A DNA stretch of 34,082 bases from a virus, in the IMG/VR virus record IMGVR_UViG_3300044729_003848, positions 1 to 34,082 of that record. One strand, 5' to 3'. The position numbers and the translations under genes are program-made. Below the pieces are notes generated by a model. That model saw only the letters and a program-made list of their open reading frames with translations, ran no database searches and was not told the DNA's origin. Shown here one piece after another: positions 1 to 34,082 of this stretch. The stretch's first letter is position 1. Each line of letters starts with the position of its first letter.

Positions 1-194
1 TCGTCTGATATTTTAAGATTAGTCTCCCATTTGACTAAGAAATCTCGTTCGTCAATCTTTTTACCGCCAATGGTATCAAGCATCGCAACCTGCCAAGGAA
101 GGTTTTGGCAAAAATTAAGGCAAAGGTTCAAAGTTTCGCAATCAATAAAAACAAGCTTTTTAGACTTATCAAATCTTAGCAATTCATTTTCCAT
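1..194 (-). CDS. DnaQ-like 3'-5' exonuclease, partial (C-terminus beyond left edge)
   Basis: Reading leftward from an ATG at 194-192, the frame stays open to the window edge, giving about 64 residues. After about 13 residues comes KLVFIDCETLNLCLNF, the DxE motif I of the DEDD exonuclease fold, followed by LPWQVAMLDT, which matches the conserved WQ(I/V)A strand of this family. Such enzymes proofread or trim DNA 3' ends. The start lies inside the end of the PHP gene (11-nt overlap), as expected for a polymerase-associated exonuclease in one operon. The remaining catalytic residues (motifs II and III) lie outside the window, so activity cannot be judged. It could instead be a repair nuclease of the same fold. 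Confidence 0.72.
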   Translation of the reverse strand, partial: MENELLRFDKSKKLVFIDCETLNLCLNFCQNLPWQVAMLDTIGGKKIDERDFLVKWETNLKISD

Positions 195-981
195 ATTTTT
201 CCTTAAATGATTCGGCGCAGAATTCGTTTGAAGAGCAATGCTCTAGATTGGGTTTGCTTAACGTGGTTCTTTCTGAGATGCATCTGAATGTAAGGTAAGC
301 CAAAAAGTCTTCCTTGTTTTCATAGTAGATAGACTGTGTTTTGATTGCCATTTGCTTGTCTGCGACGGTTTCTTCGACTTTCGATTTAAGAATTTCATCA
401 AATGGTAAATTATTATCTTCTATAAAATAAATAGGTTTGCAAAAACTAAAATCAGGAATGCAAACGCTATAAGTTAAATTATTCTTATAGACATACGAAT
501 CGTAAAACGGAATGCAAAGCAAAAGATTTTCATTATTCCATAATTCCTTAAGGGTTTTGCAGTCTATTCTTGGATAATAATAGAATCCGTTTGTACTTGC
601 TACAGTAGATATCTTTATAAGATTCTGATAACCTTCAGTTTTGGAAATAAAGATTATTACTTTATGTTCTTTTTCTCTAGATTCAGCGGTCTTGTTGTCG
701 ATATCATCACATACTGTTAAACGCAAACCAAATCTTAAGTTTATTTTTGCGTCTTCGCAGGACTTGTAAGCCTCTAGCAATCCAGAGATAGAGTCGTCAA
801 CAAGATGAACTTTATCTAAATTAAGCTTTTTGGCTATGTCAACGATAGAGCTAGGCTCGTCTGGATCGCTAGACCCTGCCTTAGACAGGGTAAGCACAGA
901 TTTGCCAAGGCTATAATGAGATTTAAATAAAGGGACAGCCGAGTACACGGTTAAGTGTTCCGATCTTAACAAAAAAGTCAA
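184..981 (-). CDS. Stand-alone PHP domain of DNA polymerase III alpha (DnaE-like)
   Basis: This 265-residue protein aligns by eye with the N-terminal PHP domain of bacterial DnaE. GLLEAYKSCEDAKINLRFGL matches the region ending in the GCE/GLR strand, and EGYQNLIKISTVAST followed by GFYYYPRIDCKTLKEL matches the classic EGYKNLMKL...GFYYKPRID stretch. The polymerase palm, fingers and thumb are absent and the next gene is an exonuclease, so the polymerase is split or the domain acts alone. Metal ligands are poorly kept: the usual HVHTEYS reads FKSHYS and TDHG reads VDDS, so PHP phosphoesterase activity is probably lost. No ATG lies near the N-terminus. The chosen start is the TTG directly after the upstream gene's TGA. 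TTG at codon 4 or GTG at codon 12 are alternatives. Confidence 0.7.
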   Translation of the reverse strand: MTFLLRSEHLTVYSAVPLFKSHYSLGKSVLTLSKAGSSDPDEPSSIVDIAKKLNLDKVHLVDDSISGLLEAYKSCEDAKINLRFGLRLTVCDDIDNKTAESREKEHKVIIFISKTEGYQNLIKISTVASTNGFYYYPRIDCKTLKELWNNENLLLCIPFYDSYVYKNNLTYSVCIPDFSFCKPIYFIEDNNLPFDEILKSKVEETVADKQMAIKTQSIYYENKEDFLAYLTFRCISERTTLSKPNLEHCSSNEFCAESFKEKYGK

Positions 982-1929
982 TCAGAAAGTCAAGCTATCT
1001 TTGGCCCAGAATGGGCAGCCTTTGTATTCTTTTTTATGTATTAATTTTACCTTGGGGTCTTCCACCAACAATTTTTTATCGAATGAAGATCTAATGAATT
1101 TATCTTTCTCGTCGTAGCCTATATAAAATATTGCTGACATCCTAGATGGGCAAATCCATTTTCCTGGGACATCACTACCGCACATCCATTTTTTCTTTAA
1201 AGATTTAGCCGCAAGATTTTCTATAGCTTTCTTTTCGTCAAAAGAAGACATGTATCCAGCTATATAACTTAAATAAGACTTAAATCCTTCTAGCTGTTCT
1301 TGCGTTGGCGTAGGCGCTTCTTGAATAGGTTGTTTTTTAAATTTTAAAAATATAAAGGATACGGTTGGAATGTATCCCTTAGTTTTAAATACAGCTAAAG
1401 AATACATTAAATTTTGCAAATTAAAATCTATCTCTTCTTTAGAGAATTTAGCTTTGCTTGATTTATAATCATAAATCTTATATTCTTTGTCATTAAATTT
1501 CGCCAACTTATCAATAAAGCCATTTATGATATAATCATCTTCTTCTAATTTAAACTCTGATTCGGCTTCTACTAAAACAGCTCCATTGCAAAAAAAATCA
1601 CTTTGAAGTCCAGTTTGAATCATGTTGTAAATAAGATCTAAGTTTTCTTCATCGTCGACTTTGAGTTTTTTTGCGTTTTTTAAAATCAATCTATGTATGC
1701 AAGGATTTTTAATTATACCGGCCTTACCAGAGCATAGGTCTTCGAAATACTTCTTGTGTCTGTCTTTTAAAAGAAGCTCAAAAATCAAATGGCAAATAGT
1801 TCCTCTAGAGGCTCCTGAGTTAGAGATGTCTGGTAATTTGAGAACATATTTAGTATAGTAAAGCCAGCTACAGCCTTCAGCGGTTTTAATTTTGCTAGCG
1901 CTAAGCTTAATTTTTTCAGTGGTGGTCAT
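982..1929 (-). CDS. PD-(D/E)XK nuclease, RecB/Cas4-like
   Basis: The 315-residue protein has the RecB-family nuclease core: GFID (137-140), YDYKSSKA with Asp154 and Lys156, then LQNLMY (171-176), the QxxxY motif typical of RecB, AddB and Cas4 nucleases. Cys20, Cys250, Cys260 and Cys305 lie at the two ends of the protein. That resembles the four-cysteine Fe-S arrangement of AddB/Cas4 enzymes, although the spacing is not canonical. In phages such genes process DNA ends for recombination-dependent replication, which fits the RecA, helicase and primase genes alongside. The ATG overlaps the primase stop by 4 nt. The protein ends in a TGA that is followed in the same frame by the PHP ORF. It is not part of a CRISPR locus here. 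Confidence 0.8.
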   Translation of the reverse strand: MTTTEKIKLSASKIKTAEGCSWLYYTKYVLKLPDISNSGASRGTICHLIFELLLKDRHKKYFEDLCSGKAGIIKNPCIHRLILKNAKKLKVDDEENLDLIYNMIQTGLQSDFFCNGAVLVEAESEFKLEEDDYIINGFIDKLAKFNDKEYKIYDYKSSKAKFSKEEIDFNLQNLMYSLAVFKTKGYIPTVSFIFLKFKKQPIQEAPTPTQEQLEGFKSYLSYIAGYMSSFDEKKAIENLAAKSLKKKWMCGSDVPGKWICPSRMSAIFYIGYDEKDKFIRSSFDKKLLVEDPKVKLIHKKEYKGCPFWAKDSLTF

Positions 1930-2861
1930 TGGATTGAATTATACCAGTTAGTGACTAAAGATCTATCTTTTAAATGCATTTCTCCGAAATCTTTCGCGCC
2001 AAAAGGAAGTTTTATTTCTATTTGACTTGGATCAAAATAATTTAAGAGCCTATGCTTTGCTGATTCGGCGGCAATATTTCCTGCAGCGTTGTTAAAGCTA
2101 TCATCATTGAAAGCAATAACTATTTTCTTTGGGTTGTAGCCAATAAGAGAATATATAATTTTCGGGGAAAGATTCAAGCCAAAAGATACAATTGAATTGT
2201 TAATTCCATTTTCTCTTAGAGCAAGCATGTCTCCTATGCTCTCGACAAGAATGATAATCTTAGAAGATTTAATATCTTTAGCATTAACCTTAAGCGGGAA
2301 AGCCCATTCTTTTTTATCTCCGATCAATTTCCATTTTGGGCGTCCTTCAAGACTGATCCTTGAGACATCTCTTCCGGCAAATCCGACTATCTCGTCTCTG
2401 CAATTGAATATAGGAAAAACATATCTATTAAACATTTTTCCTGTAGTAGCCACGCCTCCTTGAAAGGGCTGAATGGTTTGACTAGAAATGCCTCTGCCGT
2501 TCCAATAAGAATCGTCTCTCAACAATTTAATTAACAAAGACTTATCAAAAATAGTTGTTTGAGTAGTGGTTACTTTTTGCTGGGCTTCTTCTTTACTAGA
2601 GGTATCTATTCCTTTTTCAAAAATCCATTTCTTAGCTTCATCTATGTTTTTTAGTTTAAGGGTTAGCTTGACTAAATCCTCTATAGATCCGCTAATGTTT
2701 TCTTTAAAGTCAACCCATTGCCCAGAATTCTTCCAAATTCTTAGGACATTATCGTTACCGGAATCACGATAAAGAGGTCTTGTTCTGTATTCTCTACCGT
2801 GATCAGTTAGTGTGTATCCAATATCAGTAAGTATTTTCCTTACAGATTCGCAGTCATTCAT
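1926..2861 (-). CDS. DNA primase, DnaG-like TOPRIM protein
   Basis: The 311-residue protein resembles small phage primases. Residues 1-85 look like a decayed zinc-binding domain: SIEDLVKLTLKL fits the CHC2-type region, but the zinc-ligand cysteines are missing. Residues 118-170 carry the DnaG-type segment with NRYVFPIFNCRDEIVGFAGR. The TOPRIM fold follows, with VESIGD at 206-211 (catalytic glutamate) and FNDDSFNNAAG at 251-261 (acidic metal-binding motif). It would make RNA primers for the DnaB helicase encoded just upstream in the transcript. The ATG overlaps the helicase stop by 4 nt. At 311 residues it is much shorter than cellular DnaG and lacks a recognisable C-terminal helicase-interaction domain. 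Confidence 0.85.
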   Translation of the reverse strand: MNDCESVRKILTDIGYTLTDHGREYRTRPLYRDSGNDNVLRIWKNSGQWVDFKENISGSIEDLVKLTLKLKNIDEAKKWIFEKGIDTSSKEEAQQKVTTTQTTIFDKSLLIKLLRDDSYWNGRGISSQTIQPFQGGVATTGKMFNRYVFPIFNCRDEIVGFAGRDVSRISLEGRPKWKLIGDKKEWAFPLKVNAKDIKSSKIIILVESIGDMLALRENGINNSIVSFGLNLSPKIIYSLIGYNPKKIVIAFNDDSFNNAAGNIAAESAKHRLLNYFDPSQIEIKLPFGAKDFGEMHLKDRSLVTNWYNSIQ

Positions 2862-4321
2862 AGAACTTCGCCATCTCCAGAATCATCAAGTTCAGGGCGT
2901 AAAGATTTAGCGGACAAAACATCTTCCAAAGTACCGGTCTCCTCAACATTAAAATTATTAATATTGAAGCTGATAAAATTGGCCATGTACTTTACTTTTT
3001 TACCTTCTTGAACGCGAACTAAATCGTGGTGACCAGCAGAGTCTTTACCTTGGAAGCGGGTAGCAAGAGGAATAAGTTTATGAGATCCAAATTCGGGACC
3101 ATCGTCGGCAATTTCTTCTACGCTCTTGCGCCTGAAAATAGCTACGAAAGAAGCAAACCACTGAAGTCGGTCAGATTGAGAAATCGCGCTGCTATCATCA
3201 ACGCCGTTTTCCGCACTTCTATTCAGTTGGCAAGCTGTTAGAATTGGTACATTTAATTCTAAGCAAAGCTCTTTAAGAGCATTAACTTTATCGCCAATCA
3301 GTTGATATTCTTGTTTATTTTTATCAGACTCACCAGTAAGCTTGATGTAATCGTAAACAATAATACATTGATTTCCGCGACCGACCTTAGAGAAGTACCA
3401 TCGCTTTACAATAGATGCTACTTCTTCAATAGGTTTTCCAGCTACTTGTAAATGATCTACCTGATTGCTAAGAGATTTAATTTTAGGCTTACTTTGCTCA
3501 AACTTTTGGAATAGATTTGCATTCTTTTTCCAGTTGCCTGTTTCTAGATGCCAAACAGGAATACCAGTCAAAGAAGAAGCGATTCTGAACTTCATGTCTA
3601 TTGTAGACATTTCCGTATCTAAAACAAGGGCTCGGCACCCCTTGTTCATAGTCGTGACCTTAATAGCCAGATCATTCAATATAGTTGATTTGCCATGTTT
3701 AGGCCTGCTTACCCACGCATAGATATTGCCGGGACGGATGCCTCCGTAAAGACGATTGAAATTTTTATAAGGAGTAATTAGCCCAGTATCTTGGATTGGA
3801 TTATTTCCACGCTCTTCAATTATTTCTATGACATTAGAAGTAATGTCTTCTGGTTTGTTATTCTCAGCAGCGTAAGCGCAGATTTTATTATTGTATATCT
3901 TGTCTGATTCAGTAATAATTTCTTCTATTGGTTTTTCTGCGCATGAGTTGGCAAACTTTTTAATCTCATCTCCAGTTTGTTCTATTTCTCTTCTTATTCT
4001 AAGTTTTAAAAGCTCTTTGGCTCCTTCTATAAGCCCAGGCTGAGAGGTGGGAATAAGACAAATACTATTAACATAATTAAAAATATCAATAGATTGATCT
4101 TTAAATGTAATGCCAAGATTTTGGCATTTTTGAGAGATCAAGATCTTGTCGATCTGCTCTCCTTTGTTAAACGTCTCCTTGAAGACGCAAAAAATAGTAT
4201 AATGGACTTCATTCATGAAGTCTCCATCGCTAATAAAAGATTCAATATCAGCAAAAGAGGCTGGAAATCTAATTAGACCAGATAATACATATTTTTCTAC
4301 TTGCAGAGAATATATAGCCAT
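2858..4321 (-). CDS. dnaB: Replicative DNA helicase, DnaB family
   Basis: At 487 residues it has usual DnaB length and order. An N-terminal helical domain (about 1-110) is followed by a linker and a RecA-like motor. Walker A is SRPKHGKST (205-213), where Ser replaces the usual Ala of ARPxxGK(S/T). CIIVYDYIKL (319-328) is Walker B and LTACQLNRSAE (361-371) matches the DnaB LSQLNR motif that contacts DNA. ALVLDTEMS corresponds to the conserved SLEM motif. It unwinds the replication fork as a hexamer. The primase gene follows with a 4-nt overlap and an endonuclease gene precedes it, sharing TAATG, so the three are translationally coupled. Confidence 0.93.
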   Translation of the reverse strand: MAIYSLQVEKYVLSGLIRFPASFADIESFISDGDFMNEVHYTIFCVFKETFNKGEQIDKILISQKCQNLGITFKDQSIDIFNYVNSICLIPTSQPGLIEGAKELLKLRIRREIEQTGDEIKKFANSCAEKPIEEIITESDKIYNNKICAYAAENNKPEDITSNVIEIIEERGNNPIQDTGLITPYKNFNRLYGGIRPGNIYAWVSRPKHGKSTILNDLAIKVTTMNKGCRALVLDTEMSTIDMKFRIASSLTGIPVWHLETGNWKKNANLFQKFEQSKPKIKSLSNQVDHLQVAGKPIEEVASIVKRWYFSKVGRGNQCIIVYDYIKLTGESDKNKQEYQLIGDKVNALKELCLELNVPILTACQLNRSAENGVDDSSAISQSDRLQWFASFVAIFRRKSVEEIADDGPEFGSHKLIPLATRFQGKDSAGHHDLVRVQEGKKVKYMANFISFNINNFNVEETGTLEDVLSAKSLRPELDDSGDGEVL

Positions 4322-4737
4322 TAAAGTTTAATATTAAATTTATCTAAAAAAAACTGTTCGTTTAAATTTTTGACTTCATCTTCGTAAACCTCTAATAATT
4401 GAAATTTATTCAAAGAAAGCCATTTTTCTTTGGCGACATCTCTTTTGATTGATTTCAAATAGTTAAGTCTGGAGTCTCCGTGGAAGAATTTATTGTAAGC
4501 AGAATGTTGATTACCATGAACTTCCACGGCTATTCTCAAGGTAGCATTAATTATGTCTACTTTTAGTCTAGACCCGAAAACAGGAAACTCCTCGTAAACT
4601 ATATGATTCTTCCAGTATTTTTTAAGGAACTGCTTTGTTTTAAACTGGACTTTAGATCGAGAAGAGGCGTCCCAGTCTATTAGATACTGGGAAACATTTT
4701 TACTTGCAACTTTACCATATATATTATACAATTTCAC
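4321..4737 (-). CDS. Small endonuclease, PD-(D/E)XK / Vsr-like fold
   Basis: The 138-residue protein carries the pattern FGSRLKVDIINATLRIAVEV followed by HGNQH. This is the Asp...Glu-x-(H/D)-G-x-QH signature of small Vsr/DUF559-like and phage endonucleases, in which the acidic residues bind metal. A lysine/arginine-rich segment (YLKSIKRDVAKEKW) follows, as in relatives where a helix packs behind the active site. It sits between recA and dnaB in one transcript, with its start overlapping the recA stop by 4 nt, which suggests a role in replication or recombination rather than a free-standing homing endonuclease. Substrate cannot be deduced; nicking or branch cleavage is possible. Confidence 0.6.
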   Translation of the reverse strand: MKLYNIYGKVASKNVSQYLIDWDASSRSKVQFKTKQFLKKYWKNHIVYEEFPVFGSRLKVDIINATLRIAVEVHGNQHSAYNKFFHGDSRLNYLKSIKRDVAKEKWLSLNKFQLLEVYEDEVKNLNEQFFLDKFNIKL

Positions 4738-5849
4738 TTCTTTAAAGCGCTGATGAATTTATTAAAAAGATACTTAGTAACATCTTGCCGCTCCTCAAGG
4801 AAATTCTTAAGATTCGCTTCCCCTTGATGTTGCTTAGGCATTTCAATATTGTTATCGGCAAGCTCTTTGATAAGATCGTCGGTAATAGTTATCCAAGCCC
4901 CCTTAGCGTGTGCGAATTCCCAGGCTAAAAGCTGATCAACTATTTCGTACTCTATCCAAACGCTAGATCCATTGGAACGGCCATATTTAATAGGATAGCG
5001 GACTTCTCTTCCAGACTTTTCATTGGGAGTTTTTTTGAAGATAATTTTACACCAATGACCAACCGGATTCCCTTCTGCTTTGGCGTTGGCGTAAATAAGG
5101 TCTTTATTCCAGCGTTGCTGGAACTCAAGAATCCAATCTGAATAATGTAAAGCAGCGTTTCCGCCACTTGCGTTAGTTACTTTCGGATCGCCTTTCTCGT
5201 ACGGATTTATCTTGATTGATGACCTTACTTGGGAAATAAGAAAGCATATGTGGCCTCTAGAGGAAAACGCAGCCGCCATCTTGCGAAGAAGATCGGAAGT
5301 CAAAAGAGCTGCTCCAGCGGTTTTATTCGCCTCGGTAGCAGACTTAGCCAAATCATTTCTAGGAACTAGAGCGTCAAGGCTATCTACAATAAAAAAATAA
5401 ATATTCCCATCATCATTATTTTTTATAAGCTCTCGCATCGTGTCCGTGACAAATTCATAATCATTAGTAGGAATAACTCTCCACTTGTGCGGATCAGTGC
5501 TTACTCCAGATCTGGCGACCATGTTTTCGCTTAATCGACCTTCAGATTTGATATAAATCACGCACCCTTTCTCTGGATGAGCTATTTGGAAATTGCGAGC
5601 GAATGCCAAAGCATTGCTGGTTTTACCTCCCTCTGTGATACCTGAAGAACGGACTATCCCGGGATGTATGCCGCCTCCCATTTCAATATCTAAGGTTAAG
5701 CTGCCGCTGCTTATAACGTAATCAATATTATTGTCAAAAGCGTAATGATGGTCTTTGTTTCTGTCTAGAATACTATCAAGAACCCTCATCTTTCCTGATG
5801 ATGTGTCTGCATCTGAATTTTCTTGAATTTCTTTTTTTTGTCTTGCCAT
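4734..5849 (-). CDS. RecA/UvsX-like recombinase
   Basis: The 371-residue protein is a strand-exchange ATPase. Walker A is GITEGGKT (70-77) and the Walker B strand is YFFIVDSLDAL (151-161). FLISQVRSSI followed by SGGNAALHYSDWILEF matches the RecA L2/C-terminal core (GGNALKFYAS in bacterial RecA). The N-terminal segment SSGSLTLDIEMGGGIHPG matches the RecA stretch ending in GRIVE. It would coat single-stranded DNA and drive recombination-dependent replication and repair. The first 40 residues are charged and low in conservation. The gene lies one base after the stop of the upstream hypothetical gene and overlaps the downstream endonuclease by 4 nt. Confidence 0.9.
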   Translation of the reverse strand: MARQKKEIQENSDADTSSGKMRVLDSILDRNKDHHYAFDNNIDYVISSGSLTLDIEMGGGIHPGIVRSSGITEGGKTSNALAFARNFQIAHPEKGCVIYIKSEGRLSENMVARSGVSTDPHKWRVIPTNDYEFVTDTMRELIKNNDDGNIYFFIVDSLDALVPRNDLAKSATEANKTAGAALLTSDLLRKMAAAFSSRGHICFLISQVRSSIKINPYEKGDPKVTNASGGNAALHYSDWILEFQQRWNKDLIYANAKAEGNPVGHWCKIIFKKTPNEKSGREVRYPIKYGRSNGSSVWIEYEIVDQLLAWEFAHAKGAWITITDDLIKELADNNIEMPKQHQGEANLKNFLEERQDVTKYLFNKFISALKK

Positions 5850-5850
5850 A

Positions 5851-6210
5851 TTATATCTTATTAAAAATATTTAAAAAATCTTTTACTGATGTGGGCTTTT
5901 TTATGATTTCTGCGGGAGGTGCCACCTGGTTATCTTCTAGAATAATCTCCTGTTTTTCAAAAGAAAGAGATTGATATCTTTTGATATCTTTTAAAAATTT
6001 TTTTCCATTTTCACCGAAAAACCAAGTTAAAGATATGACTTTAGTTCTGCCTCGTAGGCTCATGAGCCAATCAAAATCATATTCTTTTACGAGCTTAGTA
6101 GCGAATTTCATTTCAGTTGACCAATTGCACCCACTGGTATCTAAAAGAAATAATTCAATTATCTGTTGTTGCTGACTTAGTTTTCTAGGCTTGCTCGTCC
6201 GCGCAGTCAT
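5851..6210 (-). CDS. Hypothetical protein at the head of the replication module
   Basis: I do not recognise this 119-residue protein. It begins with a basic, Gln-rich stretch (TARTSKPRKLSQQQQIIELF) and contains WSTEMKFATKLVKEYDFDWL and the aromatic segment SLTWFFGENGKKFLKDIK. It ends in a Pro/Lys linker and a short helix-like tail (VKDFLNIFNKI). No membrane segment or signal peptide is visible. The helical, charged character and the position directly before recA are compatible with a replication accessory or DNA-binding role, but that is only context. Its start codon lies inside a GC-rich hairpin that begins right after the gmd stop codon. Confidence 0.6.
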   Translation of the reverse strand: MTARTSKPRKLSQQQQIIELFLLDTSGCNWSTEMKFATKLVKEYDFDWLMSLRGRTKVISLTWFFGENGKKFLKDIKRYQSLSFEKQEIILEDNQVAPPAEIIKKPTSVKDFLNIFNKI

Positions 6211-6231
6211 CGAGGATACTATGGTGCGCGG
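6199..6231 (-). promoter_or_regulatory. GC-rich inverted repeat around a start codon
   Basis: CCGCGCA at 6199-6205 pairs perfectly with TGCGCGG at 6225-6231, leaving a 19-nt loop. On the minus strand the hairpin begins directly after the gmd stop codon (TAG at 6234-6232), and the ATG of the next gene (6210-6208) lies in the loop side next to the stem. It marks the boundary between the glycan and replication modules. It could hide the start codon and so control translation, or act as an attenuating or processing hairpin. No U-tract follows, so it is not a standard terminator. Confidence 0.5.
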
Positions 6232-7290
6232 CTACGATTTGTCAAGGAGAGAGACGTCGTGGGCTACCATTTTTTTGACTAACCCTTCAAAATTAACTTT
6301 CGGAAGCCATCCAAGCTCCTCGCGAGCAGGCTTAGAGTCTCCGACCAAAAGATCTACTTCTGCTGGTCTATAAAATTTTTCATTTACTTTAACAAGAATA
6401 GAAGAGCAAGGTTCTTTAGATATCGCATATTTAGTAGACACGCTATACTGCTCGTTTGTTCCAGAGCCGTGCCAAACTCCATCTATTCCAACTTCTGAAA
6501 ACGCTAAACTTACAAACTCTCTAATAGAATGAGATTCATTGCTGCAGAGCACATAGTCTTTAGGTTTTTTTTGATTTAACATTTTCCAAACGCCGTCTAC
6601 GAAATCCTCTGAATCAGACCAGTCTCTTTTAGCATCTAAATTGCCTAGATTAATTGGATCAAAGGTTTTGCCATTTTTTATAGCATCATATATTCTAGCT
6701 ACTCCTTTAGTTATCTTTCTAGTTACAAATTCTTCTCCGCGTTTAGTTCCTTCATGATTAAATAAAATACCATGAATAGCGTAAAGATTGTAAGACTCTC
6801 GATAAACTTTGACAAGGTGTCTGGCTGCGGCTTTAGATGCGCCGTATGGGCTTCTTGGTTTAATTGGGTGATTTATATCTTGAGGCACAGTTTCTACATC
6901 ACCAAACTCTTCGCTAGATCCAGCAGAGTAAAATTTGCAACTTGGATTAAATCTTCTTATCGCTTCAAGACACCTAGCGACTCCTGTAGCGTTTACATCG
7001 AATGTTTGCAAAGGAATTTTCCAACTGCATCCGACGAAAGATTGAGCACCAAAATTAATAAAATAATCGGGCTGAATTTCTCTTACTGCATTGTCAATGC
7101 TAATGCTGTCAGACAAGTCCCCATAAATCAAATTAAATCTAGAATTATTTATAAAATTATTACAATTTACAAAATTTGGATTAGAGCTTCTTCTAGCCAT
7201 CCCGTAAATTTGAGCAGATGTATTTTTTAGCAAATACTCAACCATATTTGCTCCGTCTTGTCCAAGGATTCCTGTGACTATGATTTTCAT
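6232..7290 (-). CDS. gmd: GDP-mannose 4,6-dehydratase
   Basis: The 352-residue short-chain dehydrogenase is of full family length. It has GILGQDGANMVEYLL, the Gmd version of the NAD(P)-binding glycine motif, and SPYGASKAAARHLVKVYRES with the catalytic YxxxK. NHEGTKRGEEFVTRKI and LGNLDAKRDWSDSEDFVDG follow, then RPAEVDLLVGD; these are diagnostic for Gmd. It converts GDP-D-mannose to GDP-4-keto-6-deoxy-D-mannose, the branch point for fucose, perosamine, rhamnose and colitose. It is the last gene of the glycan run. The ColD-like and reductase genes for the next steps lie about 1.7-3 kb upstream in the same transcript. The stop is followed at once by the 6199-6231 hairpin. Confidence 0.93.
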   Translation of the reverse strand: MKIIVTGILGQDGANMVEYLLKNTSAQIYGMARRSSNPNFVNCNNFINNSRFNLIYGDLSDSISIDNAVREIQPDYFINFGAQSFVGCSWKIPLQTFDVNATGVARCLEAIRRFNPSCKFYSAGSSEEFGDVETVPQDINHPIKPRSPYGASKAAARHLVKVYRESYNLYAIHGILFNHEGTKRGEEFVTRKITKGVARIYDAIKNGKTFDPINLGNLDAKRDWSDSEDFVDGVWKMLNQKKPKDYVLCSNESHSIREFVSLAFSEVGIDGVWHGSGTNEQYSVSTKYAISKEPCSSILVKVNEKFYRPAEVDLLVGDSKPAREELGWLPKVNFEGLVKKMVAHDVSLLDKS

Positions 7291-7599
7291 TTAAAATTTA
7301 ATTTTTCCAGTTATTATATCTTTTAGCATGATCCAATCTGAGGCCTTGGCCCAAAGAGGATTTTTGAAAGCCGCTGGCTTGTTCTTTTCAATAAAGAAAT
7401 GCCCGCTCCATGCGAACGGATACACTACGAAAGGAAGAGCAGCAAACAAAGGCAAGAAAAACAAAGACTTCCAAAATGTCAAATAAATGCATAAAATAAA
7501 ATAAGCGATAGTAAATAATTGCCCAAGAACGTGAAGCCTTCTGTTCCATTTATTTTGATGGAGAGTTAAGTACATTTGATAATATTCTTTGAATGTCAT
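7291..7599 (-). CDS. DUF962 / Mpo1-like membrane protein
   Basis: The 102-residue protein matches the DUF962 (Mpo1-like) family. It has YLTLHQNKWNRRLHVLGQ near the N-terminus and FAWSGHFFIEKNKPAAFKNP near the C-terminus; the two His-containing motifs are the family signature. Between them lie two hydrophobic segments (about residues 28-43 and 46-62), predicted membrane helices. Yeast Mpo1 is an iron-dependent dioxygenase of 2-hydroxy fatty acids; bacterial roles are less clear. Finding it between gmd and a sugar nucleotidyltransferase, with start and stop overlapping its neighbours, suggests envelope lipid or lipid-linked glycan chemistry, but that is inference. Confidence 0.78.
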   Translation of the reverse strand: MTFKEYYQMYLTLHQNKWNRRLHVLGQLFTIAYFILCIYLTFWKSLFFLPLFAALPFVVYPFAWSGHFFIEKNKPAAFKNPLWAKASDWIMLKDIITGKIKF

Positions 7600-8060
7600 A
7601 TTTGTGTTTTTATTAATTCACTTGATGAGTATATTTTAGGTAAATCTAATATTATTTCAAAAATTTTATGTTCTTTGCACGTATCAGATTCAGCAGTTAC
7701 AAGGTTTCCGAATTTTCTGTCTCCGCTATTAAAAAAAGATATTTTAGAAAACGGAAAAGTTTCTCTTATCTTTTTTAAAGTACGGCATTGAGTTTTATCA
7801 AGGTCTAAAGAAATAGAAGCGAGATCAACGCTTTTCAAGTTAGAGACAATTTTGCGCCTGTGTTCTTCGTCCATGAAGCGCTTGCTCCCTTTAAGGGAAA
7901 CTTGCAGGTCGCTGTTAACTATAGCTATCAAAAAATCGCAGTTAGCTTTTGCGGAATTAATATATTCTAAATGACCAAGATGTAATGGATTAAAATATCC
8001 AGAAACAACGCCAACATGAAAATCAGAAATATTATTATAATTTAATTTCATTATTGTCAT
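7596..8060 (-). CDS. Cytidylyltransferase-like nucleotidyltransferase (RfaE C-domain/TagD type)
   Basis: The 154-residue protein has GYFNPLHLGHLEYINSAK, the HxGH nucleotide-binding motif of the nucleotidyltransferase superfamily. NSDLQVSLKGSKRFMDEEHR, typical of the RfaE/HldE C-terminal domain and glycerol-3-phosphate cytidylyltransferases, follows, with a C-terminal SSSELI in place of the ISST-type motif. It would couple a sugar-1-phosphate or polyol phosphate to a nucleotide. The GHMP kinase immediately upstream resembles heptose kinases, so an activated heptose is a reasonable product. The ATG at 8060 overlaps the kinase gene by 26 nt; an in-frame ATG at 8051 is an alternative start. Confidence 0.75.
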   Translation of the reverse strand: MTIMKLNYNNISDFHVGVVSGYFNPLHLGHLEYINSAKANCDFLIAIVNSDLQVSLKGSKRFMDEEHRRKIVSNLKSVDLASISLDLDKTQCRTLKKIRETFPFSKISFFNSGDRKFGNLVTAESDTCKEHKIFEIILDLPKIYSSSELIKTQI

Positions 8061-9009
8061 TAAACATTATAGATGCACCGTTATAATCAAAATTAAAATC
8101 TAAAATGCTATTTTTAAAAACATTTGTTATTTTTCTTTTTATTTTAGGGTTGCAAATAACTAAAACAAAACCGCATCCGCCAGCGCCAAGTAGTTTCGCT
8201 CCGTAAGCTCCCAATTTAAGACAAGTCGATATAATAGAGTCTACCTGTTGCGTAGATATATTGCTTGATAGTTTGGATTTTTCAAGCCAAGATTCATGCA
8301 TTAACTTACCCATTGATTTAATGTCTTCGGAGATTAAATAGTTATGAGCTTCGTGAGCTAACTTTAAAATTGTAGTTTTGTCTTTATTTTGATGAGATTT
8401 GGCGATTCTATCGCACGTTCTTTGTTCGTTAGTATAGATAAGAACCATAGAGTCAAGAAGGTGATCTCTAAATTCATTTGTTATAGATAACGGTTTAACA
8501 AAAAAATCTCCATCTTTATTTATTTTTATTGTATTTAAACCACCGTAAGCAGCCCAAATTTGATCTTGGATTCCGCCGCTTTCTTTGAGAATATTTCTTT
8601 CTATTTCAATGGCGTCTTTAGCTATTTGTTTTTTAGATGTTTTTTTATTTAAAAAAGTTCTTAGTAAATAACTCATGCCTACGCAGTAAGAAGAAGATCC
8701 GCCAAGTCCAGTTCTAGATGGAATATCGGAAAAAGAAATAAATTCAATTGGCTGTTGAATTCCAAAGTAATTCAATGTTTCTCTTATTAATGGATTTTCT
8801 ATGTCTTTTAAATTTTCGACACGTTCAAATTTAGAATAACTTATGGTGCTGGCTTCTGATAAAATTTTAGGCTTGTTTCTAATAGATAGATAAGCGTATT
8901 TATTAATAGTGCATCCAAATATAAAAGATCCATACTGCTCATAAAAATCAGCATAATCAGTAGATCCGCCGAAAAACGAGACTCTAAATGGAGACTTAAC
9001 TAAAATCAT
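8035..9009 (-). CDS. GHMP sugar kinase, heptose-7-phosphate 1-kinase-like
   Basis: The 324-residue protein has all three GHMP motifs. KSPFRVSFFGGSTDYADF is at the N-terminus, PSRTGLGGSSSYCVG (97-111) is the ATP-binding loop, and GAYGAKLLGAGGCGFVLV is near the C-terminus. ESGGIQDQIWAAYGGLN matches the HddA/FucK-type kinases that phosphorylate D-glycero-D-manno-heptose 7-phosphate or related sugars at C1. It probably works with the nucleotidyltransferase encoded next. No isomerase or phosphatase of the heptose pathway is in the window, so these steps would come from the host or elsewhere in the phage. The start overlaps the stop of the aminotransferase-like gene by 4 nt. Confidence 0.82.
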   Translation of the reverse strand: MILVKSPFRVSFFGGSTDYADFYEQYGSFIFGCTINKYAYLSIRNKPKILSEASTISYSKFERVENLKDIENPLIRETLNYFGIQQPIEFISFSDIPSRTGLGGSSSYCVGMSYLLRTFLNKKTSKKQIAKDAIEIERNILKESGGIQDQIWAAYGGLNTIKINKDGDFFVKPLSITNEFRDHLLDSMVLIYTNEQRTCDRIAKSHQNKDKTTILKLAHEAHNYLISEDIKSMGKLMHESWLEKSKLSSNISTQQVDSIISTCLKLGAYGAKLLGAGGCGFVLVICNPKIKRKITNVFKNSILDFNFDYNGASIMFNDNNEIKL

Positions 9010-10187
9010 GAAGGCAAATCATTAACAATAGAAGTAAGTTCAGTGATGTATTCTTTTGGCAGCTCTGGATAGTTTCCAATATACCAGCCAAAATGGTGAC
9101 AATGATCAGTAACTGGAAAATTCACATAGCTAGTCCCAAAAAGCTTTTTAAGGTATGGTTGACGCAATTGATTGCCTCCGCCAGACAAACCTCGTCTAAA
9201 CTCAATCCCTGCATTGCGCAAAGCAGTTTCTACGTTGATTCTCAAAGCCCAATCAGGCTTCTTAAGGATTAGAGTGAAAGCGTAATTAGAATTACCTCGT
9301 CTATCAAAATCAACATAGAACTTCTCAGGATTTAAATTATTTAAAAAGATATCTAGATTTTCAGCTCGGATCTTGTTGTTTTTGTCTAGACTATGTAATT
9401 GATTCAGAGCTAATACAGCGTTGATTTCTGTTGATCTAAAATTATGAGCAGCCTCTAAAAATATGAAGTCTTTATTTAGATCTGGATATTCATTAAGAAC
9501 TTTCTTTTTTAGATTTTCATCGGTAGTTTCCCTCAGCATTCCATGAGAACGGAAAGCTCTAATTAATTGATATATATCATAATTATCTGTGCAGATCATT
9601 CCCCCTTCTATGGAGGTCATGTGGTGAGCGTAATAAAATGAAAAGTTAGAAATATCGCCAAATGTTCCGACTTTTCGCCCGTTGAATGTAGCTCCATGAG
9701 ATTCGCAAACGTCTTCGATAAGAAGAATGTTCTTTTCCTTACATATCCGGATAAGCTCTTCAGAAAGGCCATTATAGCCAAGAATATGAATCAATAAAAT
9801 TGCTTTGGTCTTAGAAGTAATCTTACGCTTGACGTCTTCAATATCCAAAGCTAAATTATTAAGCTTAATATCGCAGAATACTGGAGTAAAATCATTCTGG
9901 AGAATTGCTGCTATGTCTGATACCCAAGCCATTGGCGGAACGATAACTTCTCCTCCTTCAGGGAACTTATACTTAAGATAAAGCAAAGACAACTCATTAG
10001 CTGCGCTTCCTGAGTTTACCATTATATTATATTTTGTTCCTAACCACTGCCCCCACTTATCCTCGAACTCTCTTACCTTTGAAGCATTAGTGAGAATTGG
10101 CAAAGGATCTTGAGATAAGAAATCAATAATAACATTCGCATCTGATCGAGAAATATTATTATGCATTAATGGCCATTTTACATTCAT
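9006..10187 (-). CDS. ColD-like PLP-dependent 3-dehydratase (DegT/DnrJ/EryC1/StrS family)
   Basis: The 393-residue protein has the fold of sugar aminotransferases: NSGSAANELSLLYLK, VPPMAWVSDIAAILQ, IEDVCESHGATFNGRKVGTF and a C-terminal FRRGLSGGGNQLRQPYLKKL. At the PLP-lysine position it reads SFYYAHHMTSIEGGM, so His188 replaces the lysine. In this family a histidine here marks the deoxygenating enzymes ColD and RfbH, which remove the C3 hydroxyl instead of transferring an amino group. Gmd in the same cluster makes the ColD substrate, GDP-4-keto-6-deoxy-mannose, so ColD-like activity is favoured over RfbH (CDP-sugar, needs an extra reductase). Whether GDP or CDP sugars are used must be tested. 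Confidence 0.82.
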   Translation of the reverse strand: MNVKWPLMHNNISRSDANVIIDFLSQDPLPILTNASKVREFEDKWGQWLGTKYNIMVNSGSAANELSLLYLKYKFPEGGEVIVPPMAWVSDIAAILQNDFTPVFCDIKLNNLALDIEDVKRKITSKTKAILLIHILGYNGLSEELIRICKEKNILLIEDVCESHGATFNGRKVGTFGDISNFSFYYAHHMTSIEGGMICTDNYDIYQLIRAFRSHGMLRETTDENLKKKVLNEYPDLNKDFIFLEAAHNFRSTEINAVLALNQLHSLDKNNKIRAENLDIFLNNLNPEKFYVDFDRRGNSNYAFTLILKKPDWALRINVETALRNAGIEFRRGLSGGGNQLRQPYLKKLFGTSYVNFPVTDHCHHFGWYIGNYPELPKEYITELTSIVNDLPS

Positions 10188-11092
10188 AGTCTTACGTTGG
10201 GATAATTTTTTACGAACCAGTCAACGGATTTAGATATTCCGTCTTCAATAGAAGTAAATTTAAAATTATTGATAGATGCTAGTTTGTCTCCACTCAATTT
10301 TCTAATTTTTTGACCGCTTGGTTTGGATGTATCGAAAATTAATTTATTTTCTATTCCAAATTTCTTGGCAATTAGTTCGGCGGCATATCCAATTTCTGTT
10401 GGCATGTTACTAGAGAATATCAAAGGCTCTTTATCGAAATAGTTTTCTAGAGCCCACTCGGTCAAATTAGCGACATCTTCAGTAAACAAAAAATCTCTTT
10501 GTTGCTTTCCGTCTCCCCACACAATAAAATCATCTCCAGTCCTAGAAGCTTGAAAGGCTCTATGAATCAAAACAGCAATGACGTGCCCGGTATCTGAATT
10601 ATAGTTGTCGTTTATTCCGTAAATATTCGTAGGGATAATAGAATTATATTTTAAACCAAACTTCTCATAACAGATTTTGCTTTGTACATCTAACATTCTT
10701 TTAGCATATCCATATGGATAATGTACTTGAGCAGGCTCTGAATGGTGAATATTTTTTTCGCAATATGGTAACGGAGCAGAGTCAGAAAAAATACAAGAAG
10801 AAAGAAAAGACAATACTCTTTCTACTCCAGCTTCTTTAGCAGCATGGATAATATTAGTGTTGATGGCTACATTGTCATAGTATAAAGAATATTTTTCTTC
10901 AAGATGATATTTCAATCCTCCCACTTTTGCAGCGCAATGAACGATAGCGTCAGGATTAACATCTTTGATTAACTTTCCAGCGTCAAGCGGATTGCGTAAA
11001 TCATAAGATGAAGAAGGAAATCCCACTCCAAAATTTAAATTAGATCCGACAGATCCAGTTTTACCGGTAATAAGAATATTTTTATATTTCAT
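10184..11092 (-). CDS. GDP-fucose synthase / GDP-colitose synthase-like epimerase-reductase
   Basis: This is an extended short-chain dehydrogenase of the Fcl/WcaG/ColC group. It shows ILITGKTGSVGSN (Rossmann motif), HCAAKVGGLKYHLE (matching KVGGI), FLSSCIFSD with the catalytic Ser and Cys, YPYGYAKRMLD with YxxxK, PTNIYGINDNYNSDTGHVI with the conserved His, and VWGDGKQQRDFLFTEDVA. These enzymes epimerise C3/C5 and reduce C4 of a GDP-4-keto sugar. After the ColD-like enzyme the product would be GDP-L-colitose; acting directly on the Gmd product it would be GDP-L-fucose. An upstream ATG at 11104 is in frame, but the ATG at 11092 gives the 4-nt overlap usual in this window, so I chose it. Confidence 0.83.
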   Translation of the reverse strand: MKYKNILITGKTGSVGSNLNFGVGFPSSSYDLRNPLDAGKLIKDVNPDAIVHCAAKVGGLKYHLEEKYSLYYDNVAINTNIIHAAKEAGVERVLSFLSSCIFSDSAPLPYCEKNIHHSEPAQVHYPYGYAKRMLDVQSKICYEKFGLKYNSIIPTNIYGINDNYNSDTGHVIAVLIHRAFQASRTGDDFIVWGDGKQQRDFLFTEDVANLTEWALENYFDKEPLIFSSNMPTEIGYAAELIAKKFGIENKLIFDTSKPSGQKIRKLSGDKLASINNFKFTSIEDGISKSVDWFVKNYPNVRL

Positions 11093-11673
11093 AACTTGTC
11101 GCATTCTAAATTTAAACTCATGAGAACTCCTCCGAAATCAACGCTCTTTCCATTGTCTAGAATAAAATTCTTCTTCATGGTTGGAAAATATGCGCTTGCA
11201 TAAGTGTCGATATAATTGTGAGGCCATGTTGTGCGCCAATCCCATTCTTTTATATTAGAAAATTTTGCATTCAATAACTCTTTAGTAAGAGAATCTTTAG
11301 TATGAATATTTTTGTGAAAATCCCAAGAGTCTCTTTGGGAGCCCATAAACATGCTCTTAACTAAATTTTTATCTCCAGTTAACAATAGCAAGGCTGATAT
11401 TTTAGACGCATCTGGAACAGATATTCTAAGCTTGCCTCCTTTTTTGAGTTTGTTATACCAAACAGTTAAGGCTTTATCAGTTTCAGAATAAGATAAATGC
11501 TCGAACATGTGAACAGATTCGATAAGATCTATAGATTCATTATCGAATGTATTAAGCTCAAATGCATTATCTATTCTGTCTGCATATTGATTGTTTGGAT
11601 CTATGTCTACATTTATATATGTAGGCAAAGGCTTGGTTCTGCAGCCTAAGTTGATTTTTATTTCTTTTTCCAT
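11089..11673 (-). CDS. SAM-dependent methyltransferase
   Basis: The 194-residue protein has a class I methyltransferase core. EIKINLGCRTKPLPTYINVD is motif I with the SAM-binding glycine and acidic ends, followed by IDLIESVHMFEHLSYSE (motif III region, EHL) and WYNKLKKGGKLRISVPD (motif V, LKxGG). This is the Methyltransf_11-like pattern found in many polysaccharide clusters. It lies between the reductase gene and a row of glycosyltransferases, so the substrate is probably a sugar or glycan, but a sugar-nucleotide or lipid target is equally open. The protein is compact, with no extra domain. Confidence 0.75.
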   Translation of the reverse strand: MEKEIKINLGCRTKPLPTYINVDIDPNNQYADRIDNAFELNTFDNESIDLIESVHMFEHLSYSETDKALTVWYNKLKKGGKLRISVPDASKISALLLLTGDKNLVKSMFMGSQRDSWDFHKNIHTKDSLTKELLNAKFSNIKEWDWRTTWPHNYIDTYASAYFPTMKKNFILDNGKSVDFGGVLMSLNLECDKL

Positions 11674-11674
11674 T

Positions 11675-12445
11675 TTACTTAAATCTCAACTCCCAATAAA
11701 CAGATGCTTCTTTCCAGTTATCAAACTTCCAATCTAATGATGGGGGCGTTTCAGAATCCCACATTTTTTTATATTTTGGTAAATCGTTTGTTTCGTAAGC
11801 TATTCTTATTATTTCACCTTCAGATCCAACCCACGGATGCCAATCCGTAGCGGATACTCGCGTGGGGCTAAAATGAAAAGAACCTCCTTCAGATTGAAAT
11901 CTAAAAGCAAGGCTGTGGGTGTTCATATTAATGTGATAAAAAGAGCAGTCTAATCCGCCTAAGTCTTTGAATTCTTCTAGATTATATATAAACAACGGAG
12001 CTATTTTCCAATTTTTGTTTATCCATTTCAATTTTTGATCTGCGTGGTTATAGGCAGTCCAATACCACCTTTCGCTCTCTAAATGCTGGGTTCCTGAAAA
12101 ATTAGGCCCCTCTGAGTACAAAGAAATAATTGCATTTTTTTTGCCTTTTTCTTCCAAGATATCTAAGCATTGTTTTATAGCCCCTTCGACAATTATAGAG
12201 TCGTCTGGAAACCACATTATATATTTACCTATTGCCAGATTTGCTGCAGCCATTAAAGATCTGCTTGGACTTGAAAACTCTCTGATGTATCTAAAATTTA
12301 TTTCTTTCTGAAGCTCAATCGGAGGAAAATTCGGTCCAGAAGCCAGCACTTCAAAAGTGTAATCTCCAACCGATTTTTTTATCATTTCGAAAAGATTAAC
12401 CCATTTATTTGGCGAAATACTGGGTAATATTATTGATATTTTCAT
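11675..12445 (-). CDS. GT-A glycosyltransferase, GT2-like (paralogue 1)
   Basis: The 256-residue protein starts with KISIILPSISPNKW, the first strand of a GT-A fold. It has SSPSRSLMAAANLAIGKYIM and then WFPDDS, where the acidic pair at 81-82 is the metal/donor-binding DxD-like motif. LKWINKNWKIAPLFIYNL and GGLDCSFYHIN form the acceptor half, and the end is WKEASVYWELRFK. That layout is shared with the proteins at 12447-13220 and 14189-15007. No membrane helix is visible, so it would act in the cytoplasm. Donor and acceptor are unknown. It lies one base after its upstream neighbour's stop. Confidence 0.75.
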   Translation of the reverse strand: MKISIILPSISPNKWVNLFEMIKKSVGDYTFEVLASGPNFPPIELQKEINFRYIREFSSPSRSLMAAANLAIGKYIMWFPDDSIIVEGAIKQCLDILEEKGKKNAIISLYSEGPNFSGTQHLESERWYWTAYNHADQKLKWINKNWKIAPLFIYNLEEFKDLGGLDCSFYHINMNTHSLAFRFQSEGGSFHFSPTRVSATDWHPWVGSEGEIIRIAYETNDLPKYKKMWDSETPPSLDWKFDNWKEASVYWELRFK

Positions 12446-12446
12446 T

Positions 12447-13220
12447 TTATGCGAATCTATGTTTCCAAACAGATGGGGCTGATCTCCAATTCATTAAATC
12501 AATTTTAATTTTTGATTTGTCTATTTCTTTAGAATATTTACGATTAAAGACTGGAGCGTCTTCGTATATTTGACTTATTTCAATAGGCATATGATCTGAT
12601 TGATTATGATCACACATGATGATAGGGTGATTACTCATAACCACGTTGGCTCCGTCGCTTTGACATCTTATTGCTAAATCAGCGTGACTATATGGACAAG
12701 CTTGAAAACTGCAATCAAAGCCGCCCATATTTAAAAAATATTCAGAATGCATAAAAACTGTATTATAGATCCACCAGTCTTTATTAACGATTTCAGGATT
12801 AGTTTTGTAAGCGTTTACTAATTTATAATAATCATCATTTTGATATCTAGTGGGAGCAGAATAGTTTTCGCTTTCTGAGTACTTACAAACAACTGCATTT
12901 TTAATAGAGTCTCCAAGACTAATTAATAAATTTAGATTTTCATCTATTGCATTTTTAATAAAAATAGAATCGTCAGAGTAGGTTGGGAAAACATATTTTC
13001 CTTCGATTAGCATAGATGCTATTTGACTAGCTCTAGTTGGGCTACCCCAATCTTTAACTATTTTTATATTTTTATATCCGCGCAATTCTACGGGTAGCTC
13101 GTAAGGCGAGCCTATTATTAATTCAAAATTTCTATTTGTTGAATTTTGTATAGATTCGTAAACTCTAATCCAGTTATCGGTTCTGATAGCTGGCATGACT
13201 ATGGAAATTTCAGGTTTCAT
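12447..13220 (-). CDS. GT-A glycosyltransferase, GT2-like (paralogue 2)
   Basis: This 257-residue protein has the same plan as the protein encoded at 11675-12445. It begins with EISIVMPAIRTDNWIRVYES, then GSPTRASQIASMLIEGKYVF and TYSDDS (acidic pair 83-84), GGFDCSFQACPYSHADLAIR, and a C-terminal WRSAPSVWKHRF. The acidic pair is the likely metal-nucleotide site. SHADLAIRCQSDG corresponds to a similar LAFRFQSEGG stretch in the first paralogue, showing that the similarity spans the whole chain. It probably adds one residue to the same glycan as its neighbours. The separate sequences suggest different donors or acceptors. Confidence 0.72.
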   Translation of the reverse strand: MKPEISIVMPAIRTDNWIRVYESIQNSTNRNFELIIGSPYELPVELRGYKNIKIVKDWGSPTRASQIASMLIEGKYVFPTYSDDSIFIKNAIDENLNLLISLGDSIKNAVVCKYSESENYSAPTRYQNDDYYKLVNAYKTNPEIVNKDWWIYNTVFMHSEYFLNMGGFDCSFQACPYSHADLAIRCQSDGANVVMSNHPIIMCDHNQSDHMPIEISQIYEDAPVFNRKYSKEIDKSKIKIDLMNWRSAPSVWKHRFA

Positions 13221-14192
13221 TTATGTAAAATCACACTGTATTTCATTATAGTTTAGGAGAGACGTTTTTAAAAATAAATTTTCTTTGATAAAATTTTTTA
13301 ATCTTTGGCGGTCGATACATTTGCCTTCTTCAGTGTACTTTTCCTTATTGTGAGGCAAGATATTGTGGCACTCTTCATAACCAAATCCGCTTTCCGAAGC
13401 TTCTGGATCTGATATAATTTTTAAAATTGTGTCTGGAGAGGGCGTCAAAAATGTGTGCTGCCACGCTGGAAATGGATTTATTTCTGGTCTGAAACCAGAA
13501 CTTGGGCCGTCCATTCCGACAAGATGATCAGCTATAACATCTTTAGTCACTACAAACTTTTTATTTACCGCCGCGCACAAGTAAGAAAATACAGACTCGG
13601 TACAGTGAGAGGCAAAAATATCAGGAATTAATTTTCTGTCGAAATTTTCATATATAGAATTATCAAAAATTTGACAATGTAGATTTATTGTTTTGCCGAT
13701 AGGTATTTCTAAATCGCCATTCTGGAACAGCACATCCTGGCCAGACTCGTCTTCATAGTTTTTGCCTTCATTGAACCATAAAAAAGTTCCAGCGTCAGTA
13801 TTGGTTCTAGAGGCTGTCATTGCGTAATCGCCAGAGCAATGAGTGTGGAATAGATTTTTTATAGCATTTTTATCGTGAGAAAAATTAATTCCTGAATCTA
13901 TAAACAAATATCCTTTAAAATTTCCAAACTTTTCCACTGCTTTTTGCACTGTTTTATTGAAAGTAACATTAACAGGAAGTTTTTGATTAGTGAAACTGTA
14001 GGCGATGCGATTTCCAAAAGCTGTTTTTATCTTGGTTTTTATTTCTTCCCTGTGCAGACATCCAGAAATAACAATTTGATGATCATTTTCACTTTGATCC
14101 AATAAAGAATTCAAAGCTCTGATATAATAACCTAAATTTTCATTTTGCCGTATGCCGCAAGTGTTGTAAACTATTAATAATTTTTCTTTCAT
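13221..14192 (-). CDS. GT-A-like glycosyltransferase, divergent
   Basis: The 323-residue protein begins KEKLLIVYNTCGIRQNENLG and has YLFIDSGINFSHDKNAIKNL, a strand-acid-loop element like the donor site of GT-A enzymes. YLCAAVNKKFVVTKDVIADH follows, with DHLVGMDGPSSGFRPEINPF later on. It lacks the WRxxxxVWxxRF tail of the flanking paralogues and is longer, so it is a different subfamily. The assignment rests on the fold-like pattern and the position in the middle of a row of glycosyltransferase genes. It overlaps the upstream gene by 4 nt. A nucleotide-sugar-binding role is likely but its exact chemistry is unclear. Confidence 0.55.
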   Translation of the reverse strand: MKEKLLIVYNTCGIRQNENLGYYIRALNSLLDQSENDHQIVISGCLHREEIKTKIKTAFGNRIAYSFTNQKLPVNVTFNKTVQKAVEKFGNFKGYLFIDSGINFSHDKNAIKNLFHTHCSGDYAMTASRTNTDAGTFLWFNEGKNYEDESGQDVLFQNGDLEIPIGKTINLHCQIFDNSIYENFDRKLIPDIFASHCTESVFSYLCAAVNKKFVVTKDVIADHLVGMDGPSSGFRPEINPFPAWQHTFLTPSPDTILKIISDPEASESGFGYEECHNILPHNKEKYTEEGKCIDRQRLKNFIKENLFLKTSLLNYNEIQCDFT

Positions 14193-15007
14193 TTTTTAGA
14201 TATTTTTAAATTGTTCTTGTCGAATCTTCGCGCCCAAACGCCATCTCTTCCTCTCCAGTCGTAGTAATCTAAATATATTCTGTCAGATACGCAGTTTGCG
14301 TTTTTATATATATTATTGAATCTTATGATGTCTGGTCCGAGCTGGGCTTCTTCTACGGGCTTGTGATCGGTATGTCCGTGAGAGCAGTAAAATGCAGTTT
14401 TAGGAAGGTTATAAACTTGGCCTCCGTTTTCTTGTACTCTAAATGCCAAATCGTGTAAAGCATGATTACTATATTCATAATTACAATCGAACCCTCCTAA
14501 TTCAATAAAATAATCTAAGCTCATGAAAAAATGCATACATAATTTCCAATGTTTTTTAATTCCAGGAAGCCTTAAATCTCCATGAGTCCAAGGAGACCAG
14601 TAGGATTCGTGAAAATGAGAATGATCAGGATTTAGCAACTCTAGAGTTTCGATATCTAAAACTCCTTCGTCATAAATCATATTTATCATGTCTTTTTTAA
14701 CATTTATGTTCTTAGACAAATCTAGCGCTAAATCAATTGCATCTTCCTGAATTAGTCCGTCATCCGTGGTATTATATATAAATTTTGCATCGCATAGTTG
14801 AGACGCCATTTGAAATGCAATTGTTGGGTTCGCGTATGTATGCAGATATTTAATATTATCTCTTTTGAGCAGAGACTCTGGAATCAGGTAGGGGCTGGCT
14901 ATAACAATTTCAAAAGAATTTTTTTTGCAAGCTTTTTCAGCGAATGAGTAAAATTTTTCTAAATTTTCTGGTCTTATAGATGGCAAAACAATAGAAACGT
15001 CTTTCAT
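14189..15007 (-). CDS. GT-A glycosyltransferase, GT2-like (paralogue 3)
   Basis: The 272-residue protein belongs with the proteins at 11675-12445 and 12447-13220. It has DVSIVLPSIRPENLEKFYSF, then ANPTIAFQMASQLCDAKFIY and NTTDDG (acidic pair 82-83), GGFDCNYEYSNHALHDLAFR, and the tail YYDWRGRDGVWARRF. The shared tail with Trp and Arg-Phe is distinctive. Two or more rounds of gene duplication within this cluster are the simplest explanation. It would transfer a sugar in the cytoplasm. The next gene upstream ends 25 nt before this start, one of the few real gaps in the cluster. Confidence 0.72.
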   Translation of the reverse strand: MKDVSIVLPSIRPENLEKFYSFAEKACKKNSFEIVIASPYLIPESLLKRDNIKYLHTYANPTIAFQMASQLCDAKFIYNTTDDGLIQEDAIDLALDLSKNINVKKDMINMIYDEGVLDIETLELLNPDHSHFHESYWSPWTHGDLRLPGIKKHWKLCMHFFMSLDYFIELGGFDCNYEYSNHALHDLAFRVQENGGQVYNLPKTAFYCSHGHTDHKPVEEAQLGPDIIRFNNIYKNANCVSDRIYLDYYDWRGRDGVWARRFDKNNLKISKK

Positions 15008-15032
15008 AATATTTTAAATTTAAACTAATTAA

Positions 15033-15773
15033 TTATTCTACAATGAAATTATATGAAGCATTTGGATTTTCATTTAGTTTCATTATCAATTTTAAAAATG
15101 TGGAACGGTCTTTTGCTTCTTTGTTTTTATTAGAAACATAAGCGAAGTTACTTTGTTGCACTTCAACCCATACATCTTTAGGCCAATCCACTTCTTTTTG
15201 ATTATGATTATCGACGAACATTCCCATCCAGCTATCAGCATAAAAACTATGAAAAGATTCATTAAATATTACTCCATTCATATATTTTTCGATATCTTCT
15301 TTAAAAGCCATCGGAAAGCAAACGATTGAATATGGTTTGCACGGAATATTTTCCGGAACAATTAAAGAGGTTGGATGTATTTTATTTTCTAATGTTTTTG
15401 TTGGCTTATGATAACACCTAGAGCCATATCTGCCAAAAGTGACGCAAGCATTTCCGACTCTTATTTTATTTTTAGAAACTTCTTCTGAAGTGGCTGATTT
15501 GACAAAATCAAGAAAATTACTAGAGAATCTATGATCATCTGTTTGACAAATAACAAAATCACCTGAACAATTTTTATAAGCAATATTAGTTGCTTTAACT
15601 GTTCCTTCTTTTTTGTCTTTTACATATTTAATATCTGGATTTTCAGCCCAGCTTTCATCCGGAGAGACCAACACAATTTCATAATCATGAGAAGGAAGCC
15701 TCTTTATGTCTTCTATGATTTGAAGGCCATATTCTTTTGGCTTTATTGTTGGAAAAAGATATGATATTTTCAT
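15033..15773 (-). CDS. GT-A glycosyltransferase, GT2-like
   Basis: The 246-residue protein has the start of the same fold (KISYLFPTIKPKEYGLQIIE), then GTVKATNIAYKNCSGDFVIC and QTDDHRF with the acidic pair at 79-80. NACVTFGRYGSRCYHKPTK and CKPYSIVCFPMAFKEDIEKY follow. It lacks the Trp/Arg-Phe tail of the three paralogues downstream, so it is a more distant relative. A second acidic cluster (FYADSWMGMFVD) could form part of the acceptor or catalytic side. The gene overlaps the TPP-enzyme beta-like gene by 4 nt. Donor and acceptor sugars are not deducible. Confidence 0.68.
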   Translation of the reverse strand: MKISYLFPTIKPKEYGLQIIEDIKRLPSHDYEIVLVSPDESWAENPDIKYVKDKKEGTVKATNIAYKNCSGDFVICQTDDHRFSSNFLDFVKSATSEEVSKNKIRVGNACVTFGRYGSRCYHKPTKTLENKIHPTSLIVPENIPCKPYSIVCFPMAFKEDIEKYMNGVIFNESFHSFYADSWMGMFVDNHNQKEVDWPKDVWVEVQQSNFAYVSNKNKEAKDRSTFLKLIMKLNENPNASYNFIVE

Positions 15774-16300
15774 TTTTCGTTATAAAAATCTCCCCATTCA
15801 ACTAAGATGGTAGATTTGCCGTCCATTCTTTCCAAAGCTTTTTTGTAGGCTGGGAAAATATCTTCCGGCTCATCAAGTCTTATAACCTCCACATTTTTGA
15901 GCATGAGCCTGAAAGCTTCGGTAAAATCTCCAACGTGTTGATGTTGAGGATGAAGAGGTCTCTCTGAACCAATGCCAGTTCTGATAATAGCCTTGGTTTT
16001 GAAACTGGATATCATTGGAATCTTGTCTAGATGATTAACGACTTGATTTGTGGCCAATAGGAAGAAGTTCCATCTTGGATAAATGCTGACTGGTATTTTA
16101 CCGGCTAAAGCTAACCCATTGGTAATTCCAGCTTGTAAATCTTCGCAAACTGGAAGCTCTAATTTTTTATGATTAGGTACATCTTTAATTGTATTGGTCA
16201 TTCCTGTTCCTGCATATTGCACAGCCTGACCAATAAATAACGTGTCTGGATGAGCAGCAAGATAATCCATAGATCTTTTTAATTCGTCAAAATATTTCAT
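15770..16300 (-). CDS. TPP enzyme pyrimidine-binding (E1-beta/transketolase-like) subunit
   Basis: The 176-residue protein resembles the pyrimidine domain of transketolase and E1-beta subunits. LFIGQAVQYAGTGMTNTIKD precedes LELPVCEDLQAGITNGLALA, where the glutamate of the conserved (P)xxE pair activates the thiamine ring. IIRTGIGSERPLHPQHQHVG matches the Arg-x-G...QHSQ segment of E1-beta. The C-terminal domain of true E1-beta is missing, so this is a minimal subunit. It is preceded, 19 nt away, by the diphosphate-binding partner gene. Together they would form a thiamine-diphosphate enzyme, perhaps attaching or transferring a two-carbon unit on a nucleotide sugar; that role is inferred from context. 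Confidence 0.75.
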   Translation of the reverse strand: MKYFDELKRSMDYLAAHPDTLFIGQAVQYAGTGMTNTIKDVPNHKKLELPVCEDLQAGITNGLALAGKIPVSIYPRWNFFLLATNQVVNHLDKIPMISSFKTKAIIRTGIGSERPLHPQHQHVGDFTEAFRLMLKNVEVIRLDEPEDIFPAYKKALERMDGKSTILVEWGDFYNEK

Positions 16301-16319
16301 GCCTTCTTTATTTCTAATG

Positions 16320-16928
16320 TTAAAATTGTACTCTTTGTCCAGCGCCAGCGTGAGGCCATTTAGTTTCGTACTTATAATAATAAATGTGTTTATTATAAAT
16401 ACCTTCGTATGTTAATCTAATAGAATTCCATGTTTTCCTGGTCTCGGTGCATACTGACTTGCCATTGTCTTCTATTATGAATTTAACAGGCAGATCGTGA
16501 TTTCTTACATATTTATAACACTCTTCAAAAGAACCAGTTTCAGAAGTCATGTCCCCAACAAAACAGTAAATATTTTCATTTGAACCATTTCTTTTGGCTG
16601 CTAGACCAAGTCCTACTGCTATTGGCAATATGCCAGTAACAATCGCTGATGAGAACACTTTGTATTCAGGGAAACAAAGAGAAATCGATTTGCCATCCAT
16701 AATGTTTTGCTTGACTTCTTCTGATGGAACGCCTTTTAATAGACATTGATAATGACTTCTCCAAGTGCAAAGAACCCAATCTTCGTCTTTTATGTCTTGA
16801 AAAACATTTATAATGCTTTCTTCGTTACCACTATATAAATGAACTGGGGCTTTTATTTTGCCAGCATTAAATTCTTTGGCGATGTCTTCCTCAAATTCAA
16901 GTAATTCGTCTTTCGAATATTTTTTCAT
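16320..16928 (-). CDS. TPP-binding (E1-alpha/transketolase N-like) subunit
   Basis: The 202-residue protein has VLCTWRSHYQCLLKGVPSEE, like the E1-alpha RdH...l..G region. GILPIAVGLGLAAKR and CFVGDMTSETGSFEECYKYV follow, then LPVKFIIEDN. The GD...N spacing is the thiamine-diphosphate/Mg binding motif, with GDM where most enzymes have GDG. It is about 120 residues shorter than a usual E1-alpha and lacks the extended N- and C-terminal parts. It pairs with the beta-like protein encoded directly downstream. A dedicated sugar-modifying enzyme fits the cluster better than central metabolism, because no E2 or E3 partner is present. Confidence 0.75.
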   Translation of the reverse strand: MKKYSKDELLEFEEDIAKEFNAGKIKAPVHLYSGNEESIINVFQDIKDEDWVLCTWRSHYQCLLKGVPSEEVKQNIMDGKSISLCFPEYKVFSSAIVTGILPIAVGLGLAAKRNGSNENIYCFVGDMTSETGSFEECYKYVRNHDLPVKFIIEDNGKSVCTETRKTWNSIRLTYEGIYNKHIYYYKYETKWPHAGAGQRVQF

Positions 16929-18449
16929 TTAATTATAAATTTTACGTTTGAGTTTCACTTTCAACATATTTTTAATACTTTCGCTAGCATTAAAACCAAA
17001 TTTGTTTTTTACTTTTTCTAAAAATTTTGCATCACTATGATATTCTTCGAAAGCTAAGTCTCTAAATTTTAAAATTTCAGCCGCTTCTAAGGTCTCTGTC
17101 GCAAGAGGCAAAGTATCGTAACCGTGAAAAGAAAATTCTTCATATTTATTTGGTACTACCATGTTTTTAGATATGGCATCTTTATATAATTGACTGCCAG
17201 GAAGAGCCATCGCAGCATAGGCGTTCCATCCTGCCGTGCAAAGTTCTTTTGAAAATTCTAAAGTTTTCCTCATGCTTTCTAAAGTATCTCCAGGAAGTCC
17301 AAATATATAATTAGCCATTACTTCTATATCAGCTTCTTGGACTTGAGATATAACTTTTCTGATATCAACTTCTTCAAATTTTCCTTTAGACACTTCTAAT
17401 CTTACTGATTTTTCTGCACTTTCGATCCCAAGGGCAAGCCATCTTATTCCAGCGGATCTAACTGTTTTTAAAAGTTCTGGATTACGAACGGTGTCTATTC
17501 TTGAGTAAGCCCACATTATTAAATCTTTGCCATAACCACGATCTCTAAGCATTTCGCATAAAGGAAGATAAAACTTTTTATTAAGCAAAAACATCTCGTC
17601 AGTTATTTTTATTGTTCTGACTCCCATTGAATATAGTTTATCGAACTCTTTAATTATAAATTCAGGACTCCAAAATCTCATTCCACTGTAATTTCCAGCA
17701 ACGCCTAACTCTTCATTATCATTTCTATTAATGATATTTATCATGCAAAAATTACAAGCGAACTGACATCCTAGAGAAGTTTGAATTGCAGCGTAAGGCG
17801 TTCTTTTAGACTCTTGGTATTGAGCGTGCCACAAAGGAGATCTATATAAATCAAAAGGAGTTTTATTAAACGGCAAAAGATCCCAAGCATATCCAGGCAA
17901 ATCTATTTCCATCCTTTCGTTAGGAACAACTTTTTCTGGAGGATTCATTGTAATGACTCCTTTTTTTCTCCAGACTATTCCTTTTATGTTTTCTAAATTA
18001 GAGAAATCATTTATTTTTGCTAAATTTCTCAATGAGTAAACGCCTTCATTTGTGCAGGCAAAATCTATAGAGTCTTCATCTTTTAAGGCTTTAACAGGAA
18101 GAGCTTGAACATAAGATCCGACATAGCAAATTGGGATCTTTACATTTTTTGATTTTAAATATTTTGATATTGCTACTGCTCCAGACATATTTACTGTCCC
18201 GGCGTTTACATTCTGGCCATAAACAACAAAGCATAAAAAACGAGGGTTTAATTTATTTACTCTTTCTAAAACAGCTTCGCTATTTAATTTTTCTGCGTTG
18301 ATATCTAAAAGCCCGACTTTGATTCCTATAGATCTGCAAGACTCGGCAAGCAAAAGGGCCCAAGTAGGAGGTTCTATAGCAGAGTAGGACTCAGAAAGGG
18401 CTTGATAAATTGAAGTTGAGTTTCCAGGAGAAACGAATAAAATATCCAT
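16929..18449 (-). CDS. B12-binding-domain radical SAM protein
   Basis: The 506-residue protein has an N-terminal cobalamin-binding-like Rossmann domain (about 1-150, with PPTWALLLAESCRSIGIKVG and VGLLDIN) and a radical SAM barrel. The cluster motif is Cys228, Cys232 and Cys235 in SLGCQFACNFCM, the standard Cx3Cx2C. ALGIESAEKSVRLEVSKGK and ANYIFGLPGDTLESMRKTLE are typical of class B radical SAM enzymes of the P-methylase, B12-dependent type. It could methylate or rearrange a sugar or lipid carbon that ordinary methyltransferases cannot reach. No histidine for base-on B12 binding is obvious. The reaction is unknown; cluster position suggests glycan modification. Confidence 0.83.
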   Translation of the reverse strand: MDILFVSPGNSTSIYQALSESYSAIEPPTWALLLAESCRSIGIKVGLLDINAEKLNSEAVLERVNKLNPRFLCFVVYGQNVNAGTVNMSGAVAISKYLKSKNVKIPICYVGSYVQALPVKALKDEDSIDFACTNEGVYSLRNLAKINDFSNLENIKGIVWRKKGVITMNPPEKVVPNERMEIDLPGYAWDLLPFNKTPFDLYRSPLWHAQYQESKRTPYAAIQTSLGCQFACNFCMINIINRNDNEELGVAGNYSGMRFWSPEFIIKEFDKLYSMGVRTIKITDEMFLLNKKFYLPLCEMLRDRGYGKDLIMWAYSRIDTVRNPELLKTVRSAGIRWLALGIESAEKSVRLEVSKGKFEEVDIRKVISQVQEADIEVMANYIFGLPGDTLESMRKTLEFSKELCTAGWNAYAAMALPGSQLYKDAISKNMVVPNKYEEFSFHGYDTLPLATETLEAAEILKFRDLAFEEYHSDAKFLEKVKNKFGFNASESIKNMLKVKLKRKIYN

Positions 18450-18456
18450 ATTTAAA

Positions 18457-19392
18457 TTATAAATTTGTAAAATCTTTATTTTTAAATTTTATTATTTGTT
18501 GATAGCCTGCGATCAGCTCTTCGATTCCAGATTCTAAAGAAAAATTAGGACTCCATCCGTAAGATTCTATTTTTTCATTGGAAACTCTGTAATTCCTTTG
18601 ATCTAAATCTTTCTTGAATTCATTCTGAACAATAACTAGGCCTGGAACAAATTTTTTAATTGATTCAGCAAGTTGAAATTTATTAAGATTAGCGTCTGAT
18701 AATCCAACGTTAAAAGCGTTTTTATTACAAGTTGCATATCTGTTTATCATGAAAGAAAAAGCTTTAGCAACGTCTCTGACGTGTATGTAGTTTCTGATAA
18801 AGTGAGACTCGAAAAGAACCAAATAACCATCAGTCAAAGATTTGTATACAAGATCATTAACAAGAAGGTCCATTCGCATTCTATAAGACATTCCGAAAAC
18901 AGTGGCTAATCTTAAAGCGATTCCATTACCAGAGTCAAGAAGGGCTTTTTCAGCATCGCATTTAGTTTCGGCATAAAGAGAAAGAGGTTTAAATGGGCTT
19001 CGCTCGGTAATTATTTCAGAAGATGAGCCGTATTGACTATTTGTATTTGGCAAAATAATTCTATGGTCTTTACTGGAAAATTTAATTACATTTTTTACTT
19101 GATTTAAATTGATGTCAATAGCAGCTTGCGGGTTGGATTTGCAGGCTGGCATTCCGACAATAGCCGCGAGCGGTATAATTACATCATTTTCATTTACTAG
19201 TTTTTGAAGAAGAGAAGCGTCTCTGACGTCTCCGAGAATAAATTTAAAAAGTTTATTGTGGAAGAATCCGTTTAGCGATAATTGATTGTAGCATAGACTA
19301 TCTAGAACAGTGACGCTGTGCCCTTCCTTTAATAAATTTTCAGTTAAAACTGATCCCAAATAACCCGCTCCTCCTGTTATTAAAATTTTCAT
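18457..19392 (-). CDS. NAD-dependent nucleotide-sugar epimerase/dehydratase
   Basis: The 311-residue extended short-chain dehydrogenase has KILITGGAGYLGSVLTENLL (Rossmann GxxGxxG), IIPLAAIVGMPACKSNP, NTNSQYGSSSE and SLYAETKCDAEKAL with YxxxK. FIRNYIHVRDVAKAF, the sugar-binding RxxxHVxD segment, follows, with a C-terminal YGWSPNFSLESGIEEL. This is the general pattern of UDP/GDP/CDP-sugar epimerases and dehydratases. It is not Gmd or Fcl, so it supplies another sugar conversion in the same pathway. The substrate cannot be read from the sequence. It overlaps the nucleosidase gene by 4 nt. Confidence 0.82.
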   Translation of the reverse strand: MKILITGGAGYLGSVLTENLLKEGHSVTVLDSLCYNQLSLNGFFHNKLFKFILGDVRDASLLQKLVNENDVIIPLAAIVGMPACKSNPQAAIDINLNQVKNVIKFSSKDHRIILPNTNSQYGSSSEIITERSPFKPLSLYAETKCDAEKALLDSGNGIALRLATVFGMSYRMRMDLLVNDLVYKSLTDGYLVLFESHFIRNYIHVRDVAKAFSFMINRYATCNKNAFNVGLSDANLNKFQLAESIKKFVPGLVIVQNEFKKDLDQRNYRVSNEKIESYGWSPNFSLESGIEELIAGYQQIIKFKNKDFTNL

Positions 19393-19898
19393 ATTATATT
19401 TTCTACGGCTTCTTTAAGAAGATATTTGCCTTCTTTGTAGTTTTTCAGCCATTTACTTTCTTGTTTTTCTTCTCCTATTATATCGGATATATATTTGAAA
19501 CACAAAAATTTAACTTGTTTTTGCATGCATATTTTAGCAAGAGCCATGGCTTCCATATCAACACAGTTACCGTTAAAATTTGGTTTTTCTGTTATAAAAT
19601 TATCAAAAGTAATACATGTTTTTTTATCAACTCCAAAAACAATATGCTCTTGGACATAGCCTGGATAATTTAATTGGCCGTCTAAAAAAATACCGCACTC
19701 TATAACTGAATTAGATTTACAATTTAAACCGCCAGCAGATCCTACATTTATAATGAAGTCTGTATGTGGATTATTATTTAAATAATTACATAAGCTAATT
19801 GAAGCGTTAATTTTGCCTACTCCAGTATAAACAACTGGAAAATCTTTATCGAATGGAAACTCTTCTTTTATGGCTGCAAATATTGCAAAATTTTTCAT
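19389..19898 (-). CDS. MTA/SAH nucleosidase-like phosphorylase-family protein
   Basis: The 169-residue protein matches the PNP/UDP phosphorylase superfamily in its methylthioadenosine/S-adenosylhomocysteine nucleosidase form. It shows IFAAIKEEFPF (N-terminal Glu), VVYTGVGKINASISLCNYL, INVGSAGGL, CVDMEAMALAKIC with the catalytic-site glutamate, and CFKYISDI ending in the catalytic Asp. At 169 residues it is shorter than cellular enzymes (about 230), with shortened central loops. It may remove methylthioadenosine, adenosylhomocysteine or 5'-deoxyadenosine left by the methyltransferase and radical SAM enzyme in the same transcript. A nucleotide-sugar role is less likely. Confidence 0.77.
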   Translation of the reverse strand: MKNFAIFAAIKEEFPFDKDFPVVYTGVGKINASISLCNYLNNNPHTDFIINVGSAGGLNCKSNSVIECGIFLDGQLNYPGYVQEHIVFGVDKKTCITFDNFITEKPNFNGNCVDMEAMALAKICMQKQVKFLCFKYISDIIGEEKQESKWLKNYKEGKYLLKEAVENII

Positions 19899-20437
19899 TT
19901 ATCTCTTTCAGAAAGTATTGGATTATTTATAGGCCAAAAAACTTTATACTTCGGATCGTTCCACTTAACATGGATTTGATCTTTTTGAGCCACGTATTCA
20001 TGAGTAAATTTATAATGGAACAAGCACTCATTGCTAACGCAAAGGTGAGCGTTAACGCAGCCATTGGGTATTAGTACTTGTTGCTTATTATCTTCGTTCA
20101 ATTCGAAAGCTTGATGGACGCCAAAAGTTTCGGAATCTTTTCTTAAATCAAGAACAACAAAATATATAGATCCTTTAAGGCATTGAATAAGCTTCCAAGT
20201 TTTGGAGTCTCCATGAAATCCTCTCAATACGTTTTTTTTAGATTTGGAAAAGCTGTCTACAATAAACTTATTGTTTTCATTTTTCCATCTAGAACTAGAA
20301 GAAAATATTTCGTCGTAGTGCTTTTGATTGTAGCCTTCGAAGTTTTCTCCTCTATGATCGGCAAAGAATTCGGGCTGCAATAAAAAAAGATCTTTTATTT
20401 TAAAACTATCAGAAGAAGAGATTATTTGAGTTTTCAT
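19895..20437 (-). CDS. RmlC-like sugar 3,5-epimerase (cupin)
   Basis: The 180-residue protein aligns by eye with dTDP-4-dehydrorhamnose 3,5-epimerase. It has FFADHRGENFEGYN, then VLRGFHGDSKTWKLIQCLKG with the catalytic His75 (family RGLHYQ), YFVVLDLRKDSETFG, VLIPNGCVNAHLCVS and FHYKFTHEY with the conserved Tyr. Family length is about 180, so it looks complete. The usual Gln after RGxHY is replaced (HGD), which hints at a substrate other than dTDP-rhamnose precursor. It overlaps the upstream glycosyltransferase gene by 29 nt, and its only good ATG lies in that overlap. Confidence 0.82.
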   Translation of the reverse strand: MKTQIISSSDSFKIKDLFLLQPEFFADHRGENFEGYNQKHYDEIFSSSSRWKNENNKFIVDSFSKSKKNVLRGFHGDSKTWKLIQCLKGSIYFVVLDLRKDSETFGVHQAFELNEDNKQQVLIPNGCVNAHLCVSNECLFHYKFTHEYVAQKDQIHVKWNDPKYKVFWPINNPILSERDK

Positions 20438-21143
20438 CTATATAATTTTTTAATATTCCGACTTCTTTTGACACGTCAAATGTCATTGGATTAATCGGAT
20501 TAGAAAAGTATTTATGTCTATATTCTGCAGCGATTTTATCTGGAGAGCACACGGCAGACAAGGAATTATGAAATATGTGATCTATTTTAATTTCGCTCAA
20601 GTCTAAGACTCTTCCTACCCCAGAATAAACTCTGAATATAGAGCTGTCTCCGCCTAAACTTTTAAATGCTTCATACATAAAAAAGCCTAAAATATCTGTA
20701 GCTTTTTTAGATATAATTGGGAAGGAGCAGTATCCCGCAGTGACATCTCTGTCTACACTATTACATAGTGTTCTGCAGTAATATATACCATCAGAATTAC
20801 AACTGTTTATATTATATTTTTCTATTTTCTGTAAAGCTATTTGATCCCAGTTTTTTGTTAAAATACGAATGTCATCATTACAAACAAATAAATTTTCTCC
20901 TTTGCTAATTCTAGCCATCTCGTTCAATGAAACATGTAAATTTTCTGGTCGTGGTCCTTTTATGAATATAGTTTCTATTCCAAAATCTTTAGACGCCAAG
21001 CTTTCCGTTTCTTGATCGTCTAAGTCGTATCTAATAATTACTTCTATTGATTTTTTATCTAAAGTCGTTTCATTTACTGATGTCAAAAAATTTTTTAGTA
21101 AATCTGGTCTTCCCCTAGAATTTAAAAACAAAGAAAATTTCAT
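20409..21143 (-). CDS. GT-A-like glycosyltransferase
   Basis: The 244-residue protein starts with KFSLFLNSRGRPDLLKNFLT, typical of glycosyltransferase-like GT-A proteins, followed by IEVIIRYDLDDQE. LHVSLNEMARISKGENLFVC leads into NDDIRIL (89-95), the DxD-like site. AGYCSFPIISKKATDILGFF and GGDSSIFRVYSGVGRVLDLS form the acceptor-binding half. It is related in plan, but not closely in sequence, to the four GT2-like proteins downstream. The end overlaps the start of the RmlC-like gene by 29 nt. Donor and acceptor unknown. Confidence 0.68.
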   Translation of the reverse strand: MKFSLFLNSRGRPDLLKNFLTSVNETTLDKKSIEVIIRYDLDDQETESLASKDFGIETIFIKGPRPENLHVSLNEMARISKGENLFVCNDDIRILTKNWDQIALQKIEKYNINSCNSDGIYYCRTLCNSVDRDVTAGYCSFPIISKKATDILGFFMYEAFKSLGGDSSIFRVYSGVGRVLDLSEIKIDHIFHNSLSAVCSPDKIAAEYRHKYFSNPINPMTFDVSKEVGILKNYIDENSNNLFF

Positions 21144-21147
21144 AAGA

Positions 21148-21921
21148 TCAAGCTTTCAAAAAATTAACTAAATCTGCTCTTTGATCTTGAATGCTCTTTA
21201 GGCGAAAAACTTTCATGACGCCGTCTTTTTCATATTGATTTATAAAGTATTGATCTCTTATTACGTCTGTGAAATCTCCTAGAATGCACTTGGTAGGAAC
21301 TCTATTCATGCTTGACATTGTTTTAAACACGCTATCTGTGCCAATAAATGATGAGCACAATTTAACAAGTTCTAAACATGATTGAATATTCATGTTGGTG
21401 TGCATTACATTTTTAGACTGCTTAACGTTATAATTTTCAAGTTCTGAAGCTGATCCAAAAATTATATAATTAAAATCATCTTTAATTATTTCGTTGATAA
21501 TGTCAGAAGGTATATATTTAGACGGAAGATTAAATTTAGAATAAATGGCAGAAGAAAAATCGCTGCCGAAAGGGTGTATGCCAATTATTGGATTATCATT
21601 ACCGAATCTTTGAGAAAAAGCTTTGGCTTCGTCTTTGAATTGCTGAGAGAAGTCTACGTCAGAATAAAAAGACCTGGGGCATTCTCTAATGTTTTCAGTT
21701 GAATTTTCTCCATGATTTTCAACTATTTTATCGACTTGAGAATCGTGATCTTCTGCATTCTCGAATTGATAAAAATGGCAGTTCTCAACTCCCATGTTTT
21801 TGAAAAAAAGTTCGGCCTGTTTGAAATGAGTGTGTACAATGAATTCTCTGGTTGAATTATTTTTAATAAACCAAGAGCATTGCAAAAAATCACCAACCCC
21901 GCCTCTGACGTAAAATTTCAT
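21148..21921 (-). CDS. GT9-like (heptosyltransferase-type) glycosyltransferase
   Basis: The 257-residue protein has a GT-B pattern of family GT9. KFYVRGGVGDFLQCSWF is the N-terminal GGxGD loop, PIIGIHPFGSDFSSAIYSKF matches the IxIHPG segment, and NYIIFGSASELEN plus CSSFIGTDSVFKTMSSMNRV with PTKCILG match the IGxDSGxxHLAxxxxxPT signature. GT9 includes ADP-heptose:LPS heptosyltransferases, which agrees with the heptose-kinase-like and RfaE-C-like genes in the cluster, though donor specificity is not proven. It is the first gene of the glycan run, and an inverted repeat lies just upstream of its ATG. Confidence 0.75.
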   Translation of the reverse strand: MKFYVRGGVGDFLQCSWFIKNNSTREFIVHTHFKQAELFFKNMGVENCHFYQFENAEDHDSQVDKIVENHGENSTENIRECPRSFYSDVDFSQQFKDEAKAFSQRFGNDNPIIGIHPFGSDFSSAIYSKFNLPSKYIPSDIINEIIKDDFNYIIFGSASELENYNVKQSKNVMHTNMNIQSCLELVKLCSSFIGTDSVFKTMSSMNRVPTKCILGDFTDVIRDQYFINQYEKDGVMKVFRLKSIQDQRADLVNFLKA

Positions 21922-21936
21922 ATATTTAAAATGTAT

Positions 21937-21976
21937 TAGGGTCTAACTATGTAAATTTCCATAAAATTAGACCCTA
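21937..21976 (-). repeat. 10-bp inverted repeat between RNR and glycan genes
   Basis: TAGGGTCTAA at 21937-21946 is the perfect complement of TTAGACCCTA at 21967-21976, with a 20-nt loop that holds a further 4-bp pairing (TATG/CATA). The 9-base word TGTAAATTT occurs both in the loop and again just beyond the right arm. It sits in the short gap between the reductase stop (21998) and the GT9-like start (21921). It could end or slow transcription from the reductase operon, or be a protein-binding or recombination site. The sequence after the hairpin is AT-rich but has no long U-tract. Confidence 0.6.
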
Positions 21977-21997
21977 GTTTTGTAAATTTTTATGTAA

Positions 21998-23968
21998 TTA
22001 TCGGATTGGACAAGCGCCTGTAGAGCACTCTCCTATATCTAACATTTCTGAGCTATTGATAGTCATAGAAGACAAGCTCTTTACTTTAGATATAGCGCTG
22101 AGATATGTTTCTTCATCAATCTCTTGGTATGGAGCTTGTTTGAATCCGTGATTCTTAAACAAAAGGAAGCTAACGCTCTTTACGTTTTTCTCGTAATTAT
22201 TCTTTAGCCAAGTCTTCAAAGAATCAAGCTCTTCGGGCTTGTAATAAGCAGTAACAGAAACAGCGTTGTCAGACCATTCGGTTTGAAGCTTCTTTACCAT
22301 ATCAAGCTGCTTTATAACATCCATATCCTTTGTAAGGATAGACCCTTCGGGGGTTTTGCATGGGAAGTAAACTACAACAGTGTCTCGGTTTTCTGTCCCA
22401 TCAAAATTTATAAGAAACTCAACATGGTAGCCCATATCTTTGCAGATTTGAACTAAAGCGTCGGAACTAGACATGCGCACGGTGCGCATGTAATATTTGC
22501 TAAACGCTGGATGTACTCCGGGTGTAGCGCCGCCAAGAAGGCTTAGGGTTCCAGAAGGCTTGATAGTCGTGAGCTTAATGCTTTCAGGCCAGCCACGAAG
22601 CTTGCTCCAAGTCCTATCAAAAGCACGCAAAGAAGTATAACAATCATCAAGCCAATCAAGCTTATGCAAAGACTGGCAAATGCCAGTAACACCAAGCCCA
22701 AGGCGCATGTTTTTGTGAACAATTTTATTAGTCTCTTCATGAATAAACGGAAGCGAGGCTATGGCTTTTTGAGCCTTATAAAGCAATTGAGAGCAATCAA
22801 TAAGCTCTTCCTTGCTTTCGATATTATTTAGATAAAGCTCGCAAAGGTTGCAGCACTCATAATTTGAAAGACTAATCTCAGCACAAGGATTGGTCATCTC
22901 GCAATTATCTGTATCCGTAGGATACATCGAATTTTCAGAAATAGGGCCGTCCTTAATTCGGCCAAATTTTTGAGATAGAGGAAGGTTAAAGAATCCGTAG
23001 GGCTCGCCGTTAGCGTAACCAGAATCGCTGTTAATTTCATAGCCATTCTTCCAGACCTCTTCTAGAACATGATCGTAGCTATCTGCATAGATAGTGTTGT
23101 TGCTCATTGCTCGCCAGTTAGGAACATTGCCTGATCCCCAATTCTTGGCGCGGAGATAAAGAATATCGTCAGGATCTCCTAAAGCAATTTCAGCGCTTCT
23201 ACGGACATTACCAGCGACAACGACGCTACCAATAATGTTGCAAACATCAAGGACGTCAATCGAGCGAAGCTTCTTGCCTTCTCTTGATTGGAAGATTTTT
23301 GTAATCTTATCGATTCCATCAATAAGGACTTGTGGACCGCTAGCCTTTCCGCCAAAACCCTTGATTGGCTCACCGTACCCACGGATAAGGATAGTCGAAT
23401 AATTAAACGATTTACCGGTAACGTAAAAAGCGTCCAATACTTTTGAAAGCAGATTAACCCAACCTTCGCGTTTATCAGGGACAATGTAATCAGCGTCTTT
23501 AACTCCTTCATGAATAACATTTACACCTTTTTTAATCTTTGGAAGCTCATGAACATCTTCTCTGCGAATACTGTATCCTACTCCTCCACCGAGCATCAAG
23601 TTCTCAAAAAGAAACAAAAACGCATTAGGCTCTCTCATAGAAACAGCCCAACAGTTAAGCAAAGAGTTAGCCCCAAAGCGGTCTACGGTAGAGGTGCCAA
23701 GCTGCCAAAGCATTCTCCCAGCTAGATTGCATTTAAGATTAAAAATATAATCGTAAATTCTTTCGGCTTCAGCTTCTGTATACTCAGCGCCAATCTTTTG
23801 GGCTCCATTAATACAACGCTCAACTGTTTCAAACCACTCCTCGGTATTTCCATCTTCCTTTAGCCTAGCATACGTTCGCTTGTACACGATATAGCCTAGG
23901 CCATTGAATCCCCAGTTTGGCTGTTTGTTTTTATATTTCGAGACGAATTTTTTAGATAAGATGCTCAT
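21998..23968 (-). CDS. nrdJ: Class II (adenosylcobalamin-dependent) ribonucleoside-triphosphate reductase
   Basis: The 656-residue protein resembles the monomeric B12 reductase of Lactobacillus leichmannii. LLNCWAVSM holds the first redox cysteine and TNPCAEISLSNYECCNLCEL the active-site thiyl cysteine region. TTIKPSGTLSLLGGATPGVH is the phosphate-binding loop, and the tail GECSTGACPIR carries the CxxxxCP redox pair. It reduces NTPs to dNTPs without oxygen or a small subunit. The lactobacillus enzyme is 739 residues, so this one is compact. I chose the ATG at 23968 (MSILSKKF); the frame runs on to a TTG at 23998 but the extra ten residues look unrelated. It needs host or scavenged cobalamin. 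Confidence 0.92.
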   Translation of the reverse strand: MSILSKKFVSKYKNKQPNWGFNGLGYIVYKRTYARLKEDGNTEEWFETVERCINGAQKIGAEYTEAEAERIYDYIFNLKCNLAGRMLWQLGTSTVDRFGANSLLNCWAVSMREPNAFLFLFENLMLGGGVGYSIRREDVHELPKIKKGVNVIHEGVKDADYIVPDKREGWVNLLSKVLDAFYVTGKSFNYSTILIRGYGEPIKGFGGKASGPQVLIDGIDKITKIFQSREGKKLRSIDVLDVCNIIGSVVVAGNVRRSAEIALGDPDDILYLRAKNWGSGNVPNWRAMSNNTIYADSYDHVLEEVWKNGYEINSDSGYANGEPYGFFNLPLSQKFGRIKDGPISENSMYPTDTDNCEMTNPCAEISLSNYECCNLCELYLNNIESKEELIDCSQLLYKAQKAIASLPFIHEETNKIVHKNMRLGLGVTGICQSLHKLDWLDDCYTSLRAFDRTWSKLRGWPESIKLTTIKPSGTLSLLGGATPGVHPAFSKYYMRTVRMSSSDALVQICKDMGYHVEFLINFDGTENRDTVVVYFPCKTPEGSILTKDMDVIKQLDMVKKLQTEWSDNAVSVTAYYKPEELDSLKTWLKNNYEKNVKSVSFLLFKNHGFKQAPYQEIDEETYLSAISKVKSLSSMTINSSEMLDIGECSTGACPIR

Positions 23969-24013
23969 AGAAAAGAGGTAAGATGGTTTACACAACAAGC
24001 TTCAAAAATGGAA

Positions 24014-24388
24014 TTAGTCAAGCTGAATATTAGGAATTTCTGAAGGAGTTATCTTGTTTTTATACTTCATGCCTCTTCTCTTTTTAGAATATTTTTCTTC
24101 AGCTTTGCGACGAAGCGGATCAACTCCATCGTGTTTTGCTGCTCTTTTTTCGCTAAGCTCTTGAGAATAATCCCAAATTTCTCCGAGAGTCCCTTTCATT
24201 CTACCTGTTTTTTCTACAAACTTTGATGACGACTCTACGCCAAACTCTGTATCTATTTGAGCATTAGGTATAGTAAATACTCTTTCATAATCAATTCCTT
24301 CTTCTGAATATTTATGATCGTCGTTCATTCCTTGAAAAACTGAAATGACTTTTCCTGTTTTTGGATTTTTAAAAAGATAAATAGGCAT
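24014..24388 (-). CDS. FmdB-like small protein lacking zinc cysteines
   Basis: The 124-residue protein begins MPIYLFKNPKTGKVISVFQG, the pattern of FmdB-type putative regulatory proteins (MPxYxFxC...G). VFTIPNAQIDTEFG follows, but none of the paired cysteines that would bind zinc are present. The second half (KRAAKHDGVDPLRRKAEEKY) is highly basic and probably disordered or nucleic-acid binding. Similar short proteins occur in T4-like cyanophages, as far as I recall. Function is unknown. It lies between the reductase and a GT4 glycosyltransferase on the same strand, one base after the latter's stop. Confidence 0.6.
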   Translation of the reverse strand: MPIYLFKNPKTGKVISVFQGMNDDHKYSEEGIDYERVFTIPNAQIDTEFGVESSSKFVEKTGRMKGTLGEIWDYSQELSEKRAAKHDGVDPLRRKAEEKYSKKRRGMKYKNKITPSEIPNIQLD

Positions 24389-24389
24389 T

Positions 24390-25472
24390 TTAAATTAAAG
24401 ATAGTAATTTTTTTGCTGTAGAGGAATACTTAAATTGATCTTGTATCTTAAGGCCTTCGCGATTAATTCTGTCTTTTTCAACTCTTTTTATTGCCTCTTC
24501 ACATCCGGTTATAAATTCATCTTCAGAAAAATCAAATATGTTGCCTTGATTAAACGGTGCTCCTTTATGGAAAAAGGCGTTATCGTAAACTTCTATTTTC
24601 CCAGTAGGCTCAATTAAAACAGAGTTTTCTTTATTGGCCCACTCTTTATAGGAAGTTGCATTTAAAACAACAGCGTGTTTTCCTAAACCAACAGATTGGA
24701 ACTCTGGAAGGCCCCATCCTTCTGCCCCAGACATCGATAAAATAATATCTCCAGAATTTAGAAAATCATTATACGTAGCATTTTTTGGCATGTGAGACAA
24801 AAACGTTACGTTAAAAATATTTTTTCCTTCTAAAATATTAGCGTATATGGTTTTTAATTCGGAAGGGTTCTGGTAATGTTGATTGTGAATAGCGCATTGC
24901 AAAGAATAGCGCTTATCTTTGCCAAACTTTTTTATCCATGCTTTGATTATTTTCGAGTGATGTTTTCTTTTCTCAAATTTGCCGCACAGATTGAATGTGA
25001 TTCTTTCGTCGTTAAAGTATTTTTTATTTGTTGCCTTGAAGTGCTTCGAATCAAAACCTAAAGCAACAGAAGTGGATTCGACTCCGAATTTAGCAAAAAC
25101 ATCTTTAGTATATTGAGATGTAACGCACACAGTGCTATTCTTTAATATATTTGATTCAATTTGAGTGATTTGATCGGTTTCGTGGAACGTCAAAAGGATC
25201 TGTTTATCAGAGTATGATTTTAAAGAGCCGTTGATATGCCAAACTCTAATTACAGGATTTTTTTTGTTGTGCGTTAATAATGCTTCATTATGATTCTTAA
25301 TAATCCAATCAATAAAATCTTGCTCAAAATCATAAGCAGAAAAATCTATCTTGATGTCAGAGGCTGTAAAAATAGATGGTTTAAGACCCATTTTAAAGAA
25401 CTCGTATAGCAAGTTAAAACTTACTTGCCCGAAGCTTAAAGAGTTTAAAGGGAAATCAACGGCGAATTGCAT
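24390..25472 (-). CDS. GT4-family glycosyltransferase
   Basis: The 360-residue protein has GT-B architecture. The N-terminal half has FPLNSLSFGQVSFNLLYEFF and VCVTSQYTKDVFAKFGV. The C-terminal half has FNLCGKFEKRKHHSKIIKAW and the GT4 nucleotide-sugar site SGAEGWGLPEFQSVGLGKHA (E-x7-E type). It would transfer a sugar from a nucleotide donor with retention of configuration. It stands apart from the main cluster, beyond the reductase. Its ATG follows directly on the U-tract of a strong hairpin terminator (25479-25502), so it has no leader of its own and how it is expressed is unclear. Confidence 0.8.
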   Translation of the reverse strand: MQFAVDFPLNSLSFGQVSFNLLYEFFKMGLKPSIFTASDIKIDFSAYDFEQDFIDWIIKNHNEALLTHNKKNPVIRVWHINGSLKSYSDKQILLTFHETDQITQIESNILKNSTVCVTSQYTKDVFAKFGVESTSVALGFDSKHFKATNKKYFNDERITFNLCGKFEKRKHHSKIIKAWIKKFGKDKRYSLQCAIHNQHYQNPSELKTIYANILEGKNIFNVTFLSHMPKNATYNDFLNSGDIILSMSGAEGWGLPEFQSVGLGKHAVVLNATSYKEWANKENSVLIEPTGKIEVYDNAFFHKGAPFNQGNIFDFSEDEFITGCEEAIKRVEKDRINREGLKIQDQFKYSSTAKKLLSLI

Positions 25473-25502
25473 AAAAAAACCTACCTATTGTTATAGGTAG
25501 GT
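25473..25502 (-). terminator. Rho-independent terminator
   Basis: ACCTACCTA (25479-25487) pairs with TAGGTAGGT (25494-25502) in a 9-bp stem with a 6-nt loop. Read on the minus strand it is followed by a run of T (25478-25473). It ends the unit of the DUF736-like gene, whose stop is at 25525. A run of A on the other side also allows termination on the plus strand. The next minus-strand gene begins with ATG immediately after the T-run. Confidence 0.88.
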
Positions 25503-25524
25503 AAAAAAAAATTTCTATTTTTTA

Positions 25525-25824
25525 TTAAAGAACACCGTCGTCTTCTTCAGCCGACGTGGTGGTCGTAGTCCTGCCTGCTACAACTTGAGAGCCAGCCGGA
25601 TCTTTCTGCTTGTTTTCAGCCCGATCAGAAGCATAAATTCTAAAGTCAGGAGACTTTTCAGACTTCTTCTCTTTGTTGGAAAAAATGACTACATCAATTT
25701 TTCCTTCGAGAGACGAATTTATGTGACCAGTCATGTATTTTTGAGTCTTGTCCTTGCTTACCTTTAACCACAAGGCTCCCATTTCGCGATTTCCCCACTT
25801 ATTTTCAGTCTTGTTATCATTCAT
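25525..25824 (-). CDS. DUF736-like small protein
   Basis: The 99-residue protein has WGNREMGALWLKVSKDKTQK and GKIDVVIFSNKEKKSEKSPD followed by FRIYAS. This fits the small beta-rich DUF736-type pattern (GALWKxxS...I.VFxNxxK...PDyrIy). The last 25 residues are a Thr/Ser/acid tail (TTTTTSAEEDD), as on many single-stranded-DNA-binding proteins. Function is not established; nucleic-acid binding is a guess from shape. It has its own promoter-like element 37 nt before the ATG and its own terminator just after the stop, so it is a single-gene unit and probably strongly expressed. Its GC content is higher than that of neighbouring genes. Confidence 0.65.
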   Translation of the reverse strand: MNDNKTENKWGNREMGALWLKVSKDKTQKYMTGHINSSLEGKIDVVIFSNKEKKSEKSPDFRIYASDRAENKQKDPAGSQVVAGRTTTTTSAEEDDGVL

Positions 25825-25861
25825 AACGATTCATGATTGCCCAAAATAACAGAAAGTCAAA
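25825..25861 (-). promoter_or_regulatory. Promoter P2 (TTTGACTTTC element)
   Basis: TTTGACTTTC lies at 25861-25852 on the minus strand, 37 nt before the ATG at 25824. It overlaps the TGA stop of the sigma-factor gene. The TTGACT core is a -35-like hexamer. No good -10 is visible; TCATGA lies at the expected place. The last bases and the start codon, TCGTTATGAAT, are identical to those at the 30864 gene. Confidence 0.68.
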
Positions 25862-26465
25862 TAAAATCGAAAGAATTTTTGCTAAGGATCTTATTTTTCA
25901 AAAAAGTCCTAGCTTTTTCATGTAGATTGATAGCTGTTTGAGTGCTAATGTTTAATTTTTTAGCTATAGTATTCCAAGTAGCTGGCTTACAGGATCCAGA
26001 AAAATATCTTAATCTATAAACTTCGTTGACTCTTGAATCTTTAAAAGAGCATAGCAAAGAGGAAAGGTAGTCATAAAGTTCTGTGTTTTTATCGGTAGTA
26101 AAAAGTATATTTTTATTAGAAATAATTTCCGAGTCGAAGTTATCGTTCAAGAAATGTTTTCTGTTATAATTAAGGTAGTTCAGAAAATGATACCTGACGC
26201 AATTACAAAACCAAGTAGAAAATTTAGTTTTTTGTTTTTGATCAAACGAATGTATTGCTTTGTAAAGAATAAAGTCTTTTTCGAATTTAATCTCTTCTTT
26301 GCTCATTCCCATTTTGTTTAAAGAGGTAGAATATTTTCTTGCTACCGAGAAATAAAAATTATCGTAAGAGCTAGATAATTTTTCGAAACTGTCTTCACAG
26401 TTATGGTTTTTAACATTGATTGCTAAATAAGCATCAGGATCTTTAATTGTCTTTTCTTTTATCAT
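25857..26465 (-). CDS. Phage RNA polymerase sigma factor, sigma-70 family
   Basis: The 202-residue protein keeps sigma region 2: ILYKAIHSFDQKQKTKFSTW leads into CNCVRYHFLNYLNYNRK, the -10-binding and core-binding helices (AxxxFDxxxGxxFSTYxxxxIR in bacteria). It ends in a region 4 helix-turn-helix: TWNTIAKKLNISTQTAINLH then EKARTFLK. Regions 1 and 3 are short or absent, as in T4 gp55-type late factors and ECF sigmas. It would direct host RNA polymerase to phage promoters, perhaps the virion genes or the TTTGACTT elements noted here. There is no such element directly before its ATG. A structured RNA-like stretch of 477 nt lies upstream with no terminator between. An AAAGGG lies about 9 nt before the ATG. 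Confidence 0.8.
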   Translation of the reverse strand: MIKEKTIKDPDAYLAINVKNHNCEDSFEKLSSSYDNFYFSVARKYSTSLNKMGMSKEEIKFEKDFILYKAIHSFDQKQKTKFSTWFCNCVRYHFLNYLNYNRKHFLNDNFDSEIISNKNILFTTDKNTELYDYLSSLLCSFKDSRVNEVYRLRYFSGSCKPATWNTIAKKLNISTQTAINLHEKARTFLKNKILSKNSFDFI

Positions 26466-26942
26466 AAAATTGCCCTTTCGCTCTAAGTTTCCAAAGAGAC
26501 TTTCCTTTCTACCATCGCCTTATAACTTTTCCTTGAGTTGGCTACGAAGCAATAGCAGGTCAACTTAGACTTTATATCTAAGTAATTATTCACCCAAAAG
26601 TACCCGAATCAGTCATCGCATCTCCGGCTTTAGTAAGTCCGTTTAGCTATCGACTACCTTTGGCTATTTTAATCTGTTGTTTTCGCAGTGACTTTTCTTC
26701 AGACAGCTACCATCGCCTTTTCCTTTGAGAGGAACGAAGTTTCTAGCAGTTTTAAATAGGACTCATTTACGACGCGGCCTCTCCCGAACACACGCTGGAA
26801 TTTCTTCCAATTTCCTATTGTCTTTTGACGGGCTTGTTGATCTATTACGATTTTTAAAATAAGGAGTCTATCCTTAAGTGAGCGTGGTTTCGCTCGGCTA
26901 CCTCTGCACAACAGACTGACCTTATCTTTGACGCGTTATTTT
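26466..26942 (-). ncRNA. Candidate large structured RNA (or long structured leader of the sigma gene)
   Basis: This 477-nt gene-free stretch is richer in GC than its surroundings and full of short perfect hairpins. The stems are 26880-26884/26891-26895, 26860-26865/26871-26876, 26795-26800/26805-26810 and 26563-26569/26577-26583. The third has a GAAA tetraloop when read on the minus strand, and its outer pair is G-U on that strand but a mismatch on the plus strand, which favours minus-strand RNA. Two arms repeat the word CTACCATCGCCTT (26509-26521 and 26707-26719). A promoter-like element sits at its upstream end. I could not match it to tRNA, tmRNA, RNase P RNA or a group I intron. ROOL- or GOLLD-type phage RNAs are possible relatives. 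Confidence 0.6.
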
Positions 26943-26952
26943 GAAAGTCAAA
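26915..26952 (-). promoter_or_regulatory. Promoter P3 (TTTGACTTTC element) ahead of the structured RNA
   Basis: TTTGACTTTC at 26952-26943 on the minus strand begins right after the TAA stop of the upstream gene. It is part of a 17-nt word (AAAATAATTTGACTTTC) found identically before the 30864 gene. By analogy with the other copies, transcription would begin near 26915, with AGATAA in the -10 region. No protein start lies there, so the product is expected to be the RNA-like stretch, possibly read through into the sigma gene. Confidence 0.62.
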
Positions 26953-27360
26953 TTATTTTTTCAAAGATTCTGGGGAAGCCTTCGAAGCTATGTAAATTAA
27001 ATTTTTTAAATCTTTTTCTGTGATGTTCATTGAGTCGCATTTTTCGCTTTCGCTTCCTAGAGCCTGGCACATTTCGTTTATGATCGAAGAAATCCCTGCC
27101 GCCAATAGCCCGCTGATTTCTAAAGTTTGAGAAAAAGACTCCAAAGGTTTTACCAAAACCCAATAATCTTCCCCGTTCAAAGAACAAGAGCGAAGGACGT
27201 TAGCTTTCTCCATTTCTTTCAAGGCGCAAATAAGCGCGGCATTCTCCGCGTTCTCATCGTCAGACACGAGAAAAATTTCTCTTCTATTTTTATTTACATT
27301 AAAACAAGCCTTTTTGTTAAAGTATTCATTAAGAAGCTGATAACATTCGATAACGTTCAT
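26953..27360 (-). CDS. Hypothetical protein
   Basis: I do not recognise this 135-residue protein. It begins MNVIECYQLLNEYFNKKACF, then has basic NVNKNRREIFLVSDDENAEN and an Ala-rich helix (NAALICALKEMEKANVLRSC). DYWVLVKPLESFSQTLEISG is followed by a small/hydrophobic stretch (LLAAGISSIINEMC), which is too short and polar for a sure membrane helix. It reads divergently from the dUTPase gene. A perfect TATAAT lies 3 nt before the ATG. Its stop is followed at once by promoter P3. Confidence 0.6.
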   Translation of the reverse strand: MNVIECYQLLNEYFNKKACFNVNKNRREIFLVSDDENAENAALICALKEMEKANVLRSCSLNGEDYWVLVKPLESFSQTLEISGLLAAGISSIINEMCQALGSESEKCDSMNITEKDLKNLIYIASKASPESLKK

Positions 27361-27435
27361 GCATTATATATCGCTGAGTAAGAAAAAAAATCAAATTTAT
27401 ATTTACTTTTTTCGGAATTCATCCATAATAACTTC
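27361..27435. promoter_or_regulatory. Divergent intergenic region with two possible promoters
   Basis: These 75 nt separate a minus-strand hypothetical gene from the plus-strand dUTPase gene. Plus strand: TTTACT (27402-27407), 16-nt spacer, CATAAT (27424-27429), which would place the transcript start at about 27436, the dUTPase GTG itself. Minus strand: TATAAT at 27368-27363 with TTTGAT about 20 nt further upstream, a long spacer. Both are readings by eye in AT-rich DNA, so confidence is modest. Confidence 0.4.
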
Positions 27436-27858
27436 GTGGACATAAAAACAAAGCTACTGAGCAAAGAGGCCAGAGTTCCCAAGCAAGCAACTTCATTCTC
27501 TGCTGGTTATGATTTATTTGCCGCAGAGAGCGCTGTTGTACCTAGCCTTGGCAGAAAATTAATAAAGACAAATGTTAGCATGGCAATTCCTATGAATTAT
27601 TACGGAAGAATTGCTCCAAGGTCAGGTTTAGCTTATAAAAATGGAATTGACGTTTTAGCTGGAGTTATCGACTCCGATTACAGAGGAGACATTGGCGTTA
27701 TTCTTTACAACACTGACAACAACGAAAATTTCTCAGTGAATATTGGCGATAGAATTGCTCAAATAATTATTGAGCCTTGCTCTAATGTTGATTTTATTAT
27801 TTGTGAAAATCTTGCGTCAACCGGTAGAGGAGAGTCAGGATATGGGCATTCAGGATAA
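27436..27858 (+). CDS. dut: dUTP diphosphatase
   Basis: The 140-residue protein has all five trimeric dUTPase motifs in order: AGYDLFAAE, APRSGLAYKNG, GVIDSDYRGDIGVIL (catalytic Asp), GDRIAQIIIEP and the C-terminal arm GRGESGYGHSG. It hydrolyses dUTP to dUMP and pyrophosphate, keeping uracil out of phage DNA and feeding dTMP synthesis. The length is standard and the start is GTG, since no ATG lies upstream in frame near the expected N-terminus. It is the first gene of the plus-strand unit. The next gene starts 17 nt before its stop. Confidence 0.92.
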   Translation: MDIKTKLLSKEARVPKQATSFSAGYDLFAAESAVVPSLGRKLIKTNVSMAIPMNYYGRIAPRSGLAYKNGIDVLAGVIDSDYRGDIGVILYNTDNNENFSVNIGDRIAQIIIEPCSNVDFIICENLASTGRGESGYGHSG

Positions 27859-28201
27859 TTTTATACAGGCTGCTTCTTGCTCGGCGCTGTCTTTTTTATT
27901 GTATAAAACAGAATTTATTGCTGAATACGGCAAGATTTTTAAAATTATACCTTTTAAGCAATTTGTAGCGTACAAATGTTTTAAGATCCAGAATAATAAA
28001 AAAACAAACTTCTTTGATTTCTTAAATTTCAATAATAATAATTTTTTGACTAGGCTTTTGAGCTGCCCTTATTGCTTAGGTTTTTGGACATGCTTAATTT
28101 TTTCAAAAATACAATTTGTTTTTTTTGTTTATTTCATGTATATAGTATTATATAAGATGTTAGATTTAATTTTTGACTATGGAACTACAACTGGAAATTA
28201 A
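27842..28201 (+). CDS. DUF1360-like membrane protein
   Basis: From the ATG at 27842 the protein has 119 residues. FLTRLLSCPYCLGFWTCLIF is the CPxCxGFW signature of DUF1360 proteins, a small membrane family. The C-terminal part is strongly hydrophobic (FVFFVYFMYIVLYKMLDLIF), a likely membrane helix, and an N-terminal segment (AASCSALSFLLYKTEFIAEY) may form another. The frame is open further upstream to 27770 but that part overlaps the dUTPase gene and lacks family likeness. Role unknown; the cysteines could bind metal or react with thiols at the membrane. Confidence 0.65.
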   Translation: MGIQDNFIQAASCSALSFLLYKTEFIAEYGKIFKIIPFKQFVAYKCFKIQNNKKTNFFDFLNFNNNNFLTRLLSCPYCLGFWTCLIFSKIQFVFFVYFMYIVLYKMLDLIFDYGTTTGN

Positions 28202-28484
28202 AGGATTTATAGAATTCTGCAAAAATATCGCATCTAACCCAATAGAAGTATCGAAATCAAAAGAGTTAGTAGACTGTTTGTCTTTTTGTATAGATGCGCT
28301 AACTAATTGCAATTGCTCCAACAAAAAAGAATCAACGCATTACGAGCAAAAATATTTAGAAATATCAGAATCTTTTTCAGAAGATGCTTTAAAATCTCTT
28401 AGCGTTATACTAGACCCAAATTCAACTTACTCGAATATTTACATCTCGTTTCCTCACGTTGATAAAAAAATAAAAATTAAATGA
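28179..28484 (+). CDS. Hypothetical small protein
   Basis: I do not recognise this 101-residue protein. It starts MELQLEIKGFIEFCKNIASN and has a Cys-rich centre (LVDCLSFCIDALTNCNC) and an acidic, helix-prone second half ending in KKIKIK. The ATG at 28179 lies inside the end of the upstream membrane-protein gene (23-nt overlap); an in-frame TTG at 28173 is less likely. The stop overlaps the next gene's ATG as ATGA. The five cysteines might bind metal, but the spacing fits no motif I know. Confidence 0.55.
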   Translation: MELQLEIKGFIEFCKNIASNPIEVSKSKELVDCLSFCIDALTNCNCSNKKESTHYEQKYLEISESFSEDALKSLSVILDPNSTYSNIYISFPHVDKKIKIK

Positions 28485-28660
28485 AAGAAACAAAACTTGA
28501 AATAAACTCAAGACTTGTAGGAAAAACTGTTCGCGTATTGGATCCAGAAGGAGAATGGGTCGGCGAAGTAACCGCAATTAAAGATCAAGACACTTTTTTG
28601 GTTTTCAATGGCAGCTCATTGGTCGCTGTTGATATTTTTGATATCAGATCTTTGAATTGA
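28481..28660 (+). CDS. Small beta-rich hypothetical protein
   Basis: A 59-residue protein. It begins MKETKLEINSRLVGKTVRVL, followed by DPEGEWVGEVTAIKDQDTFL and a tail VAVDIFDIRSLN. The alternating hydrophobic pattern with Gly turns suggests a small SH3-like beta barrel, a fold common in phage nucleic-acid- or protein-binding adaptors. The ATG overlaps the upstream stop by 4 nt, which supports it as a real gene despite its size. I know no specific function. Confidence 0.6.
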   Translation: MKETKLEINSRLVGKTVRVLDPEGEWVGEVTAIKDQDTFLVFNGSSLVAVDIFDIRSLN

Positions 28661-28676
28661 GTGTAATCCATTTTAT

Positions 28677-28877
28677 ATGCCTCTAGTCAATCCTAAAAAA
28701 GCAGAAAAAGAAAAAGAATTTATAAGCAGATGCGCCGGAGACTCTTCCATGGTAAAGGAGTTTCCAAACACCAAGCAAAGACTCGCTGTCTGCTATAGCC
28801 AGTTACAGAAGAGGTCTAAAGCTTCTGAATTTATTGATTGGGATGATTATTCCGAGGAAGATTTTATTATTTTTTGA
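28677..28877 (+). CDS. Small phage protein with FPNxxQRxAVCYSQ motif
   Basis: The 66-residue protein reads MPLVNPKKAEKEKEFISRCA and then EFPNTKQRLAVCYSQLQK, followed by an acidic tail (DWDDYSEEDFIIF). The EFIxRC...F(P)(N/D)xxQRxAVC pattern recurs in tailed phages, both as small free proteins and as parts of head-related proteins. I know of no assigned function. The two Cys residues and the conserved QR suggest a small folded unit. The gene is followed by a hairpin that could end the plus-strand transcript. Confidence 0.65.
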   Translation: MPLVNPKKAEKEKEFISRCAGDSSMVKEFPNTKQRLAVCYSQLQKRSKASEFIDWDDYSEEDFIIF

Positions 28878-28880
28878 AAT

Positions 28881-28907
28881 AAAAAAGGCGCGGTTTTTGG
28901 CCGCGCC
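28881..28907 (-). terminator. Hairpin terminator between convergent genes
   Basis: GGCGCGG (28887-28893) pairs with CCGCGCC (28901-28907), a 7-bp GC-only stem with a 7-nt loop. Read on the minus strand it is followed by six T (28886-28881), a canonical terminator for the small basic-protein gene at 28915-29088. On the plus strand the following sequence (GTGTTGTTT) is only weakly T-rich, so it may partly stop the plus-strand unit too. Confidence 0.85.
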
Positions 28908-28914
28908 GTGTTGT

Positions 28915-29088
28915 TTACTTGCCCTTCTTCGAGGAGCCAGAGCTGCCTGAACTTCCCGGAGGCGAAGGCTTGCCTACATTGCCTGTCTTCTTAATTGCTC
29001 TCTTTGCAGATGCAGGCGCAGTTGCTGTTGGTGCTGTAGACTTGGTCTTACTAGTTGATGTCGTGGTCTTAGCTGTCTTATTCATCAT
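28915..29088 (-). CDS. Small Lys/Ser/Thr/Ala-rich basic protein (57 residues)
   Basis: Reading the minus strand from ATGATG at 29088 gives 57 codons and a TAA at 28917. The first half is KTAKTTTSTSKTKSTAPTAT, the middle PASAKRAIKKTGNVGKPSPP, and the end a Gly-Ser repeat followed by KKGK. It is highly basic, with no hydrophobic core, like the tails of histone H1-like or DNA-condensing proteins. Support for it being real: the canonical minus-strand terminator just after the stop, a distinctly high GC content for this window, and little sense in the competing plus-strand frame. Function is inferred from composition only; it might bind phage DNA or RNA. Confidence 0.68.
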   Translation of the reverse strand: MMNKTAKTTTSTSKTKSTAPTATAPASAKRAIKKTGNVGKPSPPGSSGSSGSSKKGK

Positions 29089-29127
29089 TTTTATTCTAGA
29101 GACAGTCTCAAAAAAATCTATAAAAAA

Positions 29128-29164
29128 TTTGACTTAATAAAAAAAACTTCATCATTGATACATC
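29128..29164 (+). promoter_or_regulatory. Promoter P4 (TTTGACTT element)
   Basis: TTTGACTT at 29128-29135 starts 37 nt before the ATG of the HNH endonuclease gene, the same spacing as at 25824 and 30864. It shares AATTTGACTT with the other copies but lacks the final TC. The -10 region is CATTGA/TTGATA, not a good consensus. No ribosome binding site lies before the ATG. Confidence 0.62.
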
Positions 29165-29776
29165 ATGGGTATAGAAGATAAGATTATTTGTTTATGCCTC
29201 AACAAAAGATGGCAACCTATAGGCGTAAAATCTGTAAGAGATGCTTTCAGTGAATTGGTACATCCAAATTGCGTAGCTTTAAATATTATTTATAAAAAAA
29301 ATGAATATGGATTTTTAAATTTTTCTGAGATAGAAGACATACAAGCAGTTAAATGGGAAGAGTGGATTAAGCTTCCAGTTAGAGAATGCGACTTGGAAAT
29401 AAGGACAAGTAAAATGTCGATAAGAGTTCCAACTATCATTGCTTCTTCTAAATATTCAGAAATACCTACTAAAAGATTTAGGCCAACTAAACGCAATATA
29501 TGGCTTAGAGACGATGGCATTTGTCAATATAGCGGCAAGAAATTAAAACCAGAAGAAGCCAACATAGATCATCCTTTTCCGAAGTCCAGAGGTGGGCCAA
29601 ATACTTGGGAAAATATGGTGCTGTGTCATAAAGACATAAACTCTAAAAAAGGAAGCAAAACCCCCGAAGAAGCTGGGCTAAAGCTTATCAGAAAACCAAA
29701 GCCAATGCCTCCTAAATTAATTAGCGACTCAATTGAATTTAAAAATCATATAGATTGGAACGTTTTTATAAAATGA
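29165..29776 (+). CDS. HNH endonuclease
   Basis: The 203-residue protein has an N-terminal strand (IICLCLNKRWQPIGVKSVRD) of the kind that precedes HNH domains in cyanobacterial and phage proteins. The HNH motif itself is WLRDDGICQYSGKKLKPEE followed by NIDHPFPKSRGGPNTWENM and VLCHKDINSKKG. The catalytic His is in IDHP, and Asn and His/Lys complete the metal site. The zinc-finger cysteines of some HNH proteins are reduced here: only one Cys precedes the DH. It may be a homing-type or packaging-related nuclease. It has its own promoter-like element, and its stop overlaps the kinase ATG. Confidence 0.78.
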   Translation: MGIEDKIICLCLNKRWQPIGVKSVRDAFSELVHPNCVALNIIYKKNEYGFLNFSEIEDIQAVKWEEWIKLPVRECDLEIRTSKMSIRVPTIIASSKYSEIPTKRFRPTKRNIWLRDDGICQYSGKKLKPEEANIDHPFPKSRGGPNTWENMVLCHKDINSKKGSKTPEEAGLKLIRKPKPMPPKLISDSIEFKNHIDWNVFIK

Positions 29777-30459
29777 ATAAAATTATAGGAATATCAGGAC
29801 TAGCAGGAGATGGCAAAGACTCTTTATGCAATATGCTTAGGGAGTTATTCGAAAACAAAGGCTTCGAGTTCGAGCGCATGGCTTTGGCAGATGAATTAAA
29901 GGAAGAGTGTCGCGAAGCTTTGTTGTCTATGTATGATATAAATCCAGTCGTATGCTCAAGAGCAGAGAAGGCTATAATTAGAGACTTCTTGGTTTTTTAT
30001 GCTAAGGTAAAGCGCGAAGAGTCTAAAGGCACCCATTGGGTCAATAAGCTCGATAAAAAAATAAAAGCTTTACCCAAAATTAAAACTGATAGAATAATTT
30101 GCATTCCAGATGTCCGCCATGCTGAATACGAGAAGGACGAAGTCCCTTGGATTAAAAAGAACAAAGGAATATTAATTCATGTCAAGAAGTATCGGATAGA
30201 AGAATTTTTTACTCACGCAAAGTTTTATTCTATTCCAGTTAATAGCGAAGAAGCTTGCCACACTCCTAAACTAGAAGAGCTTGCAGACTTTGTTATTGAA
30301 TGGCAAGACACCTCCCCTGTTGCTCCTGAGAATAGTCATTTTTCTAAAGCTTCGGTTAAAGAGTTATTTCGTCTCATTATTGAGACAATCGGTGAGACAA
30401 AAAAACCCAGTAATTCTCAAAAACTGCAAAAAAGCATAGAAAACTTAAAGAAAATATAG
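29773..30459 (+). CDS. Deoxynucleoside monophosphate kinase-like P-loop protein
   Basis: The 228-residue protein begins NKIIGISGLAGDGKDSLCNM, a P-loop (GxxGxGKD) of the type in T4 gp1-like dNMP kinases. ALADELKEECREALLSMYDI, a likely substrate-binding segment, and DRIICIPDVRHAEYEKDE with the DVR motif follow; the kinases of this group read (I/V)xDVRxxxE. It would phosphorylate dNMPs for phage DNA synthesis, working with the reductase and dUTPase in this window. I chose the ATG at 29773, which overlaps the upstream stop as ATGA, rather than a TTG at 29755. The last 40 residues look disordered. Confidence 0.75.
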   Translation: MNKIIGISGLAGDGKDSLCNMLRELFENKGFEFERMALADELKEECREALLSMYDINPVVCSRAEKAIIRDFLVFYAKVKREESKGTHWVNKLDKKIKALPKIKTDRIICIPDVRHAEYEKDEVPWIKKNKGILIHVKKYRIEEFFTHAKFYSIPVNSEEACHTPKLEELADFVIEWQDTSPVAPENSHFSKASVKELFRLIIETIGETKKPSNSQKLQKSIENLKKI

Positions 30460-30489
30460 TGGCACGAACTCTGCTTTAGTGAGACGCTT

Positions 30490-30825
30490 ATGTATTACAC
30501 ACTTAAATCATCAACTCAATTGGCCAAAGAATTAAACAGTTATTTAACATTAGATATGTGGAAAGAAACTGAAGAAGCTTTCAAATTAGAACTTGATGTT
30601 CCGGGTTTTTCAAAAAATGAAATTACCGTGACTTCAAAGGGCAACATTGTTTGCGTTACTGCTGCTCCTAAGCAAGGAAACAAGAGAACCCCATTTTCAG
30701 CAGAGTATAAGCTTCCAAATTCTGCTATCGTTTCTGAATCCGCCGCTCTTCTTGAAAACGGCGTTCTAAATGTTACTGTCCCTAAAAAAGAACAAGGAAA
30801 AGTCAACGTAATTCCTATAAAATAA
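30490..30825 (+). CDS. Small heat shock protein, Hsp20/alpha-crystallin
   Basis: The 111-residue protein contains an alpha-crystallin domain: AFKLELDVPGFSKNEITVTS followed by GNIVCVTAAPK, then FSAEYKLPNSA and ENGVLNVTVPKKEQ. The last includes the GxLxVxxPK signature. Small heat shock proteins hold unfolded proteins as large oligomers; phage copies are common in T4-like cyanophages and may help virion assembly. The N-terminal arm is short and the IxI tail is reduced to VIPIK. A TGG-N10-GC arrangement lies just before it (30460-30474), weakly like a sigma-54 promoter. Confidence 0.85.
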   Translation: MYYTLKSSTQLAKELNSYLTLDMWKETEEAFKLELDVPGFSKNEITVTSKGNIVCVTAAPKQGNKRTPFSAEYKLPNSAIVSESAALLENGVLNVTVPKKEQGKVNVIPIK

Positions 30826-30863
30826 TTTGACTTTCTTTATTTGTCTAGAAAATTATAGTCGTT
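30826..30863 (+). promoter_or_regulatory. Promoter P1 (TTTGACTTTC element)
   Basis: TTTGACTTTC (30826-30835) starts directly after the Hsp20 stop codon and 38 nt before the ATG at 30864. With the preceding bases it forms a 17-nt word identical to that at promoter P3. TTGACT is a -35-like hexamer; ATTATA lies about 12 to 7 nt before the ATG. The transcript would start at or next to the ATG. It drives a single gene closed by a terminator at 31064-31088. Confidence 0.7.
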
Positions 30864-31052
30864 ATGAATAAGTACACAATTACTGTCACAGAGTCGGCAT
30901 CCGGAGACCTCAAGGTGACCGAGGTGCAGAAGCTTGTAAAGATCAATCAACACAGAACTGATTCTAGGCGCATGCCTCTTAATGCTTTTGCATTTGCCGC
31001 ATCATCAAACGCCCGGAGCCTCACCAAACGAGCCGTTCGCCGCAGCCGATAA
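30864..31052 (+). CDS. Small basic hypothetical protein in a single-gene unit
   Basis: The 62-residue protein begins MNKYTITVTESASGDLKVTE, a likely beta strand pair, and ends in a basic helix-like tail (SSNARSLTKRAVRRSR). I know no family for it. The tail suggests nucleic-acid binding. GC content is clearly higher than in most neighbours. It has its own promoter element (30826-30835) and a strong terminator, so it is probably made in quantity. In these points it resembles the basic-protein gene at 28915-29088 and the DUF736-like gene at 25525-25824. Confidence 0.65.
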   Translation: MNKYTITVTESASGDLKVTEVQKLVKINQHRTDSRRMPLNAFAFAASSNARSLTKRAVRRSR

Positions 31053-31063
31053 ACAAAGACACA

Positions 31064-31088
31064 GGGGAGCGAAAGCTCCCCTTTTTTT
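31064..31088 (+). terminator. Rho-independent terminator with GAAA loop
   Basis: GGGGAGC (31064-31070), loop GAAA, GCTCCCC (31075-31081) and seven T (31082-31088): a textbook terminator for the preceding small gene. The next ATG (31089) follows the last T with no gap, so the downstream gene has either no leader or is expressed by read-through. Confidence 0.93.
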
Positions 31089-31286
31089 ATGAATTATTTT
31101 GAAATTATGATGGAGACTTCCGATTTTTACAAAAAGGAAGCTGATAGGTTAATTAAAAAATTAAAAAAAACTAAATCCAAAAAAGAAGCTCTTTTAATTA
31201 TTGAAGAAATACGAAGCGTAAAGAAAAAGATTATTTTTGAAATCAATGAAATACAAAAAATGATTGATGAAAATCAAAATATTTAA
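31089..31286 (+). CDS. Small coiled-coil hypothetical protein
   Basis: The 65-residue protein begins MNYFEIMMETSDFYKKEADR. The rest is Lys/Glu-rich with hydrophobic residues at heptad-like spacing (ADRLIKKLKKTKSKKEALLI, then IEEIRSVKKKIIFEINEIQK), so it is almost certainly helical and probably a coiled coil. No family is known to me. The ATG sits directly on the U-tract of the terminator upstream. Its stop overlaps the stop of the convergent virion gene on the palindrome TTAA. Confidence 0.6.
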   Translation: MNYFEIMMETSDFYKKEADRLIKKLKKTKSKKEALLIIEEIRSVKKKIIFEINEIQKMIDENQNI

Positions 31287-31807
31287 TAAGAACTGCGTTC
31301 GTAATTTCTTGCAGACCTTGTAAAACCAAAATTGTTTGAGAATACCCCAACAAATATATCGTCTCCTACGACTTGACCGGGAACAAACTTTTTGCCTCTG
31401 TAAGCACTGATCAACATATTCAGGGATTCTTCTTCTTGCTTCTTTTCCGCTGTTACTGTTTTTATAAGTTGGTTTTTGTCTATTTTTCTGACGCTTGTGT
31501 CGTTATGGTTTACTTCTATAACGTCATCTGAATCTATAGAAGTTAATTTAGATCTAATAATTACAGCATACCTATGCACAATGTACATCTTTTTTAAGAT
31601 GGCGACGGCGTTGATATCTATTTGGACAGCATTATCGTCCGCGTCTACTATCTCATAATCAGTCTCCTGAACTATAAAATTAGAAAAAAGATAACTATTT
31701 AGAGCCCCGACATTAGATCTAATCCAAAAAGATATAGCCGCGACACTTAAATCGCTTGGGCTATTTAAATCAAAATAAATTTCTTGAGCTATATCAACAA
31801 CCTTCAT
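31283..31807 (-). CDS. Hypothetical protein, probably virion-related
   Basis: I do not recognise this 174-residue protein. It begins MKVVDIAQEIYFDLNSPSDL and has a long helical middle (INAVAILKKMYIVHRYAVII). A Lys/Glu stretch (IKTVTAEKKQEEESLNMLIS) and a C-terminal VPGQVVGDDIFVGVFSNNFG follow. No signal peptide or membrane helix is visible. It is the last gene of the minus-strand unit that carries the tail-fibre genes, so a structural or head/tail-completion role is likely from context. Its stop lies on the TTAA shared with the plus-strand gene that ends at 31286. Confidence 0.5.
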   Translation of the reverse strand: MKVVDIAQEIYFDLNSPSDLSVAAISFWIRSNVGALNSYLFSNFIVQETDYEIVDADDNAVQIDINAVAILKKMYIVHRYAVIIRSKLTSIDSDDVIEVNHNDTSVRKIDKNQLIKTVTAEKKQEEESLNMLISAYRGKKFVPGQVVGDDIFVGVFSNNFGFTRSARNYERSSY

Positions 31808-31841
31808 ATTAGTTAATTACACAAGAATAAGAGTTCTAACT

Positions 31842-32399
31842 TTATTTTTCTATTGGCGGAAATGGTGGTATAGTTATATTTGGAGCAGACGTAGGAATCG
31901 CAGGCCAAGCTAATTGACTATAATCAGAAATATCAAACATTGCTCTCAACTGTTGCCTGAAATTAGAAAAATCGATTCTAGCTTGTTCGGAAATAGGAGC
32001 GTCGGCTAACTGAGTGAAGTCTGTGAGTTTCAAACAAGAGTCTCTTACTGGGGTGTATCTATTTTTAAGAAGTTGTTTTTTTTCCTCTTGTTCTTGAGGT
32101 GTTAAATCTACTTCGATATAGACAACATTTACTGTTTCTGATTCAGGGTTTACATTATTTTCAGATACAATTTTTTTACTAAAAACGCCTATTGGCTTAA
32201 CTCCAATAACAGCCTGCCAAAAACTTAACGTGGGCCTGTCTAGCCAATCTAGATTTTTTAGTAATTGAGGCGCGTCTTTTTCAAGATTATTAAAATTACT
32301 AACATTAAGGAAAGTAATAGGCAAATAATCTGGTCCATTTAGAATCGTGATAGATCCGTCTGAATTTTTTTGAATTAAAAAGTAAAGATTCGTGTTCAT
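31842..32399 (-). CDS. Tail-assembly-chaperone-like / tail-fibre assembly protein
   Basis: The 185-residue protein ends in a segment typical of phage tail assembly chaperones: RDSCLKLTDFTQLADAPISE, then FSNFRQQLRAMFDISDYSQL and AWPAIP. This matches the R...L..(S/T)D(W/F)TQ..DAP(L/I)...YRQ.LR....WP..P pattern of Phage_tail_APC-type domains. A glutamine-rich coil (LTPQEQEEKKQLLKN) precedes it. The N-terminal part (SDGSITILNGPDYLPITFLN) is not recognised and may bind the fibre. It lies between fibre genes and an unknown virion gene, one base after the LamG-like gene. Confidence 0.68.
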   Translation of the reverse strand: MNTNLYFLIQKNSDGSITILNGPDYLPITFLNVSNFNNLEKDAPQLLKNLDWLDRPTLSFWQAVIGVKPIGVFSKKIVSENNVNPESETVNVVYIEVDLTPQEQEEKKQLLKNRYTPVRDSCLKLTDFTQLADAPISEQARIDFSNFRQQLRAMFDISDYSQLAWPAIPTSAPNITIPPFPPIEK

Positions 32400-32400
32400 A

Positions 32401-33168
32401 TTAAACTGTTATTCCGTATCTGTATTTGATTTGATCTTTTATTGCTAAAGCATTCGCGCCAGATAAAAATGTGCTACTATAAATTGCATCTCCGAAATAG
32501 CATCTAGGCATATAGTTATCAAATCCATAGTCTCCATATCTACCAAGAGCAATTTTACCTGATGTGTTTAACGCAACACCGCCAATGCTAACGTTACTAT
32601 TCGAATTACCAGCACTATCAAATAAATAAAAATATCCAGTGTTTGTCGCAAAGCTATTCCCAACTACTGCAATGTAACGTCTCCCAGCTACTGGAGCACC
32701 TCCTAAAGTATAACCTGTGCCATTCCGGGAATAACGATAAGGGTTAGCAGGATTATAATCAACCTGCCCAATCCACCAGTCGTGAGTACTATTAGCATAA
32801 GCACCCGCTATGATATCTGCGCCGTATGTTAAATTAGACGCTACATATTCCCATGCTACTATAAATGTATATTCATTGGTAGTGCCAACATTTAAATAAA
32901 TAGTTTGACCGCTACCTGGTGTTGGGTTATAACCTGTAGTGTTATTTAAATAAACCATGCCACCATATTTCCATGGGTAATATTCATTTGATACAGAATA
33001 CGCTGTCCCAACTACACCATTACCAGATACATCTAAAAAGTTGCTGGTAGATTTCTTTGGGTTATAACTTCTACCTTGGCTTAAATTAAATCTGTTAACC
33101 GTAGCTGCGGCGGAAGGGTTGTATGGGAAGGCGCTTCCGTTTAAATTTGATGCAATACTTGTAAGCAT
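32401..33168 (-). CDS. LamG-like (concanavalin-fold) tail-fibre or virion protein
   Basis: The 255-residue protein has a jelly-roll pattern: NEYTFIVAWEYVASNLTYGA, HDWWIGQVDYNPANPYRYSR, AGRRYIAVVGNSFATNTGYF and LNTSGKIALGRYGDYGFDNY. It ends with AIYSSTFLSGANALAIKDQI, typical of LamG/concanavalin-type carbohydrate- or receptor-binding domains that end with YxxxLSxxE. Phage fibres and capsid decorations often carry this fold. It lacks a signal peptide, as expected for a virion protein. It lies next to the collagen-like fibre gene and may form the tip or an adhesive partner of the same fibre. Confidence 0.7.
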   Translation of the reverse strand: MLTSIASNLNGSAFPYNPSAAATVNRFNLSQGRSYNPKKSTSNFLDVSGNGVVGTAYSVSNEYYPWKYGGMVYLNNTTGYNPTPGSGQTIYLNVGTTNEYTFIVAWEYVASNLTYGADIIAGAYANSTHDWWIGQVDYNPANPYRYSRNGTGYTLGGAPVAGRRYIAVVGNSFATNTGYFYLFDSAGNSNSNVSIGGVALNTSGKIALGRYGDYGFDNYMPRCYFGDAIYSSTFLSGANALAIKDQIKYRYGITV

Positions 33169-33171
33169 AGA

Positions 33172-34082
<911 letters not shown>

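Follow-up and report, generated by a model that had tools for sequence, protein, structure and literature searches.

The largest gap between genes in the window, i.e., in the whole stretch of 34,082 nucleotides of the virus record IMGVR_UViG_3300044729_003848 analysed here, almost certainly harbors a structured RNA. Its bounds were refined to a segment of 410 nt on the minus strand, which starts near position 26918 and ends near position 26509 (26509-26918), and for which 13 homologues and covariation but no Rfam match and no shared open frame were found. As judged from sequence comparison, the gap probably encodes a stand-alone non-coding phage RNA of approximately 410 nt, which would be ROOL/GOLLD-like in its action. 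An earlier note on this DNA, made from the letters of the window, had described the gap as a candidate for a large structured RNA and had named covariation among homologues as the support to look for. Such covariation exists and, together with the 13 homologues, it turns the candidate into a well-founded RNA, which could in addition be assigned to the minus strand and to a length of about 410 nt. With regard to the two readings offered at that time, the large structured RNA is strongly supported, whereas membership in the ROOL/GOLLD group is not and the case for a leader of the sigma gene has become weaker.

The gap spans positions 26466-26952 (487 nt) and is the sole inter-gene gap of more than 300 nt in the window. 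The next largest one comprises 287 nt (28878-29164) and precedes a gene encoding an HNH endonuclease. With a GC content of 0.42 vs. 0.353 for the window, the gap ranges at the 95th percentile among stretches of 410 nt. Besides the lack of genes and the elevated GC content, the earlier note had listed a hairpin with a GAAA tetraloop, a duplicated internal element and a copy of a promoter element at which the gap starts. All of these observations hold: the hairpin is present at 26796-26809 on the minus strand, the duplicated element consists of 100% identical copies of 13 nt, and TTGACTTT is found at 26944-26951 on the minus strand.

Upstream of the RNA lies a gene for a conserved phage protein of 135 aa (26953-27360, minus strand) with relatives in A7, for which neither Pfam nor PHROG searches gave a match. 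The C-terminal ITEKDLKNLIYIASK segment of this protein is very conserved, and its gene adjoins the RNA, a kinase gene or both across the phage group. Downstream follows the gene of a sigma factor of 202 aa (25857-26465, minus strand; PHROG RNA polymerase sigma factor, E 2e-9). Since genes for a DnaB-type helicase and for UvsX are also present in the window, the phage is probably T4-like, and the source can be described as an uncultured freshwater phage of this type. A search of 50,697 deposited phage records with the sigma and the 135-aa protein revealed no close relative, and one sigma match with 25% identity was obtained. The parts of the gap outside the RNA are the promoter, which occupies the outermost ~30 nt on the 5' side, and the ribosome-binding region of the sigma gene at the 3' side. 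The latter (26466-26498, minus strand) includes the Shine-Dalgarno region and a hairpin with a GAAA loop (26481-26498, recognized by eye), is located outside the conserved RNA and shows 22-50% identity between subgroups.

A search of IMG/VR with the sigma protein yielded the locus L002 together with its copies, with 85% identity retained in the gap, and the loci L013, L094, L212, and L218 were added by pattern, protein and profile searches. A wider sigma alignment led to 51 loci, among which the RNA profile matched L279, L270, L273, L280, L277/L278, L266, and L281 (E 7e-22 to 6e-9). The 13 distinct homologues are all found in uncultured phages and measure 378-425 nt, with one RNA of 475 nt. 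A covariance model of 127 positions of the first half of the RNA, termed R1, scored 13 of 13 members with E 1e-29 to 1e-16, which is a proof of consistency and not a discovery, as the model was built from these members. Applied to the loci and contigs, R1 gave no other confident match and no confident second copy, and in a search of 299 genomes of one phylum, run without a positive control, no match was obtained. A pattern of the RNA core hit seven stretches in 84,980 prokaryote genomes, none of them convincing. Within the phage group itself, L216/L272, L263, and L267 possess the neighboring genes in the same order, with no RNA between them. An RNA on the plus strand was discarded: its folding z-score is -0.8, and homologues, promoter and helices all read on the minus strand.

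It is hardly conceivable that a small protein is what is conserved in the gap. The window does contain an open TTG ORF of 70 codons (26699-26911, minus strand), but every member has stop codons in each of its frames, the longest open stretches (27-73 codons) lie in different frames and the substitutions follow the base pairs. A coding region was thus rejected with no frame open across the family. The earlier note had regarded conservation of a reading frame as an argument against an RNA; it was looked for and is absent, so that the RNA reading stands. The combination expected of a large structured phage ncRNA, namely covarying secondary structure without coding conservation, is present.

Seven helices, designated P1, P4, P7, P8, P9, P11, and P12, are kept by compensatory changes. 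In MAFFT alignments based on sequence only, 96.8% of the base-pair cells of P8 and P9 are paired and the covariation score amounts to 0.603. When the partner strand was slid by 1-3 columns, the score was 0.09-0.26, and none of 500 shuffles reached 0.603. Inclusion of P4 resulted in 90.2% paired cells and a score of 0.548. For the whole predicted fold of five close relatives, 93.7% of the cells are paired and 24 pairs are changed on both sides, compared with 11.3 in shuffled and 0-6 in slid controls. MAFFT failed to align P7 over all members, and P1, P7, P11, and P12 were therefore judged over the full family by comparison of own and cross pairing: strands of the same genome pair at 98-100%, strands combined with the partners of other genomes at 41-53%. 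For all hand-picked helices and all members the respective values are 0.97-1.00 and 0.41-0.77, whereby the own value is biased towards pairing by the choice of strands and the cross value represents the fair control for sequence similarity.

All helices described in the following are located on the minus strand. The 5' strand of P1 (UCUGUUG, 26909-26915) lies right after the predicted start site and its 3' strand (CAACAGA, 26673-26679), likewise assigned by own and cross pairing, closes the first half of the RNA; the 13 genomes contain 13 different helices at this position, and pairing is kept (own 98%, cross 53%). In the hairpin P4 (AAGGA/UCCUU, 26861-26875) six of seven pairs are changed on both sides, with just 80% of the cells paired. 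Helix P7 (AUAGGA/UCCUAU, 26756-26818; own 98%, cross 45%, 10 distinct helices) encloses the hairpins P8 and P9. P8 (UGGAA-GAAA-UUCCA, 26796-26809) has a GNRA loop in the subgroup of the window and 95% paired cells, and P9 (26772-26795), which is characterized by a conserved UUCGGGA loop region, has 98.5%; compensatory changes affect three of five pairs in each of them. Helix P11 (CCAAAGGUA/UACUUUUGG, 26594-26663) encloses the conserved core AGCUAAACGGACU..CUAAAGCCGGAGAUGCGAUGACUGA and is represented by 11 distinct helices (own 100%, cross 50%), and eight of its 15 pairs are changed on both sides in the fold of the five close relatives. Hairpin P12 (26563-26583) occurs as seven distinct helices with compensatory pairs (own 100%, cross 41%). 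P5, P6 and the inner portions of P10 and P13 gained no covariation support. A long-range stem between the promoter region and the sigma start, suggested by RNAalifold, was dropped, since its pairs are disrupted and one of its arms falls within the promoter.

No unusual folding is seen for the complete 487 nt (z -1.5). After trimming, the RNA folds better than shuffled sequences in the window (z -2.8), in L002 (-2.7) and in L094 (-3.7), which does not apply to most of the other members, and the minimum free energy is no better than that of shuffles in several members (L212, -0.66; L218, +0.29; L270, -0.59). As single-sequence folding is not significant for most of the distant members, thermodynamics were not relied on.

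The RNA is composed of two halves of about 200 nt each, of which the first is closed by P1 and holds P4 and P7-P9, and the second holds P11 and P12. Both halves terminate in an A-rich CUCAAAGGAAAA element and a phage-specific 11-mer. Repeat comparison located the first copy of this internal repeat (CUGCUAGAAAC...CUCAAAGGAAAAGGCGAUGGUAG) at 26707-26749, with its end near nt 200 of the RNA, and the second copy at 26509-26558, the 3' end of the RNA, both on the minus strand. Within them, a 13-nt element at 26509-26521 and 26707-26719 is 100% identical, with a distance of exactly 198 nt. These two copies and one match with two mismatches are all matches present in the window, and shuffled sequences contain 0.34 on average and never three. 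The last 11 nt of both copies are identical within each of the 12 genomes tested, and across the family they fall into seven sequence types which are 41% identical to one another (59% average difference). A third close copy or a complementary site of the 11-mer was found neither in the window nor in the 174-kb contig of L002 nor in four other contigs. This pair of identical tags, which vary together, is the most unusual feature of the RNA.

Both copies of the motif in the window form pairs with a nearby CUGCUA strand, but such local pairing alone does not obviously account for the identity of 11 nt in two distant copies. We infer from the sequences that both copies share a partner, which may be a second molecule of the same RNA or a factor acting in trans. 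Because both motifs change together between phages, they can be read as paired docking sites, which would bind a second copy of the RNA or one trans-acting partner; a role in docking or self-assembly is put forward tentatively. The A-rich element of each copy (CUCAAAGGAAAAGG and GAGGAAAAAGG in relatives) is similar to a Shine-Dalgarno sequence, and a contact with the ribosome would be a speculative possibility.

In L261 (1905-2370), L262 (1455-1915) and L274 (1945-2395) the same site is occupied by RNAs of a second class with a length of approximately 410-460 nt, which can be aligned with each other. A profile of this class 2 detected a fourth copy in L282 (607-1001, minus strand; E 8e-35), which lies on the opposite strand between the gene of a dUTPase and another gene, i.e., in an opposite, divergent operon. 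RNAalifold analysis of the four sequences, performed without controls, revealed 25 pairs changed on both sides. Moreover, a AAAGGAAA-like element was recognized by eye twice in each class-2 RNA, with a short motif behind it that is shared within the genome. An Rfam scan of three of the sequences gave no match. The RNAs of class 2 resemble those of class 1 in size, in their occurrence in the same phage group, in their position (three of four at the same site) and in the promoter upstream, but they possess a different helix set and are detected neither by the class-1 profile nor by R1. On this basis class 2 looks unrelated to class 1. A further-reaching proposal describes the RNA as a molecule with two halves that assembles with itself or docks to a partner, its two end motifs being kept identical to each other but drifting between phages. 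The RNA of each phage would then recognize only itself or its own partner, and an unrelated class with the same logic of duplicated motifs could occupy its site; in this complete form the proposal is unlikely.

The predicted promoter of the RNA (26924-26951, minus strand) is composed of TTGACT (26946-26951), a spacer of 16 nt and AAAGAT (26924-26929). In a scan of the 13 genomes, the best promoter-like site in ten of them shows a TTG box, a spacer of 16-18 nt and a -10 box which ends 6-9 nt before the 5' strand of P1. The -10 box is weak in several cases, one of which is the window, and other or weak sites were picked in L218, L273, and L280. The element TTGACTTT occurs seven times in the window, compared with 3.5 expected occurrences, which is weak as a count; in relatives, the layout TTGACTTT-N16-CATAAT, with a CATAAT-like box about 16 nt further on, recurs before genes. 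The T4-type late promoter TATAAATA showed no excess over chance in the window. The RNA would hence be transcribed from a host-type promoter with the 5' strand of P1 as putative start site, and transcription may read through into the downstream kinase and sigma genes. An intrinsic terminator after the RNA was sought in the window and none was found, so that the RNA may be merely part of an operon mRNA.

In a less probable alternative, the RNA functions in cis as a long 5' leader of the operon with the kinase and sigma genes, and its fold controls the next gene (sigma here, the kinase elsewhere) in the manner of a very large riboswitch or an autoregulatory leader. In agreement with a leader, 13 of 13 class-1 members are located upstream of the operon on the same strand. 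In relatives devoid of the RNA, the corresponding position immediately in front of the kinase gene has kept a promoter, and in the window and L002 a hairpin is situated just before the ribosome-binding site of the sigma gene, which adds to the lack of a terminator. The gene next to the RNA is that of the sigma factor or of the kinase, both from the same operon throughout class 1. In the subgroup of the window, the sigma gene follows the RNA. In seven genomes (L279, L270, L273, L280, L277, L266, and L281) a gene for a deoxynucleotide-monophosphate kinase (dNMP kinase) lies in between, and L218 has approximately 330 nt of non-coding DNA between RNA and sigma gene. Against a leader, the next gene differs, its distance varies from ~45 to more than 300 nt, and the stretch from the RNA to the start codon is unconserved between subgroups (22-50% identity). 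A promoter-like site, TTGATT-16-CATATT, was recognized by eye between RNA and sigma gene in L218, and the class-2 RNA of L282, apparently unrelated to class 1, belongs to the opposite operon. The extra non-coding DNA of L218 (8531-8850, minus strand, ~320 nt) also contains a repeated ACGGAACCYUAACGAAA element.

The intervening kinase gene or non-coding DNA and the relatives without the RNA indicate an optional module before the operon and not specifically a sigma leader, and the structured sigma-gene leader of about 450 nt considered in the earlier note has lost weight accordingly. A stand-alone RNA appears more likely than a cis-acting leader. Mechanistically, it would most likely serve a structural role on its own in the course of infection, similarly to ROOL and GOLLD.

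Few large structured RNAs are known from phages. The RNA described here adds a family with strong comparative support, derived from phages without a close match among the deposited phage records mentioned above. Its gene context is defined and simple, and phages of the same group which carry the genes but lack the RNA represent natural controls. The motifs, which are identical within a genome and change between genomes, make it possible to test directly whether pairing takes place within a molecule, between molecules or in trans, and the motif pair is of relevance for the question of the purpose of ROOL/GOLLD-type RNAs.

Comparison with Rfam 15 revealed no family at the gathering score in the whole window, no match at E<=10 in the window region and L212, and none at E<=2 in five distant members; HEARO was covered by these searches and gave no match. 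ARAGORN and Rfam also confirmed the statement of the earlier note that the gap contains no tRNA, tmRNA, RNase P RNA or group I intron. With respect to Rfam 15 the RNA constitutes a new structured RNA family. A catalogue of structured viral RNAs at the scale of IMG/VR has reportedly been published, and the RNA may be contained therein without a name. That it is a divergent member of a known family of large RNAs (ROOL, GOLLD, RNase P, group I intron, HEARO) is very improbable in view of the Rfam results, even if its size, the phage origin, the lake metagenomes, the GNRA loops and the two-part architecture resemble GOLLD and ROOL in general terms.

ROOL (rumen-originating, ornate, large) and GOLLD are described as phage-encoded, large and ornate RNAs which form RNA-only cages, and ROOL assembles into a homo-oligomeric nanocage (PMC12286853). 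Like ROOL, the RNA of the window is a large structured non-coding phage RNA without a long ORF and with several GNRA-like loops. It differs in that there is no match to the Rfam covariance model of ROOL and in its length of ~410 nt, compared with 659 nt for the solved ROOL (PMC12286853). ROOL is often located near tRNA islands, whereas ARAGORN found no tRNA in the window, and the text consulted on ROOL (PMC12286853) makes no mention of two halves that share identical 3' motifs. With GOLLD, the RNA shares the origin as a large phage RNA from aquatic metagenomes and the subdomains of differing conservation. The Rfam model of GOLLD with its universally conserved 3' region gave no match, and at often more than 800 nt (PMC12286853) GOLLD is twice as large; it is frequently found near tRNAs, in a gene context different from that of the tRNA-free window. 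The membership in the ROOL/GOLLD group proposed in the earlier note is thus excluded for both families by the model test. Nevertheless, ROOL and GOLLD are the closest kind of RNA known, and by analogy the RNA of the window may work like them.
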